Assembly (NCBI RefSeq): GCF_000427665.1
Contig: NZ_KE386572.1
Coordinates: 4,526,373 to 4,590,372 of the forward strand
Direction: 5' to 3'
DNA: 64,000 nt
DNA from: Geminicoccus roseus DSM 18922
GTDB lineage: Bacteria; Pseudomonadota; Alphaproteobacteria; Geminicoccales; Geminicoccaceae
Below the pieces are notes generated by a model. The model was not told the origin of the DNA and made no database searches. It saw only the letters and a program-made list of their open reading frames with translations. Below are positions 1 through 64,000 of this stretch, in pieces. Each line of letters starts with the position of its first letter. Within the stretch, counting starts at the first letter, position 1. A program made the position numbers and the translations under genes.

Positions 1-2
1 AT

Positions 3-353
3 CCTGAGGTCGAGGTCCGGGTGGTCGAGCGGGACGGCGTGGCCGAGGGGCTGATGGAACTCGACTTTCGCAAGGAGGGCGAGGTCGAGCTGGCCTATTT
101 CGGCGTCACCAGCGCGCTGATCGGCTCCGGCACCGGCCGCTGGCTGATGGAGAACGCGATCGAACGGGCGTTCCGCCAGCCGATCCGGCGCTTTTGGGTC
201 CATACCTGCAACTACGATCACCGGGGCGCGCTGGCGTTCTACCAGCGCGCCGGCTTCGTGCCCTACCGCTTCGCCCTGGACCTGGATCCCGACCCGCGCC
301 TGACCGGCGTGCTGCCCCGCGAGGCAGCACCGCACGCTCCGGTCATTCCGTGA
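3..353 (+). CDS. GNAT-family N-acetyltransferase, 3' part only
   Basis: The reading frame is open from the left edge, so the N-terminus lies outside the window. What is visible is the C-terminal half of a GNAT fold: the acetyl-CoA pyrophosphate-binding stretch looks like the segment around GSGTGRWLMENAIERA, followed by a conserved H-T-C-N strand and the RGALAFYQRAGF helix/turn that closes most GNAT domains. Members transfer an acetyl group from acetyl-CoA to an amine; the substrate cannot be read from this fragment. It ends at TGA and overlaps the 3' end of the convergent sulfurtransferase gene by 11 bases. Confidence 0.75.
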   Translation, partial: PEVEVRVVERDGVAEGLMELDFRKEGEVELAYFGVTSALIGSGTGRWLMENAIERAFRQPIRRFWVHTCNYDHRGALAFYQRAGFVPYRFALDLDPDPRLTGVLPREAAPHAPVIP

Positions 354-1188
354 CGACCGGCACATCCTCCCGGCCACCCCACTCGGTCCACGATCCGTCG
401 TAGACAGCCAGGTCGTCCTTGCCGAGCTGGTAGGCAGCCAGCGCCAGCACCGCCGCCGACACGCCGGAGCCGCAGGTGGCGGTCATCGGCAGCCGCAGGT
501 CGACCCCCGCCCCGTCGAATGACATCGCCAGCTGGTCGTTCGGCTTCATGCGTCCGTCGGTGTCGACCAGGTCGCCGAACGGCAAATTGGCGGAGCCTGG
601 GATGTGGCCGGCGCGCAGTCCGGCGCGCGGCTCCGGGTCACGGCCATAGAACCGACCCGCCGAGCGGGCGTCCAGGATCTGCTCGCGCCTGCCGTCGAGC
701 GTAGCACGCACCTGCTCCAGACTGCGCACCAGCTCCGGCTGGTAGCGCGCCACGAACCGACGCGGCTCCACCGCCACCTCGCCGCTGTCCAGCGGCTGGC
801 CGGCTGCCGTCCAGGCGGACAGCCCACCGTCCAGCACCATCACCTCATGGTGGCCCATGGCGCGGAACATCCACCAGGCCCGGGCCGAGGCGAGGAAGCG
901 GTCGGCGTCGTAGACCACCACCCGGTCGGCATTGTCGATCCCGAGCGATCCCACCTGCTGCCCGAACTGCTCGGGCGACGGCAGCATGTGCGGCAGCTCG
1001 CTGGACCGGTCGGCGATCTCGTCGACGTCGAAGAACACCGCGCCGGGAAGGTGGCGCTGCAGGTACTCCGCCCGGGCGTCCCGGTTCTGGTTCGGCAGGT
1101 AGAACGACGCGTCCAGGAGGCGGACGTCCGGATCGTGGCGATGCCGGATCAGCCAGTCGACGGAGACCAGGGCAGGGGTGCGGTCCAT
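343..1188 (-). CDS. sseA: 3-mercaptopyruvate sulfurtransferase (tandem rhodanese)
   Basis: A 281-residue protein with two rhodanese domains. The N-terminal, non-catalytic one carries the VSVDWLIRH and ARAWWMFR blocks; the C-terminal one carries the active-site loop CGSGVSA, with the catalytic cysteine in the CG(S/T)GV(T/S)A form typical of mercaptopyruvate rather than thiosulfate sulfurtransferases. It would move sulfur from 3-mercaptopyruvate to cyanide or thiol acceptors in the cytoplasm. The ATG is preceded by GAGGAA at good spacing and lies 11 bases after the cysteine-synthase-like stop codon, so the two sulfur genes form an operon. A much longer frame runs upstream but only as a shadow of the neighbour. 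Confidence 0.88.
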   Translation of the reverse strand: MDRTPALVSVDWLIRHRHDPDVRLLDASFYLPNQNRDARAEYLQRHLPGAVFFDVDEIADRSSELPHMLPSPEQFGQQVGSLGIDNADRVVVYDADRFLASARAWWMFRAMGHHEVMVLDGGLSAWTAAGQPLDSGEVAVEPRRFVARYQPELVRSLEQVRATLDGRREQILDARSAGRFYGRDPEPRAGLRAGHIPGSANLPFGDLVDTDGRMKPNDQLAMSFDGAGVDLRLPMTATCGSGVSAAVLALAAYQLGKDDLAVYDGSWTEWGGREDVPVVTE

Positions 1189-1199
1189 CTCGGCGTTCC

Positions 1200-2207
1200 T
1201 CACCCGGGAATCCAGGCCGGCACCGGCAGGTTCTTCGAGCGCAGGAAGGCCGGGTTGTAGAGCTTGGACTGGTAGCGTGCGCCGCCGTCGCACAGGATGG
1301 TGACGATCGTGTGCCCCGGCCCCATCGCCTCGGCGACCCGGATCGCACCGGTCACGTTGATCGCCGAGGACCCGCCCAGGACCAGGCCTTCCTCCTGCGC
1401 CATCTCGAACAGGATCGGCAGCGCCTCCTCGTCGGTGATCTGGACGGCGTCGTCGATCCGCGCGTCCTCCAGGTTGGCGGTGACCCGTCCCTGGCCGATC
1501 CCCTCGGTGATCGAGGTCCCGCTGCTCTTGAGCTCGCCGGTCTTGATCCAGGAATAGAGCGCGGCGCCCATCGGGTCCGCCAGCACGATCCGGACGTCCG
1601 GACGCTGCTCCTTCAGGTAGTCGGCCACGCCGGCCAGAGTGCCGCCGGTGCCGACCGCGCAGGTGAAGGCGTCGATCCTGCCGCCGGTCTGCCGCCAGAT
1701 CTCGGGGCCGGTGGTCTTGTAGTGGCCCCGGCGGTTGGCGACGTTGTCGAACTGGTTGGCCCAGAGAGCGCCTTCGGGATGGGTCGCCGCCAGCTCCTCG
1801 GCCAGCCGGCCGGAGAACTTCACGTAGTTGTTCGGATCCTTGTAGGGCACGGCCGGGACCGGGCGCAGGTCGGCGCCGGCCAGGCGCAGCGCGTCCATCT
1901 TCTCCTGGCTCTGCGTCTCGGGAATGACGATCACGGTCTTGTAGCCGCGCGCCGAGGCGACGTGGGCCAGGCCGATCCCGGTATTGCCGGCGGTGCCTTC
2001 GACGATGATCCCGCCCTTGCGGATCTGTCCCTTGGCCTCGGCATCCTCGATGATCGCCAGGGCAGCGCGGTCCTTGATCGAGCCGCCCGGATTCATGAAC
2101 TCGCACTTGCCGAGGATCTCGCATCCGGTGCGTTCGGAAGCGAGGCGGAGGCGCACGAGCGGCGTGTCACCGATCAGGTCGGTGAAGCCGGAGCGGATGG
2201 AGGTCAT
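1200..2207 (-). CDS. cysK: Cysteine synthase A-like PLP enzyme
   Basis: A 335-residue fold-type II PLP enzyme of the O-acetylserine sulfhydrylase/CBS family. The Schiff-base lysine sits in NPGGSIKDR and the phosphate-binding loop in GTGG. The substrate loop reads EGTAGNTGIGLA rather than the usual EPTSGNTGIGLA, which marks a side branch often annotated cysteine synthase A in alphaproteobacteria. It would make cysteine from O-acetylserine and sulfide, but a related beta-replacement is possible. I chose the ATG at 2207 because family homology starts there (SGFTDLIGDTPLVRL) and an AGGG precedes it; the frame stays open to 2288. The sulfurtransferase follows in the same operon. Confidence 0.82.
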   Translation of the reverse strand: MTSIRSGFTDLIGDTPLVRLRLASERTGCEILGKCEFMNPGGSIKDRAALAIIEDAEAKGQIRKGGIIVEGTAGNTGIGLAHVASARGYKTVIVIPETQSQEKMDALRLAGADLRPVPAVPYKDPNNYVKFSGRLAEELAATHPEGALWANQFDNVANRRGHYKTTGPEIWRQTGGRIDAFTCAVGTGGTLAGVADYLKEQRPDVRIVLADPMGAALYSWIKTGELKSSGTSITEGIGQGRVTANLEDARIDDAVQITDEEALPILFEMAQEEGLVLGGSSAINVTGAIRVAEAMGPGHTIVTILCDGGARYQSKLYNPAFLRSKNLPVPAWIPG

Positions 2208-2288
2208 CTTACCCTGCTCAATCCCACGAAAAAACGTCGCGGAGAGGGTAGGGTCAAGCCGGCTGTCGAACAAGCCGGCCCGTTCCAA

Positions 2289-2840
2289 TCAGCTCAGCCC
2301 GCTGGGCGCGAAGAAGCGATGTCCGCCCAGTTCCAGGGTCTGCCGGACATTGTTGCCCAGCCATTGCGGCCGCTCCCGCCAGGATTCCCAGAACCAGACC
2401 GCCCCCTTGGTCGGATCGGCGCCGCCCCGGAAGAGCAGTTCCGCGGCGACGGTCTGGGCCTGCTGCCACGCCGAGGTCCGGTCCAGGCCCTCCTCGAAAT
2501 TGCCGCAGGCCCATCCGAACTGGCACTTGCCCGAGCGGGTCGGCTCGACCACCACGTCGCGGATCCCGTCCGGGAAGCCCTGTGCTCTCGTCCGGTTGAG
2601 GACCACCCAGCCAACGGCGCGCATTGCCTCGGGGCTCTGACCGCGCGCCTCGTGGTACATGGTCAGCGCCAGGAAATGCTCGGCCTTCAGGACCGGTGGC
2701 GCCGGGATTGCGACGGTGGGCACATCGAGGGCAGGCGGCGGCATGGTCGCATCGTGCCGCATCCGCGCCCCCATCACGGCAGCAAGGCTGAGGATGGTGA
2801 TTCCAAGCGCCGCCGCGACGAAACCTACGCTCAGTCTCAT
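2289..2840 (-). CDS. Cell wall hydrolase, SleB/Hydrolase_2 family
   Basis: A 183-residue protein with one N-terminal membrane segment or uncleaved signal (about residues 4-26), a Pro-rich linker, then a Hydrolase_2 domain. The catalytic Glu is in MYHEARGQ and family blocks VVLNR, CQFGWACG and TKGAVWF follow. SleB-like enzymes are lytic transglycosylases; in non-sporing alphaproteobacteria they act on peptidoglycan in the periplasm. The ATG at 2838-2840 follows GGAGAGG directly; an in-frame extension to 2996 has no such signal. It is upstream of, and on the same strand as, the cysteine-synthase gene. Confidence 0.82.
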   Translation of the reverse strand: MRLSVGFVAAALGITILSLAAVMGARMRHDATMPPPALDVPTVAIPAPPVLKAEHFLALTMYHEARGQSPEAMRAVGWVVLNRTRAQGFPDGIRDVVVEPTRSGKCQFGWACGNFEEGLDRTSAWQQAQTVAAELLFRGGADPTKGAVWFWESWRERPQWLGNNVRQTLELGGHRFFAPSGLS

Positions 2841-3039
2841 GTCCCTCTCCGCGCCGCCCGATCCATGACCCTGCAATTGTCGGGTAATCTTGGTGTGGAG
2901 ATGAAGCAAGTGAAGGATCATCCATGCATAATCTGCAATGCTGGTATCCTGATCACACTCCGGTTCTTTGCTCGCGTGGGGCTGTGTTCGTCCCACCGAT
3001 GGTCCAGTTGTCGGCTACGACCGTGGAGGATGATGCACG

Positions 3040-3420
3040 ATGTCTGGACAGATCCGGGCCTTCAACAATTTGATGACGATGCTGACCGCGTCCGGCACCA
3101 CGATCGGGGCGAGGGTGGCGCGCATGGCCGCCGACCCGCACAAGGTCGCCGCCGATCCCGAGACCATGCTGATGGTCACCGAGAAGATGAGCGCGATGGG
3201 CGAGGCGGGCATGAAGGCCGTGGCCGCGATGCCGGCCTGGTCGGCGGCATGGCAGCGCTGGTGGTGGTCGCGCGCGTTCGCGTTCCACCCGCAGGCGGCG
3301 AACCGGGCCGATCACCAGCTCATGGACGACCTGCGCCGGGTGATGGAGCAGGCGTCGGCGGCGATGCAGACGCCGTTCCGGCGTCGCGCCGTCGCCAACG
3401 CCCGCCGCCTCAGCGTCTGA
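3040..3420 (+). CDS. Small conserved-looking helical protein, function unknown
   Basis: A 126-residue product with a GGAGGA stretch shortly upstream of the ATG. It is predicted almost all helical, Ala/Met-rich, with a Trp cluster (PAWSAAWQRWWW) in the middle and a basic C-terminus (RRRAVANARR). The length, amphipathic helices and composition recall phasin-like or other small alphaproteobacterial proteins, but I see no family signature and assign no function. It is convergent with the ApnL-like gene and overlaps its 3' end by 11 bases. Confidence 0.6.
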   Translation: MSGQIRAFNNLMTMLTASGTTIGARVARMAADPHKVAADPETMLMVTEKMSAMGEAGMKAVAAMPAWSAAWQRWWWSRAFAFHPQAANRADHQLMDDLRRVMEQASAAMQTPFRRRAVANARRLSV

Positions 3421-5419
3421 TCTCGATCCGGCTGACGGCGTAGGCGTCCAGCCGGATCGTGTTGTTTTCCACGGGCGTCCGGGCCCGGGCCAGCAGGTCC
3501 GGGTCCTGGCACGCCTGTTCGAACTGCGCTGCCCCCAGCACGGCGACCTCGCCGCCGGCCATTCCGTGCAGCCGCACCACCTGCTCTTCCTGGGTCAGGT
3601 TGCAGAGCCAGACCGCATGCAGGCCGTCCTTCTCCACGGCCAGGGCCTGCACGGCCCGCGGCACGCTGCTGTGGGCTGCCCGCACCTTTCCGCCCGCCAG
3701 CGCGGCGTGGCCGGCCAGCACATGCCAGGACGGGACCACCGGCGCATCCGCCTCCTCGACCCAGGGCTGCGGATGGGGCTGGCGCGTCAGGGCGATGCCG
3801 GACGGGCCGACCGCGGCTGCCAGGCACAGCGTGTCCAGGCCATGTGCCGCCGCCCCGGCCATCAGCCCGGCATACCAGGCGGCCGCAAACACCCCGCGTT
3901 CGCGCGGATCGACCCGCGCCATCGCGACCCGCCCCTGGCGCGGGTTCTCGGCGGGAGCCGCTCCGTAGGGGTTGTGCCGCATCGAGAGGGCGGTGGGATA
4001 GAGGATGTAGGGCAACTCGCCGCCGAGGATGGCTCGGGCGGATTCCAGGATCGAGGGCAGGGCTTCCAGGCCCTCGGTGGCCGAGACGTCATCGGCGGCA
4101 TGAACTGTCGGGAAGATCGCGTGGCCGGCGAAGTCGAACAGGCCCTCGGGCGGGCGCTTGCGGTTCAGTTCGGTGAAGCTGCCATAGAACCCCCCGCCGA
4201 TCTGGCTGGTCGGAAAGGCCGCCCGGCCACCTGCGGCGATCGCCTCGAAGGATGGGGCCTTTGGCCAGGTCCCGCCCGGGGTCGTCGATTTCAGGTCGCA
4301 GGCCGGGGACAGGGCGATCCGCTGGAAGGTCACGCCGGATCGACGCACGGCAATCGCCAGGAGGTCGAGGTCGCGGGCAAGGGTGGTCGGGTCGTCGGTC
4401 GGTACCCCCTGCGCGTCACGGCATGGCAGCACCGCTTCCAGCAGCCGCTCGACCTCGTCGCCACCCAGCGCCCCAAACGCTTCGAGCTGGCGCACGGTGG
4501 TGTCGAGGGAGCCGATGGTGACACCGTCCAGGAGCGAGAAGGCATGCACCGGGAACGGCGCCTTTCTCAGGATATCGGCATGATCCAGCGCCAGGGCAGC
4601 CAGATGCGCCGGCACCACCAGGGCCAGCTTCGGCATGGTGCCGACCACCTCGGCGCCGATCTCGACCTCGATCTCGCCAGCATTCTGCGCATCGGCCGGC
4701 TCGGGCAGGCTCCCCTCGACGGCGAGCGACACCTTCAGGTCCAGGACGTCGCCCTTGGCGAGCGTGTAGGGCCAGGGCAGGGCCAGGGGACGGATATAGG
4801 TCTTGTAGGAGGCATCCATCCAGTTGCGCTGGTCCTCCATCTCGTACGCGTCGCCTTCCATGCGGCAGGTCACGCGCACGCCCGGAAAGACCTCGTGGGT
4901 CAGGGCCCGGATGTCCTTGAACGGCTGGACCGGGTCGATGAGCTCCGGGAACCGGCTTTGCTCCGTGCTCCCGTCCACATGCTCGACCTCGACCGGCTGG
5001 CCGACGATCCCCTCCACGCCGTGCAGCACCACGAACCCGGCCCGGTTGGTCACGAAGTCCGTCAGCGCCTCGCCGCGGGCGGCGAACACGAGGGACCCGT
5101 CGGCGCGGCCGTCGATCTCGGCTTGGTAGGCAAAGCTCTGCTCGCCGTCGGAGCAGACGGCCCGGTAGCGCACGCTGAAGCCGTCAGCACCTTCGTTGAC
5201 CACGAGATCGCGGATCTCCGGCGCATAGGTTCCCCAGTTGCGGTCGCGCACGATCATCGAGATCGCCCGGATGGCCTCCCGCCCGCCCAGCTGGATGTAG
5301 CGCAGGTTGCCGGCCTCGAACGCGCAGGTGAGCGGGCCTGCCCGCAGGATCCGGGGCGGATCGACCTTCTCCTCGGTCCCGAACAGGGCGATCGCCCGGC
5401 TTGCGGTGCTGCTGCTCAT
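3410..5419 (-). CDS. apnL: D-apionate lactonase-like protein (ApnL family)
   Basis: A 669-residue cytoplasmic protein. Blocks I recognise from ApnL-type proteins are AGPLTCAFEAGNLRYIQLGG near the N-terminus, a VRDRNWGTYAPEI block, a DPVQPFKDIRALTHEV block, EMEDQRNWMDASYKTYIRPL, and a C-terminal barrel-like half. ApnL opens D-apionolactone to D-apionate in the oxidative D-apiose pathway. The start at 5419 follows GGGGGGAAG; the frame stays open to 5467 without support. It is the last gene of operon A, 16 bases after the second CUT1 permease. The dehydrogenase and oxidoisomerase of the same pathway lie in operon B, which supports the call. Recognition is from memory of the family, not a search. 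Confidence 0.72.
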   Translation of the reverse strand: MSSSTASRAIALFGTEEKVDPPRILRAGPLTCAFEAGNLRYIQLGGREAIRAISMIVRDRNWGTYAPEIRDLVVNEGADGFSVRYRAVCSDGEQSFAYQAEIDGRADGSLVFAARGEALTDFVTNRAGFVVLHGVEGIVGQPVEVEHVDGSTEQSRFPELIDPVQPFKDIRALTHEVFPGVRVTCRMEGDAYEMEDQRNWMDASYKTYIRPLALPWPYTLAKGDVLDLKVSLAVEGSLPEPADAQNAGEIEVEIGAEVVGTMPKLALVVPAHLAALALDHADILRKAPFPVHAFSLLDGVTIGSLDTTVRQLEAFGALGGDEVERLLEAVLPCRDAQGVPTDDPTTLARDLDLLAIAVRRSGVTFQRIALSPACDLKSTTPGGTWPKAPSFEAIAAGGRAAFPTSQIGGGFYGSFTELNRKRPPEGLFDFAGHAIFPTVHAADDVSATEGLEALPSILESARAILGGELPYILYPTALSMRHNPYGAAPAENPRQGRVAMARVDPRERGVFAAAWYAGLMAGAAAHGLDTLCLAAAVGPSGIALTRQPHPQPWVEEADAPVVPSWHVLAGHAALAGGKVRAAHSSVPRAVQALAVEKDGLHAVWLCNLTQEEQVVRLHGMAGGEVAVLGAAQFEQACQDPDLLARARTPVENNTIRLDAYAVSRIEIRR

Positions 5420-5435
5420 CTTCTGGCTTCCCCCC

Positions 5436-6242
5436 TCAACCCTTGACGGCACCCAGCGAGATGCCACGGACCAGATAACGCTGCAGGAATGCCACGGCCA
5501 GGAAGATGGGCACGGTGCCCAGCACGCTCATGGCCGAGATCTTCGCCCAGAAGTTGGACTGCCCGCCGAAATAATGGGTGACTTGCACCGGGAACGTGGT
5601 GATCGCGGAGCGGGTCAGCACCAGGGCGAACAGGAACTCGTTCCAGGCGAACACGAAGGTGAACACGGCGGTGGCGAACAGGCCGGTGCGCGCCAGCGGC
5701 AGCACGATCTTGGTGAACACCTGCAGGCGCGAGCAGCCGTCCACCAGCGCGGATTCCTCGATCTCGCGCGGGATCTCCTGCAGGTAGCCGCGCATCATCC
5801 AGACCACGTAGGGCAGGTTGAAGGCGGTGTAGAGGATGATCAGCCCCAGATAGGTGTCGACTAGGCCCAGCTGCACGTAGAGCAGGAAGATCGGGAACAC
5901 GACCACGATCGGCGGGACCATGCGCTGCGAGAGCACCCAGATCGAGAAGTGCTCACCGCCGGTGCGGAATCGGGCGATCGCATAGGCGCACATGGTGCCG
6001 ATCAGCATCGCCGCCACCGTGGAGACCGACGCCACCACCAGGCTGTTCCAGATGGTCAGCACGTCGCCGTCGCGGAACAGGACGGTGTAGTTGGAGGACT
6101 GAAGGTTCTCCGGCCACCAGACCGGCGGGTAGCTGAAGATCTCGTCCGGCGTCTTGAAGGAGATCGTGAACAGCCAGTAGATCGGGAACAGGAACAGAAC
6201 CGTCACCAGGACCGCGGCGACGAAGCGGATCGTGGTCTTCAT
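5436..6242 (-). CDS. CUT1 sugar ABC transporter permease (MalG-type)
   Basis: A 268-residue inner-membrane protein with about six membrane segments and the MalG-type EAA loop (ESALVDGCSRLQVFTKIVLPL) that docks on the ATPase. It follows the usual pattern of the inner permease of carbohydrate-uptake type 1 importers: N-terminal segment LFLFPIYWLFTISFK and C-terminus ending near the last helix. Its ATG overlaps the stop of the MalF-type gene (ATGA), so the two are translationally coupled. The substrate is not readable; the downstream ApnL-like gene suggests an apiose-related sugar or glycoside. No CUT1 ATPase gene is in the window. Confidence 0.88.
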   Translation of the reverse strand: MKTTIRFVAAVLVTVLFLFPIYWLFTISFKTPDEIFSYPPVWWPENLQSSNYTVLFRDGDVLTIWNSLVVASVSTVAAMLIGTMCAYAIARFRTGGEHFSIWVLSQRMVPPIVVVFPIFLLYVQLGLVDTYLGLIILYTAFNLPYVVWMMRGYLQEIPREIEESALVDGCSRLQVFTKIVLPLARTGLFATAVFTFVFAWNEFLFALVLTRSAITTFPVQVTHYFGGQSNFWAKISAMSVLGTVPIFLAVAFLQRYLVRGISLGAVKG

Positions 6243-7126
6243 CGGGCGATCTCCACGCGCTTGAGCGCCGCGATCACCAGGATCGACAGGATCACGATGA
6301 TCACGAAAGCCATGGCCGCGGTGTAGCTGGTCTCGAACTGCTGGAAGCCCTGGACGTAGGCGTAGATCGAGATGGTCTCGGTGCGGGTGCCGGGTCCGCC
6401 CTTGGTGAGCGCCCAGACCACGTCGAACAGCCGGAACAGGTCGAGGCCGCGGATCAGGAGCGCGATCACGATCACCGGCCGGATCACCGGCAGGGTGATC
6501 GACCACAGGATCCGCCAGAAGCCGGCGCCGTCGATGCGCGCCGCCTCACCCAACGATGGGTCGACATTGGTGAGCGAGGCGAACAGCAGGAGGAACATGA
6601 ACGGCGTCCACTGCCAGACCTCGGCGATCAAGATCGCCGCGTAGACGAAGTTCGGGTCGTTCAGCCAGAGGATCGTCACCGGCTCGCCGGCGAACCAGGA
6701 GATAACCTGGTTGATCGGGCCGAACCGGTTGTCGAACAGCAGCCGCCAGGCCGCACCCGCCACGATCGGCGAGATCACCGTCGGCATGACCAGGAGCGCC
6801 ACGAAGATCTGCCGGCCCGGCAGGTGGTCCAGGAACAGGAGCGCCAGCAGGAGGCCCAGCAGCAGTTCCAGGGGCAGAGCGATCCCGGTGAACAGGAGGG
6901 TATGGCCCAGCGCCTCCCAGAATCTCTGGTCGAACAGGAGCCGCCGGTAGTTCATCAGGCCCTGGAAGCTCGTGTCCTCGTCGATCAGCGAGATGTTCTG
7001 CACGCTGACCAGCAGCGTCCAGACCAGCGGGAACAGGCCGATGAACAGGATCACCACCACTGCCGGGGTAATCATCGCATAGCCGAACCGCCGGTCGTGG
7101 CGGTGGACGGGAGGATGGGTGGTCAT
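6239..7126 (-). CDS. CUT1 sugar ABC transporter permease (MalF-type)
   Basis: A 295-residue membrane protein with six predicted segments and an EAA loop (LGEAARIDGAGFWRILWSITLP) typical of the outer permease of CUT1 importers. Its start codon overlaps the stop of the preceding MFS gene by the ATGA arrangement and its stop overlaps the MalG-type start in the same way. The chain binding protein - MFS - permease - permease is unusual because an MFS carrier sits between the binding protein and its presumed permeases. Confidence 0.88.
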   Translation of the reverse strand: MTTHPPVHRHDRRFGYAMITPAVVVILFIGLFPLVWTLLVSVQNISLIDEDTSFQGLMNYRRLLFDQRFWEALGHTLLFTGIALPLELLLGLLLALLFLDHLPGRQIFVALLVMPTVISPIVAGAAWRLLFDNRFGPINQVISWFAGEPVTILWLNDPNFVYAAILIAEVWQWTPFMFLLLFASLTNVDPSLGEAARIDGAGFWRILWSITLPVIRPVIVIALLIRGLDLFRLFDVVWALTKGGPGTRTETISIYAYVQGFQQFETSYTAAMAFVIIVILSILVIAALKRVEIAR

Positions 7127-8322
7127 CGGAGCTCCGAGAGCCGGCGGTCGCGACTGAAGGCAAGGAACGCCATGGCGAGGGCCAGGAGCCCGGCCAGGCT
7201 GAGGAAAACCGGGGTCCAGACCGGCGCTGCCACGCCCGCGGCGACCTGGCCGGTGACCGCCTGCAGGAGAGCGGCGCCGCCAAAGCAGGCGCCGTTCAGC
7301 AGGGTCAGACCGCGGCCCATCTCGTGCGGCCGGAAGAACCGGCGGCCCTGCGCCATCACCATGTTGAACACGCTGCCAAAGCAGCCGATCAGCACCAGCG
7401 CCAAGGTGGCCACCACCAGGTTCTGGGCGAGCGTGAGGGTGGCGAGAGCGGCGAGCGTGATGCAGGAGCCCAGCAGGATCGGCAGCTTGCGCCGGTCGGT
7501 GCGCCGCTCGATCCAGGCATAGAGGAGCGGCCCGCCGATCATGCCGAGCGACATCAGCAGGAGCACGTTGCCGCGCTCGACTGCGTCCAGCTGGAAGATG
7601 TCGGCCAGATAGGGCCCGCCCCACAGCCCGCGCACGGTGATCATCACCCCGTAGCCGATCAGCGCCATCGGGATCAGCGGCCATAGGTCCGGATTGCGCG
7701 CGACCTGGAAGGTGCCGATCAGCGCGCGCAGCGGGTGCTCGCCCGAAGCCGGCGCGGGGCCGCCGTCACGTGTGTCCCGGACGAACAGGAAGACCAGGAG
7801 CGCGGAGAGCGCCACCACCGCCGCCACCACCACCAGCGCCATCCGCCAGCCGAGCAGGCCGGACAGCCAGGCCAGGGGTGCTGTGCCCATCAGGTTGCCG
7901 AGGCTGCCCAGCGCCAGCACCACCGACGCCAGGCTGGCGAACTGCGCGGGATCGTACCAGCGGGTCAGCAGCACCAGCGTGCCCATGTAGACGGGCGCGC
8001 AGCCAAACCCAATCACTGCCTGGGCCAGGATGCCGACCTCGAGGTTGGGCGCCAGTGCCAGGAGGATTGCGCCCACGGCCGCGACCAGCACCATGGGGGC
8101 GACGAGCCGGCGGATGCCGTACTTGTCCAGCGCGATGCCGACCGGGATCTGCATGATCGCGAACGCGACGAACCAGACGCTGGACAAGAAGCCCAGGTCC
8201 TGGGTGGTCAGGTCCAGGTCGCGCGAGATCTCGGGCGCGATCACCGCGAGCGAGGTGCGGAAGAACTGGCTGAGGATGTAGGCGAGCGTCAGGGCCGCGA
8301 GGCTGGCCAAAGGCTGCTTCAT
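7123..8322 (-). CDS. MFS transporter
   Basis: A 399-residue protein with twelve predicted membrane segments in two halves joined by a cytoplasmic loop (around VRDTRDGGPAPASGEHPL). The first intracellular loop has the MFS motif A-like ALDKYGIRRL. It resembles organic-anion or sugar-acid carriers of the family in its early segments (FFRTSLAVIAPEISRDL). It is embedded in operon A between the extracytoplasmic binding protein and the two CUT1 permeases and overlaps the latter. A likely job is uptake or efflux of a sugar acid made by the operon's dehydrogenase or lactonase; this is inference. Confidence 0.82.
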   Translation of the reverse strand: MKQPLASLAALTLAYILSQFFRTSLAVIAPEISRDLDLTTQDLGFLSSVWFVAFAIMQIPVGIALDKYGIRRLVAPMVLVAAVGAILLALAPNLEVGILAQAVIGFGCAPVYMGTLVLLTRWYDPAQFASLASVVLALGSLGNLMGTAPLAWLSGLLGWRMALVVVAAVVALSALLVFLFVRDTRDGGPAPASGEHPLRALIGTFQVARNPDLWPLIPMALIGYGVMITVRGLWGGPYLADIFQLDAVERGNVLLLMSLGMIGGPLLYAWIERRTDRRKLPILLGSCITLAALATLTLAQNLVVATLALVLIGCFGSVFNMVMAQGRRFFRPHEMGRGLTLLNGACFGGAALLQAVTGQVAAGVAAPVWTPVFLSLAGLLALAMAFLAFSRDRRLSELR

Positions 8323-8354
8323 GAAGGATCCGAGCTGGCGCGGCCGATGGGAGC

Positions 8355-8387
8355 GACGCCGCCTGGCCGAGCGGGCCAGGCGGCGTC
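8355..8387 (-). promoter_or_regulatory. Intercistronic 14-bp hairpin after the binding-protein gene
   Basis: A perfect stem, GACGCCGCCTGGCC paired with GGCCAGGCGGCGTC around a five-base loop, fills the gap between the binding-protein stop (8395) and the MFS start (8322). There is no U-tract, and the operon continues. Such stems downstream of binding-protein genes usually protect the 3' end of the upstream mRNA or partly attenuate, giving more binding protein than membrane protein. Confidence 0.7.
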
Positions 8388-8394
8388 CGTCACC

Positions 8395-9852
8395 TCAGCT
8401 CTTGGGCGGGTAGGCGTTGGGCTTGGACGCCCAGTCCTGGTAGGCCGCCTTCTGCTTGTCCAGGCCGACGCGCTCGGTGGTGGCGTCCCACTGCGCCGCG
8501 ACGTCGTCCAGGATCGCCTGCGGGTCCTCGCCCGACCAGAGCCGCGAGATGCCCTGGCGGATCGACTCCTCGTAGCGGTCGGTCTGCAGGATCGACAGGT
8601 CGAGCAGGCCGGTGTTGGCTGCCTCCTGCAGCGCCGCCAGGTATTGCGGCGCCTCTGGCCAGCGGCTCTTGTATTCCTCGCTGGTGAAGTGACCGTCGCG
8701 GAACGGGTCGCGCAGCGCGAAGGGGAGCTGGACACGCTGGACCGAGATGTCGCGCGAGTTCAGCCACTGGATGAAGAGGTAGGCGGCGTCCTTGTTCTGC
8801 GAGGAGGCCGAGATCGACAGGGCGAAGCCTGCGGCCAGTTCGGGATGGCCACCCGGGGTGACCGCGTAGCCGACCTTGCCGGCGATCGTGCTCTTCGGCA
8901 CCCAGTTCAGCGCCGCCTCGTCGGTGCCGTAGCCCGCCGCCCAGCGCCCGTAGGGCGGCCAGGAGAGGGTCATGGCGGTGTCACCCTGCAGGAACGCCGC
9001 CAGGTTCTCGACGAACCCGAACGTCTCCACGCCCGGCGGCATCCACTTGTTCTCCGCCACCCAGTCCGAGAATACCTTGACCCCGGCCGGCGAGTTCACC
9101 TGCGCCTTCATGGTGTCGGCGTCGAAGAACACGCCGCCCTCGTTGCGAAAGCGCTCCTGGAACATGAACTGGCCCTGGGCCGGGTCGCGGATGAACGCAG
9201 CGCCATAGGGCTTGCCGCCGGTCACCTCGGTGATCAACGCGCCGACCTGGTCGAATTCCTCCCAGGTCTTGGGCGGTACCGGCAGGTCGGAACCGTACTT
9301 GTCCTTGTAGGCCGCCTGGATCTCCGGGTCGCCCAGGATGTCGGTCCGGTAGTACATGATGAAGACGTCGCCGTCGTCCGGGAAGCCGTAGATCTCCCCG
9401 TTCACCGTCATCTGGTTGTCCCGGTAGACCGGGGCGATGTCCTGCAGCTCGTCGCGATAGTTGTACTTGTCGACATAGGCGTCGAGCGGCTCCAGGGCGC
9501 CCGCCCGCACCAGGTCCGGCATCCAGGCCGGGATCACGTTCAGCGCATCATAGGCGCCGGTGCCGGCACGGTGCTCCTGGAGGATCTTGGTGAACATCTC
9601 GGAGGTGGGCACCTCCACGACCTTGACCTTGATCCCGGTCTCCTTCTCCCAGAGCGGCCCGCTGAAGTTCAGCGGATCCAGCGCCTGCAGGCCCGCCTCC
9701 CAGACGATCGAGATCTCGGTGCCGGCGTACTGCTTGGCCGCCTCGACCGCCGCCTTCGCCGCCGATTCGGCGGCGGCGAAGGACGGCCGGGCGATCGCCG
9801 CCAGCGCGCTGGCCATCGCGGTGGCTTCCAGGAATCTGCGTCGCTGCATCAT
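8395..9852 (-). CDS. Extracellular solute-binding protein, CUT1 sugar type
   Basis: A 485-residue periplasmic binding protein of family 1. The N-terminus MMQRRRFLEATAMASA has a twin-arginine-like pattern followed by a hydrophobic stretch and a cleavage site near FAAA. The mature part has the WEKETGIKVKV and GEIYGFPDDGD blocks of sugar-binding proteins. Two ATGs are adjacent; the first (9850-9852) has GGGGAGG at good spacing. It delivers an unidentified substrate to the CUT1 permeases of the operon. Hairpins flank the gene on both sides, suggesting it is expressed above its neighbours. Confidence 0.87.
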   Translation of the reverse strand: MMQRRRFLEATAMASALAAIARPSFAAAESAAKAAVEAAKQYAGTEISIVWEAGLQALDPLNFSGPLWEKETGIKVKVVEVPTSEMFTKILQEHRAGTGAYDALNVIPAWMPDLVRAGALEPLDAYVDKYNYRDELQDIAPVYRDNQMTVNGEIYGFPDDGDVFIMYYRTDILGDPEIQAAYKDKYGSDLPVPPKTWEEFDQVGALITEVTGGKPYGAAFIRDPAQGQFMFQERFRNEGGVFFDADTMKAQVNSPAGVKVFSDWVAENKWMPPGVETFGFVENLAAFLQGDTAMTLSWPPYGRWAAGYGTDEAALNWVPKSTIAGKVGYAVTPGGHPELAAGFALSISASSQNKDAAYLFIQWLNSRDISVQRVQLPFALRDPFRDGHFTSEEYKSRWPEAPQYLAALQEAANTGLLDLSILQTDRYEESIRQGISRLWSGEDPQAILDDVAAQWDATTERVGLDKQKAAYQDWASKPNAYPPKS

Positions 9853-9875
9853 GTTCTTGTACCTCCCCGAAGTTC

Positions 9876-9899
9876 GCCGGCCCGTCGTTGCGGGCCGGC
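9876..9899 (-). promoter_or_regulatory. Intercistronic hairpin before the binding-protein gene
   Basis: A 9-bp perfect stem, GCCGGCCCG with CGGGCCGGC and a six-base loop, lies between the dehydrogenase stop (9909) and the Shine-Dalgarno of the binding-protein gene. It may mark a processing or attenuation point inside operon A. Confidence 0.55.
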
Positions 9900-9908
9900 T
9901 CGTTGACC

Positions 9909-10952
9909 TCAAGCGAACGATGACTTGGCCTTGGCGAGCTTTTCCTTGAAGCGCGGGTCGTCCAGGACTTCCCGGTTGACCACGCCCCTGGGGCTTTCGC
10001 CGTTCAGCACCGCAAGCGCGCCCGCCACGTCGCCGGCGCCATTGCCGGCGAAGCACTGGTCGGTCCAGCACAGCGCGTGCGGCGACACGATCACGTTGTC
10101 GAGCTTGAGGATCGGCTCGTCCGCCGGCACCGGCTCGACCTCGAACACGTCCAGCCCGGCGCCGGCGATGGTGCCGTCCGTGAGCGCCCGGTAGAGCGCC
10201 TTCTGGTCGACGGTTGGCCCGCGCGAGGTGTTGATCAGGTAGGCGGTGGGCTTCATCAGCTTCAGCGCCTGCTCGTTGACGATGTGATGGGTCGCCTCCG
10301 ACAGCGGCACCGACACCGACAGGTAGTCCGAGCGCTGGAACAGCTCGTCGAAGCCCACCAGCTCGACGCCCAGCTCCTTCGCCACCGCCGGGTCGGCATA
10401 GGGGTCGTGGGCGATCGTCTTCATCTCGAACGGCTTGAGCAGCCGCAGCGCCTCCGCCCCGATATTGCCGATGCCGAGCTGGCCGAAGGTCCGCCCGACA
10501 ATGCCCATGCCCATGTGGGCCGAGCGGTCGTTCCAGCGGTCCTCGCGGGTCATCCGGTCCTTGATCAGGAGCTTTTGCGAGAGCGCCAGCACGAAGGTGA
10601 CGATCGAGACCGCCACTGGCCGGCGGATCCCGTCCGGGGTGATCACCAGGGCAATGCCGTTGGCGGTGCAGGCCGGCACGTCGACGCTGTCGTAGCCCAC
10701 GCCGAACCGGCATACCGCCGCCAGGCGGCCGTCCTTGGGCACGCTGGCGCCGGTGAATTTCGGCACCAGCAGGATCAGGACGTCATAGCCCTCCAGCCCC
10801 TCGGCCGGCATCACGCCGTCGACCGGATCGACATAGCCGACCTCGATCCGGGGATCGGAGAGCAGCGGGGAGAGATCGAAGGAGGGATAGGTGGGCGAGC
10901 CATCCGGCTTGCGGAAGTCGGAGGAGAGCGCCACCCTGAACTTGTCGGCCAT
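9909..10952 (-). CDS. D-2-hydroxyacid dehydrogenase (NAD-dependent)
   Basis: A 347-residue enzyme of the D-isomer specific 2-hydroxyacid dehydrogenase family. It has the Rossmann motif GIGNIG, the catalytic Arg in INTSRGPTVD, the Glu in EVEPVP and the proton-relay His in SPHALCW. It reduces a 2-oxo acid or oxidises a D-2-hydroxy acid in the cytoplasm. The ATG at 10952 is two bases after the aldolase stop. Pairing with an HpaI-type aldolase suggests it handles a 2-oxo or hydroxy product such as glyoxylate, hydroxypyruvate or tartronate semialdehyde-like compounds, but the substrate is unproven. Confidence 0.85.
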   Translation of the reverse strand: MADKFRVALSSDFRKPDGSPTYPSFDLSPLLSDPRIEVGYVDPVDGVMPAEGLEGYDVLILLVPKFTGASVPKDGRLAAVCRFGVGYDSVDVPACTANGIALVITPDGIRRPVAVSIVTFVLALSQKLLIKDRMTREDRWNDRSAHMGMGIVGRTFGQLGIGNIGAEALRLLKPFEMKTIAHDPYADPAVAKELGVELVGFDELFQRSDYLSVSVPLSEATHHIVNEQALKLMKPTAYLINTSRGPTVDQKALYRALTDGTIAGAGLDVFEVEPVPADEPILKLDNVIVSPHALCWTDQCFAGNGAGDVAGALAVLNGESPRGVVNREVLDDPRFKEKLAKAKSSFA

Positions 10953-10954
10953 CG

Positions 10955-11785
10955 TCACTTGCCCTTCTTCTTTTTCTTCGCCGGCTTCTCGGGAGCCGCC
11001 GGCGCCACGTCCGCACAGCCGGCGCGCAGCCCATCGATACCCGCCTTCACGGCAGCCTGATAGGTCCACACGTCGCCGGCATAGCAGAGGAACTCGAAGC
11101 CTTTGGCGCGATACTCGACCCCGGTCGCGACATCGGGCACCAGGCGACCCAGCTGCTTGCCGTGCTTGCGGCAGGCGGCGGCCACCGTGTCGATCGCGTC
11201 CAGGAAGGTCTTGCTCTGGAACTGGCCGGGTTCGCCCAGCGAGCAGGACAGGTCGAAATGGCCCACCCACAGGCAGTCGATCCCGTCCATGGCGGCAAGC
11301 GCGTCGGCATTGGCGACGCCTTCCTTGGTCTCGATCTGCGCGAACACCACCGAGCGCTGGTTCTGCGCCGCCAGCTTCGCCAGGACGTCGCCGCCGCGAT
11401 AGGCGTCATGGGCGATGCCCAGCGCCACGCCGCGCTTGCCCTCGGGCACGTACTTCACCGCGTCCAGGATGGTGCGGGCCTCGTCCGGGGTCGAGACCAT
11501 CGGCAGCATGATGCCTTCCGCGCCCATGTCCATGGCGCGGGCGATGTGCTGGTACTCGCGGGACGGCACCCGCACGATCGCGGGCAGCCGCGCCGCCTCC
11601 AGGTAGCGGATCGCCGACTTCACCGTCTCGAAGCCGAAGCCGGAATGCTCGCAGTCGAACAGCACGAAGTCGCAGCCGGCGTTCTTGAGGATGTGCCCGA
11701 TCCCGGGCGTGGCGAATTCGACGACGAAGTGGCCGAACTTCGGGTCGTGGTTCTGGCACATCTGCCGGAGGGTGGGATCGCTCAT
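10955..11785 (-). CDS. HpcH/HpaI-family class II aldolase
   Basis: A 276-residue metal-dependent aldolase-type barrel. Visible family features are the first metal/acid region FDCEHSG, an Arg in the IVRVPSREYQ block, the metal-binding pair around AQIETKEGVAN, and WVGHFDLSCSLG, which matches the GPADLSAS-type strand. Such enzymes cleave 2-keto-4-hydroxy acids to pyruvate and an aldehyde. The C-terminus carries an extra AAPEKPAKKKKKGK tail, unlike most relatives. Its ATG shares one base with the stop of the ABM gene. In this regulon it is a candidate for the carbon-carbon cleavage step. Confidence 0.84.
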   Translation of the reverse strand: MSDPTLRQMCQNHDPKFGHFVVEFATPGIGHILKNAGCDFVLFDCEHSGFGFETVKSAIRYLEAARLPAIVRVPSREYQHIARAMDMGAEGIMLPMVSTPDEARTILDAVKYVPEGKRGVALGIAHDAYRGGDVLAKLAAQNQRSVVFAQIETKEGVANADALAAMDGIDCLWVGHFDLSCSLGEPGQFQSKTFLDAIDTVAAACRKHGKQLGRLVPDVATGVEYRAKGFEFLCYAGDVWTYQAAVKAGIDGLRAGCADVAPAAPEKPAKKKKKGK

Positions 11786-12108
11786 CAGGCTGCTCCTGCG
11801 CTTGGCTTGCAATGTTCGCTCAGGTCCAGGAGATGGACCGTCGAACTGGCCACCATCGACGCGGAGCCTTCCTTGAACCGGATGTAGTGCGGCGTGGTGA
11901 CGTGGTGGTCGAACGCCGCCCGGTCGTCATAGATCTCGTACAGAAATACCCTATCCGGCTGGTCGGGAGAGGTGGCGACGTCAAAGCGGCGGCATCCCGG
12001 CTCGTCGGCGACCGAGGCGCGGGCATTGGCGCCGACCAGTTCGGCGAATGCCTGCTCACTTCCCGGTCTTATCCGGAAGTCCACCAGGACCACCAGTCCT
12101 TGGCTCAT
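11785..12108 (-). CDS. ABM-domain protein (YgiN/quinol-monooxygenase-like)
   Basis: A 107-residue ferredoxin-like ABM domain protein: VVLVDFRIRPGSEQAF, EPGCRRFDVATSPDQPDRVFLYEIYDDRAAFDHH and HYIRF are the usual blocks, with the conserved His-His pair before the end. Members are dimeric cofactor-free oxygenases or isomerase-like proteins; in sugar-catabolic operons their role is often undefined. Its start overlaps the regulator's stop (ATGA) and its stop overlaps the aldolase start, so the three are translationally coupled. Confidence 0.82.
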   Translation of the reverse strand: MSQGLVVLVDFRIRPGSEQAFAELVGANARASVADEPGCRRFDVATSPDQPDRVFLYEIYDDRAAFDHHVTTPHYIRFKEGSASMVASSTVHLLDLSEHCKPSAGAA

Positions 12109-12869
12109 CGCTTCTTTCCTTTTTTGTCCGTATTCCAGTAAAGGCCTGCCACCTCGGCCAGGTGGTCCGCCATCTCCCGAGCGGCGCGGTCGGGGTCGTG
12201 CGCGACAACCGCCTGGTAGATCCGCTCATGCGCGGCATAGGCCACCTTGAAGGCGTTGCTGCTGGTGAGGGTGACCCGGCGCTGCTCGGTGAGCCAACCG
12301 ACCAGGGCCTCGTGCAGCGCCGTAAAGATCGGGTTCGCCGGGATCTCTGCGAGGCAGAGATGAAAGGCCACGTCAGTGCGGGCGAATTCGACCGGATCGC
12401 CGATCTGCTCGCGGTTGGCTTCCAGGGCGGCCGCAAGGGTCGCCACCTGCTCAGGCGTCGCCCGCAGCGCTGCCTGGCGGGCGATCCCCGTCTCGAACAG
12501 GGAGCGCGCTTCCTGGAAGTGTCGGACATTGTCCGGCTGGGCCAGCATCCGCCGGACCGGCAGGGTCATCTGCGAGACCACGTCGGCAGCACTGGGCGTC
12601 GCGATCCTGGCCCGTTCGCCGTTGCGGCGCTCGATCAGGCCACGCTGCTGCAGGGAAAGGAGCGCCTCGCGCACGGCCGGCCGCCCAACGCCGTAGCGCG
12701 CCATCAGGTCCCGCTCGGAAGGCAGGCTGTCGCCGGGGCCGAGTGTGCCGGCGGTGATGGTCGCCTCGATCCTGGCCGCAACTTCCTCATGCAGCCGGCG
12801 TGTCCTGATCGGCATGTCGACGCGGGCAGACCCTCGACCCGCGACGTCGGTGCTCGCTTCGCTGGCCAC
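12105..12869 (-). CDS. FCD-type GntR transcriptional regulator
   Basis: A 254-residue regulator with an N-terminal winged helix-turn-helix (SLPSERDLMARYGVGRPAVR recognition region) and a C-terminal FCD ligand-binding domain with the metal-site residues in ARTDVAFHL and HERIYQAVV. I chose the GTG at 12867-12869 because GGGGAGGA precedes it at ideal spacing; upstream in-frame ATGs at 12902, 12935 and 12959 lack such a site and the last lies before the likely transcription start. It heads operon A. A motif in its own promoter recurs in the apnO promoter, so it is probably an autorepressor that also controls operon B. Confidence 0.87.
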   Translation of the reverse strand: MASEASTDVAGRGSARVDMPIRTRRLHEEVAARIEATITAGTLGPGDSLPSERDLMARYGVGRPAVREALLSLQQRGLIERRNGERARIATPSAADVVSQMTLPVRRMLAQPDNVRHFQEARSLFETGIARQAALRATPEQVATLAAALEANREQIGDPVEFARTDVAFHLCLAEIPANPIFTALHEALVGWLTEQRRVTLTSSNAFKVAYAAHERIYQAVVAHDPDRAAREMADHLAEVAGLYWNTDKKGKKR

Positions 12870-12960
12870 CGTTGTTCCTCCCCGGATGTCGCTGGCGGAC
12901 ATCGTTTGCGGCCGGGCGGCATCGGGGATGGTCATCCCTTCCTGGCCCCCGCTTGGCATG

Positions 12961-12990
12961 ATTGTGAACCTGTCATACCAGTGGCGTCAA
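12961..12990 (-). promoter_or_regulatory. Operon A promoter with probable FCD-regulator operator
   Basis: On the minus strand a TTGACG -35 box (12985-12990) and a CACAAT -10 box (12961-12966) are 18 bases apart. The spacer contains CCACTGGTATGACAGG (core CTGGTATGACAG with CTG/CAG ends), similar to the TTGGTATGACCAA type of site bound by FCD regulators of sugar-acid genes. The same CACTGGTATGA is found in the apnO promoter at 20758-20768. Confidence 0.7.
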
Positions 12991-13039
12991 CAGCCAGCTT
13001 GCAAGGTGCCGGCGTAGAATGGGGCAGGGGCTAGCAGCG

Positions 13040-13075
13040 GCCGTACGTGCGACCCGTGGCGGGCGCACGTACGGC
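13040..13075 (-). terminator. Strong hairpin, probable terminator between operons B and A
   Basis: GCCGTACGTGCG pairs perfectly with CGCACGTACGGC; inside, CCCG pairs with CGGG around TGG, leaving one bulged A. It sits 40 bases past the MliC-like stop and upstream of the operon A promoter. There is no U-run, so it may stop or slow polymerase with help from Rho. Confidence 0.6.
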
Positions 13076-13114
13076 ATCGAGCTTGGCTATGGCTGCGATG
13101 TGGCGCTTGGCCGG

Positions 13115-13444
13115 TCAGGCAGGCCGCACGATGCAGTGGATGGTGCCGGCATCGTCCACGAACTCGGCAGCGTCGCCTTCCACGTGGAAGATCGTCGTCC
13201 CGGTCTTGTACTTGGCGCCCTGTTCCGAGAGGACGCCCCGCAGCTGCTTCTCTTCACCCTCGGTCTCGACCGTCACCGACTCCTGGCCCTGGAAGGTCGC
13301 CCGGAGCGACTTGCCGTTGTCGCAGTCATAGGTGACGGCCGAGCCGGACGCCGGGACATGCCGGTCGATGCCCTTGATCCGCTCGCTGCAGGCCGTGAGG
13401 GCGAGACCGCCCAGCAGGCCCGCCACCAGGATGGCCGCTCTCAA
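13115..13444 (-). CDS. MliC-like lipoprotein (lysozyme-inhibitor fold)
   Basis: A 109-residue lipoprotein with signal peptide and lipobox ALTAC, so the mature protein starts at a lipidated Cys about residue 19. The rest matches the MliC/PliC barrel: VTYDCDNGKSLRATF, then a GAKYKTG block and a final GTIHC strand, with two Cys able to pair. MliC proteins inhibit c-type lysozyme in the envelope. The start codon is TTG (13442-13444), overlapping the SMP-30 stop as TTGA. Its presence in a sugar operon is odd and may be coincidental. Confidence 0.7.
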   Translation of the reverse strand: MRAAILVAGLLGGLALTACSERIKGIDRHVPASGSAVTYDCDNGKSLRATFQGQESVTVETEGEEKQLRGVLSEQGAKYKTGTTIFHVEGDAAEFVDDAGTIHCIVRPA

Positions 13445-14361
13445 GGGACCTGCGCCCCGGTCACCGTCACATGGACGGCGTAGAGGGAGGTCGTGCCGCA
13501 GATATAGAGGCGGTTCTTCTTGAGGCCTCCGAAGCAGACATTCGCCACCACCTCCGGCACCAGGATCTTGCCGAGCAGCTGGCCGTCCGGCGCGAAGCAG
13601 TGCACCCCGTCGCCCGCGGAACTCCAGATCCGGCCCTCGGTGTCGAGGCGGAAGCCATCAAACAGGCCGGCGTCGCATTCCGCGAACACCCGGGAATTGG
13701 TCAGCTTGTTGTCGCTGGTGACGTCGAACGCGCGGATGTGCCGGGGCCCATCCGGCTCATGCGAGGCGCCGGTGTCGGCGACGTAGAGGATCTTCTCATC
13801 GGGCGAGAAAGCGATGCCGTTCGGCTTGAGGAAGTCGTCGGCGACCACGGTCAGGCTGCCGTCCTTCGGGTCGAAGCGGAACACGTAGCAGCCGCCATAC
13901 TCAGGCTCGGCCTTCCAGCCCTCCAGGTCGGACAGGATCCCGTAGGATGGATCGGTGAACCAGATCGTGCCGTCCGACTTCACCACCACATCGTTGGGCG
14001 AGTTCAGCTTCTTGCCCTGGTAGCTGTCGGCGATGACGGTGATCCGCCCGTCCAGCTCGGTGCGCGTGACCCTGCGGGCGCCGTGCTCGCAGGAGAGCAG
14101 CCGCCCTTGCAGGTCGCGGGTGTGCCCGTTGGTGTTGTTCGCCGGCTGACGGTACACCGACATGGTGCCCTCCAGCCCGGAGAAGTCCGGCACGAACCGC
14201 ATGATTCGGTCGTTGGGAATGTCCGAGAACAGGAGATAGTTGCCGTCCCGGAAGAACACCGGGCCTTCCGCCCAGGCGGCGCCCGTCCAGAGCTTTTTCA
14301 GCCGCGCATTGCTGTTGGTCAGATGCGCAAAGCTCCTGTCGAGCACGAGATATTCGCTCAC
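13441..14361 (-). CDS. SMP-30/gluconolactonase-family lactonase
   Basis: A 306-residue six-bladed propeller of the SMP-30/LRE family. Metal-site residues are expected in AEGPVFF (Glu near residue 31), LNSPNDVVV (Asn/Asp), KPNGIAFSPDE and VADTG. These enzymes hydrolyse aldonolactones with Ca2+ or Zn2+. No signal peptide is seen. The GTG start at 14361 has GGGAGG nine bases upstream; ATG alternatives further up are unsupported. It lies about 160 bases beyond the ApsD-like gene and could open the lactone made by that dehydrogenase, in parallel with ApnL. Confidence 0.83.
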   Translation of the reverse strand: MSEYLVLDRSFAHLTNSNARLKKLWTGAAWAEGPVFFRDGNYLLFSDIPNDRIMRFVPDFSGLEGTMSVYRQPANNTNGHTRDLQGRLLSCEHGARRVTRTELDGRITVIADSYQGKKLNSPNDVVVKSDGTIWFTDPSYGILSDLEGWKAEPEYGGCYVFRFDPKDGSLTVVADDFLKPNGIAFSPDEKILYVADTGASHEPDGPRHIRAFDVTSDNKLTNSRVFAECDAGLFDGFRLDTEGRIWSSAGDGVHCFAPDGQLLGKILVPEVVANVCFGGLKKNRLYICGTTSLYAVHVTVTGAQVP

Positions 14362-14480
14362 TACCGTCGGCCTCCCTGATGACGTCGCCCGAAATCGTAG
14401 AAGGTTTTCCGAGGCTGTGGAATCGCCCTTGGGCGAAATCGCATGCCGGCGCGCCGCGGGAAGCTGCCCGGACGCACCGG

Positions 14481-14503
14481 GTTTACACGAACGAACCCGA
14501 GCG
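14481..14503 (+). repeat. Dispersed intergenic 19-mer, copy A
   Basis: GTTTACACGAACGAACCCGA followed by GCG. It matches copies B (31849-31873) and C (57291-57315) at all but one base over TTT(G/A)CACGAACGAACCCGA. Here it lies 16 bases after the ApsD-like stop, just after a small CCCGG/CCGGG stem. Confidence 0.6.
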
Positions 14504-14518
14504 ATGGGCGAGATGCTC

Positions 14519-15538
14519 TCAGGCGCGAAGGTCGACCGCGCTGCCCGTGCTGGCGCTCCGGTAGGCTGCATCCACCATCCGCAGCGTCTTCAGGTTGTCC
14601 CGTCCCGAAGTCTGCGGCTCGCGACCCGAACGCAGGCAGTCCACCCAGTGCGACTGGATCGCCTGCACGCTCTCCTGGATGTTGTGCCAGGGCCGCTCCG
14701 CCCAGGGCAGGAGGACCGGGGATGCGTCCAGCTCCCGGGTGCCGCCCGGGCCGTGGACGGTCAACCGGTAGCCCTCGGACAGGCGGATGGTGCCGGTGGT
14801 CCCGTCGACCTCGACCATGGTCTGGGGGAAAGGCTCGACCGGCAGCCTAGTTGCGTAGGAGCAGTCGACCACGCTGCTGGCCTCGCCATGCCCCAGCAGG
14901 ATCGTCGCCACGTCCTCGCCCCTGATCGCCGGGTTGACCCGCTGGATGCGGCAGGCCAGCGAGGTGGCGTCGCCCATCACGAACCGGGCGATGTCCAGCG
15001 TGTGGATGCCCAGATCCTCGATGATGAACCGCTCGCCCTCGGCCAGGTAGGGCTGGCGGCTGAACACGTCGAAGCCGGAGCGGAAGGAGAACCGGCCGAA
15101 AAAGGGCTGGCCGATGGTTCCCTCGTCGATCAGCCGGCGGACGGCCTGGATCGGCGCCTGCCATCGGAAGTTCTCGTGCACCATCAGGGGCACGCCGGCG
15201 GCAGCGCAGGCCGCCACCATCGCCTCGGCGTCGGCCATCTCCACGGCGAACGGCTTCTGGCAGATCACCCCCAGGCCATGGCGCGCCGCCAGCTCGACCA
15301 GGGGCCGATGGGTGGGCGCGGTGGTGGCGATGTCGACGAAGTCGAGCTCCTCGCTCTCCAGCATGCGCGCTGCGTCGGTGTAGCGGCGGGCGATCCCGAA
15401 CCGCTCACCGGATGCCTGCAGCCGGGCTTCGTCCCGGTCGCAGATCGCGACGATCTCGACCCCCTCGATCGCCGCCCAGGCGTGGAGCTGGTTCTGGGCA
15501 AAGAACCCGCAGCCGATCAGTCCACCCTTGATCATCAT
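14519..15538 (-). CDS. apsD: D-apiose dehydrogenase-like oxidoreductase (Gfo/Idh/MocA)
   Basis: A 339-residue NAD(P)-dependent enzyme. The Rossmann motif is GLIGCGFFAQNQ; the catalytic Lys is in CQKPF (the EKP motif with Gln); HENFRWQ and EDLGIHTLDIARF complete the active site. The run RFSFRSGFDVFSRQPYLAEG matches what I remember of ApsD, which oxidises D-apiose to D-apionolactone. Start choice lies between two adjacent ATGs; the first (15536-15538) overlaps the permease stop. The ribose-type importer precedes it in operon B, and ApnO- and ApnL-like genes are in the same regulon. Confidence 0.74.
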   Translation of the reverse strand: MMIKGGLIGCGFFAQNQLHAWAAIEGVEIVAICDRDEARLQASGERFGIARRYTDAARMLESEELDFVDIATTAPTHRPLVELAARHGLGVICQKPFAVEMADAEAMVAACAAAGVPLMVHENFRWQAPIQAVRRLIDEGTIGQPFFGRFSFRSGFDVFSRQPYLAEGERFIIEDLGIHTLDIARFVMGDATSLACRIQRVNPAIRGEDVATILLGHGEASSVVDCSYATRLPVEPFPQTMVEVDGTTGTIRLSEGYRLTVHGPGGTRELDASPVLLPWAERPWHNIQESVQAIQSHWVDCLRSGREPQTSGRDNLKTLRMVDAAYRSASTGSAVDLRA

Positions 15539-16602
15539 GCCCCCTTGGCGACGCGGGTCAGCGCCGCGCGTGCCTGCAGCCTGCGTTGTGCCTGATCGAC
15601 CACCACGGCGGCGATGATCACCAGCCCCTTGATCACCGTCTGCCAGAACGAGCTGACGCCCATCATCACCAGCCCGTCCGACAGGATGCCGATCACGAAC
15701 GCGCCGACGATGGTGCCGCCGATGGTGCCGCGTCCGCCCGACATCGAGGTTCCGCCGAGCACCGCGGCGGCGATGGCGTTCATCTCGAAGGTCTCGCCGG
15801 TCGCCGGGTGGGCGGCCTGCAGCTGGCTGGAGATCACCAGCCCGACGATCGCGGCGCACAGGCCGGAGAACATGTAGACGAACATCTTCACCCGGTTGAC
15901 CCGGATGCCGGAAAGGCCGGCCGCGCGCTCGTTGCCGCCCACCGCATAGATGTGGCGGCCGAGCGGGGTCTTGGCGGCGAGGTAGGCGGCGCCCAGCGCC
16001 AGCACCACCAGGATCCAGATCAGCACCGGCAGGCCCAGGATGGTGCCGGCGCCGATCCAGGTGAACCCGCTGGTGCCGTAGGCCTCGCTGCCGGTCAGGT
16101 TCGGGAAGGTGCGGCCGTCGGACGAGAGCAGGGCGAGGCCCCGGGTCACGTAGAGCGTGCCGAGCGTGGCGATGAACGGCGTCACCCCCAGCCGGGTGAT
16201 CAGGATGCCGTTGACCGCGCCGATGAACACGCCAAGGCCCAGCGTGATCAGCACGATCTCATAGACGTTGAAGTAGATGGTCCAGCCGAGCTGGGTGTCC
16301 AGCCCGTTCAGGAGCAGCCCGCCGGCGACCATGCCGGCCAGGCCCACGATGGATCCCACCGACAGGTCGATGCCGCCGGTGATGATCACGTAGGTCATGC
16401 CGATCGCCAGGATCGCGTTGATCGCGACATGCTTGCTCATCAGCACGAGGTTCGCGGCGCCCAGGAAATTGGGCACGGCCACGGTGAAGAAGATCAGCAC
16501 CGCGAACAGCGCGATGAACGTGCGCAGCTTCAGGATCTGAAGCAGGACCGTGCTGCCCGACGAGTCGGGCTTCTGGGCGAGTGCGGTCGGGGAAGCGGCC
16601 AT
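15535..16602 (-). CDS. Ribose-type (CUT2) ABC transporter permease
   Basis: A 355-residue membrane protein of the RbsC/BPD_transp_2 family with 8-10 segments. It has the GGIDLSVGSIVGLAGM block after the third segment and the conserved GRHIYAVGGNERAAGLSGI loop that contacts the ATPase, plus GGTSMSGGRGTIGGT. It forms the homodimeric channel of the operon B importer. Its start shares a base with the ATPase stop (TGATG) and its end overlaps the ApsD-like start. Confidence 0.92.
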   Translation of the reverse strand: MAASPTALAQKPDSSGSTVLLQILKLRTFIALFAVLIFFTVAVPNFLGAANLVLMSKHVAINAILAIGMTYVIITGGIDLSVGSIVGLAGMVAGGLLLNGLDTQLGWTIYFNVYEIVLITLGLGVFIGAVNGILITRLGVTPFIATLGTLYVTRGLALLSSDGRTFPNLTGSEAYGTSGFTWIGAGTILGLPVLIWILVVLALGAAYLAAKTPLGRHIYAVGGNERAAGLSGIRVNRVKMFVYMFSGLCAAIVGLVISSQLQAAHPATGETFEMNAIAAAVLGGTSMSGGRGTIGGTIVGAFVIGILSDGLVMMGVSSFWQTVIKGLVIIAAVVVDQAQRRLQARAALTRVAKGA

Positions 16603-18134
16603 CAGTGCCTCGCGTGCGAATGGGACAGGCCATGCCCTTGAGCGGAAGCGGCGATCACCGCCTCTTCCGTCGCGTCCTTGCGGTCGAAGATCTGGATCAG
16701 CTTGCCGTTGCTCATCACGGCGATCTTGTCGGACAGTGCCATGACCTCCTCGAGGTCGGAGGTCGCGAACAGGATGCCCAGGCCGTCGGCGGCGAGCTTG
16801 CGCATGGTCTTGAACACGTCCGCCTTGGCGCCGACATCGATCCCGCGCGACGGCTCGTCCATCAGCAGGACCTTGGGGTCGGTCATCAGCGCCTTGCCGA
16901 TCACCACCTTCTGCTGGTTGCCACCGGACAGGGATGAGACCTCGAAGGACGGGTCGGCCACCTTGATGGCCAGGTCCTTGACGAAGCGCCTGATGGCGCC
17001 GTCCTCGGCGTTGCGCCTGATGTGGAAGCCGGTCGTGAACTTGGGCAGGCTTGCCAGGGTGAGGTTGGTGGCGATCGACAGGATCGGAACCAAGCCTTCG
17101 CGCTGGCGGTCCTCGGGGATCAGGGCCAGGCCGTGGCGGATGCGCGTCGCCACGTCGTGCCGGGTGATCGGCTGGCCGTCGACGAAGATCGTTCCCGCCG
17201 AGTTCGGGTGGCGGCCCATCACGCAGTCGAAGAACTCGGTGCGGCCCGCACCCATCAGGCCGTAGATCCCGATGATCTCACCGGCATCCAGCTTCAGCGA
17301 GACATGATCGACCGCATAGCCGCCCGTGGCGCGCGGCAGGCAGATCCCCTCGGCCCGGAACACCTCCCGCCCGATCACCTCGTGCCCGACGGTCTTGGCG
17401 AAATCCTTGGCGTCCTGGCCGATCATCTGCCGGACGATCCAGGGGATGTCGACATCCTCCATGGTGCGGTGGCCGGTGATCCGGCCGTCGCGCAGCACGG
17501 TGATGTGGTCGCCGATCCGGATCAGCTCCTCCAGCCGATGCGAGATGTAGACGATCGCGACCCCCTGCGCCTTGAGGTCGGCGATGACCCGGAACAGGAT
17601 CTCCACCTCGGCGGCGCTGAGCGCCGAGGTCGGCTCGTCCATGATCAGCACCCGCGCATCCTGCGCCAGCGCCTTGGCGATCTCGACGATCTGCTGCTCG
17701 CCGACCCGGAGTTCCTCGACCGGCGTGCGCGGATCGATGTCGTGCTCGAGGCGCTTGAGGATGGAAGCGGCGCGGCGCTCCTGCTCGGCATGGTCGATAT
17801 GCCCGGCCCGGGTGATCTCGCGGGAAACGAAGATGTTCTCCGCGACCGACAGGTTGCCGAACAGGTTGAGCTCCTGGAAGACGATGCCGATGCCGTGCCT
17901 GGCCGCGTCGTCGGTGCTAGACAGATGGACCTCCTGGCCCCGGACCAGGACCTGCCCCTCGGTCGGCTGCTCCACGCCGGCGATGATCTTCATCAGCGTC
18001 GACTTGCCGGCGCCGTTCTCGCCGACCAGCACGTTGACCGCGCCTTCGTAGACCCTGAAGTCGGCGTTCCTGAGCGCCACCGTCCCCGGATAGACCTTGC
18101 TGACGCCTCGGACCTCGAGTGCCACCGCGCTCAT
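16602..18134 (-). CDS. Ribose-type (CUT2) ABC transporter ATPase, double domain
   Basis: A 510-residue protein with two nucleotide-binding domains. The first has Walker A GENGAGKST, a weakened signature (ELRVGEQQ) and Walker B VLIMDEPTSAL. In the second the Walker A is degenerate (GLMGAGRTE) while the signature SSLSGGNQQK and Walker B VLLMDEP are intact. This asymmetry is normal for RbsA-like ATPases. Its start overlaps the DUF2291 stop (ATGA). It powers uptake of the operon B sugar, probably D-apiose. Confidence 0.93.
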   Translation of the reverse strand: MSAVALEVRGVSKVYPGTVALRNADFRVYEGAVNVLVGENGAGKSTLMKIIAGVEQPTEGQVLVRGQEVHLSSTDDAARHGIGIVFQELNLFGNLSVAENIFVSREITRAGHIDHAEQERRAASILKRLEHDIDPRTPVEELRVGEQQIVEIAKALAQDARVLIMDEPTSALSAAEVEILFRVIADLKAQGVAIVYISHRLEELIRIGDHITVLRDGRITGHRTMEDVDIPWIVRQMIGQDAKDFAKTVGHEVIGREVFRAEGICLPRATGGYAVDHVSLKLDAGEIIGIYGLMGAGRTEFFDCVMGRHPNSAGTIFVDGQPITRHDVATRIRHGLALIPEDRQREGLVPILSIATNLTLASLPKFTTGFHIRRNAEDGAIRRFVKDLAIKVADPSFEVSSLSGGNQQKVVIGKALMTDPKVLLMDEPSRGIDVGAKADVFKTMRKLAADGLGILFATSDLEEVMALSDKIAVMSNGKLIQIFDRKDATEEAVIAASAQGHGLSHSHARH

Positions 18135-18784
18135 TCGATCGTCGCCTCCACCGGCGTCACCAGCGGCGGCTCATCCGGCTTGGCGGCGGTGAAGACGCCC
18201 AGGAGCGTCATTCTCTTCCCGACCAGGTCCTCGCGCGGCAGCTTGGAAAGGACATCCTCGTCGGCCCGGCTGTTCAGCGCCTTGCCGTAGTTGGCATAGG
18301 TGATCTGGTTGCTGAAATCCTCGAACCGGACGAAGTCCAGCACGTCGCGGATCGAGGTGCCGCGGATCACGGGACCAATCTGCGCCACCAGGTCGACCTG
18401 GCCGTCGCCGTCCACGTCGACCCCCGCCGTGGCCGCCCGCGACTTCGTGTTGGCCTCGACGATCTCGCCGCTCGCCCGGACCACGATGTTCCAGGGCGTT
18501 CCTTCTTCCTTCTGCCGGTAGCCGTGCTGCCGGCCAGCCTCGTCGGGCGAGGCTTCCATCTGCGCCCGGACCGCCTCAAACTCGCCGGCCTTGCCCTGAA
18601 GATAGGGCAGGATCTCGCTGGTCCAGCTGGACGCCACGCGCTCCACCGGGTCCATGGCGACAGCGCCGCCAGCACCAGTGTCGGCCGGGACGGCGGAACT
18701 CTCGCCTGTCCGCTCGATCCGGCAGCCCGAAAGCAGGCTGCCGGCCAGCGCCAGGGCGGATACCATCAGCAGGGACGTGCGCAT
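18131..18784 (-). CDS. DUF2291 lipoprotein of a CUT2 importer
   Basis: A 217-residue protein with a lipoprotein signal ending in the lipobox LLSGC (lipidated Cys about residue 21). The remainder matches DUF2291 proteins found beside ribose-type importers, with PWNIVVRASGEIVEANTKSRAATA, DVDGDGQVDLVAQIGPVIRGTSIRD and the end FTAAKP. Function is unknown; fixed position between binding protein and ATPase suggests a periplasmic accessory to sugar uptake. Its stop overlaps the ATPase start. Confidence 0.82.
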   Translation of the reverse strand: MRTSLLMVSALALAGSLLSGCRIERTGESSAVPADTGAGGAVAMDPVERVASSWTSEILPYLQGKAGEFEAVRAQMEASPDEAGRQHGYRQKEEGTPWNIVVRASGEIVEANTKSRAATAGVDVDGDGQVDLVAQIGPVIRGTSIRDVLDFVRFEDFSNQITYANYGKALNSRADEDVLSKLPREDLVGKRMTLLGVFTAAKPDEPPLVTPVEATIE

Positions 18785-18821
18785 CTTATCCGGTCTTGAC
18801 TGAGGCGGTCCGAAACGAAGC

Positions 18822-18856
18822 GACGCGGAGGCGGCCAGGTGGCACGCCCCCGCGTC
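18822..18856 (-). promoter_or_regulatory. Intercistronic hairpin after the CUT2 binding-protein gene
   Basis: GACGCGG pairs with CCGCGTC and an inner GGCG with CGCC, separated by an asymmetric loop. It lies between the binding-protein stop (18871) and the DUF2291 start (18784), the same place as the hairpin in operon A, and may keep binding-protein mRNA more abundant. Confidence 0.5.
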
Positions 18857-18870
18857 CCCGGGTCGAGAGA

Positions 18871-19875
<1,005 letters not shown>

Positions 19876-20703
19876 TCAGGTGATCCGGCGGATGCTCGCC
19901 ATGATCTCGTCTGGCTCGAACACCCGCTTCCAGTCGTCCTTCATCAGGACCGGCTTGCCGAACTCGATCGCCTTGTTGCAGGCGTCCGAGAACACGCCGT
20001 CCACCTCCTTGAAGATCACCGAGCCCAGGACATTCATGTGGCCGAGCAGGAAGTCACGGGCAGCCTCGGCAGGCACGCCGCGGGCAATGGCCTCGTCCAT
20101 GGCTTCGCGCATCACCTCCAGGAGGGTCGCGCAGACCGTCTCCGACAGGCCGGGCTCCAGGATCGCCATCTGCTCGACCGTCACCCGGTGGGAGCGCATC
20201 ACCGGCTTCCAGATCACCTTCGCGACCGCCTCGCCGACCGCGTAGTGCTCCTCGGGCCCCTGCATCAGGGCGCTCACGATGTGCTGCTTGGCGGCGACGC
20301 CCCCGAAATGGTCCTTCTTCGCGGCCGGATCGGTCTCGTCGTTGAAGATAGGCGGGTGGCAGGGATGGGTGACGAAATAGGTGATGTCGTCCCGCTTGGG
20401 CAGGTGCCCGGCATGCGGCGCCGCGGCATCCAGGATGATCACGATCGTGCCAGGGACGAGCTTGTCGATGATCCCGCCGGCGACCTTGCCGATCGCCGTG
20501 TCGGGAACCGCCAGGATCACCACCTCGGCATTCTGGAGGGCGGCGTCGGCGGAAACGCTTTCTACGCCAAGCTCGGTCCGCAGGCGCTCGCGTCCGGCGT
20601 CGCTCACCTCGACATGGCGTACGTCGTAGGGCGACCCGACCAGGTTGCGCCCCAGGCGCATGCCCATTTTTCCGCCCGCACCGAACAACGCGATGGACGT
20701 CAT
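19876..20703 (-). CDS. apnO: D-apionate oxidoisomerase-like enzyme
   Basis: A 275-residue NAD-binding protein. The Rossmann motif is LFGAGGKMGMRLG at the N-terminus; next come VVILAVPDTAIGKV, a conserved YFVTHPCHPPIF block and a helical C-terminal domain like that of the phosphogluconate dehydrogenase C-terminal family (KDHFGGVAAKQHIV, FLLGHMNVLGSVIF). This layout matches ApnO, which converts D-apionate to 3-oxo-isoapionate. It opens operon B. GGGAG precedes the ATG at 20703. Recognition is from memory; a related 3-hydroxy-acid dehydrogenase remains possible, but the ApsD- and ApnL-like genes in the regulon make ApnO the better fit. Confidence 0.74.
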   Translation of the reverse strand: MTSIALFGAGGKMGMRLGRNLVGSPYDVRHVEVSDAGRERLRTELGVESVSADAALQNAEVVILAVPDTAIGKVAGGIIDKLVPGTIVIILDAAAPHAGHLPKRDDITYFVTHPCHPPIFNDETDPAAKKDHFGGVAAKQHIVSALMQGPEEHYAVGEAVAKVIWKPVMRSHRVTVEQMAILEPGLSETVCATLLEVMREAMDEAIARGVPAEAARDFLLGHMNVLGSVIFKEVDGVFSDACNKAIEFGKPVLMKDDWKRVFEPDEIMASIRRIT

Positions 20704-20746
20704 CTGCTCCCACCTTCCCCGATCGATCGACAACCCAATGCCGGTA

Positions 20747-20776
20747 AAGCTAGGTGGCACTGGTATGATGAGTCAA
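20747..20776 (-). promoter_or_regulatory. Operon B promoter with the shared operator
   Basis: On the minus strand TTGACT (20771-20776) and TAGCTT (20747-20752) form -35 and -10 boxes 18 bases apart. The spacer holds CATCATACCAGTGCC, the reverse complement of GGCACTGGTATGATG. The 11-base core CACTGGTATGA is identical to that in the operon A promoter, again between the boxes. Repressor binding here would block polymerase directly. The divergent gene at 20871 could share the site. Confidence 0.7.
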
Positions 20777-20870
20777 TGATCTGATGGGGCTAGGCAGCAT
20801 GGAAACGATCCTCCCCCTTGCTTCCTCCCGCCAGGAGCAGGAAGGAAGATGCCCACAGCGGAGGTCGGGC

Positions 20871-21665
20871 ATGGACGAGATGGTGATCGAGACGGCGGCG
20901 ACGCAGGTGGCGCAGGCACGCCGCCAACGGACGGTCCTGGCCGGACTTCCAGGCATCGCACCCGGCGACATCGCCTCTGGCTATCAGGTGCTCCAGAAGG
21001 CCAATGCCATGCTGGTGCCGGATCTGGGTCGAGTGGTGGCCTACAAGATCGGGGCGACCAGTCCTTACATGCGGGACTATCTCGGGGTGTCCGAACCGGT
21101 GTTCGGGGAAGTGTTCGCCTCCACGGTGCAGTTCGTGAACGGGCAGGTGCCCTTCTCCCGGTTCCGGCGCCTTGGGATCGAGACGGAGATCGCCGTCGTC
21201 CTCGGCGCGGATCTGACCGCGACCGAGGCCCGCCACGACCGCGCCTCGGTCGCCGGCGCCATCGAGAGCATCCATGCATGCGTGGAACTGGTGGACGACC
21301 GCTACGCCGACTTCCGGACGGTCGGCCCAGCGACGCTGGCCGCCGACAATTTCTTCGGCGCCGGCTGCGTCGTCGGGCGCTCGCGCGGACCGGGCTCGAT
21401 CGAGCGGCTGGATCGCCTGGGGGCGCGCACGATCCTGGACGGCCAGGAAGTGGCGAGCGGCACCAGCGACGCGCTGCTCGGCCATCCGCTCGATGCCCTG
21501 GCCTGGTTCGCCAATTGCCGGGCACGGCTTGGTCTGCCGGTACCGGCCGGTACCCTGGTGACGCTCGGCTCGATCACCCCGGTATTCTGGCTCGACCGCC
21601 CGCTCACGGCGCGGATCGAGATCGAGGCGCTGGGCGCCGTGGACGTGCATGTCGAGGCGGGCTGA
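20871..21665 (+). CDS. FAH-fold hydratase-like protein (2-oxopent-4-enoate hydratase type)
   Basis: A 264-residue protein like 2-keto-4-pentenoate hydratases and 2-oxo-acid decarboxylases of catechol meta pathways: VAYKIGATSPYMRDYLGVSEP, a metal-binding pair of acids in GIETEIAVVLG, ACVELVDDRYADF, and GSITPVFWL. Such enzymes add water to, or act on, unsaturated or 2-oxo acids with Mg2+. The ATG at 20871 has GGAGG six bases upstream; the frame is open to 20784 without such a site. It diverges from operon B and its promoter region overlaps the shared operator, so it probably belongs to the same sugar-acid pathway. Confidence 0.78.
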   Translation: MDEMVIETAATQVAQARRQRTVLAGLPGIAPGDIASGYQVLQKANAMLVPDLGRVVAYKIGATSPYMRDYLGVSEPVFGEVFASTVQFVNGQVPFSRFRRLGIETEIAVVLGADLTATEARHDRASVAGAIESIHACVELVDDRYADFRTVGPATLAADNFFGAGCVVGRSRGPGSIERLDRLGARTILDGQEVASGTSDALLGHPLDALAWFANCRARLGLPVPAGTLVTLGSITPVFWLDRPLTARIEIEALGAVDVHVEAG

Positions 21666-21804
21666 CGGCCGCTGATCCGGTCGCTTCGCCGGGGCCGCAT
21701 CCGCCTGGATGCCCGCGATCCTGCTGGCGATGTTCCAGACGCTGATCCACCTGCGGATCCAGGAATACGGGGCTTGGCAGGCCGTATCTCCGTCGGGAAG
21801 CTGA

Positions 21805-23007
<1,203 letters not shown>

Positions 23008-23034
23008 GCGTCACCTCAGGGATTGCATGTAAAG

Positions 23035-23064
23035 AGGGCCGGGCGGAGTGATCCGCCCGGCCCT
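23035..23064. terminator. Bidirectional terminator between dctP-like and dctM-like genes
   Basis: AGGGCCGGGCGGA pairs perfectly with TCCGCCCGGCCCT around a GTGA tetraloop, followed on the plus strand by TTGTT. It lies 28 bases after the receptor's stop and serves as terminator for it and, in reverse, for the convergent permease gene. Confidence 0.82.
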
Positions 23065-23115
23065 TGTTCGTTGCTGGATCCTGCGACCCGGTCCCGCTGC
23101 GGCGGGACGCCCTGA

Positions 23116-24888
23116 TCAGGGCTGGGCCGGCTGCGGATCGGCCGGTGGCACCAGGTCGGCTGGAGGTGCAAGGTCCGCCGGGGGAGCAAGCTCGGCGGGC
23201 GGGGCCAGGTCCGCTGGTGGCGCCAGACCATCCAGCCCCTCCGGCGTGCCGAAGTCGAAGTCTCCGGGCGGCGCGATGTCGATGCCAGGGATGTCGAGCT
23301 GGTTGATGCTCTCCGGGTCGACCCCGGTCCCGGCATCCTTGTAGTGCATCACCATGTTCGGGAAGAGGATCACCAGCGCCACCATCAGGCACTGGATCCC
23401 GACATAGGGAACGGCGCCCCAGTAGATCTGGCCGGTGGTCACCGGTTCCATGCGCCGGCCGGTGACCTTGTCCAGGTAAGCCGTCTTCGGCGCCACCGAA
23501 CGCAGGAAGAACAGGGCGAAGCCGAAGGGCGGGTGCATGAAGCTGGTCTGCATGTTCACCGCCAGGATCACCCCGAACCAGATCAGGTCGATGCCCAGAT
23601 GCTCGGCTGCGGGGCCCAGCAACGGCACCACGATGAAGGCCAGCTCGAAGAAGTCGAGGAAGAACGCCAGGAAGAACACCATGATGTTGACGACGATCAG
23701 GAACCCGACCTCGCCGCCCGGGACGGAGATCAGCAGTTCCTCGACCCACCGGTGCCCGTCGACCCCATAGAAGGTCAGCGAGAAGACGCGCGCGCCCACC
23801 AGGATGAACACCACGAAAGCCGACAGCTTGGCGGTGGAGTCCAGGGCCTGCCGGAGCAGGCCGAAGCTCAGGCGCCGCTTGGCGAGCGCCAGGACCAGCG
23901 CACCCGACGCCCCCATGGCGCCGCCCTCGGTGGGGGTAGCAATGCCCAGGAAGATCGTGCCGAGCACCAGGAACACCAGCGCCAGCGGCGGGATCATCAC
24001 GAACACGACCTGGCTGGCCAGGCGCGAGAGCAGCCCGAGCTTCAGGTAGTAGTCGGCGACTGCCGCGAGGTAGGCGACCGCCACGGCGACCGCGACGCCC
24101 ACGATCTCCGCACCCTGCTGGACATGCGGCGCCAGGAGGATGTCGGCGACGTATCCGATGATGACGACACCGACGAGCAGGACCAGCAGGGAGCGGGTAC
24201 CGCGCCGGCCGTCCGCCTCCTTGATCGTCATCGCCTCATCCGGCAGGGCCGGGGCCTGCTTGGGCGCCACGAGGGTCATGATCAGGATGTAGGCGGCATA
24301 CATGCTCGAGAGGATCATCCCGGGCAGGAAGGCGCCGGTGTACATGTCGCCTACCGAGCGGCCAAGCTGGTCGGCCATCACGATCAGCACCAGCGAGGGC
24401 GGGATGATCTGGGCCAGCGTGCCCGATGCCGCGATCACGCCCGTGGCCAGCCGGCGGTCATAGCCATAGCGCAGCATGATCGGGAGCGAGATCAGGCCCA
24501 TGGAGATGACCGAGGCCGCGACCACGCCGGTGGTGGCGGCCAGCAGGGCGCCCACGAAGATCACCGCATAGGCGAGGCCTCCGCGGATCTTCCCGAACAG
24601 CTGCCCGATCGTGTCGAGCAGGTCCTCCGCCATCCCGGATCGCTCCAGGATCAGGCCCATGAAGGTGAAGAACGGGATCGCCAGCAGCGTGTCGTTGTAG
24701 ATGATGCCGTAGATCCGCTCCGGCATCGCCTGCAGGAAGTTGGTCGGGAACAGGCCGAGCTCGATGCCGATCAGCGCGAACAACAGGCCGTTGGCCGCCA
24801 GCGCGAACGCCACCGGGTAGCCCAGCAGCAGGAACACGACCAGGGCCCCGAACATGATCGGCGCCATGTTATGGATCAGGAAATCCAT
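23116..24888 (-). CDS. TRAP transporter large permease (DctM) with repetitive tail
   Basis: A 590-residue membrane protein with about 12 or more segments and the DctM blocks LLAIPFFTFMGLILERSGMAEDLL, AATTGVVAASVISMGLISLP and IATPTEGGAMGASGAL. It is longer than the usual 430 residues: an inserted region of extra helices around residues 225-290 is typical of the larger DctM subfamily, and an acidic Pro-rich tail of hexapeptide repeats follows the last helix. It forms the sodium-driven channel for a carboxylate with the small subunit at 24916. Confidence 0.87.
   Translation of the reverse strand: MDFLIHNMAPIMFGALVVFLLLGYPVAFALAANGLLFALIGIELGLFPTNFLQAMPERIYGIIYNDTLLAIPFFTFMGLILERSGMAEDLLDTIGQLFGKIRGGLAYAVIFVGALLAATTGVVAASVISMGLISLPIMLRYGYDRRLATGVIAASGTLAQIIPPSLVLIVMADQLGRSVGDMYTGAFLPGMILSSMYAAYILIMTLVAPKQAPALPDEAMTIKEADGRRGTRSLLVLLVGVVIIGYVADILLAPHVQQGAEIVGVAVAVAVAYLAAVADYYLKLGLLSRLASQVVFVMIPPLALVFLVLGTIFLGIATPTEGGAMGASGALVLALAKRRLSFGLLRQALDSTAKLSAFVVFILVGARVFSLTFYGVDGHRWVEELLISVPGGEVGFLIVVNIMVFFLAFFLDFFELAFIVVPLLGPAAEHLGIDLIWFGVILAVNMQTSFMHPPFGFALFFLRSVAPKTAYLDKVTGRRMEPVTTGQIYWGAVPYVGIQCLMVALVILFPNMVMHYKDAGTGVDPESINQLDIPGIDIAPPGDFDFGTPEGLDGLAPPADLAPPAELAPPADLAPPADLVPPADPQPAQP
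23137..23226 (-). repeat. Five 18-bp coding repeats (LAPPAD-type)
   Basis: The last codons of the DctM-like gene encode five consecutive hexapeptides: LAPPAD, LAPPAE, LAPPAD, LAPPAD and LVPPAD. The DNA units are near-identical, so copy number may vary by slippage. Confidence 0.85.
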
Positions 24889-24915
24889 CGCTTTGAGATT
24901 CCTCGTCGCAGGCGA

Positions 24916-25482
24916 TCAGATGTGTTCGTGCTCGAGCGGCGTCTCATGGGCGTCGTCGCGACGCTCATGGGGATCGGGGATCCGGCCCCGCATCACCGCG
25001 ATCCGCTTGATGATCTCGGAGATCCCCTGGATGAACAGCAGCAGGAACCCGAGAGGGACGAGGAACTTGGCGGGCCACTGGGGCAGCCCGCCGGCATTGA
25101 ACGATTGTTCGTTGCCCAGATAGGAGCGCACGAAGAACGGCCAGCCATCGACCAGCATGAGGATGGTGAACGGCATCAGGAACAGCGTGTGCCCGACCAG
25201 CTCGATCCAGTTGCGCATCGCCTTGGGGAAGCGGCTGTTCAGGATGTCGATCCGGATATGCTCGTTCACCAGCAGCGTGTAGGCCGCCGCCAGCATGAAG
25301 ACGCAGCCGAACAGCTGCCACTGCATCTCCAGCCACATGTTGGAGCTGACGTCGAACGCCTTGCGGACGATCGCGTTGACGGTCGAGATGACGACCGCGA
25401 GCAGGATCAGCCACATCACTGTCCGGCCGATCAGCGTGTTGATTCGATCGATGCCGCGACTGAGCGCGAGGAGCATGTCCAC
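24916..25482 (-). CDS. TRAP transporter small permease (DctQ)
   Basis: A 188-residue protein with four predicted membrane segments and the DctQ pattern (FDVSSNMWLEMQWQLFGCVFMLAAAYTL, NEHIRIDI). I prefer the GTG at 25480-25482, which has GGGAGG seven bases upstream; ATGs at 25497, 25500 and 25560 are in frame but weaker. It partners the large permease 27 bases downstream. The C-terminal tail is His/Glu-rich. Confidence 0.84.
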   Translation of the reverse strand: MDMLLALSRGIDRINTLIGRTVMWLILLAVVISTVNAIVRKAFDVSSNMWLEMQWQLFGCVFMLAAAYTLLVNEHIRIDILNSRFPKAMRNWIELVGHTLFLMPFTILMLVDGWPFFVRSYLGNEQSFNAGGLPQWPAKFLVPLGFLLLFIQGISEIIKRIAVMRGRIPDPHERRDDAHETPLEHEHI

Positions 25483-25595
25483 CCAGTTGCCTCCCATCAT
25501 CCACTGCGGCGCCGGTCGCCGGATTGTATCGAGACGATCCCGGGCAGCGCGGCGCGACATTGGCGGCGGCGGGGCCGGGCATCAAGTCCGCAGCG

Positions 25596-25605
25596 TGTTA
25601 TAACA
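25596..25605. promoter_or_regulatory. Perfect 10-bp palindrome upstream of the TRAP permease genes
   Basis: TGTTATAACA, AT-rich in a GC-rich gap, about 115 bases before the dctQ start. It may be an operator or part of a promoter for the TRAP operon. The remaining gap 25483-25777 has no credible gene. Confidence 0.35.
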
Positions 25606-25714
25606 TGACTGCCGGAATGAATTCGCGCCTAGGCGATGCCGGCCCGGTCACTCCCGCCTGTTCCGGCCGAAGGGAAGTCCCGGCGGATGCTCCTGGAAGC
25701 CATCCCAGGGCGAT

Positions 25715-25754
25715 GCGGCACCGCCGCAGATCGGGGATCTGCGTGCGGTGCCGC
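25715..25754. terminator. Long hairpin after the second D-2-hydroxyacid dehydrogenase gene
   Basis: GCGGCACCGC pairs with GCGGTGCCGC; inside, CG/CG and CAGATC/GATCTG extend the stem around a GGG loop, with a single bulged T. It lies 23 bases beyond the stop codon at 25778 and separates this gene from the TRAP operon. No U-tract is visible. Confidence 0.6.
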
Positions 25755-25777
25755 CCAAACCAGGAGGTGGGCGATGC

Positions 25778-26722
25778 TCAGGCGAACCGCCAGGGCGTTA
25801 GAAGGGGGCGGCCGGCATAGTGGGCGTCGAGATTGTCCACCACCAGCTGGGCCATGGCGTCGCGGGTCTCCTCCGTCGCAGAGCCGATATGCGGCGTCAG
25901 CACCACGGTCTCAAGGTCGTTGAGAGGCGCCGGGACATTCGGCTCATCGGCAAAGACGTCCAGGCCCGCACCGGCGATCCGGCCTTCCACCAGCGCCTCG
26001 ACCATCGCCGGCTCGTCGATGACCGAGCCCCGGCTGATGTTGACCAGGAAGCTCTTGGGCTTCATCGCGCCGAGCACCGCCCGGTTGACCAGGCCTCGCG
26101 TGGCGGGCCCGCCCGGACACGCGACCATCAGCAGGTCGACCGCGCCCGCCATCTCTTCCAGGTCCGGATAACGGTGCCATGCGACATCCGACTGGGCGCT
26201 GCGGCCATGCCAGACGATCGACATGCCATGGGCCTCGGCGCGCCTGGCGATCGCCTTGCCGATCCGGCCCAGACCCAGGATCCCCATGGTCTTGCCGGCC
26301 AGCCGCGTGGACAGCGGCAAGGGGCCGTTTTGCCAGGCACCCGCCCGGACGAACCGGTCAGCCGCCACGATCCGGCGCATGGTGGCGATGGTCAGCCCCA
26401 TGGCCAGGTCGGCCACGTCGTCGGTGAGGACATCCGGCGTGTTGCTCACCGCAATGCCGCGGGCCTTGCAGTAGTCGAGGTCGACGCCGTCCACCCCGAC
26501 GCCGAAGCAGGCCACCAGCTCCAGTTTCGGCAGGCGGTCCATCAAGGCAGCGTCGCAGGTCAGTTCGCCCGAGGTGAGGATCGAGGTGACCCGCCCGGCG
26601 ACCTCGCGCAGCATGGCTTCGCGATCCTCGGCCAGATCGAGCCGGTGGCCGGCATAGCGCTCGTCGAGCTGGGCGGTCTGGCGCGGCAGCAGCCCGCGCA
26701 ACATCAGGATCTCGGGCTTCAA
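25778..26722 (-). CDS. D-2-hydroxyacid dehydrogenase (glyoxylate/hydroxypyruvate reductase-like)
   Basis: A 314-residue enzyme with Rossmann motif GLGRIG, catalytic Arg in VNISRGSVIDE, Glu in FADEPNVP and His in TPHIGSATEE. The GVGVDGVDLDYCKARGI block and short length fit the hydroxypyruvate/glyoxylate reductase group. The start is a TTG at 26720-26722 with GGAGG five bases upstream, giving MKPEILM; the next ATG would remove conserved residues. It may reduce a 2-oxo acid brought in by the neighbouring TRAP system; this is inference. Confidence 0.83.
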   Translation of the reverse strand: MKPEILMLRGLLPRQTAQLDERYAGHRLDLAEDREAMLREVAGRVTSILTSGELTCDAALMDRLPKLELVACFGVGVDGVDLDYCKARGIAVSNTPDVLTDDVADLAMGLTIATMRRIVAADRFVRAGAWQNGPLPLSTRLAGKTMGILGLGRIGKAIARRAEAHGMSIVWHGRSAQSDVAWHRYPDLEEMAGAVDLLMVACPGGPATRGLVNRAVLGAMKPKSFLVNISRGSVIDEPAMVEALVEGRIAGAGLDVFADEPNVPAPLNDLETVVLTPHIGSATEETRDAMAQLVVDNLDAHYAGRPLLTPWRFA

Positions 26723-26897
26723 GAACGCCTCCAGCGGCAGGAAGGGGAGGCGCAACCTAGCCGCGGGGCGTCGCGGGTAGAAGTGCCGTGGTGCAGCCGC
26801 GTTGCCAGGAAGGACCAGCTCGGGTGAGATCGGCCGGTATGCGGCGAGACCGGGATGCCCGGCATGAGCCGGAGTCCAACTACGTCCTGGGAGCGGC

Positions 26898-28388
26898 ATG
26901 TTGAGCGAGGTAGTGGATTTCCTGGAGCAGGGCGGCCTCGGCGAGCCCGTCGAGCGCGTGGACACCCATGGAGCCCACCTCTTCCTCGGGCGGGACACGG
27001 TCTGGAAGATGAAGCGGCCTGTGAAGTTCCGCTTCCTGGATTTTTCGACGCTGGAGCAGCGTGAACAGATCATCCGGCAGGAGCTCGAGTTGAACCGGAG
27101 GACCGCGCCCTCCATCTATCGCGCGGTCGTGGCGGTGGTCCGGCGGGACGATGGCGAGCTGGAAGTCGGTGGCTCAGGCGCGCCGGTGGAATGGCTGCTG
27201 GAGATGGCCCGGTTCGAGCGTAGCGACCAGCTCGACCGGATGGCCGCGGACGGACGCCTCTCCGCGCAAACGATTGAGGAGCTGGCAGGCCGGGTGGCGG
27301 CGTTCCATGCACAGGCACCGTTGGTCAGGGATGGGGGCGGCCACGCCGCCCTGGCGGATGTGGTCGCGGGCAACACGGCCGACCTGCTCGACCTCGCGCC
27401 CGCCATGGTCGATCGCGCCAGCGTCGAGAAGCTCGACCGGCTGTCGCGCGAGCACCTGGAGCGTCATCGCGACCTGCTCGACCGGCGCCGGGAGGACGGG
27501 CGGGTCCGCCACTGTCACGGCGACCTGCATCTGGGCAACGTCGTGCTGCTGGACGGCGCACCCACGCCGTTCGACTGCCTGGAGTTCGACCCGGCCCTGG
27601 CAAGCGTCGACGTGATCTACGACTTGGCCTTCCTGATCATGGACCTGCTGCATCGCGGCCTGCCCGTCCACGCCCAGCGCGCCCTCCAAGGCTGGCTCGA
27701 CGTCACCGAGGACGACCAGGCGGTGGCGCTTCTGCCTCTGTGTCTGGGGACCCGCGCGGCCGTCCGGGCCAAGGTGGAGGGGTTCCAGGACAATGCAGCG
27801 GCGGCACGCAGCTATCTGGACCTGGCGCTTACCGTGTTCGCGACCCGGCCGGCGACGCTGGTGGCGCTGGGCGGGGTCAGCGGGACCGGGAAAACCACGG
27901 TGGCGCGCGGCCTGGCGCCCGACCTGGGGCCGCTGCCCGGCGCGGTCGTGCTGCGCTCGGACGTCCTGCGCAAGGGCATGTTCGGCAGGCGGCCGGAGGA
28001 CAGGCTGGATGCGGATGCCTACCGGCCGGAGGTCAGCCGACGCGTGTTCGCGCGGATCGCCGAGCGTTCGGCGTGCCTGCTGCAAGCAGGTCAGGCGGTG
28101 ATCGCGGATGCGGTCTATGGCGAGCCGGCGCAGCGGGACGCCATCGCCCAGGTGGCCGCGCGTGCGGGAGTGCGCTTCCGCGGCCTGTGGCTGGAGGCTC
28201 CGCCGGCTGTCCTGGAAGCGCGGGTGGCCGCCAGGACCGGCGACGCCTCGGACGCCACGGTCGAAGTGCTGCGCCGTCAGCTGGACCAGATCGATCGCGC
28301 CGCCGTCAGCTGGACCCGAGTTGATGCTTCGGGCAGCCAGGCGGCGACGCTGGCGGAGGCGGTGGAGGCCGTCAGATGCGGCGGGTGA
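26898..28388 (+). CDS. APH-like kinase fused to a P-loop kinase (AAA_33)
   Basis: A 496-residue two-domain protein. Residues 1-320 resemble aminoglycoside/choline kinases, with the catalytic-loop motif CHGDLHLGNVVLL and a later FDCLEFDP metal-binding strand. Residues 330-496 form a nucleotide-kinase-like domain with Walker A GVSGTGKTTVARGL. The fusion is common in proteobacteria as 'bifunctional aminoglycoside phosphotransferase/ATP-binding protein', with unknown substrate. GGGAGC precedes the ATG. It overlaps the convergent NDUFS4-like gene by 17 bases. Confidence 0.8.
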   Translation: MLSEVVDFLEQGGLGEPVERVDTHGAHLFLGRDTVWKMKRPVKFRFLDFSTLEQREQIIRQELELNRRTAPSIYRAVVAVVRRDDGELEVGGSGAPVEWLLEMARFERSDQLDRMAADGRLSAQTIEELAGRVAAFHAQAPLVRDGGGHAALADVVAGNTADLLDLAPAMVDRASVEKLDRLSREHLERHRDLLDRRREDGRVRHCHGDLHLGNVVLLDGAPTPFDCLEFDPALASVDVIYDLAFLIMDLLHRGLPVHAQRALQGWLDVTEDDQAVALLPLCLGTRAAVRAKVEGFQDNAAAARSYLDLALTVFATRPATLVALGGVSGTGKTTVARGLAPDLGPLPGAVVLRSDVLRKGMFGRRPEDRLDADAYRPEVSRRVFARIAERSACLLQAGQAVIADAVYGEPAQRDAIAQVAARAGVRFRGLWLEAPPAVLEARVAARTGDASDATVEVLRRQLDQIDRAAVSWTRVDASGSQAATLAEAVEAVRCGG

Positions 28389-28662
28389 AGTTGTCGGCGT
28401 AGGATTTCGGCTTCACGATCCGCTCGTGCGGCTCGTAGACCTGGAAGGTCAGGCCGTGCCGCTCGGCATAGGCGATCGCCGCGTCCTTGCTCGGGAACTT
28501 CAGGGTGACCTGCTGATCGGTGTCGTCGGAACCGACCCAGCCGATCAGCCGGTCGGCGTCCTTGCGCGAGCGCGGCTCCATCTCGAGCAGCCAGTAGCGG
28601 GTCTTGGCGCGACCGGACTGCGCGGCGGTCTTGGCAGGCTGGTAGATGCGAGCGTCCGGCAT
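28372..28662 (-). CDS. Complex I accessory subunit, NDUFS4 family
   Basis: A 96-residue protein of the ETC complex I 18-kDa subunit family: ARIYQPAKTAAQSG, KTRYWLLEMEP, DTDQQVTLKFPSKDAAIAYAERHG and PKSYADNF are the conserved blocks. This is the bacterial homologue of NDUFS4, found in alphaproteobacteria and mitochondria, attached to the NADH-dehydrogenase arm. It is usually a lone gene away from the nuo cluster, as here. Confidence 0.9.
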   Translation of the reverse strand: MPDARIYQPAKTAAQSGRAKTRYWLLEMEPRSRKDADRLIGWVGSDDTDQQVTLKFPSKDAAIAYAERHGLTFQVYEPHERIVKPKSYADNFTRRI

Positions 28663-28723
28663 CGGTTTCCGTCTGGCAGGTTGGTGCTGGCGAATATTCA
28701 GGCGTTGCGGAGAAAGGCAAGCA

Positions 28724-29338
28724 TCAAGACGCCAAGCCGATCTCCCGGCGGTAGCCCTGCCGGCGCAAGGCCAGGGCCTGCAGCCCCACCAACGCCGTCA
28801 CGCCCAGGATCCTGCGCTCGTCCAGGCCTGCCATGGCCTGGTCGAACCGCATGACGTGGGTCAGGATGTCCTCGCTCTCGTCGGCCAGTCCGAACACCGC
28901 CCCCTGTTCGGGAAGGTCCGCCAGGCCCAGGAAGACATGGACCCGCTCGGTCGTGCAGCCGGGCGACGACATGAACTCGGCGACCTTCTCGATCCGGTCC
29001 AGTTCCAGGCCGGCCTCTTCCAGCGACTCGCGCCGCGCGGTTTCCTCCAGCCCGTCCTCGCCATCGACCATGCCGGCGATCGCCTCGAGGACCCATGGCC
29101 CCTCCGGCGCGTCGATGGCGCCGGTGCGGAACTGCTCGACCAGGAGGACCCGGTCGGTGCGCGGATCATAGGGCAGCACCGCGATGGCGCGCCGCTGGAT
29201 CCACAGCTCCCGGGAACACTCCACGCTGCCGCCGTCGAAGCGTTCATGCCGGATCTGGAGCGCCTCGGCCCGGAAGAAGCCGTGCCAGACCTCGCGCCGC
29301 TCCAGGATCTCGAAGCGACGCGGTCTGCGGGTGCTCAC
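28724..29338 (-). CDS. Nudix hydrolase, ADP-ribose pyrophosphatase-like
   Basis: A 204-residue protein with Nudix box GMVDGEDGLEETARRESLEE followed by AGLELD, matching GX5EX7REUXEEXGU. The upstream RVLLVEQFR and downstream FMSSPGCTTERVHVF blocks are those of NudF-type ADP-ribose pyrophosphatases. It would hydrolyse ADP-ribose or similar NDP-sugars. The GTG start (29336-29338) overlaps the helicase stop, so it is coupled to that gene. Confidence 0.87.
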   Translation of the reverse strand: MSTRRPRRFEILERREVWHGFFRAEALQIRHERFDGGSVECSRELWIQRRAIAVLPYDPRTDRVLLVEQFRTGAIDAPEGPWVLEAIAGMVDGEDGLEETARRESLEEAGLELDRIEKVAEFMSSPGCTTERVHVFLGLADLPEQGAVFGLADESEDILTHVMRFDQAMAGLDERRILGVTALVGLQALALRRQGYRREIGLAS

Positions 29339-30996
29339 TCTTCGTCCGCAGGCTTGATGGTCTTCGGCACGACGATCCGCATGAAGGCCGGGACCGCATC
29401 GCCAAAGCCCAGAACCTGCTGGCCTTCGCGTCCCTCGCTGCGGCCGCGCTCGCGGGCCGGCGGCTCGTCCCGCGACGGAGTCGGCGCCCGCGGGGCGTCG
29501 GCCCGGGCTTCCTCGCGGGAAGCGTCGCGGCGGGACCGGCCACGGCTGGATGGCCGTGCAACAACCTCCTGCGGAGCAGTCTCCGGCTCGTGCAGGTCGG
29601 GCTGAGGCTCGTCGGTACCCATGATCCTGGGTTCGGGAGCAGGTGCTGCCGGCGCCGGCCGCGAGCGGGTCCGGCGCGGCTTCTTGTCCGAGGCCTCGTC
29701 CGCCAAATCCTTCGCATCCGTCTCCGCCGCTCTCGCTGCGGGCGGTGCGGCATCCTCCTTGGCCTTCTTCGGCCGCTCCGACTTGGCGCCGCCAGAGGAT
29801 TTCTTGCGTCCGCGCTTGGGTTCCGCCGCTTCGACCATCTCGTCGAGGCCGGAAATGCCCTCCAGTTCCAGCGCGGGAATTTCGCGACCCACCAGCCCGG
29901 TGATCGCCGCGAGGTATTTCAGCTCCTCCGAGGTCACGAAGGTGAAGGCGCGGCCCTTGCGGCCGGCGCGGCCGGTCCGGCCGATCCGGTGGACATAGTC
30001 GTCCGGGTGGGTCGGCACGTCGAAATTGATGACCACCGGCATGTCGGAAATGTCGAGGCCGCGCGCGGCGACGTCGGTGGCGACCAGATAGTCGAGGTCG
30101 CCGCGCTTGAACGCGTCCAGCGTCGCCTGGCGCTGCGACTGGTCGAGGTCGCCATGGATGTCGCTGACGTTCAGCTTGCGCCGCTTCAGCGTCCGGTTCA
30201 GCTCCGCCACCGAGCGCTTGCGGTTGGAGAAAATGATCGCCTTGTCGATGTCGTGGCTGCGGATCAGCTTGACCAGCCCCTCGACCTTGTCGCGCGGCGC
30301 GGTCATCACCACCACGTCCTCGATGTTGGTCGAAGTGGTGGCCGGCCGGGCGACCTCGATCACCGCCGGCTCGCTCATGAACCGGTCGGCCAGGCTGCGC
30401 ACTTCCTTGGGCATGGTCGCCGAGAACAGCAGGGTCTGCTGGCGCGCCGGGAGCAGCGAGATGATCCGCTCGACATCAGGGATGAAGCCCATGTCAAGCA
30501 TCCGGTCGGCCTCGTCGATCACCATGATCTGGACGCCGCCCAAGAGGATCCGGCCGCGCTCGAACCAGTCCAGCATCCGCCCGGGCGTGGCGATCAGGAC
30601 GTCGACGCCCTTCTCCAGCTGCTTTTCCTGGTCGCCCATGCCCACGCCGCCGATCAGCAGCACATGGGAGAGCTTCAGGTACTTGCCGTAGGTCTCGAAG
30701 TTCTTGGCGGTCTGGGTCGCCAGCTCGCGGGTCGGCGAGAGGATCAGCGAGCGCGGCATGCGTGCCCGGGCCCGACCGGACGACAGCTTCTCGATCATCG
30801 GCAGCGTGAAGGACGCCGTCTTGCCGGTGCCGGTCTGCGCGATCCCCAGAACGTCCCGTCCGGCCAGCACCACGGGGATCGCGGCGGCCTGGATGGGGGT
30901 CGGGGTCGTGTAGCCGGAATCTTCGATCGAGCGGAGAATCTCTTCCCGGAGCCCCAGCGATGCGAAGGCGGGGCTCGAAGGGGCTGTTTCGGTCAA
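29335..30996 (-). CDS. rhlE: DEAD-box RNA helicase, RhlE type
   Basis: A 553-residue helicase with motif Q region (YTTPTPIQ), motif I AQTGTGKT, Ia PTRELA, II DEAD, III SAT, V and VI HRIGRTGRAG. After residue about 370 there is a long low-complexity tail rich in Lys, Arg, Ala and Glu (KRGRKKSSGGAKSERPKK) that should bind RNA. It would unwind structured RNA in decay or ribosome assembly. The start is read as TTG; no good ribosome-binding site is visible, so the exact start is uncertain by a few codons (a CTG is six codons upstream). Confidence 0.88.
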   Translation of the reverse strand: MTETAPSSPAFASLGLREEILRSIEDSGYTTPTPIQAAAIPVVLAGRDVLGIAQTGTGKTASFTLPMIEKLSSGRARARMPRSLILSPTRELATQTAKNFETYGKYLKLSHVLLIGGVGMGDQEKQLEKGVDVLIATPGRMLDWFERGRILLGGVQIMVIDEADRMLDMGFIPDVERIISLLPARQQTLLFSATMPKEVRSLADRFMSEPAVIEVARPATTSTNIEDVVVMTAPRDKVEGLVKLIRSHDIDKAIIFSNRKRSVAELNRTLKRRKLNVSDIHGDLDQSQRQATLDAFKRGDLDYLVATDVAARGLDISDMPVVINFDVPTHPDDYVHRIGRTGRAGRKGRAFTFVTSEELKYLAAITGLVGREIPALELEGISGLDEMVEAAEPKRGRKKSSGGAKSERPKKAKEDAAPPAARAAETDAKDLADEASDKKPRRTRSRPAPAAPAPEPRIMGTDEPQPDLHEPETAPQEVVARPSSRGRSRRDASREEARADAPRAPTPSRDEPPARERGRSEGREGQQVLGFGDAVPAFMRIVVPKTIKPADEE

Positions 30997-31033
30997 GGTG
31001 GGAGGGCCGATCAGACGGTTGAAACTGTGCGGC

Positions 31034-31061
31034 TACTTAAGAGATCGGGCAAAAAAGTCAA
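31034..31061 (-). promoter_or_regulatory. Probable helicase promoter
   Basis: On the minus strand TTGACT (31056-31061) and TAAGTA (31034-31039) are 16 bases apart in an AT-rich island. The expected transcription start is about 30 bases before the TTG start codon at 30996. Confidence 0.45.
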
Positions 31062-31153
31062 CGATGGCGCCCGGTTTCCTTCCGGTGAAACCCGCTGGAA
31101 TCCGGGCGCACGACGTTGCAGGAAGGACCAGAGGTTGAAGTGGGAGCGCAGAG

Positions 31154-31843
31154 ATGGCGACGATCGTCCTGATTCCGGGACTCTTGTGCAGTCCGCGACT
31201 TTGGCAGGCACAAGTCGAGGCCCTTTCGGGCGAGCACGAGGTACGCGTCTTCGATCATCGTCGCGATGCCGATTATGCGGCCATGGCCGACAGGCTCCTG
31301 GCAGAAAATCCCGGCCGGTTCGCCCTGGTCGGGCTGTCGATGGGGGGATATCTCGCCCAGGAAGTCGCGGTCCGGGCACCGGAGCGGCTCGAACGGCTGG
31401 CCCTGACCTGCACCCGTGCCGAGCCGGACAGCGCGGAGGGCCGCGCCCGGCGCATGGAGCTGGTCGAGGCGGCGGAAGCTGGCCGGTTCACGGAGATTGC
31501 CGCCGAACTCGGGCAGGGCTGGGTGGCCCAGGAGAACCGGACCTCGGCGCTCCTGGCGGTCCTGGCCGAGATGGCGGCGTGGGTCGGCCCCGAGGCGTTC
31601 CGCCGCCAGCAGACTGCGATCGCATCGCGGCGCGACATGCGCCCGCATCTGGCCGGCGTCGGCTGCCCGACCCTGGTGCTGTGCGGGCGGAGCGACACGT
31701 TGACGCCGCCCTCCGGCCATCTGGCCATGGCCGAGTCCATCCCGGGCGCCGACCTGGTGATCCTGGGCAGTTGCGGCCACCTGGCGCCGCTGGAGCGGCC
31801 GGCGGCGGTGACGGATGCGCTGCGCAGCTGGCTGGCCCGTTGA
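31154..31843 (+). CDS. Alpha/beta hydrolase
   Basis: A 229-residue alpha/beta-hydrolase. The oxyanion region is LIPGLLCSPRLWQ, the nucleophile Ser is in GLSMGG, the acid Asp in GRSDTLTPP and the His in CGHLAPLE. It lacks a signal peptide and has a short lid. It resembles MenH/BioH-like esterases, but the substrate is not readable. It is convergent with hipA. Confidence 0.82.
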   Translation: MATIVLIPGLLCSPRLWQAQVEALSGEHEVRVFDHRRDADYAAMADRLLAENPGRFALVGLSMGGYLAQEVAVRAPERLERLALTCTRAEPDSAEGRARRMELVEAAEAGRFTEIAAELGQGWVAQENRTSALLAVLAEMAAWVGPEAFRRQQTAIASRRDMRPHLAGVGCPTLVLCGRSDTLTPPSGHLAMAESIPGADLVILGSCGHLAPLERPAAVTDALRSWLAR

Positions 31844-31848
31844 GCGGG

Positions 31849-31873
31849 CGCTCGGGTTCGTTCGTGCAAAAGC
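31849..31873 (-). repeat. Dispersed intergenic 19-mer, copy B
   Basis: On the minus strand the sequence reads GCTTTTGCACGAACGAACC then CGAGCG. It lies between the stops of the convergent hydrolase and hipA genes, right after a GCCGGG/CCCGGC pairing that may be the hipA terminator. Confidence 0.6.
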
Positions 31874-31895
31874 CGGGACCACTGTCGGGACCAGC

Positions 31896-33203
31896 TCAAC
31901 CCCGGCCCAGGAAGAGCAGGCGGCGGCGCATCCCTGCGGCGATCGGGTCCAGGACCTCTGGCGGGAAGTCGGGTGGAAGCTCCCGGACGACGCGTTCGAG
32001 GGCGGGGCCCGCGGAGCCCGCCAGGTCGTCGAAGATCGCGTGCACCACCGACCGGCTGAGGCCGGCGCGGGCGGCCGCCTGCTCGAAGTGGCGCGGGACG
32101 ATCTCGTCGACCGCATAGTGGCGGCGGTCGCCCACCGACATGGCGAGGCGCATCTGGCGCCGCTGGATCTGGCCGGCGTCGAGGCTGGGCTGGGCCGAGA
32201 GCACGTCGTAGAGCGGCGACAGGGTGAACCGGCCGCCGGCCCGCAGCGCCAGGCTGAAGTTCTTGGCGTGGCCATCGGTGGCGGCCAGCAGCCAGAACAC
32301 CAGCGTGGCGCGCAGGAACACAGCCCGGTCGGCGCCCGGCTGGTCGCTGCCCTTCAGCAGGTCCAGGACCTCGGCCATCCCTGGTCCCCCGTCCGCCTGG
32401 TACTTGCGCGTGGGCGGGACCGACAGGGCCTGGCAGCAATCCTCCTGCGGAAGCCGGAGCAGCCGGCCGTCCCGGGTCCAGCGCCGGTCGAAGCGTTCCA
32501 CCACCAGGGCGCGGGTGCCGGCAAAGGCCTGCATGGAGACCCGGGCGCTCGGCAGCCCCAGCGCCTCGGTCAGCCGCAGGCAGAGGAACTCGTTCTCGAT
32601 GCTGTGGGAAAGGTCGATGCCGTTGGACAGCCGGCCGATCGCGGGCTTCAGGATATGGGTGGTAGCGGTGGCGCCGGCGGGCTTGCACCAGCGCCCGTCC
32701 AGGAAGGTGAGGGCGGTCTTCTCCTGGGCGCCGGCGATGGAGATCCGGAAGTCCAGGTCGCGGTCCAGGCCCAGCGGGGCCGCGGACAGGTCGTCCAGCA
32801 GCCGGGCGATCCCGGCTTCGTCCAGCGGACGCGCCTCGATGCCGCCGGCCGGGCCCGGCTCCACCCCTTCCTCCAGGAACTGCAGCGCACCGACGCAGTC
32901 ATGGCCGATCGCCGCCAGCAGACTGTAGGCGTCGGCGCCCTCGGCTCCCATCCGCTCCGCGACGCGGCGACGGATCCGCTCGTCGTCCGGCAGCAGGTTC
33001 TCGAGCACCGCGCGGACCGGCGCGCCGTGGAAGCGCTCCTCGCGCAGCGGCATGGACAGCGAGACCGGGATGGCGTCGGGCAGCTCCAGCCAGCCGGGAT
33101 TATAGACGAACGCGATCGCCCCGTCCGGCTCGCGGCGCAGCAGGCCGACCCGGCGGCCGTTCATCCAGACGCCCAGCCGCTGCGAGCGGCGGCGCCGGCC
33201 CAT
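31896..33203 (-). CDS. hipA: HipA-family serine/threonine kinase toxin
   Basis: A 435-residue HipA-type kinase. The N-terminal subdomain has a G-V-L-L fold; the P-loop-like segment is IAGAQEKTAL (about residues 156-165), the ATP-binding Lys in HILKP (186), the catalytic Asp in TDGHAKNFS (310) and the metal-binding Asp in LSPLYDV (333). All key residues seem present, so the toxin is probably active. HipA kinases phosphorylate aminoacyl-tRNA synthetases such as GltX and arrest growth. The ATG shares one base with the hipB stop (TGATG). Confidence 0.9.
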   Translation of the reverse strand: MGRRRRSQRLGVWMNGRRVGLLRREPDGAIAFVYNPGWLELPDAIPVSLSMPLREERFHGAPVRAVLENLLPDDERIRRRVAERMGAEGADAYSLLAAIGHDCVGALQFLEEGVEPGPAGGIEARPLDEAGIARLLDDLSAAPLGLDRDLDFRISIAGAQEKTALTFLDGRWCKPAGATATTHILKPAIGRLSNGIDLSHSIENEFLCLRLTEALGLPSARVSMQAFAGTRALVVERFDRRWTRDGRLLRLPQEDCCQALSVPPTRKYQADGGPGMAEVLDLLKGSDQPGADRAVFLRATLVFWLLAATDGHAKNFSLALRAGGRFTLSPLYDVLSAQPSLDAGQIQRRQMRLAMSVGDRRHYAVDEIVPRHFEQAAARAGLSRSVVHAIFDDLAGSAGPALERVVRELPPDFPPEVLDPIAAGMRRRLLFLGRG

Positions 33204-33448
33204 CAGAACATGTCCTCGATGTCCGATGCCTGGCTGCGGGGACGGACCGCCAGCTCCAGGTCGAGGGCGGCCAGCAGGTCCAGGATCGTGTCCAGCCGGG
33301 TGCCGGGTTCCCCGGCCTCGACAGACGAGACCGTCGCCTGGCGCAGGCCGCTCGCCGCCGCCAGGGCGCTCTGGGTCAGCTTCAGGCGGCGCCGCTGGGC
33401 GCGCAGGATGGCTCCCAGCTGGTCGGGACGGCGGGCTATCCGGTCCAT
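33203..33448 (-). CDS. hipB: HipB-type antitoxin, XRE family
   Basis: An 81-residue protein with an XRE helix-turn-helix (RRRLKLTQSALAAASGLRQA recognition region) and a short C-terminus ending in EDMF that would sit in the toxin's cleft. It neutralises HipA and represses the operon by binding the three inverted repeats just upstream. GGAGGGAGC precedes the ATG. Confidence 0.9.
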   Translation of the reverse strand: MDRIARRPDQLGAILRAQRRRLKLTQSALAAASGLRQATVSSVEAGEPGTRLDTILDLLAALDLELAVRPRSQASDIEDMF

Positions 33449-33468
33449 GCTCCCTCCGGCGCGGCATG

Positions 33469-33538
33469 ATACGCTGCGGCGGATAACAAGCTAAGATACG
33501 CCAAGCCGTATAATCAAGAAAAATACGCTTTGACGTAT
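33469..33538 (-). promoter_or_regulatory. Three evenly spaced hipBA operators
   Basis: Three copies of ATACG-N6-CGTAT: 33469-33484 (second arm CGGAT), 33496-33511 (perfect, spacer CCAAGC) and 33523-33538 (perfect, spacer CTTTGA). Centres are exactly 27 bases apart. The site nearest the gene begins 20 bases upstream of the hipB start; the farthest ends 3 bases from the parE stop codon. The block is AT-rich and must include the hipBA promoter. Confidence 0.85.
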
Positions 33539-33541
33539 AGG

Positions 33542-35512
33542 TTACACGTCCAGCTCGGCGACGCTGGCGGCATTGGCCTGGATGAACGCCAGCCGCAGCT
33601 CGGGCTTGCGCCCCATCAGCTCCTCGACCAGCTGGCCGGTGGTCTTGCCCTCCAGGTCCTCCAGGCGGACCTGCAGCATCCGGCGCCGGGACGGATCCAT
33701 GGTGGTTTCCTTGAGCTGGCTCGGGTTCATCTCGCCCAGGCCCTTGAACCGGCCGATGTCCACGTTCTTCTTGTTCTTGAAGACCGTGGCCAGGATCCGG
33801 TCCTTGTCCTTGTCGTCCCGGGCATAGGCCACCGTGCTGCCGTGGGAGAGCCGGTAGAGCGGCGGCTGCGCCAGGTAGAGATGGCCGGTCTCCACCAGCC
33901 GGCCCATCTCGCGGTAGAAGAAGGTCATCAGCAGGGCCGCGATGTGCGCGCCGTCGACATCGGCGTCGGTCATGATCACGACCTTGTCGTAGCGCAGTTC
34001 GTCGCTGCGGAAATGCTTGCCCGAGCCGCAGCCGAGCGCCGTCACCAGGTCGACCAGCTCCTTGTTCTGGGCGAGCTTGTCGGCGGTGGCCGAGGCGACG
34101 TTCAGGATCTTGCCGCGCAGCGGCAGGATCGCCTGGGTTTCGCGGTTGCGGGCCTGCTTAGCTGAACCGCCGGCGCTGTCGCCCTCGACCAGGAAGATCT
34201 CGGTGCCGTCGCGCCCTTCCCGGGAGCAGTCGGCCAGCTTGCCCGGCAGGCGCAGCCGGCGGGTCTCGCTCTTGCGCTGGACGTCCTTCTGCTTCTTGCG
34301 GGCCAGCCGCTCGTCGGCCCGGTCGCAGACATGGTCGAGCAGCCGGCTGGCGGCGGCCGGATGCGAGGCGAGCCAGGTCTCGAACCGGTCCTTCAGCCGC
34401 GATTCGATCGGGCGGGTGATCTGCGCGGAGACCAGCCGCTCCTTGGTCTGACCCTGGAACTGCGGCTGGGGGATGAAGGCGGACAGCATCAGCACCGCAC
34501 CGCCCTGCACATCCTCGGCGACCAGGTTGCCGGCGCGCTTGCCGCTGCCCACCCGGTCGGCATGGGCTTTCAGGCCCTTGAGCAGCGCGCCGCGCAGGCC
34601 CTGCTCATGGGTCCCGCCGAGCGGGGTCGGGATCGTGTTGCAGTAGAAGCCCTCATAGCCTTCCTCGTCGATCGGCCAGGCCACCGCCCACTCGATCCGC
34701 CCGGCCGCCTCGGGCAGCTCGGCCTCGCCGGTGAACGCGTCCTCGACCACCCGTTCCCGGTTCTCCAGCTGCGCCGCCAGGAAGTCGGCCAGGCCGTTGG
34801 GGAAGTGGAAGGTCTCGGTGGCCGGGGTCCTCGCGCCGTTGATCAGTTCCGGCGCGCAGGACCAGCGGATCTCCACGCCCTTGAACAGATAGGCCTTGCT
34901 GCGCGCCATCTTGTGCAGGGCGGCCGGCGAGAATGCCGCGTCGTCGCCGAAGATCTCGGTGTCCGGGACGAAGGTCAGGGTGGTGCCGCGCCGGTTCGGG
35001 GCGTTGCCGATGTTCTCGATCGCACCCTGCGGCACGCCGCGCGAGTAGACCTGCCGGAACAGCTTGCGGTCGCGGGCGACCTCGACGACCAGCTCCGAGG
35101 ACAGCGCGTTCACCACCGACACGCCGACGCCGTGCAGGCCGCCGGAGGTCTGGTAGGCCTTGTTGGAGAACTTGCCGCCCGAGTGCAGCGTGGTGAGGAT
35201 CACCTCCAGCGCCGACTTGTCCGGGAATTTCGGATGCGGGTCGATCGGGATGCCGCGGCCGTTGTCGCGGATCGTCACTCTCGTGGCCGAGTCCAGGCTG
35301 ATCTCGATGCGGTCGGCATGGCCCGCGACCGCCTCGTCCATCGCGTTGTCCAGCACCTCGGCGACCAGGTGGTGCAGGGCCCGCTCGTCGGTGCCGCCGA
35401 TATACATGCCCGGGCGGCGCCGGACCGGCTCCAGCCCCTCCAGCACCTCGATGTCGTGCGCGGTGTACTCGCCGCGCGTCTCGCCGCTCTTCTGCTCGAA
35501 CAGGTCGCTCAT
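33542..35512 (-). CDS. parE: DNA topoisomerase IV subunit B
   Basis: A 656-residue type IIA topoisomerase ATPase subunit. It has the GHKL motifs (EVLDNAMDEAVAGHAD, DNGRGIPIDPHPK, GLHGVGVSVVNALS), the transducer, then the TOPRIM domain with EGDSAGG, PLRGKILNV and DADVDGAHI and the C-terminal RFKGLGEMNP. The length and the absence of a GyrB-type insertion favour ParE over GyrB. It works with ParC to decatenate chromosomes. The hipBA operon follows immediately on the same strand. Confidence 0.9.
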   Translation of the reverse strand: MSDLFEQKSGETRGEYTAHDIEVLEGLEPVRRRPGMYIGGTDERALHHLVAEVLDNAMDEAVAGHADRIEISLDSATRVTIRDNGRGIPIDPHPKFPDKSALEVILTTLHSGGKFSNKAYQTSGGLHGVGVSVVNALSSELVVEVARDRKLFRQVYSRGVPQGAIENIGNAPNRRGTTLTFVPDTEIFGDDAAFSPAALHKMARSKAYLFKGVEIRWSCAPELINGARTPATETFHFPNGLADFLAAQLENRERVVEDAFTGEAELPEAAGRIEWAVAWPIDEEGYEGFYCNTIPTPLGGTHEQGLRGALLKGLKAHADRVGSGKRAGNLVAEDVQGGAVLMLSAFIPQPQFQGQTKERLVSAQITRPIESRLKDRFETWLASHPAAASRLLDHVCDRADERLARKKQKDVQRKSETRRLRLPGKLADCSREGRDGTEIFLVEGDSAGGSAKQARNRETQAILPLRGKILNVASATADKLAQNKELVDLVTALGCGSGKHFRSDELRYDKVVIMTDADVDGAHIAALLMTFFYREMGRLVETGHLYLAQPPLYRLSHGSTVAYARDDKDKDRILATVFKNKKNVDIGRFKGLGEMNPSQLKETTMDPSRRRMLQVRLEDLEGKTTGQLVEELMGRKPELRLAFIQANAASVAELDV

Positions 35513-35522
35513 GCTCGCTTCC

Positions 35523-35544
35523 GGCCGGCCCGATCGGGCCGGCC
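35523..35544. terminator. 22-bp perfect palindrome between the GS paralogue and parE
   Basis: GGCCGGCCCGA pairs with TCGGGCCGGCC without a true loop. It could terminate transcription from the GS paralogue ahead of parE. It is 10 bases upstream of the parE start, so it could also lower parE translation. Confidence 0.45.
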
Positions 35545-35625
35545 CATCAGGGTAGGTCGTTGCCGCCGCTCAAACTGCGCAGCGCAAGAAGCGTACCGGA
35601 AGCGTTCGCGTCAAGCCGAGCCCGC

Positions 35626-37032
35626 TCAGTTCGACCAGTACAGCCTGAGTTCGGCGGGATGCGGGATCGCCGCGATCTCGTCGGACTGGATCCGCTTGAG
35701 CGTCAGGTAGGTGTCGACCATGCGCGGGGAGAACACCTCGTCGCCGGTGAGGACCTCGCGGTGGCGGTCGAGCTCGTCCAGCGCCTCGTCCAGGGTCCGG
35801 GGCAGGTGGCGCAGCGCATGTTCCTCGGGCGGCAGGTCGTACAGATTGCGGTCGAGCGGGTCGTCCGGCTCCAGCTTGCGGTCGATCCCGTCCAGCCCGG
35901 CCATCAGCGTCGCCCCGATCGCCAGGTAGGGGTCGGCCAGGGGATCGGGGAAGCGCAGCTCCAGCCGCTTCTGGTCCGGCCGGGCGGTAAGCGGGATGCG
36001 CACCGCCGCGGTGCGGTTGTTGGCGGCATAGGCCAGGACGGTCGGCACCTCCTCGCCCGGCCGGAGGCGCCGGTAGGAGTTCGTCGACGGGTTGGTGAAG
36101 GCGGCGAGCATCCGGGCATGTTCCAGGATGCCGGCCATGAACGACAGGCAGAGCGGGCTGAGATCGGCATAGGAGGAGCCGTGGAACAGCGGCCGCCCGG
36201 CGGCGAACGCCGCCACCGACATCACCAGGTCGACGCCATGCTCGTCCTGGGACGGCTTGGGCAGGAAGGTGGCGGTCTTGCCGTAGCCGGCGGCCACGCT
36301 GCGGACCACGTAGCGGGCGAGCTGCAGGCGGTCGGCGGCGATCAGCGCATCCGTCGGCGGCAGCGTCAGCACATGCTGGCAGGCGCCGCGGCCATGGCCA
36401 TGGGTCATCCCCTGGATGCCGCAGCCGGCCAGGATCGTGGCGACCTCGCTGCGCAGGTCGGAGAAATGGTCGGGCGGCGGCGCGGCCAGGGCCGCATGGC
36501 GCGGCACCGGGCGGTGACCGGGATTGCCGCCCTGGTAGGCCAGGCCGGCGGCACTGGGCGCTTCCATGGCGCTCAGCCGGTGGCCGACCCGGTAGGGCTC
36601 GACATCGAACTGGGCGTCGTCGAACAGCGAGAAGCCGATCTCCAGGCCGACCGCGATCCGGTCGGCGCCGATCTTGCGCTGCACGTGCTCCAGGCTGCGC
36701 TGCAGGGTGCTGCGCGGGCAGGTGTCGTAGGCATGCCCGGTGCCGGCTTCCGCCGCCGAGCAGAACAGCACCAGCGTCGGCTGCGCCGCGAACGGGTCGA
36801 TGAACCAGGACGAAGGGTCCGGGCGCAGCACCGGGTCCGGCTCGGTGGGCGCATGCCAGCCGGGGATGGCCGAGCCATCGATCATCAACCCGTCGGTGAA
36901 CAGGGCCGGGTCGAGCCCGCTGGTCTCGATCGCGACCTGCCGGACATGGCCCAGCGGATCGGTGAAGCGGAGATTGCAGATGCGGATGCGATTTTCTTCG
37001 ATCGCCTGCATCAAGGGTTCGACATCGGACAA
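35626..37032 (-). CDS. Glutamine synthetase-like protein with lost metal ligands
   Basis: A 468-residue GSI-fold protein colinear with the neighbouring authentic GlnA. Kept: the FIDPF and DGSAIPGW blocks, NSYRRL, NRTAAVRIP, ELRFPDP and NLYDLPPEE. Lost compared with GlnA (E. coli numbering): Glu131 is Gly (EIGF for EAEF), Glu212 is Gly and Glu220 is His (THGHGRGACQH for [11 protein letters not shown]), and the MHCHQ block around His269 is LVMSV. Three n1-metal ligands and an n2 ligand are thus gone, so glutamine synthesis is unlikely. The start is TTG (37030-37032) with GGGAGG upstream. A terminator separates it from glnA. Confidence 0.85.
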   Translation of the reverse strand: MSDVEPLMQAIEENRIRICNLRFTDPLGHVRQVAIETSGLDPALFTDGLMIDGSAIPGWHAPTEPDPVLRPDPSSWFIDPFAAQPTLVLFCSAAEAGTGHAYDTCPRSTLQRSLEHVQRKIGADRIAVGLEIGFSLFDDAQFDVEPYRVGHRLSAMEAPSAAGLAYQGGNPGHRPVPRHAALAAPPPDHFSDLRSEVATILAGCGIQGMTHGHGRGACQHVLTLPPTDALIAADRLQLARYVVRSVAAGYGKTATFLPKPSQDEHGVDLVMSVAAFAAGRPLFHGSSYADLSPLCLSFMAGILEHARMLAAFTNPSTNSYRRLRPGEEVPTVLAYAANNRTAAVRIPLTARPDQKRLELRFPDPLADPYLAIGATLMAGLDGIDRKLEPDDPLDRNLYDLPPEEHALRHLPRTLDEALDELDRHREVLTGDEVFSPRMVDTYLTLKRIQSDEIAAIPHPAELRLYWSN

Positions 37033-37104
37033 CGGTCTGCCTCCCGGCGCGCATCGGCCGTCCTGCCGCCGCACCATCGCTGTCGCCCGAGTAACCATTC
37101 CCAC

Positions 37105-37138
37105 GAAAAAGAAAAGGGGCGGCCCGAAGACCGCCCCC
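37105..37138 (-). terminator. Rho-independent terminator of glnA
   Basis: Read on the minus strand, GGGGCGGTC pairs with GGCCGCCCC around a TTCG tetraloop and is followed by TTTTCTTTTT. It lies 29 bases past the glnA stop, so glnA and the downstream GS paralogue are separate transcription units. Confidence 0.92.
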
Positions 37139-37166
37139 GTTCCACGCCGGCCGGAGCCGGTGCGGC

Positions 37167-38594
37167 TCAGCAGTCGTAGTAGAGCACGAACTCGTAGGGG
37201 TGCGGGCGCAGGGCCAGTGCCTCGACCTCGTTGGTGCGCTTCATGGCGAGATAGTTGTCGATGAACTCCTTGGAGAACACCTCGCCCTGCAGCAGGAACT
37301 CGTGGTCGTCCTCGAGCGCCTGCAGCGCCTGGGAGAGCGAGCCCGGCACGGTCGGGATGTGCGCCAGCTCTTCCGGCGGCAGGTCGTAGATGTTCTTGTC
37401 GGTAGCTTCGCCCGGGTCGATCTTGTTCCTGATGCCGTCGAGGCCCGCCATCAGCATCGCCGAGAAGGCGATGTAGGGGTTGCACGACGGGTCGGGGCAG
37501 CGGAACTCGACCCGCTTGGCCTTGGGGCTGTTAGAGTACATCGGGATGCGGCAGGCCGCCGAGCGGTTGCGCGCCGACCAGGCCAGGTTGACGGGGGCCT
37601 CGTAGCCCGGGACCAGGCGGCGATAGGAGTTGGTGGTCGGCGCCGCGAAGGCCAGCAGGGCCGGGGCGTGCTTGAGCAGGCCGCCGATGTACCATTTGCA
37701 CATGTCGGACAGGCCGTGCTCCTTGTCGCCGGCGAACAAGGGCTTGCCCTCGCTCCAGATCGACTGGTGGCAGTGCATGCCCGAGCCGTTGTCGCCATGG
37801 AGCGGCTTCGGCATGAACGTCGCGGACTTGCCGGCCTTGGCCGCCACGTTCTTCACGACGTACTTGTACTTCATCTGGTGGTCGGCCATCGCCAGCAGCG
37901 AATCGAACTTCATGTCGATTTCGCACTGGCCGGCAGTCGCCACCTCATGGTGCTGGCATTCGACCGTAAGCCCGATCTCGATCATGGTCAGCGCCATGGC
38001 CGTGCGCAGGTCGTGCAGCGTGTCGGTCGGCGCGCAGGGGAAGTAGCCTTCCTTGGGCCGGATCTTGTAGCCGAGGTTCGGGCCCTCGGCCTTGCGCATG
38101 TTCCACCAGCCCTCGACGCTGTCGACGAGGTAGGAGCCGGAATTGATGTCCTGGCCGAACTGCACGTTGTCGAACACGAAGAACTCGGCCTCGGGGCCGA
38201 AGAACGCCGTGTCGCCGATGCCGGTGGACTTCAGGTAGGCCTCGGCCTTCTTGGCGATGCCGCGCGGGTCACGGTCGTAGAACTCGCCGGTCACCGGGTC
38301 GACGACGTCGGCGATCATCACCAGCGTCTTGTGCTCGTAGAACGGGTCGATGAACGCGGTGGTGGGATCGGGCATCAAGAGCATGTCCGAGGCTTCGATG
38401 GTCTTGAAGCCGCGCACGGACGAGCCGTCGAAGCCCAGGCCTTCCTCGATCTGGTCCTGCTCGAAGACGGCCGCCGGATAGCTGATATGCTGCCAGGTGC
38501 CGGGGACATCCGTCAGGCGGATGTCGATCATCTGAACGCCATTGTCCTTGATGGCCTTCATGACATCGGCAGACGTCTTACAACCCAGAGTCAT
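37167..38594 (-). CDS. glnA: Glutamine synthetase type I
   Basis: A 475-residue GSI. All catalytic blocks are intact: [57 protein letters not shown], and the adenylylation-site region NIYDLPPEE. It makes glutamine from glutamate, ammonia and ATP as a dodecamer and should be controlled by adenylylation through GlnE and P-II. The ATG at 38594 has AGGAAGG eight bases upstream; the frame runs on to 38639. The C-terminus (EFVLYYDC) is the normal GSI end. Confidence 0.95.
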
Positions 38595-39002
38595 ACTCGT
38601 TGCCTTCCTCATCCTTGACGGATGGTTCTTGGTTTCCACCTAGCCCACGCCGCCCCGCCTTGGCCGGGACGACCTCGAACGAACAAAAACGACGGTCCGG
38701 ACCTCAGGGTTCGAGCCGCCGGGACATCCACCGCTCAGGCGGCACCTTGCCGAGCTGCCGCGAGCCAGTCGGCAGGCTCATGAAGGCCGAGGCGCTCGAG
38801 AGCAGGCCGGAAGCACCCCTCCGGCTCGCTTGAGCGGCCTTCTTAAGCACCGGCCACGCCTTTGAGAAGGCGGCTCGGCGGATCGGAAATCCGGGAGAGC
38901 CGCCCCCTTTGCGAACGCCGGCGGCACCCATGCCGACCCCGGTCCCCCGGGTGCCGGGCCCTCGCCGGACCCCGCACCGTCAAGATCAGACGGAACCCAG
39001 CC
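38595..39002. other. Intergenic region between glnII and glnA
   Basis: About 400 bases without a convincing gene. It should hold the glnA promoter, but I found no clear sigma-54 or sigma-70 boxes. Several imperfect GC-rich inverted repeats are present, including GCCGGA/TCCGGC near 38806-38825. Confidence 0.5.
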
Positions 39003-40052
39003 TCACGCAGCCGCGGCCACGTCGCCCTTCTCGGCGCCGGTCGACACCGAGGCGATCGTCTTCAGGATCTGCGAGGCGATCTGGTAGGGGTCGCCCTGGG
39101 AGTTCGGGCGGCGATCCTCGAGATAGCCCTTGTACTCGTTGCGCACGAAGCTGTGCGGCACGCGGATGGAGGCGCCGCGATCGGCCACGCCATAGCTGAA
39201 CTTGTTCCACGGCGCCGTCTCATGCTTGCCGGTCAGACGCATGTGGTTGTCCGGGCCATAGACGGCGATGTGGTCGTCGAGGTTGGTCTCGAACGCCTTC
39301 ATCAGCTGCTCGAAATAGGCCTTGCCGCCGACCTCGCGCAGGTAGGACGTCGAGAAGTTGCAGTGCATGCCGGAGCCGTTCCAGTCGGTATCGCCCAGCG
39401 GCTTGCAATGGAACTCGATGTCGATGCCGTACTTCTCGGTGAGGCGCAGCAGCAGGTAGCGCGCCATCCACATCTCGTCGGCCGCCCGCTTGGAGCCCTT
39501 GCCGAAGATCTGGAACTCCCACTGTCCCTTCGCCACCTCGGCGTTGATGCCCTCGTGGTTGATGCCGGCGGCCAGGCAGATGTCGAGATGCTCCTCGACG
39601 ATCGTGCGCGCCATGTCGCCGACATTCTTGTAGCCGACGCCGGTGTAGTAGGGGCCCTGCGGTGCCGGGAAGCCCTGCTCGGGGAAGCCGAGCGGCCGGC
39701 CGTTCTTGTAGAAGAAGTATTCCTGCTCGAAGCCGAACCAGGCGCCGTCGTCATCGAGGATGGTGGCGCGGCTGTTCGACGGATGCGGGGTCACGCCGTC
39801 CGGCATCATCACTTCGCAGAGGACCAGCACGCCGTTGGTGCGGACCGGGTCCGGGAACACGCGGACCGGCTTCAGCACGCAGTCGGAGCTGTGCCCCTCG
39901 GCCTGCAGCGTGGAGCTGCCATCGAAGCCCCAGAGCGGCAGTTCATCCAGCGACGGGAAGGAGTCGAACTCCTTGATCTGGGTCTTGCCGCGGAGGTTTG
40001 GCACCGGGGTGTAGCCGTCGAGCCAAATATACTCCAGCTTGTACTTCGTCAT
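39003..40052 (-). CDS. glnII: Glutamine synthetase type II
   Basis: A 349-residue eukaryotic-type GSII: LEYIWLDG, ELPLWGFDGSST, WFGFEQEYFF, GINAEVAKGQWEFQI, GSGMHCNFST, and GASIRVP are present. It assimilates ammonium as a homo-octamer or decamer and is not adenylylated. GSII next to GSI is typical of rhizobia and relatives. A sigma-54 type promoter lies about 100 bases upstream, and a divergent GstI-like gene follows, which in rhizobia inhibits glnII translation. Confidence 0.95.
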   Translation of the reverse strand: MTKYKLEYIWLDGYTPVPNLRGKTQIKEFDSFPSLDELPLWGFDGSSTLQAEGHSSDCVLKPVRVFPDPVRTNGVLVLCEVMMPDGVTPHPSNSRATILDDDGAWFGFEQEYFFYKNGRPLGFPEQGFPAPQGPYYTGVGYKNVGDMARTIVEEHLDICLAAGINHEGINAEVAKGQWEFQIFGKGSKRAADEMWMARYLLLRLTEKYGIDIEFHCKPLGDTDWNGSGMHCNFSTSYLREVGGKAYFEQLMKAFETNLDDHIAVYGPDNHMRLTGKHETAPWNKFSYGVADRGASIRVPHSFVRNEYKGYLEDRRPNSQGDPYQIASQILKTIASVSTGAEKGDVAAAA

Positions 40053-40154
40053 GGCCGCTCTCTCGTAGGAAGTTGATGCGGGGAAGGGCAGCGTCCTGCG
40101 TCGTGCCTGCCCCCGTGTTGTGCATGCGTGGCCTGCGGTGGCTGCCCAAAATCA

Positions 40155-40170
40155 TGCAGGAACCATGCCA
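40155..40170 (-). promoter_or_regulatory. Sigma-54 promoter of glnII
   Basis: On the minus strand TGGCATGGTTCCTGCA matches TGGCACG-N4-TTGCA with the GG and GC doublets at the right 16-base spacing. It is about 100 bases before the glnII ATG. Confidence 0.8.
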
Positions 40171-40274
40171 AGCCGGAGGGTGCGCCTGCCGCGTCGCGAA
40201 GTCCGGCACGGTCGGCGGCCCGAAAGGGGCGGCGCCGGCTGGATCCTTGCCGCCCCCCGCCGGTTGGTCGGGGG

Positions 40275-40298
40275 AAGTCTGCATAGTGCAGCAGACTT
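40275..40298. repeat. Nested inverted repeat between glnII and gstI
   Basis: AAGTCTGC and GCAGACTT flank an 8-base spacer, and inside them CTGCA-TAG-TGCAG forms a second dyad. It lies about 105 bases upstream of the glnII sigma-54 promoter and could be a regulator site or an mRNA stem. Confidence 0.55.
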
Positions 40299-40400
40299 CA
40301 GCGCCGAAGTACTCGCCGATAGGCAGCGAATGCTTCGTAAAAATGCAGCGCGAGCACTTGCCTACTAGTTAGGCGATCAGAGGTTTTAAAATAGGCATAT

Positions 40401-40417
40401 TGCACATTCGCCGTGCA
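40401..40417. promoter_or_regulatory. NtrC-like binding site
   Basis: TGCACATTCGCCGTGCA, a 17-base dyad with TGCAC and GTGCA arms, matches the NtrC consensus TGCAC-N7-GTGCA. It is 230 bases upstream of the glnII sigma-54 promoter, a normal enhancer distance, and 61 bases upstream of the gstI-like start codon, so it could activate glnII and also act on gstI. Confidence 0.75.
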
Positions 40418-40477
40418 TGCCCCATAGAAGCCCTCTGTACCAAGCGCCGGATGTTCCCCTCGATGGAGTGACCCACC

Positions 40478-40696
40478 ATGACCAGAAGCCTTCACCAGGA
40501 TTCCGCCAAGATCTACCAGTTCCCCGTCCGGGCCAAACCCGCGGGTGCGAGCTTTCGCGGACCGTCCCTGCCAGTTACCGACATCCGGACAACGCAGTAC
40601 GTCCATGTCGATTGCGGTGCCGGCTGGTATCACGAGGCGGCGGTACAGGATGCCGAGCGGGCAGCCAGGCGCAGGAACGCTGGTCGCGGCGACTGA
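40478..40696 (+). CDS. gstI: GstI-like protein (DUF2735), glutamine synthetase translation inhibitor
   Basis: A 72-residue protein with the DUF2735 pattern: an N-terminal AKIYQFPVRAK segment and a C-terminal GAGWYHEAAVQDAERA helix. In Rhizobium a small protein of this type, GstI, is transcribed divergently from glnII and blocks its translation under nitrogen excess. The position here, divergent from glnII with an NtrC-like site between, is the same. The assignment rests on context and the YQFP/WYHEAA motifs. Confidence 0.72.
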   Translation: MTRSLHQDSAKIYQFPVRAKPAGASFRGPSLPVTDIRTTQYVHVDCGAGWYHEAAVQDAERAARRRNAGRGD

Positions 40697-40762
40697 TCTT
40701 GGATGCGCCAACAGCGCGACTTGCAGCTTCCTGGGCTGAACAGGGCCTGCGGGTCACACGAA

Positions 40763-40794
40763 AAAGGCCGCCGAGTAGCCCCTCGGCGGCCTTT
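40763..40794. terminator. Bidirectional terminator between gstI and glnB
   Basis: AAAGGCCGCCGAG pairs with CTCGGCGGCCTTT around a six-base loop, giving A-tract and T-tract on the two sides. It serves both convergent genes. Confidence 0.92.
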
Positions 40795-40885
40795 GTCTTG
40801 AACCTTGCCCCACCCAGGAGGTCTGGCGCCTCTCTCGGCTGAACCGGCCCGGTCGGCAGACCGTCCGGTCGGGACAGGTGAACGA

Positions 40886-41377
<492 letters not shown>

Positions 41378-41476
41378 TCAAGATATAGGCAGAACGCCAT
41401 CGGATTGGGCAAATTCGCAGCCCGCCACTGAGGGCTTGACGAACCCGCCGCGTCCAGGCATTCCCCAGCCCGGGAT

Positions 41477-41553
41477 GGCGGGCGTAGCTCAGTCGGTAGA
41501 GCGCTAGGTTGTGGTCCTGGATGTCGCCGGTTCGAGTCCGGTCGCTCGCCCCA
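41477..41553 (+). tRNA. tRNA-His (GTG)
   Basis: A full cloverleaf: extra G at -1 (41477) paired with C73, acceptor stem GCGGGCG/CGCTCGC, D-arm GCTC/GAGC, anticodon stem CTAGG/CCTGG with loop TTGTGGT (anticodon GTG at 41511-41513), T-arm with TTCGAGT, and an encoded CCA end. The encoded G-1 is diagnostic of tRNA-His. Confidence 0.97.
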
Positions 41554-41984
41554 CCCCCCTGCTTCTTTTGTGATCCGCACCGCCACTGCCACCAAGTGGC
41601 AGGTTCCTGGGTGGCGATCGCGCTGCCTCCCTGTTGCTGATCCGCTGAACCTGACACACCAATGATGGGACTGGCCGCTTGCGCGGGCGGTCCTTTCGGT
41701 GCTGCCGGTACCGTCTCCCGTCATGGCCACCCGGCCTCCCAAGACTGATGCCCGGCCGGCGCCGGCCAATCCTCGGAACATGACGACTTGAGGCAACGCG
41801 GGCCGGACACGGTCCAGGAAAAGATGCAGCAAGCAATCCCGCATGGGCCGAGCATGATGGAATAGTTCTAATTCAATGAAGTGTTGGGATCAGGTTGCGG
41901 TGGAGGGCATCCGTCCCTAGGCCAGCCGGAACGAGCGAACCCGTCGCTCGCCGCCGTACCTGTCCACTGCAAGGGGCCGTCTCG
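41554..41984. other. Intergenic region before the iron-linked operon
   Basis: No credible gene. It contains a GGCCGGCGCCGGCC palindrome (41754-41767), an AT-rich TGGAATAGTTCTAATT stretch (41858-41873) with a GAA-TAG-TTC dyad that resembles an Irr/ICE half-site pair, and a CGAGCGA/TCGCTCG stem near 41933-41949 shortly upstream of the imelysin start. The AT-rich stretch is the best place for the operon promoter. Confidence 0.5.
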
Positions 41985-43250
<1,266 letters not shown>

Positions 43251-43263
43251 TCCGGGATCCGCG

Positions 43264-44691
43264 ATGAAGGCCGCCAGGCGACCGTTTCTCCTGGGCGCCG
43301 GCGCGTTCCTTGCCGGCGCCGCCCTGCCGGAGACAGGCCGAAGCGGGCCGCTCGCCCGGCCCCTAATGCCCACCGGCCGCACCGTCGAGCACTGGCTGGT
43401 GGCGGCCGAGCGCATGGTCCGCATCCCGGCCGACGCGGGACCCGAGGTGCCGGCCTGGACCTTCGGCCCGGAGCCACTGCCGATGATCCGGCTGCAGCGG
43501 GGCGATTCCCTGCGCGTCCGGGCCGAAAACCGCCTCGACCAGCTCATCTCGATCCACTGGCACGGCATCCGGGTGCCGAACGCCATGGACGGCGTGCCCT
43601 ACCTGACCCAGGACCCGATCCGGACCGGCGGCAGCTTCGACTACACCTTCACGCCGCCCGATACCGGGACGTTCTTCTTCCACACCCACTGCAACACCAT
43701 CGAGCAGCTGGGCCGGGGGCTGGCCGGCGTGCTGATCGTCGAGGGCGACGAACTGGTGCGGCACGACGCGGACTTGGTCTGCGTGCTGCGCGACTGGCGG
43801 ATCGACGGGCAGGGTGGCTTTGCCGAGTTCACCAGCAACGCCGCCGCCGCCAAGGCCGGCACGTTCGGCCAGGTGCGCACCGTCAACGATCGGGTCGAGC
43901 CGGTCCTGGAGGTGCCGGCCGGCGGCGAAGTCCGCCTGCGCATCCTCAACATCGACCCGACCCGGATCGCCTTGCTGGGGTTGGAGGGCACCCCGGCCGC
44001 CGTGATCGCCATCGACGGCAACGGTCTTCCCCCAGTGCCGCTGGAAAGCTGGCGGCTGGGCCCAGCCATGCGGATCGACCTGTCGGTGCGGGCGCCCGGC
44101 CCCGGCGAGGAGGCGGTCCTCTATGACTATTTCTCGGCCGAACCGGTCCCGCTGGCGAGGCTGCGAGGCATGGGCCCACGTCTGGATCGCGGCAGGTTCG
44201 ACCCGGCACCCCTGATCCCGTCGGACTTCCCGGCGCCCGACCTGGAGAAGGCCGAGACCTTCCGCCTGACCTTCCAGTCCACCGCGGTTGCGAGCGACCT
44301 GGTCCTGCCCGACGGTCAGGTGCTGCGCTATGCCGACAGCATCTGCCTGTCCAGCGCCACCCTGTGGGCGATCGACCGCAAGACCTGGCCGGAAGCCGGG
44401 CACCAGCAGCTTCCGCCGCCTCTGTTCGAGCTGGTGAAGGGCAGGAGCTACGTGATCGAGCTGGTCAACCTGAGTCAGTACCAGCACCCGATCCACCTGC
44501 ATGGCGTCACCTTCCAGGTGCTGGACCCGCGCCAGGGCGAGTCCGGCCAGCGGGCCGACACGGTGCTGCTCGGCCCGCGCGACCGCGTCCGGATCGCCTT
44601 TGTCGCCGACAATCCGGGTGACTGGATGCTCCACTGCCACATCATCGAGCACCAGGAGACCGGCATGATGGGCTGGTTCCGGATCGCATGA
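43264..44691 (+). CDS. Multicopper oxidase
   Basis: A 475-residue laccase/ferroxidase-type protein with a Tat-like signal (MKAARRPFLLGAGAFLAGAA). All four copper-binding blocks are intact: HWHG, HTHCN, HPIHLHG and HCHIIEHQETGM, giving the type 1 site and the trinuclear cluster. It would oxidise a periplasmic substrate with O2, plausibly Fe(II) given the neighbours. It starts 13 bases after the imelysin stop and its stop overlaps the next start (ATGA). Confidence 0.92.
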   Translation: MKAARRPFLLGAGAFLAGAALPETGRSGPLARPLMPTGRTVEHWLVAAERMVRIPADAGPEVPAWTFGPEPLPMIRLQRGDSLRVRAENRLDQLISIHWHGIRVPNAMDGVPYLTQDPIRTGGSFDYTFTPPDTGTFFFHTHCNTIEQLGRGLAGVLIVEGDELVRHDADLVCVLRDWRIDGQGGFAEFTSNAAAAKAGTFGQVRTVNDRVEPVLEVPAGGEVRLRILNIDPTRIALLGLEGTPAAVIAIDGNGLPPVPLESWRLGPAMRIDLSVRAPGPGEEAVLYDYFSAEPVPLARLRGMGPRLDRGRFDPAPLIPSDFPAPDLEKAETFRLTFQSTAVASDLVLPDGQVLRYADSICLSSATLWAIDRKTWPEAGHQQLPPPLFELVKGRSYVIELVNLSQYQHPIHLHGVTFQVLDPRQGESGQRADTVLLGPRDRVRIAFVADNPGDWMLHCHIIEHQETGMMGWFRIA

Positions 44692-45818
44692 GAACCGCTC
44701 TGCGCGCCTGCGCCGCGCTGATGATCCTGGTGGGTCTCGGCGGCGGCGTTTCGCCGACCTCCGCCCGCGATCTGGATGCGGTGATCGGCGAAAGCCTGTT
44801 CGACCGGGTCTGGACCGTGGCCGGAGCCTCGAACCGGGGCAGCGACGGGCTGGGCCCGCTGTTCAACGCCCGGGCCTGCGTCAGCTGCCATGCCGGGGGA
44901 GGTGCCGGCGAGCTGGAGGATGGGCGCGGGCTCGTTCTCCGCTTTCCCGACGATCCCCATTATGGCCGCCAGCTGCAGACCGGGGCGGTGCAGGGGCAGG
45001 AGGCGGAAGGCGGGCTCGCCGTGTCCTGGCGCCGGGAGGAACGGGTGCTGGACGACGGGACGCGCGTGGAGTTGCGGGCGCCGGTCTGGCGGATCGAGGA
45101 GCCCGGGGCCGGCCCGGTGCCGGCCCACGGGTCGCTCCGCCTGGCGCCCTCGCTCGCCGGGCTCGGCCAGGTCGAAACCGCCCTGGGTGCGGCGACCCAG
45201 GAGGAGGCGGCCGGCCGCGGCTTTGGCCTCAAGGCCGACCATGCCAGCCTGGCGGGCCCTGTCCGGGAGGCGCTCCTGCTGGATCTGGGGCTCTCGACCC
45301 CGGAGCAGCCCGCACCCTGGGGAGACTGCACCGCGCTCCAGCCGACCTGCCGGACCGGGCCGCATGGCGTCGAGCCGGGCGACGCGGGTGCCGAGCTGTC
45401 GCCGACCATCGTGAACGCGCTCCTGGCCTATCTGCGAGACCTGCCGGCACCCCGGCCGCTCGCTGGCCCGGATCCGGAAGGCGAGCGTCTGTTCATGCAG
45501 AGCGGCTGCGCCGCCTGCCATCAGCCGAGGCTGGGCGAGCTTGTCGCCTTTTCCGACTATCGGAGCCACGACCTGGGCGAAGGCCTGGCGGACGGCGATC
45601 CGGCCGATCCCCAGGCCGCGTTCTGGCGTACCGCTCCTCTGTGGGGCCTCGGACGCAAGCTGGCGAATGGCGGCTTTCTGCTGCACGACGGCCGCGCCCG
45701 CGACGCCACGGAAGCGATCTTGTGGCATGGCGGCGAGGCCGAGGGCGCCGTCGCGGCCTTTTCGGTGATGCCGGCTGCGGCGCGGGCGCGGCTCCTGAAA
45801 TTCCTCGAAGGACTCTGA
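44688..45818 (+). CDS. Di-haem c-type cytochrome/oxidoreductase (DUF1111)
   Basis: A 376-residue secreted protein with a Sec signal and two haem-binding motifs, CVSCH (about residue 64) and CAACH (about 268). The GLGPLFNARACVSCH, GLGQVE and APLWGLG blocks are those of the DUF1111 'di-haem oxidoreductase' family. Haem would be attached in the periplasm. It commonly sits between two imelysin genes in proteobacteria, and here it follows the copper oxidase, suggesting electron transfer linked to iron handling. Confidence 0.9.
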   Translation: MRTALRACAALMILVGLGGGVSPTSARDLDAVIGESLFDRVWTVAGASNRGSDGLGPLFNARACVSCHAGGGAGELEDGRGLVLRFPDDPHYGRQLQTGAVQGQEAEGGLAVSWRREERVLDDGTRVELRAPVWRIEEPGAGPVPAHGSLRLAPSLAGLGQVETALGAATQEEAAGRGFGLKADHASLAGPVREALLLDLGLSTPEQPAPWGDCTALQPTCRTGPHGVEPGDAGAELSPTIVNALLAYLRDLPAPRPLAGPDPEGERLFMQSGCAACHQPRLGELVAFSDYRSHDLGEGLADGDPADPQAAFWRTAPLWGLGRKLANGGFLLHDGRARDATEAILWHGGEAEGAVAAFSVMPAAARARLLKFLEGL

Positions 45819-45822
45819 TCCA

Positions 45823-46800
45823 ATGCGAATGGTGACGCTTGCGGCCAGCTGCCTGGTCTTGTCGACCTCCCTGGCGCAGGCCGATCTGGTGGAGCGGGGC
45901 AAGGCTGCGGTGATGGCCTGGAGCCAGTCCGCGCAGGCCTTCGCGGAGGCTACTGCCGCGGCCTGCCCGGTGCCGCCAGCGACCCCCGATCCCCAGGCGA
46001 TCGAGCGGGCGCGCGCGGCGTTCCGCCAGCTGGTGCTGAACTGGCAGGCGGCGCGGCCCTGGCTGGTCGGTCCGGGGGCGCCACGCGACCTGCCGAGCCA
46101 GGTCTGGTTCTGGCCGGACCCGCACGGCTCGGCCAGCCGGCAGCTCTCCAAGGCGCTGGCGACCGGCGAGCCGCACGGCATCGCTCCCAAGGGCCTGGGC
46201 ATGGCCGAGGAGATCCTGTTCGACGTGGCGGACGGCGCGGAGGGGCTCGATGCCACGGCCTGCAAGCTGCTGAGCGAGGTCGGCCGCTTCCAGGCCGAGC
46301 TGGCGCAGAGCCATGCCGCGACCTTCATCGACACGGCACTTTCCGACAACGACCGGCGCCGGCTCCTGCTGATCTCCATGCGAGACACGCTGGACCGGAT
46401 CTCCCAGGAGAAGATCGCCCGTCCGCTCGGGCTGGACATCGACACCGCCAGGGGCCAGCGGGCCGAGGCCTGGCAGAGCGGCATGTCGCTCGACGCCATC
46501 GCGGCTTCGCTGGAGGGGATCCAGTCGATCTACCTGCCGCCCGACGGCATCGCCGTCACGCTTCTGGAGAAGAAGGACGGGGCCGGCCTGGACCAGATCA
46601 TCCGCGACCAGTTCCTGGCGACCCGCAAGGCGCTGGATGCGGTGGACGAGCCGCTGGACCAGGCCGTGGTCGACCCGGCGGCGCGTCCCCAGGTGGAGGC
46701 GCTGCTGCGCGAGGTGCAGCAGCTCCGCCTCCTGCTGGTCGAGCGGCTGGCGCCAGCACTCGGCATCAGCCTCGGCTTCAACGCGCTGGACGGAGACTGA
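45823..46800 (+). CDS. Second imelysin-family protein
   Basis: A 325-residue periplasmic protein with a signal peptide (LAASCLVLSTSLAQA). The imelysin fold is recognisable from WQAARPWLVGPG and the ARGQRAEAWQSGMSLDAIAA block, but the GxHxxE motif is replaced by GLGMAEEILFD, so the His is missing. It is the shorter, divergent partner usually found after the di-haem gene. It starts 4 bases after that gene. Confidence 0.85.
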   Translation: MRMVTLAASCLVLSTSLAQADLVERGKAAVMAWSQSAQAFAEATAAACPVPPATPDPQAIERARAAFRQLVLNWQAARPWLVGPGAPRDLPSQVWFWPDPHGSASRQLSKALATGEPHGIAPKGLGMAEEILFDVADGAEGLDATACKLLSEVGRFQAELAQSHAATFIDTALSDNDRRRLLLISMRDTLDRISQEKIARPLGLDIDTARGQRAEAWQSGMSLDAIAASLEGIQSIYLPPDGIAVTLLEKKDGAGLDQIIRDQFLATRKALDAVDEPLDQAVVDPAARPQVEALLREVQQLRLLLVERLAPALGISLGFNALDGD

Positions 46801-46801
46801 C

Positions 46802-47920
46802 ATGGACCAGGCACGCCGCTCGACCCTGGCCATGCTGGCCGGCCTGCCGTTCGCCGACCCGGTGCTCGCCATGGCGGCGGCGACCGACCATGGCGGTGCG
46901 GCGCCCCGCTGGCTCGGCTGCCGCACCGAGCCATTGGCCGGCGACGGTGCTGCCGGGATCAGGCCCGATGGCAGGAGCCCGTTCGCGATGCCGCTGCCGG
47001 CGCGCGGGCACAGCTTCGCCGTGCATCCGTCCCGCGACCTGGCGGTGGTGTTCGCCAGGCGGCCGGGCGTGTTCGCGGTGGCGTTCGACACGGTCACCGG
47101 CGAGCGGCTGGCCGTGTTCGAGGCGGAGGAGGGGCGTCATTTCGCCGGCCACGGCACCTTCAGCCCGAACGGCCGCCTGCTGCTCTCCGCGGAGAACAAG
47201 TTCGACACAGGCGACGGCGTTTTGGGCGTCTATGACGTCGAGGACGGCTTTCGCAAGCTGGCCGAGCTGCCGGCCCACGGGATCGGGCCCCACGACGTCG
47301 CGGTGATGCCGGACGGCAAGACCCTGGCGGTGGCGGTGGGCGGGATCCTGACCCACCCGCAGAGCAAGCGGCTGAAGCTGAACCTGGACACGATGCAGCC
47401 CTCCCTGGCGCTGATGGAAATGGAATCGGGCCGGCTGGTCGAGCAGTTCCCCCTGGAGGGCCAGCTGCACCAGCTGTCGCTTCGGCATCTCTCGGTCAAC
47501 GAGCGGGGCGAGGTGGCCTGCGCCTGCCAGTTCCAGGGCGATCCGGAGGCCGCGGTGCCGCTGGTGGCGATCCTGGGGGATGGCAGCCTTCGCCTGGCCG
47601 ACGGCTTCCGGCGCCGGGCGGCCGAACTGCACCAGTACACCGGCAGCATCACCTACGACACGAGCGGCGACTGGCTGGCGGTCTCCTGCCCGAAGGCCGA
47701 CCGGATCCTGATCCTGGACCGGCAGGGCGAGATCCACCACGAGGTCGCGGTGGTGGACGGCTGCGGCGTGGCGGCGGAGGGGCAGCCCGGGCGCTTTGTC
47801 GCCAGCGGCGGCACCGGCCGGCTGGTCTCCATCGACGCCCGGACCGGCCAGGCGACGCAGCTTGTCAGCGAGCCGCTGGCCTGGGACAACCATCTGGTGC
47901 CCCTGCACCTGCGCGGCTGA
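46802..47920 (+). CDS. DUF1513 propeller-like protein
   Basis: A 372-residue protein of the DUF1513 family, expected to form a beta-propeller: GHSFAVHPSRDLAVVFARRPG, GRHFAGHGTFSPNGRLLLSAEN, GIGPHDVAVMPDG and the C-terminal SEPLAWDNHLV block are conserved. A weak N-terminal signal is visible (DQARRSTLAMLAGLPFADPVLA). It ends the operon. Function is unknown, but DUF1513 is regularly found with imelysins and DUF1111. Confidence 0.87.
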   Translation: MDQARRSTLAMLAGLPFADPVLAMAAATDHGGAAPRWLGCRTEPLAGDGAAGIRPDGRSPFAMPLPARGHSFAVHPSRDLAVVFARRPGVFAVAFDTVTGERLAVFEAEEGRHFAGHGTFSPNGRLLLSAENKFDTGDGVLGVYDVEDGFRKLAELPAHGIGPHDVAVMPDGKTLAVAVGGILTHPQSKRLKLNLDTMQPSLALMEMESGRLVEQFPLEGQLHQLSLRHLSVNERGEVACACQFQGDPEAAVPLVAILGDGSLRLADGFRRRAAELHQYTGSITYDTSGDWLAVSCPKADRILILDRQGEIHHEVAVVDGCGVAAEGQPGRFVASGGTGRLVSIDARTGQATQLVSEPLAWDNHLVPLHLRG

Positions 47921-47988
47921 GCGCTCGGCGGTTCGCAATCCTTCTCCGTCCGTGCAGGATCAGCGCGCGGGAACGGAGGGGGAAGAGC

Positions 47989-48333
47989 GTGCAGGCAGCC
48001 ATCAGCGTCCGGATCGACTTTCCGGAGGGCAGGCGGATCGGCCCGGGCAAGGTCCGGCTCCTGGAAACGATCGACGAAGCCGGCTCGATCAGCGCCGCCG
48101 GCCGTGCCATGGGCATGTCCTACAAGCGCGCCTGGTCGCTGGTCGACGAGCTGAACCGGATGTTCACCGAGCCCCTGGTGGCGTCGCGCCATGGCGGCGC
48201 CCAGGGAGGTGGGGCCGAACTGACGCCGTTTGGGCGCAGCGTGGTCGACGCCTACCGGTCGGTGGAAACGGAGGCCGGGCGAGCAACGGCGGCGGCGATG
48301 GCCGCCATTTCGGAGAAACTGGCGCAACGATGA
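47989..48333 (+). CDS. ModE-like DNA-binding protein (HTH domain only)
   Basis: A 114-residue winged-helix protein: GKVRLLETIDEAGSISAAGRAMGMSYKRAWSLVDELN is the ModE N-terminal domain. No molybdate-binding (TOBE) domain follows, so ligand sensing, if any, differs from ModE. The GTG start has GGAGG upstream. It ends two bases before tRNA-Gly on the other strand. Confidence 0.83.
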   Translation: MQAAISVRIDFPEGRRIGPGKVRLLETIDEAGSISAAGRAMGMSYKRAWSLVDELNRMFTEPLVASRHGGAQGGGAELTPFGRSVVDAYRSVETEAGRATAAAMAAISEKLAQR

Positions 48334-48335
48334 AC

Positions 48336-48410
48336 TGGAGCGGGTGAAGGGAATCGAACCCTCGACACGCAGCTTGGGAAGCTGCTGCTCTACCACTGAG
48401 CTACACCCGC
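48336..48410 (-). tRNA. tRNA-Gly (CCC)
   Basis: On the minus strand: acceptor GCGGGTG/CACCCGC, D-arm GCTC/GAGC, anticodon stem GCAGC/GCTGC with loop TTCCCAA (anticodon CCC), T-loop TTCGATT, discriminator T and encoded CCA. Confidence 0.96.
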
Positions 48411-48577
48411 GTTCGCCCCTGGATAGCCGTACGGCGCGATGGGCGCAATCTCCTCGACGCAGCATTGGACCGCCCTTCGGCGCGCGCTGGACCGGCTCCG
48501 ACAATTCCTCCCGGAAAGATGCGACAGGGGTGTTGACGCCTCCGGCGCCTTCCCCTATCTCCCGGGCCACCGCCGGT

Positions 48578-48653
<76 letters not shown>

Positions 48654-48719
48654 ACCGGCGGTCTTCCTCTCTTTTCGATCCTGCGTCTGGCCGATGCTGT
48701 TCCGGCCGGATGATTGTCT

Positions 48720-49127
48720 TCAGCCGAAGACGAGGCCGGGCCAGATGGCCAGGAACACCAGGACCACCGCCAGGATCCAGGCAAGCACCACGAGGCCTGC
48801 CGCGAGCCGGCTGACCGGCCGCTCCGACCGTCGTTCAGCCTCGCGGCGGAACTCGTCCAGCAATTCGCGCGGGATCAGGCGCACCGCCAGCAGGATGGCG
48901 AGCGGGACCAGCACCAGGTCGTCGAGATAGCCCAGGACCGGGATGAAGTCGGGAATGAGGTCGATCGGCGAGAACGCATAGGCGGCGATTGCCACGCAGA
49001 GCCATTTCACCGGCCGGGCGACCCTCGGATCGCGTGCGGCGATCCACAGCGCCAGCACGTCCCGCCGGACATGGCGGGCCCAGGAGGCGGCTCGGTGCAG
49101 CCAGGCGGGACGGGGCAACGATCGCAT
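48720..49127 (-). CDS. DUF1232 (YkvA-family) membrane protein
   Basis: A 135-residue protein with the DUF1232 core ARPVKWLCVAIAAYAFSPID followed by LIPDFIPVLGYLDD, and a hydrophobic C-terminal segment (AAGLVVLAWILAVVLVFLAI). I chose the ATG at 49127; the frame is open to 49292 but family similarity begins here. Function is unknown; these proteins sit in the inner membrane. Confidence 0.84.
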   Translation of the reverse strand: MRSLPRPAWLHRAASWARHVRRDVLALWIAARDPRVARPVKWLCVAIAAYAFSPIDLIPDFIPVLGYLDDLVLVPLAILLAVRLIPRELLDEFRREAERRSERPVSRLAAGLVVLAWILAVVLVFLAIWPGLVFG

Positions 49128-49272
49128 CCAGAAAGTTCCTCGGCCGGCATGGCGTAGCATGTGCGCGCAAGCAGCGCGCGCTCGTCCGACCTCGGTGCGC
49201 CGTCCGCCGCCTGGCGATGGAGATCCTGTTCGGGCTCTTGATGTTCCTTGTTTGTTCTCATATCCTCGCGGC

Positions 49273-49509
49273 ATGACGAACAGATCCGACATCGGTATCG
49301 CGGAACTGAGGGCGGTCGGCCGCGATCACCTGGTCCATGTGATCGCCCGGGTGCTGAACGGCAGCGCGCGATGGCCGCACCGCTCGACGCCGATGGCGGG
49401 CTACGACGTCGCGGAGAAGGTCGCCGACCAGCTGGAGGAATTCGGCTGGCAGGTGTTCCGGCCGCATGTGGAGCCGACATTGCCCAAGGAGCGCTGGCCC
49501 CGGCGCTAG
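49273..49509 (+). CDS. Small hypothetical protein
   Basis: A 78-residue product (MTNRSDIGIAELRAVGRDHL start) with an MAGYDVAEKVADQLEEFGWQVF helix. No family is recognised and no strong ribosome-binding site is seen. Codon use is like the neighbours, so it may be real. Confidence 0.4.
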   Translation: MTNRSDIGIAELRAVGRDHLVHVIARVLNGSARWPHRSTPMAGYDVAEKVADQLEEFGWQVFRPHVEPTLPKERWPRR

Positions 49510-49629
49510 GCTCTCGGCAGCTTTTCCTGCTCACGCCTGTTCCTGGTCGAGCATGGGTGCCCGGTCTATCTTTGGAACTATCGGGCAAGGGTGCGGTTGG
49601 TGCTGCGCTAGGCTGACAGGAGGACTGGA

Positions 49630-50121
49630 ATGAGTCGCGGATTTCCATCGATGACGGCGCTCTTGGGGCTGCTCGCGGTGGCCGGCTACCAGCACCGGGA
49701 CAAGCTGGCCGAGTTGCTCAGCGGGTCCGGGCAGGGCACGGCCGGCCGTGACGACCCGGCCGGTCGACCGGGTGGCGTGGGGACCTCCGCCCATCAGAGC
49801 GGCGGCCTTGGCGGGCTGCTCGGCAGTCTGGGGGGCATGCTCGGCGGCGCCTCGGGCGGCAACGTCCTGAATGGCGGGCTGGGCGAACTGGTCGAGCGCT
49901 TCAGGCAGAACGGCCATGGCGAGACGGCCGATTCCTGGGTGGCCCACGGGCCGAACCGGGAACTTCCACCGGACCAGCTGGAACGGGCCATCGGCGAGGA
50001 TACGCTGGCGGATCTGTCCCGGCAGACCGGCCTGTCGCGTCAGGAACTGCTGGCGAGGCTCAGTCGCGAACTGCCGAACGCAGTCGACCAGTACACCCCC
50101 GACGGGCGCCTTCCGACCTGA
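49630..50121 (+). CDS. YidB-like protein (DUF937)
   Basis: A 163-residue protein with an N-terminal hydrophobic segment ([14 protein letters not shown]), a Gly/Ser-rich linker ([20 protein letters not shown]) and the YidB C-terminal domain with [20 protein letters not shown] and [23 protein letters not shown]. The function is unknown. AGGAGG precedes the ATG. Confidence 0.85.
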
Positions 50122-50127
50122 TCCCCG

Positions 50128-50161
50128 GGGCAGTGCCGCGGCTTGCCCGGCGGCACTGCCC
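50128..50161. terminator. Hairpin between the YidB-like and uvsE genes
   Basis: GGGCAGTGCCGC pairs perfectly with GCGGCACTGCCC around a ten-base loop, between the convergent stops at 50121 and 50203. No U-tract. Confidence 0.65.
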
Positions 50162-50202
50162 GCAGCGCTTCCGGTGCTTTGTCAGGATCGCCGCTGGCAG
50201 GT

Positions 50203-51252
50203 TCAGGGTTCGGCCGGCCCGTCCTCGCCGGCCAGCAGGGCGCTTTCTTCCTCTTCCAGGAGGGCTGCGTTCTCCGTCGCCAGGCCGAAGCGCCCCGCCA
50301 CGTCCGGGGCATAGCGCAGCAGGTCCAGGCGGAGACGGATCAGCGCCAGGTCCTTGACCTTGGCCTCCAGCATCACGTCGAACATCAGGCCGTCCGCCAG
50401 CCGCATGAAGCCGATGAACTCGAACGGCTGGCAGAAATCGGCATGGCCGGTCCAGACCGGCGCCAGGTTCACCGTCGTTGCCTTGCGGCTGCCGGGCCGG
50501 GTGCGCTGGATCTGGCGCATTTCCGTGCGCGGCGAGGAGAAATGCACCTTCGGGCGCACGTTTTCCGGCCAGGTCCGCAGGATCGCCTCCAGCGTCGGGC
50601 GCATCGGCCGTTCCTCGGGGTTCAGGCACAGGAAGTGCTGGTGGTCGAAGATCAGCCGGACGCCGGTATGCTCGTGGATCCACAGGATGTCGGCGGCCGA
50701 GAAGCGCAGGTCGTCATGTTCCAGGACGAGGCGGCGGCGCACCGGCTCCGGCAGGGTCTTCCAGGTCTCCACCCAGCGGGCAGCGCTCGCCTGCCGGTCG
50801 CCATAGGTGCCGCCCACATGGATCACCAGCACGGCTTCCGGGCCCAGTTCCATCAGGTCGAGCATCTCTGCCTGCGATGTCAGGTCCCAGACGCTCTTGG
50901 CGACCAGCTTGGGGTCAGGGCTGTTCAGCACGACGTATTGCGACGGATGGAAGGACAGGCGGATGTCCAGGTCGCGCGCCTTTTGCCCGATCGCCCGCAG
51001 TTCCGCGGCGCTTTCCTGGACCATGCCGTGAAACTGCGGCAGGTCGGGATGGGTCGCGTAGGGGGCCAGGTCCGACGACATCCGGTACATACGGATCCGG
51101 TGTCGCTGGAGATGGTCCAGGATCTGGTCGACCATCTCCAGCGACACCTTGAGGTGCGGGCCGCTGGCATGGCGGCGGGCGTCGTTGCTCTTCAGGTCGG
51201 GGCGCGCCATCACCTTGACGGGAAAGCCGAGCCGGGCGGTGGGCGTCGTCAA
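50203..51252 (-). CDS. uvsE: UV damage endonuclease UvsE/UvdE
   Basis: A 349-residue TIM-barrel nuclease. Metal ligands are expected in SFHPSQYVVLNSP, VLVIHVGGTYGD, VLEHDD, FDHQHF and KVHFSSPR, all present. UvsE nicks 5' of cyclobutane dimers and 6-4 photoproducts. The TTG start at 51250-51252 has GGAG seven bases upstream and leads into TTPTARLGFPVKVM, where family similarity begins. The C-terminal 40 residues are longer than in most relatives and Glu-rich. Confidence 0.88.
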   Translation of the reverse strand: MTTPTARLGFPVKVMARPDLKSNDARRHASGPHLKVSLEMVDQILDHLQRHRIRMYRMSSDLAPYATHPDLPQFHGMVQESAAELRAIGQKARDLDIRLSFHPSQYVVLNSPDPKLVAKSVWDLTSQAEMLDLMELGPEAVLVIHVGGTYGDRQASAARWVETWKTLPEPVRRRLVLEHDDLRFSAADILWIHEHTGVRLIFDHQHFLCLNPEERPMRPTLEAILRTWPENVRPKVHFSSPRTEMRQIQRTRPGSRKATTVNLAPVWTGHADFCQPFEFIGFMRLADGLMFDVMLEAKVKDLALIRLRLDLLRYAPDVAGRFGLATENAALLEEEESALLAGEDGPAEP

Positions 51253-51422
51253 TATCGGGCTCCTGGTCTGTGCATCCGCATGGCCCACCAACGCCCCGGC
51301 GGGCCGATCGCTCCGGCCAGGCCACGCGGCAGAGTTCCTGGCTGTACGATTGGCCGAGGCTTCATGGCTCCTCGGGAACAGCCTAGAACCGGCAGAGCGG
51401 GAACTCAGGGGGAGACGATTTT

Positions 51423-51893
51423 ATGAGCGAGCAGGCGTCGCCGGACTGGCGGGAGAACGGGGTGCGGGTGGTGCCGGGCTCCAGCCTCGACAGCAACACC
51501 GCGCAGACACCCGGCATGGACCGGGCCGCCGCGATCAACTTCGCCCGGGTGGGGGCCCGGAAGATCTGGGCCGGCACGGTGACCATCCATCCCCATGCGA
51601 AGACCGGCGCCCACCATCATGGCGAACTGGAAAGCGTGATCTATGTCCTGCGGGGGCGGGCCCGGATGCGCTGGGGCGCGCAGCTGGAGTTCACCGCGGA
51701 GGCCGGGCCGGGCGACTTCATCTACGTGCCGCCCTTCGTCCCGCACCAGGAGATCAACGCCAGCGACACCGAGCCCCTGGAGTGCGTCCTGGTGCGCAGC
51801 GATCAGGAGGCGGTGGTGGTCAACCTGGACATTCCTGCGGTCGAGCAGCCGGAAACGGTGCCGTGGGTCGATCCGATCCACAAGGCACCCTGA
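51423..51893 (+). CDS. Cupin-domain protein
   Basis: A 156-residue single cupin. Motif 1 is GAHHHGELESVIYVLRG with three His and a Glu as metal ligands; motif 2 is PGDFIYVPPFVPHQEIN with the fourth His. The metal site appears complete. The substrate is unknown. GGGGGAG precedes the ATG. Confidence 0.86.
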   Translation: MSEQASPDWRENGVRVVPGSSLDSNTAQTPGMDRAAAINFARVGARKIWAGTVTIHPHAKTGAHHHGELESVIYVLRGRARMRWGAQLEFTAEAGPGDFIYVPPFVPHQEINASDTEPLECVLVRSDQEAVVVNLDIPAVEQPETVPWVDPIHKAP

Positions 51894-52050
51894 CAAGGTC
51901 CTCGCGCCTGGGAAGTGCTTAACCCTGGGTTCAGGATTTCCCGGTTGCGGACCCGGGGCAGCAATTGACATAATCGACCCGTAAACTGAATTAAATGACA
52001 TTCGTCAAGATGTTCAATCCCCTGCCCGCGCTGGCGGGGCGGAGCGACGG

Positions 52051-53085
52051 ATGCTGCAAGTGGACGGGACGATGAAGCGGCGCACCCTGGTCGGCACCAT
52101 GCTGGCGGCACCCCTGGCGGCGGCGCTGCCTGGGATCGCACGGGCCGAGGTAGGCTCGATCCTCAATGCCTCCTACGACATCAGCCGCGAACTGTTCGCC
52201 GCGATCAACCCGGCCTTCGCCGAAGCCTGGAAGGCCCGGAGCGGCAGCGACATCACCATCGAGCAGTCCCATGGCGGCTCGTCCCGCCAGGCCCGCGCGG
52301 TGCTGGAAGGGCTGCAGGCCGACGTGGTGACCTTCAACCAGGAGGTCGACATCCAGATCCTGCACGACCGCGGCAACCTGATCCCGGCCGACTGGAAGCA
52401 GCGCTTCCCGCACGACAGCTCGGCGTACTATTCGCTGCCGGCGTTCCTGGTGCGGGCCGGCAACCCGAAGAACATCAAGGACTGGGACGACCTGGTCCAG
52501 GACGGCGTCCAGGTGCTGTTCCCCAACCCGCGCACCTCCGGCAACGCCCGCTACACCTATCTTGCCGCCTATGCCCACGCGCTGGACAAGAACGGCGGCG
52601 ACGAGGCGGCCGCGGAAGAGTTCGCGGCCAGGCTGTTCGCCAATGTGCCGGTGTTTGACACGGGCGGGCGGGGCGCCACCACCACCTTCGTCGAGCGCGA
52701 GATCGGCGACGTGCTGATCACCTTCGAGGCCGAGGTGAACGGGATCCGCCGCGAGTATGGCGAGGACCGCTTCGAGGTGGTGATCCCGACCTCCAGCATC
52801 GAGGCGAACTTCCCGGCGACGGTGGTGGACGCCGTGGTCGACCAGCGCGGCTCCCGCGACGTGGCCACCGCCTATGTCGAGTTCCTGTACTCGCCCGAGG
52901 GGCAGACCATCCTGGCGGAGAACTACAACCGGGTGCGCGACGAGAAGGTGATCGCCCAGTTCGCCGACCGCTTCCCGCCGGTCCGCCTGTTCACCGTGGA
53001 CGAGGTGTTCGGCGGCTGGGCGAAGGTCAACGAGGTCCACCTGGCCGAGGGTGGGGTGCTCGACCGGATCCTGGTCGGACGTTGA
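52051..53085 (+). CDS. sbp: Sulfate/thiosulfate-binding protein
   Basis: A 344-residue periplasmic binding protein of the Sbp/CysP family: NASYDISRELFAAINPAF, QSHGGSSRQARAVL, NPRTSGNARYTYLAA and YSPEGQ are the family blocks that form the oxyanion site. A signal sequence (KRRTLVGTMLAAPLAAALPG) ends near ARA. Two starts are possible; 52051 has GGAG upstream, 52072 gives a shorter signal. A TTGACA element at 51965-51970 may be part of its promoter. It leads the operon with cysT and cysW. Confidence 0.88.
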   Translation: MLQVDGTMKRRTLVGTMLAAPLAAALPGIARAEVGSILNASYDISRELFAAINPAFAEAWKARSGSDITIEQSHGGSSRQARAVLEGLQADVVTFNQEVDIQILHDRGNLIPADWKQRFPHDSSAYYSLPAFLVRAGNPKNIKDWDDLVQDGVQVLFPNPRTSGNARYTYLAAYAHALDKNGGDEAAAEEFAARLFANVPVFDTGGRGATTTFVEREIGDVLITFEAEVNGIRREYGEDRFEVVIPTSSIEANFPATVVDAVVDQRGSRDVATAYVEFLYSPEGQTILAENYNRVRDEKVIAQFADRFPPVRLFTVDEVFGGWAKVNEVHLAEGGVLDRILVGR

Positions 53086-53103
53086 GGCCCAGATAGCAGC
53101 ACG

Positions 53104-53934
53104 ATGATTTCGGTGAAGAGAAGCGCCCTGCCGGGCTTCGGGCTCTCGCTCGGCCTGTCGCTGACCTATCTCGCGGTGATCGTGGTGCTGCCGCTGGCAG
53201 CCCTGGTGCTGAAGGCGGTGCAGCTGGGACCATCCGAGCTGCTCGCCATCATCACCGGGCCCCGCGCCCTGGCGAGCTACCGGGTCACGCTCACCATGGC
53301 GGCCGCCTCGACCCTGTTCAGCGGCCTGTACGGCCTGCTGCTCGCCTGGATCCTGGTCCGCTACGACTTTCCCGGCCGGCGTTTCCTGGACGCCCTGGTC
53401 GACCTGCCGTTCGCCCTGCCGACCGCTGTGGCCGGCTTGGCGCTGACCGCGCTGTTCGCCAAGAACGGCTGGTTCGGCAGCGTGCTGGAGCCGCTTGGCC
53501 TCCAGGTCGCCTACGCGCCGGCCGGCATCGCGGTGGCGATGGCGTTCACCAGCTTTCCGTTCGTGGTCCGCACCGTCCAGCCGGTCCTGGAGGATCTGGA
53601 CCCGGACGCCGAGGAGGCCGGGCGGATGCTGGGGGCAGGGGATCTCTCGATCTTCTGGCGGGTGATCCTGCCCATGGTGCTGCCGGCCTGGATCGCCGGC
53701 TGCGCCTTAGGCTTCGCCCGTTCCCTGGGCGAGTTCGGGGCGGTCGTGTTCATCGCCGGCAACCTGCCTTACGAGACCGAGGTCACAGCATTGCTCGCCT
53801 TCATCCGCCTGGAGGAGTTCGACTATGCGGGGGCAGCCGGGCTTGCCTGCGTGATGCTGGCGGCGGCGTTCGTCATGCTGAGCGTCACCAACCTGCTGCA
53901 GGCCCGCTGGCTGCGCTTCACGGGCAAGGACTGA
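53104..53934 (+). CDS. cysT: Sulfate ABC transporter permease CysT
   Basis: A 276-residue membrane protein with six segments, the DLPFALPTAVAGLAL block and the EAA loop (DAEEAGRMLGAGDLSIFWRVILPM). It pairs with CysW 3 bases downstream. Residues FARSLGEFGAVVFIAGNLP are the conserved CysT/CysW C-terminal loop. Confidence 0.9.
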   Translation: MISVKRSALPGFGLSLGLSLTYLAVIVVLPLAALVLKAVQLGPSELLAIITGPRALASYRVTLTMAAASTLFSGLYGLLLAWILVRYDFPGRRFLDALVDLPFALPTAVAGLALTALFAKNGWFGSVLEPLGLQVAYAPAGIAVAMAFTSFPFVVRTVQPVLEDLDPDAEEAGRMLGAGDLSIFWRVILPMVLPAWIAGCALGFARSLGEFGAVVFIAGNLPYETEVTALLAFIRLEEFDYAGAAGLACVMLAAAFVMLSVTNLLQARWLRFTGKD

Positions 53935-53937
53935 TCC

Positions 53938-54786
53938 ATGGCGATGGCACACCGGCCACGGGCGGTCGGCGATACCCCCTGGGTGCGCCGCACCCTGATC
54001 GGCGCCGGCCTGCTGCTCACCCTCCTGTTCCTGCTGGCGCCGGTGGCGGTGGTGTTCGTCCAGGCCTTTCAGGCCGGCCTTGCCGCCTATTTCAGCAACC
54101 TGGCCAGCCCCGACACCCTGCACGCGATCTGGCTCACCGTGCTGACTGCCGTCGTGGTCGTGCCGGTCAACGTCGTGTTCGGGATCGCGGCGGCCTGGGC
54201 GGTCACCCGCTTCGCGTTCCGGGGCAAGCGCCTCCTGGTGACGATCATCGAGCTGCCGTTCTCGATCTCGCCGATCGTGGCCGGCGTGATCTACCTGTTC
54301 CTGTACGGCGCCCAGGGCCTGCTCGGCCCATGGCTGCAGGAGCATGGAATCCGGATCATGTTCTCGATCCCGGCGATCATCCTGGTCAGCCTGTTCGTGA
54401 CCAGCCCGTTCGTGGCGCGCGAGCTGATCGCCTTCATGCAGACCCAGAGCTCCGAGGACGAGGAGGCGGCCCGCTCGCTGGGCGCCAGCGCGTGGCAGAT
54501 GTTCTGGCGGGTGACGCTGCCCAACATCCGCTGGGCGCTGCTCTACGGCGCGATCCTGTGCACCGCACGCAGCATCGGCGAGTTCGGCGCGGTGTCGGTG
54601 GTCTCCGGCAACATCCGCGGCCAGACCAACACGCTGCCGCTCCAGGTCGAGCTGCTCTACAACGACTACAACGCTGCCGGAGCCTTCGCCGCCGCCTCGG
54701 TTCTGGCGCTGATCGGCCTCGTCACCATTGTCATCAAGGCGCTGGTGGAGCAGTTCGGACCGGAGGCGCACGACCGGCGCGCCTGA
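53938..54786 (+). CDS. cysW: Sulfate ABC transporter permease CysW
   Basis: A 282-residue membrane protein with the CysW signature blocks AVTRFAFRGKRLLVTIIELP, ISPIVAGVIYLFLYG, DEEAARSLGASAWQMFWRVT and SIGEFGAVSVVSGNIRG. The EAA loop is intact. No cysA follows; the ATPase must come from elsewhere in the genome. Confidence 0.91.
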   Translation: MAMAHRPRAVGDTPWVRRTLIGAGLLLTLLFLLAPVAVVFVQAFQAGLAAYFSNLASPDTLHAIWLTVLTAVVVVPVNVVFGIAAAWAVTRFAFRGKRLLVTIIELPFSISPIVAGVIYLFLYGAQGLLGPWLQEHGIRIMFSIPAIILVSLFVTSPFVARELIAFMQTQSSEDEEAARSLGASAWQMFWRVTLPNIRWALLYGAILCTARSIGEFGAVSVVSGNIRGQTNTLPLQVELLYNDYNAAGAFAAASVLALIGLVTIVIKALVEQFGPEAHDRRA

Positions 54787-54805
54787 CCGGGAAAGGAATC
54801 CGAGC

Positions 54806-55807
54806 GTGGCGGAACTCTACATCACCTGGCTGAACGCGCTGGACGTGGAGCAGCTGGCGCTTACCGACGAGGAGATCATCGGCGCAGTGGAGGGCGGCCT
54901 GCGCGCCCAGGGGCGGGGCGAAACGGTGATCGAGCCGCGCATGCACCTGGTTCCCGACCCGGCGTTCAACGGGCACTTCAATGTCCTGCGCGGCTATGTG
55001 GCGCCGCTGGACCTGGCCGGCGTGAAGGTGGTCGGCGACTATGTCGACAACTATAAGCAGGGGCTCCCCTCCGAGTTCGGCATCCTCAACCTGTTCGACC
55101 CGCGCACCGGCCGGCCCGTCGCGATCCTGGACGCCACCGCGATCACCGAGATGCGCACCGGCGCGGTCACGGCGCTGGGTGGCAAGTACCTGGCTTCGCC
55201 CAAGTCCAAGGTGCTGGGTCATGTCGGCGCCCGCGGCACCTCATACTGGAATGTCCGCCTGCTCGACCGGCTCTACGATTTCGAGGAGATCCGGGTCCAT
55301 TCCAGGCGCAAGGAAAGCCAGAATGCGTTTGCCGAGCGGCTGTCCCGGGATCTCGGCAAGAAAGTGGTCGCGGTCGACGACTGGCGCAGCTGCGTGGAGG
55401 GCGCCGACATCGTGGTCGAGGCGTCCCGGCTGAACGCGCCGGAGCCGATGCTGCGCACCGAGTGGATCAAGAAAGGCGCGCTGGTGATCCCCTACGGCAC
55501 CATGAGCGCCGTCGAGCTGTCCCTTACCGACATCATGGACAAGATGGTGGTCGACGACTGGGGTCAGGCCCGGGCCGGCAAGCTCGGCGCCATGCGCGCC
55601 CATGTCGACAGCGGCCGGCTGTCGGAAACGACGCTGCATGCCGAACTCGGCCAGATCGTCGCCGGAACCAAGGCCGGCCGCGAGCGCGACGACGAGACCA
55701 TCCTGTTCTGGCATCGCGGCCTGTCCTTGAGCGACATCGCGGTCGGCCACGCGCTGCTGGACAAGGCTGCCCGGCAGGGCATCGGCCAGCGGCTGCGCTA
55801 CGCATGA
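54806..55807 (+). CDS. Ornithine cyclodeaminase/mu-crystallin-family protein
   Basis: A 333-residue protein with the OCD fold: the substrate-side block GDYVDNYKQGLPS, AILDATAITEMRTGAVTALG with the conserved Arg-Thr, and the NAD-binding segment VLGHVGARGTS in place of the common GxGxQA. Family members include ornithine cyclodeaminase, ketimine reductases and alanine dehydrogenase. The GTG start (54806-54808) has AAAGGA upstream. Its stop overlaps the next start. Confidence 0.82.
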   Translation: MAELYITWLNALDVEQLALTDEEIIGAVEGGLRAQGRGETVIEPRMHLVPDPAFNGHFNVLRGYVAPLDLAGVKVVGDYVDNYKQGLPSEFGILNLFDPRTGRPVAILDATAITEMRTGAVTALGGKYLASPKSKVLGHVGARGTSYWNVRLLDRLYDFEEIRVHSRRKESQNAFAERLSRDLGKKVVAVDDWRSCVEGADIVVEASRLNAPEPMLRTEWIKKGALVIPYGTMSAVELSLTDIMDKMVVDDWGQARAGKLGAMRAHVDSGRLSETTLHAELGQIVAGTKAGRERDDETILFWHRGLSLSDIAVGHALLDKAARQGIGQRLRYA

Positions 55808-57276
55808 ACAGGATCCGTCTCGGCACCGGCACGGTCGCCGCATCCGACATCGTCGCCCTCGCCAGCGGCCAGGCACGTACGGAAGTGCTTCCCGACGTGA
55901 TCGAACGGCTGCAGCAGGCGCGCTCCGCCCTGGATCAGGCCGCGGCGTCGGGCAGCCGGATCTACGGCATGAACACCGGCCTTGGCGCCAAGGTCGGGAT
56001 CGACCTGGCGGAGGATCCGGCGGCGTTCCAGAACCAGCTGGTGCGCGGACGAGCGATCGGCGTGGGCGAACCCCTGCCGACCCGGGTGGTGCGGGCGATG
56101 ATCGCAGCGCGCTGCGCCATGCTTGCCCAGGGCGGCTCCGGGATCTCCGTCCCGGTGTTCCAGGCCCTGTGCGCGCTGCTGGACAAGGATGTCCATCCAG
56201 TCGTGCCGGCGCGCGGCTCGATGGGCGCGAGCGATCTCGGCCTGCTCGCCCATGTCGCCCTGGTCCTGATCGGGGAAGGGCAGGCGGAACATCGCGGGGA
56301 GGTGCTTGCGGGGGCGGAGGCGCTTCGGCGGGCCGGACTTGCGCCGGTGGCGCTGGCGCCCAAGGACGGCCTGTCGCTCATCAGTTCGTCGGCGCATGCC
56401 GTGGGCCATGCCGCCCTGGCGGTCCAGGCTGCCTCCGCGCTGCTCGCCTGGCAGGAGGGAGCCGCGGCCCTGGCCTTTATCGGGATGCGCGGCAACGCCG
56501 CCATCTTCGACCCGCGCCTCCAGCTGGCTCGCCCGGCCGGCGGTCAGGTCGACGCCGCCGCACGGCTCCGGCAGCTCCTGGAGGGCAGTGCCGCTCCCGC
56601 TGCCAAGCTGCAGGATCCCCTGTCGTTCCGCTGTCTGGCGCCGGTGCTCGGCGCCGCTTCCGAAGCGATCCGCCGCGCACGCGACGAGGTCGAGGTCGAG
56701 CTGAACGCGGCGGCGGACAATCCGCTGGTGCTCTCCGCCGCGGGCACCGCGCTGTCGACCGGCAATTTCGCCAATCCTTCCCTGGCTCTTGCCTTCGAGA
56801 ATCTCGGGCTGGCGCTGGCCCAGGCGGCGCAGTCGAGCATGGCCCGCTTCCTCCAACTGAGCGGAGGAGGACGGGCCGGACTGCCCGGCGCCCTCAGCAA
56901 TGCCGGCGGCGCCGCGGCGGGATTCGTGCCGCTGCAGAAGACCGTCATGGCGCTGATGGCCGATATTCGCCGCCAAGCCGCCCCGGCGATGCTTGACTAC
57001 TGGCCGATCGCCGAGGGCGTGGAGGACCATGCGACCCAGGCGCCGCTGGTGGTGGCCAAGACCGAGGCGATCGTGGCCGCCTGGCGGCATCTGGTCGCGA
57101 TCGAACTGCTGGCGGCCGCCCAGGCGGTCGACCTCCAGGAAGGCTTAGCCCTGGCTGGGCCCCTGGACCCGCTGCACCAGGCCGTTCGCAGCCGGGTCCC
57201 GAAGCTGGAAGCCGACCGTCCGCTCGGACCGGATGCGCAGCTCCTCCACGACTGGATCGCCCAGGCGGGTTCCTGA
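55804..57276 (+). CDS. Divergent HAL/PAL-fold protein with altered MIO motif
   Basis: A 490-residue protein of the aromatic amino-acid lyase superfamily. Kept: YGMNTGLG (Tyr54), the FRC Arg (276) and VEDHATQ (C-terminal Glu/His). Altered: the MIO-forming Ala-Ser-Gly is Ala-Ser-Asp (GSMGASDLGLLAH, 138-150, one residue shorter than GSVGASGDLAPLAH), the LINGTQ Asn is Ser (SLISSS, 191-196), the active-site Tyr of QDPYSxRC is Leu (273), and SH of the substrate loop is GR. Normal ammonia-lyase chemistry is doubtful. It is translationally coupled to the OCD-family gene. Confidence 0.8.
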   Translation: MNRIRLGTGTVAASDIVALASGQARTEVLPDVIERLQQARSALDQAAASGSRIYGMNTGLGAKVGIDLAEDPAAFQNQLVRGRAIGVGEPLPTRVVRAMIAARCAMLAQGGSGISVPVFQALCALLDKDVHPVVPARGSMGASDLGLLAHVALVLIGEGQAEHRGEVLAGAEALRRAGLAPVALAPKDGLSLISSSAHAVGHAALAVQAASALLAWQEGAAALAFIGMRGNAAIFDPRLQLARPAGGQVDAAARLRQLLEGSAAPAAKLQDPLSFRCLAPVLGAASEAIRRARDEVEVELNAAADNPLVLSAAGTALSTGNFANPSLALAFENLGLALAQAAQSSMARFLQLSGGGRAGLPGALSNAGGAAAGFVPLQKTVMALMADIRRQAAPAMLDYWPIAEGVEDHATQAPLVVAKTEAIVAAWRHLVAIELLAAAQAVDLQEGLALAGPLDPLHQAVRSRVPKLEADRPLGPDAQLLHDWIAQAGS

Positions 57277-57290
57277 TCGGTCGGCTGCCG

Positions 57291-57315
57291 AGCGTTTGCA
57301 CGAACGAACCCGACG
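57291..57315 (+). repeat. Dispersed intergenic 19-mer, copy C
   Basis: AGCGTTTGCACGAACGAACC followed by CGACG, 14 bases after the HAL-like stop and about 65 bases before the dehydratase start. A TCGG-CTG-CCGA stem precedes it. Confidence 0.6.
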
Positions 57316-57378
57316 TGGCCGGATTGACGAAGCGGCGTGCCAGGATCAGCCTCCGCCCGTTCGCCGGGAGGTTAGATC

Positions 57379-59106
57379 TTGTCTATGAAGCCTAGGAAGA
57401 AGCCGGAAGAGCTGCGCTCGCATCGCTGGTTCGGCGTGCACGACCTGCGCGCGTTCGGCCATCGCTCGCGCATGAAGCAGATGGGAAGGGATGCCGCCGA
57501 CTATGCCGGCAAGCCGGTGATCGCGATCGTGAACACCTGGTCGGACATCAATCCCTGCCATTTCCACTTCAAGGAGCGGGTCGAGGACGTGAAGCGCGGC
57601 ATCTTCCAGGCGGGCGGGTTCCCGCTGGAGCTGCCGGCGATCTCGCTGTCCGAGCCGTTCGTGAAGCCGTCCACCATGATGTACCGCAACTTCCTGGCCA
57701 TGGAGACGGAGGAGCTGCTGCGCTCCCACCCGATCGACGGCGTGGTCCTGATGGGCGGCTGCGACAAGACCACGCCGGCCCTGCTGATGGGCGCGATCTC
57801 CATGGACCTTCCGGCGATCTACCTGCCGGCGGGGCCGATGCTGCGCGGCCATTGGGGCGGCAAGACCCTGGGATCGGGCTCGGACGTCTGGAAGTACTGG
57901 GCGGAACTGAAGGCCGGCAACATCACCGAGCAGGACTGGGAGGAAATGGAGAACGGCATCGCCCGTTCGTTCGGCACCTGCATGACCATGGGCACCGCCT
58001 CGACCATGACCGCGATCGCCGAGGCGATGGGCTTCTGCCTGCCGGGCGCCTCCTCGATCCCGGCCCCCGACAGCGGCCATGTCCGGATGAGCGCCGCCTG
58101 CGGCCGGCGGATTGTCGAGATGGTCTGGGAGGACCTGAAGCCGTCCGACATCGTGACCCCGGCCGCGGTCGACGATGCAATCCGCTGCCACATGGCGATG
58201 GGCGGTTCCACCAACGCGATGATCCACGTGATCGCGATGGCGCGCCGCGCCGGGGTTCAGCTGGATCTCGACCGCTTCGACCAGCTGGCTGGCGACGTGC
58301 CGGTCCTGGCCAACATCCGCCCGTCCGGCGCCCTGCTGATGGAGGACTTCTTCTACGCGGGCGGCCTGCGGGCCCTGCTCAAGCGCCTCCTGCCGGTCCT
58401 GGACGGCAGCTCGATGACCGTGAACGGCAAGACGCTGCGCGAGAATGTGGAGGATGCGCCGATCTGGAACGAGGACGTGATCCGTCCGCTGGACAACCCG
58501 GTGAAGAAGGAAGCCACCGCGATCCTGCGCGGCAACCTCTCGCCGTTCGGCTGCGTGATGAAGCCTTCGGCGGCGGAGCCGCATCTGCTCAAGCATCGCG
58601 GCCCGGCGCTGGCGTTCGAGGACTATGACCACATGGCGGCCGAGATCGACCGGGAGGACCTGGAGGTTACCGCCGACCATGTCATCGTGCTGAAGAACGC
58701 CGGGCCCATCGGCGCGCCGGGCATGCCGGAATGGGGGATGCTGCCGATCCCGCAGAAGCTGCTGCGCCAGGGTGTGCGCGACATGCTGCGGATCTCCGAT
58801 GCCCGGATGAGCGGGACGTCCTATGGCGCCTGCATCCTGCACGTCTCGCCGGAAGCGGCGGTGGGGGGCGTGCTGGCGCTGGTGAAGACAGGCGACCTGA
58901 TCGAGGTCGATGTCGAGGCACGTCGCCTGGAGCTTCTGGTCGACGAGGCCGAGCTGGAGCGCCGCCGCTCAGAGTGGAAGCCGCCCTACGTGCCGTCGCG
59001 CGGCTACTGGAACATGTTCGCCGCCCATATCCGCCAAGCGCATGAGGGCTGCGACTTCGACTTCCTGGAAGGCACCGAGCGGCTCCCGGAGCCGCCGATC
59101 CACTGA
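57379..59106 (+). CDS. Sugar-acid dehydratase of the IlvD/Edd family (arabonate/xylonate type)
   Basis: A 575-residue Fe-S dehydratase. The three cluster Cys are in INPCHFHF, GGCDKTTPA and GTCMTMGTAST; the later GGSTNAMIHVIAMARRAG block and the ISDARMSGTSYGACILHVSPEAA end are typical. Its length and the HRWFGVHDLRAFGHRSRM start fit the L-arabonate/D-xylonate dehydratase branch rather than IlvD. It would turn a sugar acid into a 2-keto-3-deoxy acid. The TTG at 57379 with GGGAGG seven bases upstream is preferred over the ATG two codons later. Confidence 0.85.
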   Translation: MSMKPRKKPEELRSHRWFGVHDLRAFGHRSRMKQMGRDAADYAGKPVIAIVNTWSDINPCHFHFKERVEDVKRGIFQAGGFPLELPAISLSEPFVKPSTMMYRNFLAMETEELLRSHPIDGVVLMGGCDKTTPALLMGAISMDLPAIYLPAGPMLRGHWGGKTLGSGSDVWKYWAELKAGNITEQDWEEMENGIARSFGTCMTMGTASTMTAIAEAMGFCLPGASSIPAPDSGHVRMSAACGRRIVEMVWEDLKPSDIVTPAAVDDAIRCHMAMGGSTNAMIHVIAMARRAGVQLDLDRFDQLAGDVPVLANIRPSGALLMEDFFYAGGLRALLKRLLPVLDGSSMTVNGKTLRENVEDAPIWNEDVIRPLDNPVKKEATAILRGNLSPFGCVMKPSAAEPHLLKHRGPALAFEDYDHMAAEIDREDLEVTADHVIVLKNAGPIGAPGMPEWGMLPIPQKLLRQGVRDMLRISDARMSGTSYGACILHVSPEAAVGGVLALVKTGDLIEVDVEARRLELLVDEAELERRRSEWKPPYVPSRGYWNMFAAHIRQAHEGCDFDFLEGTERLPEPPIH

Positions 59107-59115
59107 ACAAGCGAA

Positions 59116-59146
59116 CGCCCCGGCCAGGGATGTCCTGGCCGGGGCG
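59116..59146. terminator. Bidirectional hairpin after the dehydratase gene
   Basis: CGCCCCGGCCAGG pairs perfectly with CCTGGCCGGGGCG around GATGT, in the gap between convergent stops at 59106 and 59167. No U-tract. Confidence 0.75.
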
Positions 59147-59166
59147 CCGTACCTGAATGAGCCGTC

Positions 59167-61359
59167 CTACCGGACGTCGGCCTTGTTGAGGGGGCCGAAC
59201 GACCAGGGCGTCTGGCTGGCCAGGCCCCGCAGGGTCACCGGTGCGCCGTCGGGCAGGGCCGCGAACCGCTCCTCGGTGATCCGGAAGCGGATCTGGTCGG
59301 TCCTGCCGGGCTGCACGAAGCTGCCGCCCTGGACCCGCAGCTTGCCGATCTGCAGGATCATGCCATTGCCGGTGACCGGGAAGGGCCGGTCCGAGCTCGC
59401 CACGATCTCGATCAGCGCGCGGGTGCGCCCCTCCTTGTCCTTGCCCTGGCTGCGCCGGAACTCGAGCTGCGTGTCGTCCTGCGCCGAGCCGGCCCGCACC
59501 AGCCCGGGTGCCGCGGCGGTGCTGCTGCGGCTGGCGGCCGCCTCGGCGGCGGCCACCGCCACCGTGCGGCGCGCAGGCTTGGGCTTCATGCCCCAGGGGA
59601 AGGTCGCGTGCGACCGGGACAGCCGGATGTCACCCAGATAGGCCACGCCCTTGGGCGTGCCGCCGAACGAGATCTCGATGGCCTTCATCCGGGTCCGGTC
59701 GATCCCCTGGAACGCCGAGGAGGGGATCCGCAGGGTGCTGAGCACCGGGTGGCGGATGAAGTAATAGTCCTCGTAGTCCACGCCCACCGGGGCGTAGATG
59801 CTGGCATAGGGGGCGATCGGCACGCGCGAGGAGCGCTTGCCGTCCGTGTCGATCAGCACGAGGTCGCCCTCGAGCATCGCGCCGTCCTTCATCGGCGGCG
59901 CCTCGAAGCAGTCGGGATCGTGCAGCGAGCCGCCGCAGCCGGCGGTCATCCGGATCTCGACGCTCGACCAGCCGGTCATGTCGATCGAGCGACCCGGCTT
60001 GGCCAGGGTCACCAGCACGCTGGAGGGCTTGCGGGACGAGGCATTCCGCCAGGAGAGCGCCAGGCCGCGCTTCTCGTGGTCGGGGATGGTGATCACCGCC
60101 GCCTTCATGCGGGTCAGCTTGTGCTCGATGCCCGCCTTGCTGCGCAGCTTGCTCTGCTCGAAGTCCTCGACCAGCCAGCTCCAGTCCGCGTCAGGCGTGG
60201 TCGACCAGCTCCGCTCCAGGCCGGTCAGGTCACGGAACGGCGCAGCCGGGTACCAGCTGCTGTCCAGGATCCGGGCGAACACCCGGTTGGCGTTGCGGCC
60301 GACCGTTGCCCGGAAGAAGCCCATCACCGGGTGCAGCGCGGTCTCGCGCTGGGCAGCCGAGCCACCGCTCATGTCGAACAGCGGCTTGTGGCCTACGCAG
60401 CCGCTGGCGTCCGATTCCTGCCACTCGGAATTGTAGTAGTTGTGGTTGGTGCCCCAGACCGCGAACGTCGCCTTCAGCGACTTGCGGCCTTCCTTGGTGG
60501 ATTGCATGGCGCGCTCGAAGAAGCGCAGTCCCTGCAGGTCGGAAACGTCGCCGTCGCACATCGGCAGCAGCACGGCATAGGCGGTGTTGAGCGGCCGGGG
60601 CTGGCTTTCCTGGGCGTCGGTGGGCGCGATCGCGAACAGCCCGCGGATCATCGTGTTGGGCGGCAACCGCCGCGCCCATGGCTCGGACTGGTCGCCCAGC
60701 AGCTCATGGGCCGCCACGATCCCGTCGCCGCCGCGCGAGTGGCCGAACAGGCCGATATTGGCGAAGTCAAGCCGGCCGCGCAGGTCGATGCCCACCGATT
60801 TCGGGGTGCCGCCGGCACGGTCCCATTCGCCCAGCTTCTCGAGGTGGCGCAGGATCAGCCTGCCACGGCGCAGCACCAGGTAGGGGTCGTCGAAGGTGTC
60901 CGGTGCGGCGTTGACGCCGCGGTTCGCGTTGATCGACACGACCACATAGCCCCAGCCGGCCAGCCGCTCGGCGAGGTAGGCGAAGCCCAGATGGCTGGGC
61001 ACCTGGACATAGCCCTTGGGGCACTTGCCGCTGTAGGTATAGCTGGTGTCGTCGTCCACCCGGATGCCGAGTTCGCGATCGAAATACCCGCAGGTCGAGT
61101 GGTTGCCGTGCAGAAACGCCAGCAGCGGGCGCGGCACGCTGACCGGAGCATTCTTCGGGTACCAGACGGCAGCCGCGAGATCGGTCTTGAACTCGTCTGA
61201 CAATTCACGATCGAGCTTGGCCGGAAGGGCATAGCTGCCACGGCCGACGGCATACGGACCGGGCCGCGTCGGATCCGGCGCCGTCGCCGCATTGGCGGCG
61301 GAAGCTGAGAACAGAACAACGGCCACCAGCACCAGCCATCGTATCATTTGAACGGCCAC
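59167..61359 (-). CDS. Large secreted alpha/beta hydrolase
   Basis: A 730-residue exported protein with a signal peptide (IRWLVLVAVVLFSASAANA). The hydrolase domain has the oxyanion HGN in FLHGNHSTCGY, the nucleophile Ser in GHSRGGD and a likely His in GTNHNYYNS. The C-terminal half (from about residue 400) has a beta-rich accessory region that includes a Cys pair, an Ala-rich linker and a final beta domain. It resembles secreted dienelactone/PET-hydrolase-like esterases in its first part; the substrate is unknown. The GTG start at 61359 follows GGGGGG; an ATG four codons later is an alternative. Confidence 0.78.
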   Translation of the reverse strand: MAVQMIRWLVLVAVVLFSASAANAATAPDPTRPGPYAVGRGSYALPAKLDRELSDEFKTDLAAAVWYPKNAPVSVPRPLLAFLHGNHSTCGYFDRELGIRVDDDTSYTYSGKCPKGYVQVPSHLGFAYLAERLAGWGYVVVSINANRGVNAAPDTFDDPYLVLRRGRLILRHLEKLGEWDRAGGTPKSVGIDLRGRLDFANIGLFGHSRGGDGIVAAHELLGDQSEPWARRLPPNTMIRGLFAIAPTDAQESQPRPLNTAYAVLLPMCDGDVSDLQGLRFFERAMQSTKEGRKSLKATFAVWGTNHNYYNSEWQESDASGCVGHKPLFDMSGGSAAQRETALHPVMGFFRATVGRNANRVFARILDSSWYPAAPFRDLTGLERSWSTTPDADWSWLVEDFEQSKLRSKAGIEHKLTRMKAAVITIPDHEKRGLALSWRNASSRKPSSVLVTLAKPGRSIDMTGWSSVEIRMTAGCGGSLHDPDCFEAPPMKDGAMLEGDLVLIDTDGKRSSRVPIAPYASIYAPVGVDYEDYYFIRHPVLSTLRIPSSAFQGIDRTRMKAIEISFGGTPKGVAYLGDIRLSRSHATFPWGMKPKPARRTVAVAAAEAAASRSSTAAAPGLVRAGSAQDDTQLEFRRSQGKDKEGRTRALIEIVASSDRPFPVTGNGMILQIGKLRVQGGSFVQPGRTDQIRFRITEERFAALPDGAPVTLRGLASQTPWSFGPLNKADVR

Positions 61360-61524
61360 GGCCGTTTCCCCCCGAGAAGCTGCACATCCATCGGTGAGGT
61401 ATATGCAGCGGGACCTCTTTCAACGCGCGAGCTGATCGCTTTTTGCAGTGATCATGTCAAACAAGAGTTGGGCTGGCACCGATGAATTTCTGTCGAAGTT
61501 GATTCGAGGTTTTTCCTACACTTC

Positions 61525-63036
61525 CTAGCTGTCCGAAATGCGCGGCCAGCGCTTGTTCGCGTCGATATCGTCCAGCACCAGATGGCTGCGGACATAGGCC
61601 GAGCTGGCGTCGGTGACGGGCTGATGGTCCCAGGCGGTCCAGGCCCCCTTTCGCATCGCAGCATCGACCAGCCGGCGGCGCTTCTGACTGGCGATGACCT
61701 GCTCGCGGATCCGATGCGGGTCGAAGCGGGCCAGGAGCTCGTCCTGGAACCGGGCGACCGTGCCGGCATGGGCAGGATCGTCCGCCAGGTTCCGGCGCTC
61801 GTGCGGATCGGAGACGAGGTCGTAGAGCTGGTCCGGATCGGGCAAGGAGGCCACGAACTTCCATGGCCCCTGGCGGATCATGAACAAGGGCGCCACGGCG
61901 CCTTCGCCCAGATAGACGCCGATCGCCTCGTCATGGCCGCCGCGTCCGACGAGGTGCGGCACCAGCGATCGCCCGTCCAACGGCACGGAGCCGTCCAGCG
62001 TTCCGCCGGCGATCTCCACCAGCGTCGGCAGGAGATCGACCAGCGAGACAGCCTGTGCGACCCGGCGCGGCCCGAACAGAAACGGCGCATGCACCAGGAG
62101 CGGCAGCCTGGCCGACGGCTCGAACCAGCTCATCTTGTACCACAGCCCGCGCTCACCCAGCATGTCGCCGTGGTCCGAGGTCAGCAGGATCACGCTCCGC
62201 TCCAGCCGGCCGGTTTCCTCCAGCGTCTGCAGGAGCAGGCCGAGCTGATGGTCGACATAGGCGATCGAGGCGTAATAGCTCCGCCGCGCCCGCCGGATCA
62301 TCTCGTCGGTGATCGGCATCTCGTCCATCGCCGAAACGTGGCGCAGCCGGGCCGAGTGAGGATCGAGCGGGACGTCATCGGCCCGGGTCACCGGCAGGTC
62401 GATCTCGTCCAGCGGGTAGAGGTCGACATATTCCGGCCGCTGCACGTAGGGATCGTGCGGATGGGTGAGCGAGACCATCATGAACAGGGGCCGCCCGTCC
62501 TCCGACCGCGCCACGTCGAACAGCTCACGCCGCGCGGCGTGGATCACCTCCTCGTCGTAGTCGAGCTGGTTGGTCCGAAACGCGGTGCCGGCGTCCCGGA
62601 CATTGACCATGTTATGGTACCAAGACGGCCGCTTCTCCGGATGCTCCCAGTCCGGCGTCCAGCCATAGTCGGACGGGTAGATGTCGGTGGTCAGGCGCTT
62701 CTCGAACCCGTGCAGCTGATCCGGGCCGCAGAAATGGGTCTTGCCGGAGAGCACGGTGCGGTAGCCCAGCAGGCGCAGATGATGGGCGATGGTGGGCGTG
62801 TCGGCGGGGAAGTCCGAGGCATTGTCATAGGCTCCGATCCGCTGGGGCAACGCTCCTGCGAGCATCGAGAACCTTGAGGGCGAGCATAGCGGCGAGTTGC
62901 AGTAATTCGCCGAAAACACCACGCCTTCACCGGCAAGACGATCGATGTTCGGCGTCCGGACCAAGCTGTGACCATAGATCGGCAGCCATTGCGCGGCGAG
63001 CTGATCCACCTGGAACAGGATGATGTCCGGCGACAT
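61525..63036 (-). CDS. betC: Choline sulfatase-like sulfatase
   Basis: A 503-residue type I sulfatase. The formylglycine motif is CSPSR (in SPLCSPSRFSMLAG); N-terminal metal ligands are in LFQVDQLAA, and TSDHGDMLGERGLWYKMSWFEPS holds the other Asp/His pair. The YCNSPLCSPSR and WYKMSWFEPSARLPL blocks are characteristic of choline-O-sulfatase, which frees choline and sulfate. It is cytoplasmic (no signal). GGAAG precedes the ATG. No other choline gene is in the window. Confidence 0.83.
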   Translation of the reverse strand: MSPDIILFQVDQLAAQWLPIYGHSLVRTPNIDRLAGEGVVFSANYCNSPLCSPSRFSMLAGALPQRIGAYDNASDFPADTPTIAHHLRLLGYRTVLSGKTHFCGPDQLHGFEKRLTTDIYPSDYGWTPDWEHPEKRPSWYHNMVNVRDAGTAFRTNQLDYDEEVIHAARRELFDVARSEDGRPLFMMVSLTHPHDPYVQRPEYVDLYPLDEIDLPVTRADDVPLDPHSARLRHVSAMDEMPITDEMIRRARRSYYASIAYVDHQLGLLLQTLEETGRLERSVILLTSDHGDMLGERGLWYKMSWFEPSARLPLLVHAPFLFGPRRVAQAVSLVDLLPTLVEIAGGTLDGSVPLDGRSLVPHLVGRGGHDEAIGVYLGEGAVAPLFMIRQGPWKFVASLPDPDQLYDLVSDPHERRNLADDPAHAGTVARFQDELLARFDPHRIREQVIASQKRRRLVDAAMRKGAWTAWDHQPVTDASSAYVRSHLVLDDIDANKRWPRISDS

Positions 63037-63531
63037 GGGCGTTCTTCCGGGAGCTGTCGGGAACGCCAGGATGGCACGCCGCCCTGGTCCGGCAAATGGC
63101 GCTCGAGCGGTCGCGGAATGGCCGCGCCCACTTGTCGCCCCATACCCCGACATTGGTTGGTCGCAGGGTCCGCCGCTCCCTGGGTCAGGCCGCACACAAG
63201 GCACGTTGTCGCCCCAGAAAGGCCAAGGTCATGGCAGGGCTGCTGCTGCGCCGGACATCCCCAGACTGGCGGCAGTGGCCGGCCAGGCGATGCTCAGGGC
63301 AGGGGTGCCACAGTTCCTGTGGACAATCCAAAGGCACCACCAGGGTCGCATCCGCGTCCATGGTGGCGCCTCGATCGGGATCGGTTCTGTGCACCCACCA
63401 AAGCGAGGTGCGACCGTCTGGTGCCAGAAGGCGGAGCGGAGCCGGGCGATCGGAGTTCAGGATCTAGGCCCGGAGGATGAAGGCTCCACCAGATCAAGTT
63501 GCCGGCAGGCCACGGCAACATGATTCCCGGA
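63037..63531. other. Intergenic region without a supported gene
   Basis: About 500 bases between betC and the terminal coiled-coil gene. Several short frames exist on both strands but none has a ribosome-binding site or recognisable protein. No obvious promoter boxes or strong hairpin. Confidence 0.5.
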
Positions 63532-63999
63532 TCAGCTCGCGACCCTGTGGTCGGCATGCATGTAAGCGTTCAGATCATCGAGAGCGCTGTCCAGCATGAA
63601 CATGATCCGCGCCTCGCCATAATCGTAGAACACGTCGTTGGGGTCGGTGGAGACCTGCCGCCGCAGCCGCTCGACCGCCAGGCGGAACACGGTCTCGACC
63701 CCCTCGAGCGACTTGTGCCGAAAGGAGATCAGCTGGTTCTCGATCTCCTCGATCTGCTGGTCGATTCGTTCCATGGTCTGCTCGATCTCGCCGATTCCGT
63801 TCTGCTGCTCGGTGGCGGAGATCTCGGAGACCATCGTCTCGATCTCGCGGGCCGACATGCCTGCCAGCTTGAGAGGTTCGATCGTCCACTCCGGCAGAAT
63901 GCTGCGCATGCGGTCCTGCCGCTCGGCAAGCTCATCGCGCTGGCGCTGCAAGTCGTTGATGCGACGCACCAGAAGCATGTTGTTCACGATCACGGTCAT
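63532..63999 (-). CDS. Coiled-coil protein, function unknown; start may lie outside
   Basis: At least 155 residues. Two long heptad-containing segments (about 12-32 and 65-95, with INDLQRQRDELAERQDRMRS and EQTMERIDQQIEEIENQL) flank a short linker; the C-terminus (DPNDVFYDYGEARIMFMLDS) is not coiled. An ATG is at 63997-63999, but the frame reaches the window edge, so the true start may be upstream. No family recognised. Confidence 0.6.
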   Translation of the reverse strand: MTVIVNNMLLVRRINDLQRQRDELAERQDRMRSILPEWTIEPLKLAGMSAREIETMVSEISATEQQNGIGEIEQTMERIDQQIEEIENQLISFRHKSLEGVETVFRLAVERLRRQVSTDPNDVFYDYGEARIMFMLDSALDDLNAYMHADHRVAS

Positions 64000-64000
64000 A

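Follow-up and report, generated by a model that had tools for sequence, protein, structure and literature searches.

Glutamine synthetase (GS) is among the most studied regulated enzymes. The GS-like proteins GlnA2, GlnA3, GlnA4, PuuA and GmaS are active, metal-dependent ligases, and the original work on the lens protein lengsin is reportedly that of Wyatt (2006) and Grassi (2006). The active site of GS is formed between subunits, with the D50 loop as the sole active-site element provided by the adjacent subunit, and in Firmicutes the feedback-inhibited enzyme regulates GlnR and TnrA, using the D50 loop and the E flap as a docking surface (PMC9249791). The actinobacterial proteins GlnA2-4 are GS-like paralogues without GS activity that act as ligases on other amines (PMC9397018). 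Lengsin, from the vertebrate lens, is an inactive, dodecameric class I GS remnant that persisted after GSII took over (PMC2667176). The window analysed here, a stretch of 64,000 nucleotides from Geminicoccus roseus DSM 18922 (contig NZ_KE386572.1), carries next to glnA a gene for a class I GS (GSI)-fold protein of 468 amino acids without a functional metal site, as judged from residue alignment and predicted fold and referred to as pseudo-GlnA in the following. A literature search for inactive bacterial GSI proteins or Geminicoccus GS, which left out most subscription journals, returned no report.

Lengsin is the closest analogue, since it is likewise a class I GS that was displaced by another GS and lost its activity while keeping the GSI fold. 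It differs in being a vertebrate, tissue-specific protein with a changed N-terminal region, whereas pseudo-GlnA is a full-length bacterial GSI-beta protein with a well-kept N-terminal domain, which occurs order-wide and lies beside glnB-glnA in several genomes. Lengsin keeps the dodecamer; in the sequence of pseudo-GlnA, the inter-ring thong shows 0.82 of the canonical conservation. The sequence match of pseudo-GlnA to 2j9i is weak (E = 2e-4). As an analogue of the lengsin kind, and not a member of a homologous family, pseudo-GlnA was found to be displaced (by tree and AU test), to have lost catalytic residues and to be constrained in dN/dS. With the GlnA proteins of E. coli and Salmonella (GSI-beta) it shares the fold, length, D50, substrate arginines and Tyr397, but it lacks the n1 site, and N264, E327, H269, H271, F225 and E207 are eroded in its clade. 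GlnA2-4, PuuA and GmaS are GS-like as well but are active, metal-dependent ligases, and the four other GS-like proteins of the genome retain all six metal ligands; assignment of pseudo-GlnA to these gamma-glutamyl-amide ligases was rejected, because its scores lie far below the cut-offs and its two-metal site is not intact. In the GS-GlnR/TnrA system of Firmicutes, a GS-fold oligomer likewise acts in signalling; that enzyme is active and of the GSI-alpha type, however, whereas pseudo-GlnA is dead, of the GSI-beta type and has partly lost the E flap.

The pseudo-glnA gene (35626-37032, minus strand) is an open frame of 468 codons plus stop with a TTG start codon, preceded at a distance of 7 nt by the ribosome-binding site GGGAGG (37040-37045, minus strand). 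Both elements are conserved in the sister species, and the intact frame and good ribosome-binding site reported in the sequence-only reading were thus borne out. The Pfam families Gln-synt_N and Gln-synt_C span the full protein (PF00120, 294 bits; PF03951, 65 bits). Against the NCBIfam model TIGR00653 (GlnA), it scores 396.1 bits and remains below the cut-off of 429.15, as compared to 678 for the neighbouring GlnA, and it stays far under the cut-offs for gamma-glutamyl ligases (GGputSyn, 171 vs 650; type III, 190 vs 470). The predicted structure (mean pLDDT 76, pTM 0.82) superimposes on E. coli GS with a Z score of 52.1 and an rmsd of 2.4 across 414 residues, with the active-site loops and the C-terminal tail poorly defined. 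For genes of this kind, "glutamine synthetase" is an easy label for an annotation pipeline.

All genes of the surrounding block are encoded on the minus strand. Its first gene (40886-41224) is presumably glnB, encoding PII, as recognised from its sequence and its conserved position beside glnA. It is followed by a gene for a GlnII-type GS of 349 amino acids (39003-40052), which the only other species of the genus carries as well, and by glnA (37167-38594, with the ATG at MTLGC and the longest reading frame extending to 38639), whose product is a GSI-beta GS of a different, non-alphaproteobacterial lineage with an intact active site. Three GS-fold genes of different types, GlnII-type, GlnA and pseudo-GlnA, thus stand in a row; among the loci examined, the GlnII-type gene was seen only in the genus of the window, and it scores 392 against a GlnII cut-off of 500. 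Downstream of pseudo-glnA lies a gene (33542-35512) that we take from its sequence to encode a parE/gyrB-like topoisomerase subunit. In many of the order's genomes it adjoins pseudo-glnA. The genes glnA and pseudo-glnA are adjacent in only some of the genomes. Further genes recognised by eye comprise a HipA-like kinase gene (31896-33467, minus strand), a possible toxin-antitoxin remnant, and a plus-strand run (41895-45818) with genes for an imelysin-type protein, a multicopper oxidase and a di-haem cytochrome-like protein, which may together serve the uptake of iron or copper.

An intrinsic terminator was located 3' of glnA (37105-37138, minus strand), consisting of a 10-bp GC stem (37138-37115) and a T tract. 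The terminator scan as a whole was not above chance (3 found vs 3.1 expected), and the call is therefore based on position, strength and conservation: the sister species retains the hairpin although its bases differ, and in two further genomes a GC hairpin followed by T can be seen by eye at the same place. Because this terminator lies between glnA and pseudo-glnA, the two genes do not simply form one transcript, and pseudo-glnA is probably expressed apart from glnA or via read-through. A promoter scan of positions 35300-41500 yielded no sigma-70-like site and was uninformative.

Residue numbers and the roles of single residues follow the Salmonella GS scheme, which we take from established knowledge of GS. 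In the alignment, pseudo-GlnA of the window has lost all ligands of the n1 metal (E131G, E212G, E220V) and, of the n2 ligands, H269 (H269V), whereas E129 and E357 are kept, so that two of the six metal ligands are retained. Y179A, N264H, H271S and S273A are further changes; D50, R321, R339, R344, R355, R359 and the adenylylation residue Tyr397 are retained. This agrees with the earlier claim that Glu131, Glu212, Glu220 and the His269 block are missing while the arginines and the Tyr397 region remain. The description of both metal sites as destroyed holds completely for n1, but goes too far for n2, where two of three ligands are left in the sequence. The loss is specific to pseudo-GlnA, because E129, E131, E212, E220, H269 and E357 are all present in the neighbouring GlnA and in the genome's four remaining GSI-like paralogues.

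Orthologues were searched for in 31 genomes of the order, which we take to be Geminicoccales, 22 of them of high quality. They were found in 28 genomes, including all 22 of high quality; a 29th copy is disrupted only by an assembly gap, and the two genomes without pseudo-GlnA are 70% and 86% complete. One further copy, from a Geminicoccaceae metagenome genome, was obtained in a contig search and is identical to an existing member; this identity is the basis for taking the order to be Geminicoccales. Outside the order, searching a sample of 289 genomes of the class with a profile of the clade gave 25 newly fetched best loci, all of which keep every checked catalytic residue, and a plasmid collection contained only matches below 60% identity, the best ten of which resemble ordinary GlnA by annotation or score. 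Among the 28 complete orthologues, E212 is lost and N264 changed in every member and E131 is lost in 27; the n1 site is intact in none and the full set of n2 ligands in six, with zero to five of the six metal ligands left per member. The changes are thus conserved in one clade, as the sequence-only reading had proposed to check. Erosion across the clade also affects E207, F225, H269, H271, S273, E327 and Y179, with position 269 occupied, depending on the subclade, by H, A, V, G, E, R, Y, S, N or F. D50, G51, G56 and D64, by contrast, are invariant, as are R321, R339, R344, R359 and Y397 (28/28 each). Neither equivalent ligands from other positions nor a lone, frameshifted degenerate copy was found: among newly conserved D, E, H or C residues, only D289 and C294 reach at least 90%, neither of them in a metal-ligand segment, and no in-frame stop occurs in the 28 orthologues. 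The member L033 (genome G004) retains five of the six metal ligands, lacking only E212; as an intermediate, it may still be capable of metal binding and is, judged by these residues, the best candidate for residual activity. In a fast-evolving subgroup (L118, L119 and L120, from G011, G020 and G010), part of the central (Y179) loop is deleted and H211 is missing, but E220 and H269 are still present; the single pair measured in this subgroup (G011/G020) gave a dN/dS of 0.31.

Selection was assessed by pairwise dN/dS (Nei-Gojobori) in seven species pairs for pseudo-GlnA, six of which were also used for GlnA. The values range from 0.06 to 0.31 for pseudo-GlnA and from 0.04 to 0.16 for GlnA, and in several pairs pseudo-GlnA (0.06-0.10) comes near to GlnA itself (0.04-0.08); together with the orthologues in 29 of 31 genomes, they uphold the earlier view that the gene is under selection. 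For GlnA, constraint on the catalytic segments exceeds that on the remainder in five of six pairs, whereas those of pseudo-GlnA evolve like the remainder or slightly faster (dN/dS 0.06-0.42). The ratio of the identity within the clade to that among canonical enzymes is 0.45-0.67 in the segments with E129/E131, the Y179 loop, E212/E220, N264/H269 and the E flap, as compared to 0.93-1.07 in residues 1-49, 67-104, 189-204 and 338-362, 0.80 in the D50 loop, 0.82 in the inter-ring thong and 0.78 in the Y397 loop. By this measure of conservation, the architecture of pseudo-GlnA is preserved and its catalysis is not. The stretch 67-104 is slightly more conserved in the pseudo-GlnA clade than in canonical enzymes and contains the motif DPFxAQPTL (77-85; 79-87 in the window protein), which is invariant or nearly so, specific to the clade and possibly part of a new contact surface.

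Residues 210 and 220, which flank the lost n1 site, form an R/E pair in eight members and a D-E/R-K pair in 11, giving opposite charges of either polarity in 19 of the 28 and like charges in none. In a scan of all column pairs, this pair ranked first among opposite-charge swaps, with a limited degree of independence, as the swap corresponds to only about two state changes on the tree. Our reading is that, in most members, an internal salt bridge has taken the place of the metal, with the contact suggested by strand geometry; the window protein has a neutral G/V pair at these positions.

In two trees, the pseudo-GlnA clade is monophyletic with a support of 100. The more careful tree nests it in proteobacterial GlnA (100/100) as the sister of alphaproteobacterial GlnA (94/87), and due to long branches its exact place beside the alphaproteobacterial clade is less certain than this nesting. 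The order's active GlnA falls elsewhere, together with copies from Bradyrhizobium and with Vicinamibacteria, Actinomycetota and others. The sequence-only reading had treated pseudo-GlnA as a paralogue of the adjacent GlnA, but a recent tandem duplication followed by degeneration is exceedingly improbable, even though the two genes are adjacent and on the same strand, as pseudo-GlnA is only ~36% identical to its neighbour vs 41-45% to GlnA of other alphaproteobacteria, and forcing it together with the active GlnA of the order was rejected under the model used (lnL -104.5, p-AU 7.6e-7), leaving the neighbouring active GlnA as the incomer. Several genomes show the gene order glnB-glnA-pseudo-glnA, and in another alphaproteobacterium glnB is directly followed by the native glnA. 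Pseudo-GlnA is thus very probably the native, vertically inherited alphaproteobacterial GlnA, displaced by a glnA of another lineage and with its n1 site destroyed in all members. In the simplest history, whose direction of transfer is inferred from tree and locus order, a foreign glnA appears to have arrived next to glnB and taken over, while the native gene stayed and lost its catalytic site.

As to its function, pseudo-GlnA is most likely a non-catalytic GS-fold regulator or a partner subunit of GlnA. The best explanation overall, to which we give about an even chance, is that the displaced native GlnA was kept as a GS-type subunit without catalysis of its own, which serves to tune nitrogen assimilation. 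Our first choice of mechanism, held tentatively and at somewhat less than even chances, is that pseudo-GlnA and GlnA would assemble into mixed rings, in which the pseudo-subunit, itself with a dead site, would lend its D50 loop to the active site of the adjacent subunit. Through its retained Tyr397 loop and its cluster of arginines, it could still be read by GlnE or by ligands of the glutamate/glutamine type. This partner-subunit model fits because D50, G51, G56 and D64 are invariant, whereas residues acting within the same subunit are eroded at the n1 metal (E131, E212, E220), adenine (E207, F225) and ammonium (E212, Y179) sites. Against mixed rings stand the low identity of the two proteins, the adjacency of their genes in only some genomes, the terminator between them in the window and the fact that the same-subunit residues R321, R339, R344, R359 and E357 are kept as well, so that D50 may instead have been retained for the sake of a homo-oligomer or of the fold. 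The model in its full form, with pseudo-GlnA as an obligate non-catalytic partner in mixed dodecamers, completing its neighbours' sites with its D50 loop, carrying a salt bridge at its own site in most members and controlling GS throughout the order by subunit composition, would be rather unlikely.

The main rival, unlikely in its turn, is a homo-oligomeric pseudo-GS that serves as a scaffold, sensor or decoy, either binding glutamate, glutamine or a phosphorylated ligand via its arginines or engaging GlnE via the Tyr397 loop and thereby buffering the adenylylation of GlnA; it could also act as a decoy for PII. It draws on the invariance of the four arginines and Y397, on the clade-specific DPFxAQPTL motif, on the occurrence of GlnE in all 31 genomes and on the origin of the two proteins, since an alphaproteobacterial GlnE would have had the native pseudo-GlnA, and not the incoming GlnA, as its original partner. 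However, taken as a whole, the Y397 loop shows no unusual conservation, and the erosion of the adenine/ATP residues E207, F225, H271 and S273 makes ATP an unlikely ligand.

That pseudo-GlnA is an enzyme whose remodelled pocket supports a different chemistry, possibly one independent of metal, is quite improbable. Even the catalytic segments do not evolve neutrally, and the n2 ligands kept in six members and the five ligands of L033 would be in line with such an activity; but no member has an intact n1 site, the residues of the pocket vary from one subclade to another, unlike those of a conserved active site, as exemplified by the ten residue types at position 269, and the pocket regions contain no newly fixed residue of a ligand type. 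A functionless relic in slow decay, to which the lineage-dependent erosion of the catalytic site and the one fast group might point, is strongly disfavoured and very improbable, given the absence of in-frame stops, the retention in all high-quality genomes and dN/dS values close to those of GlnA.

Returning to a pseudo-GlnA kept as a non-catalytic subunit, a dead GS homologue that is retained across a whole order, and next to the incomer in several genomes, represents a natural experiment on the non-catalytic roles of GS subunits, and makes testable both the regulation of GS dodecamers by inactive partners and the action of GlnE or PII on pseudo-subunits. It indicates that an essential enzyme, once displaced, can live on as a pseudoenzyme, with intermediates of graded ligand loss across the order. 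Its order-wide retention under selection suggests the gain of a non-enzymatic role in nitrogen control.
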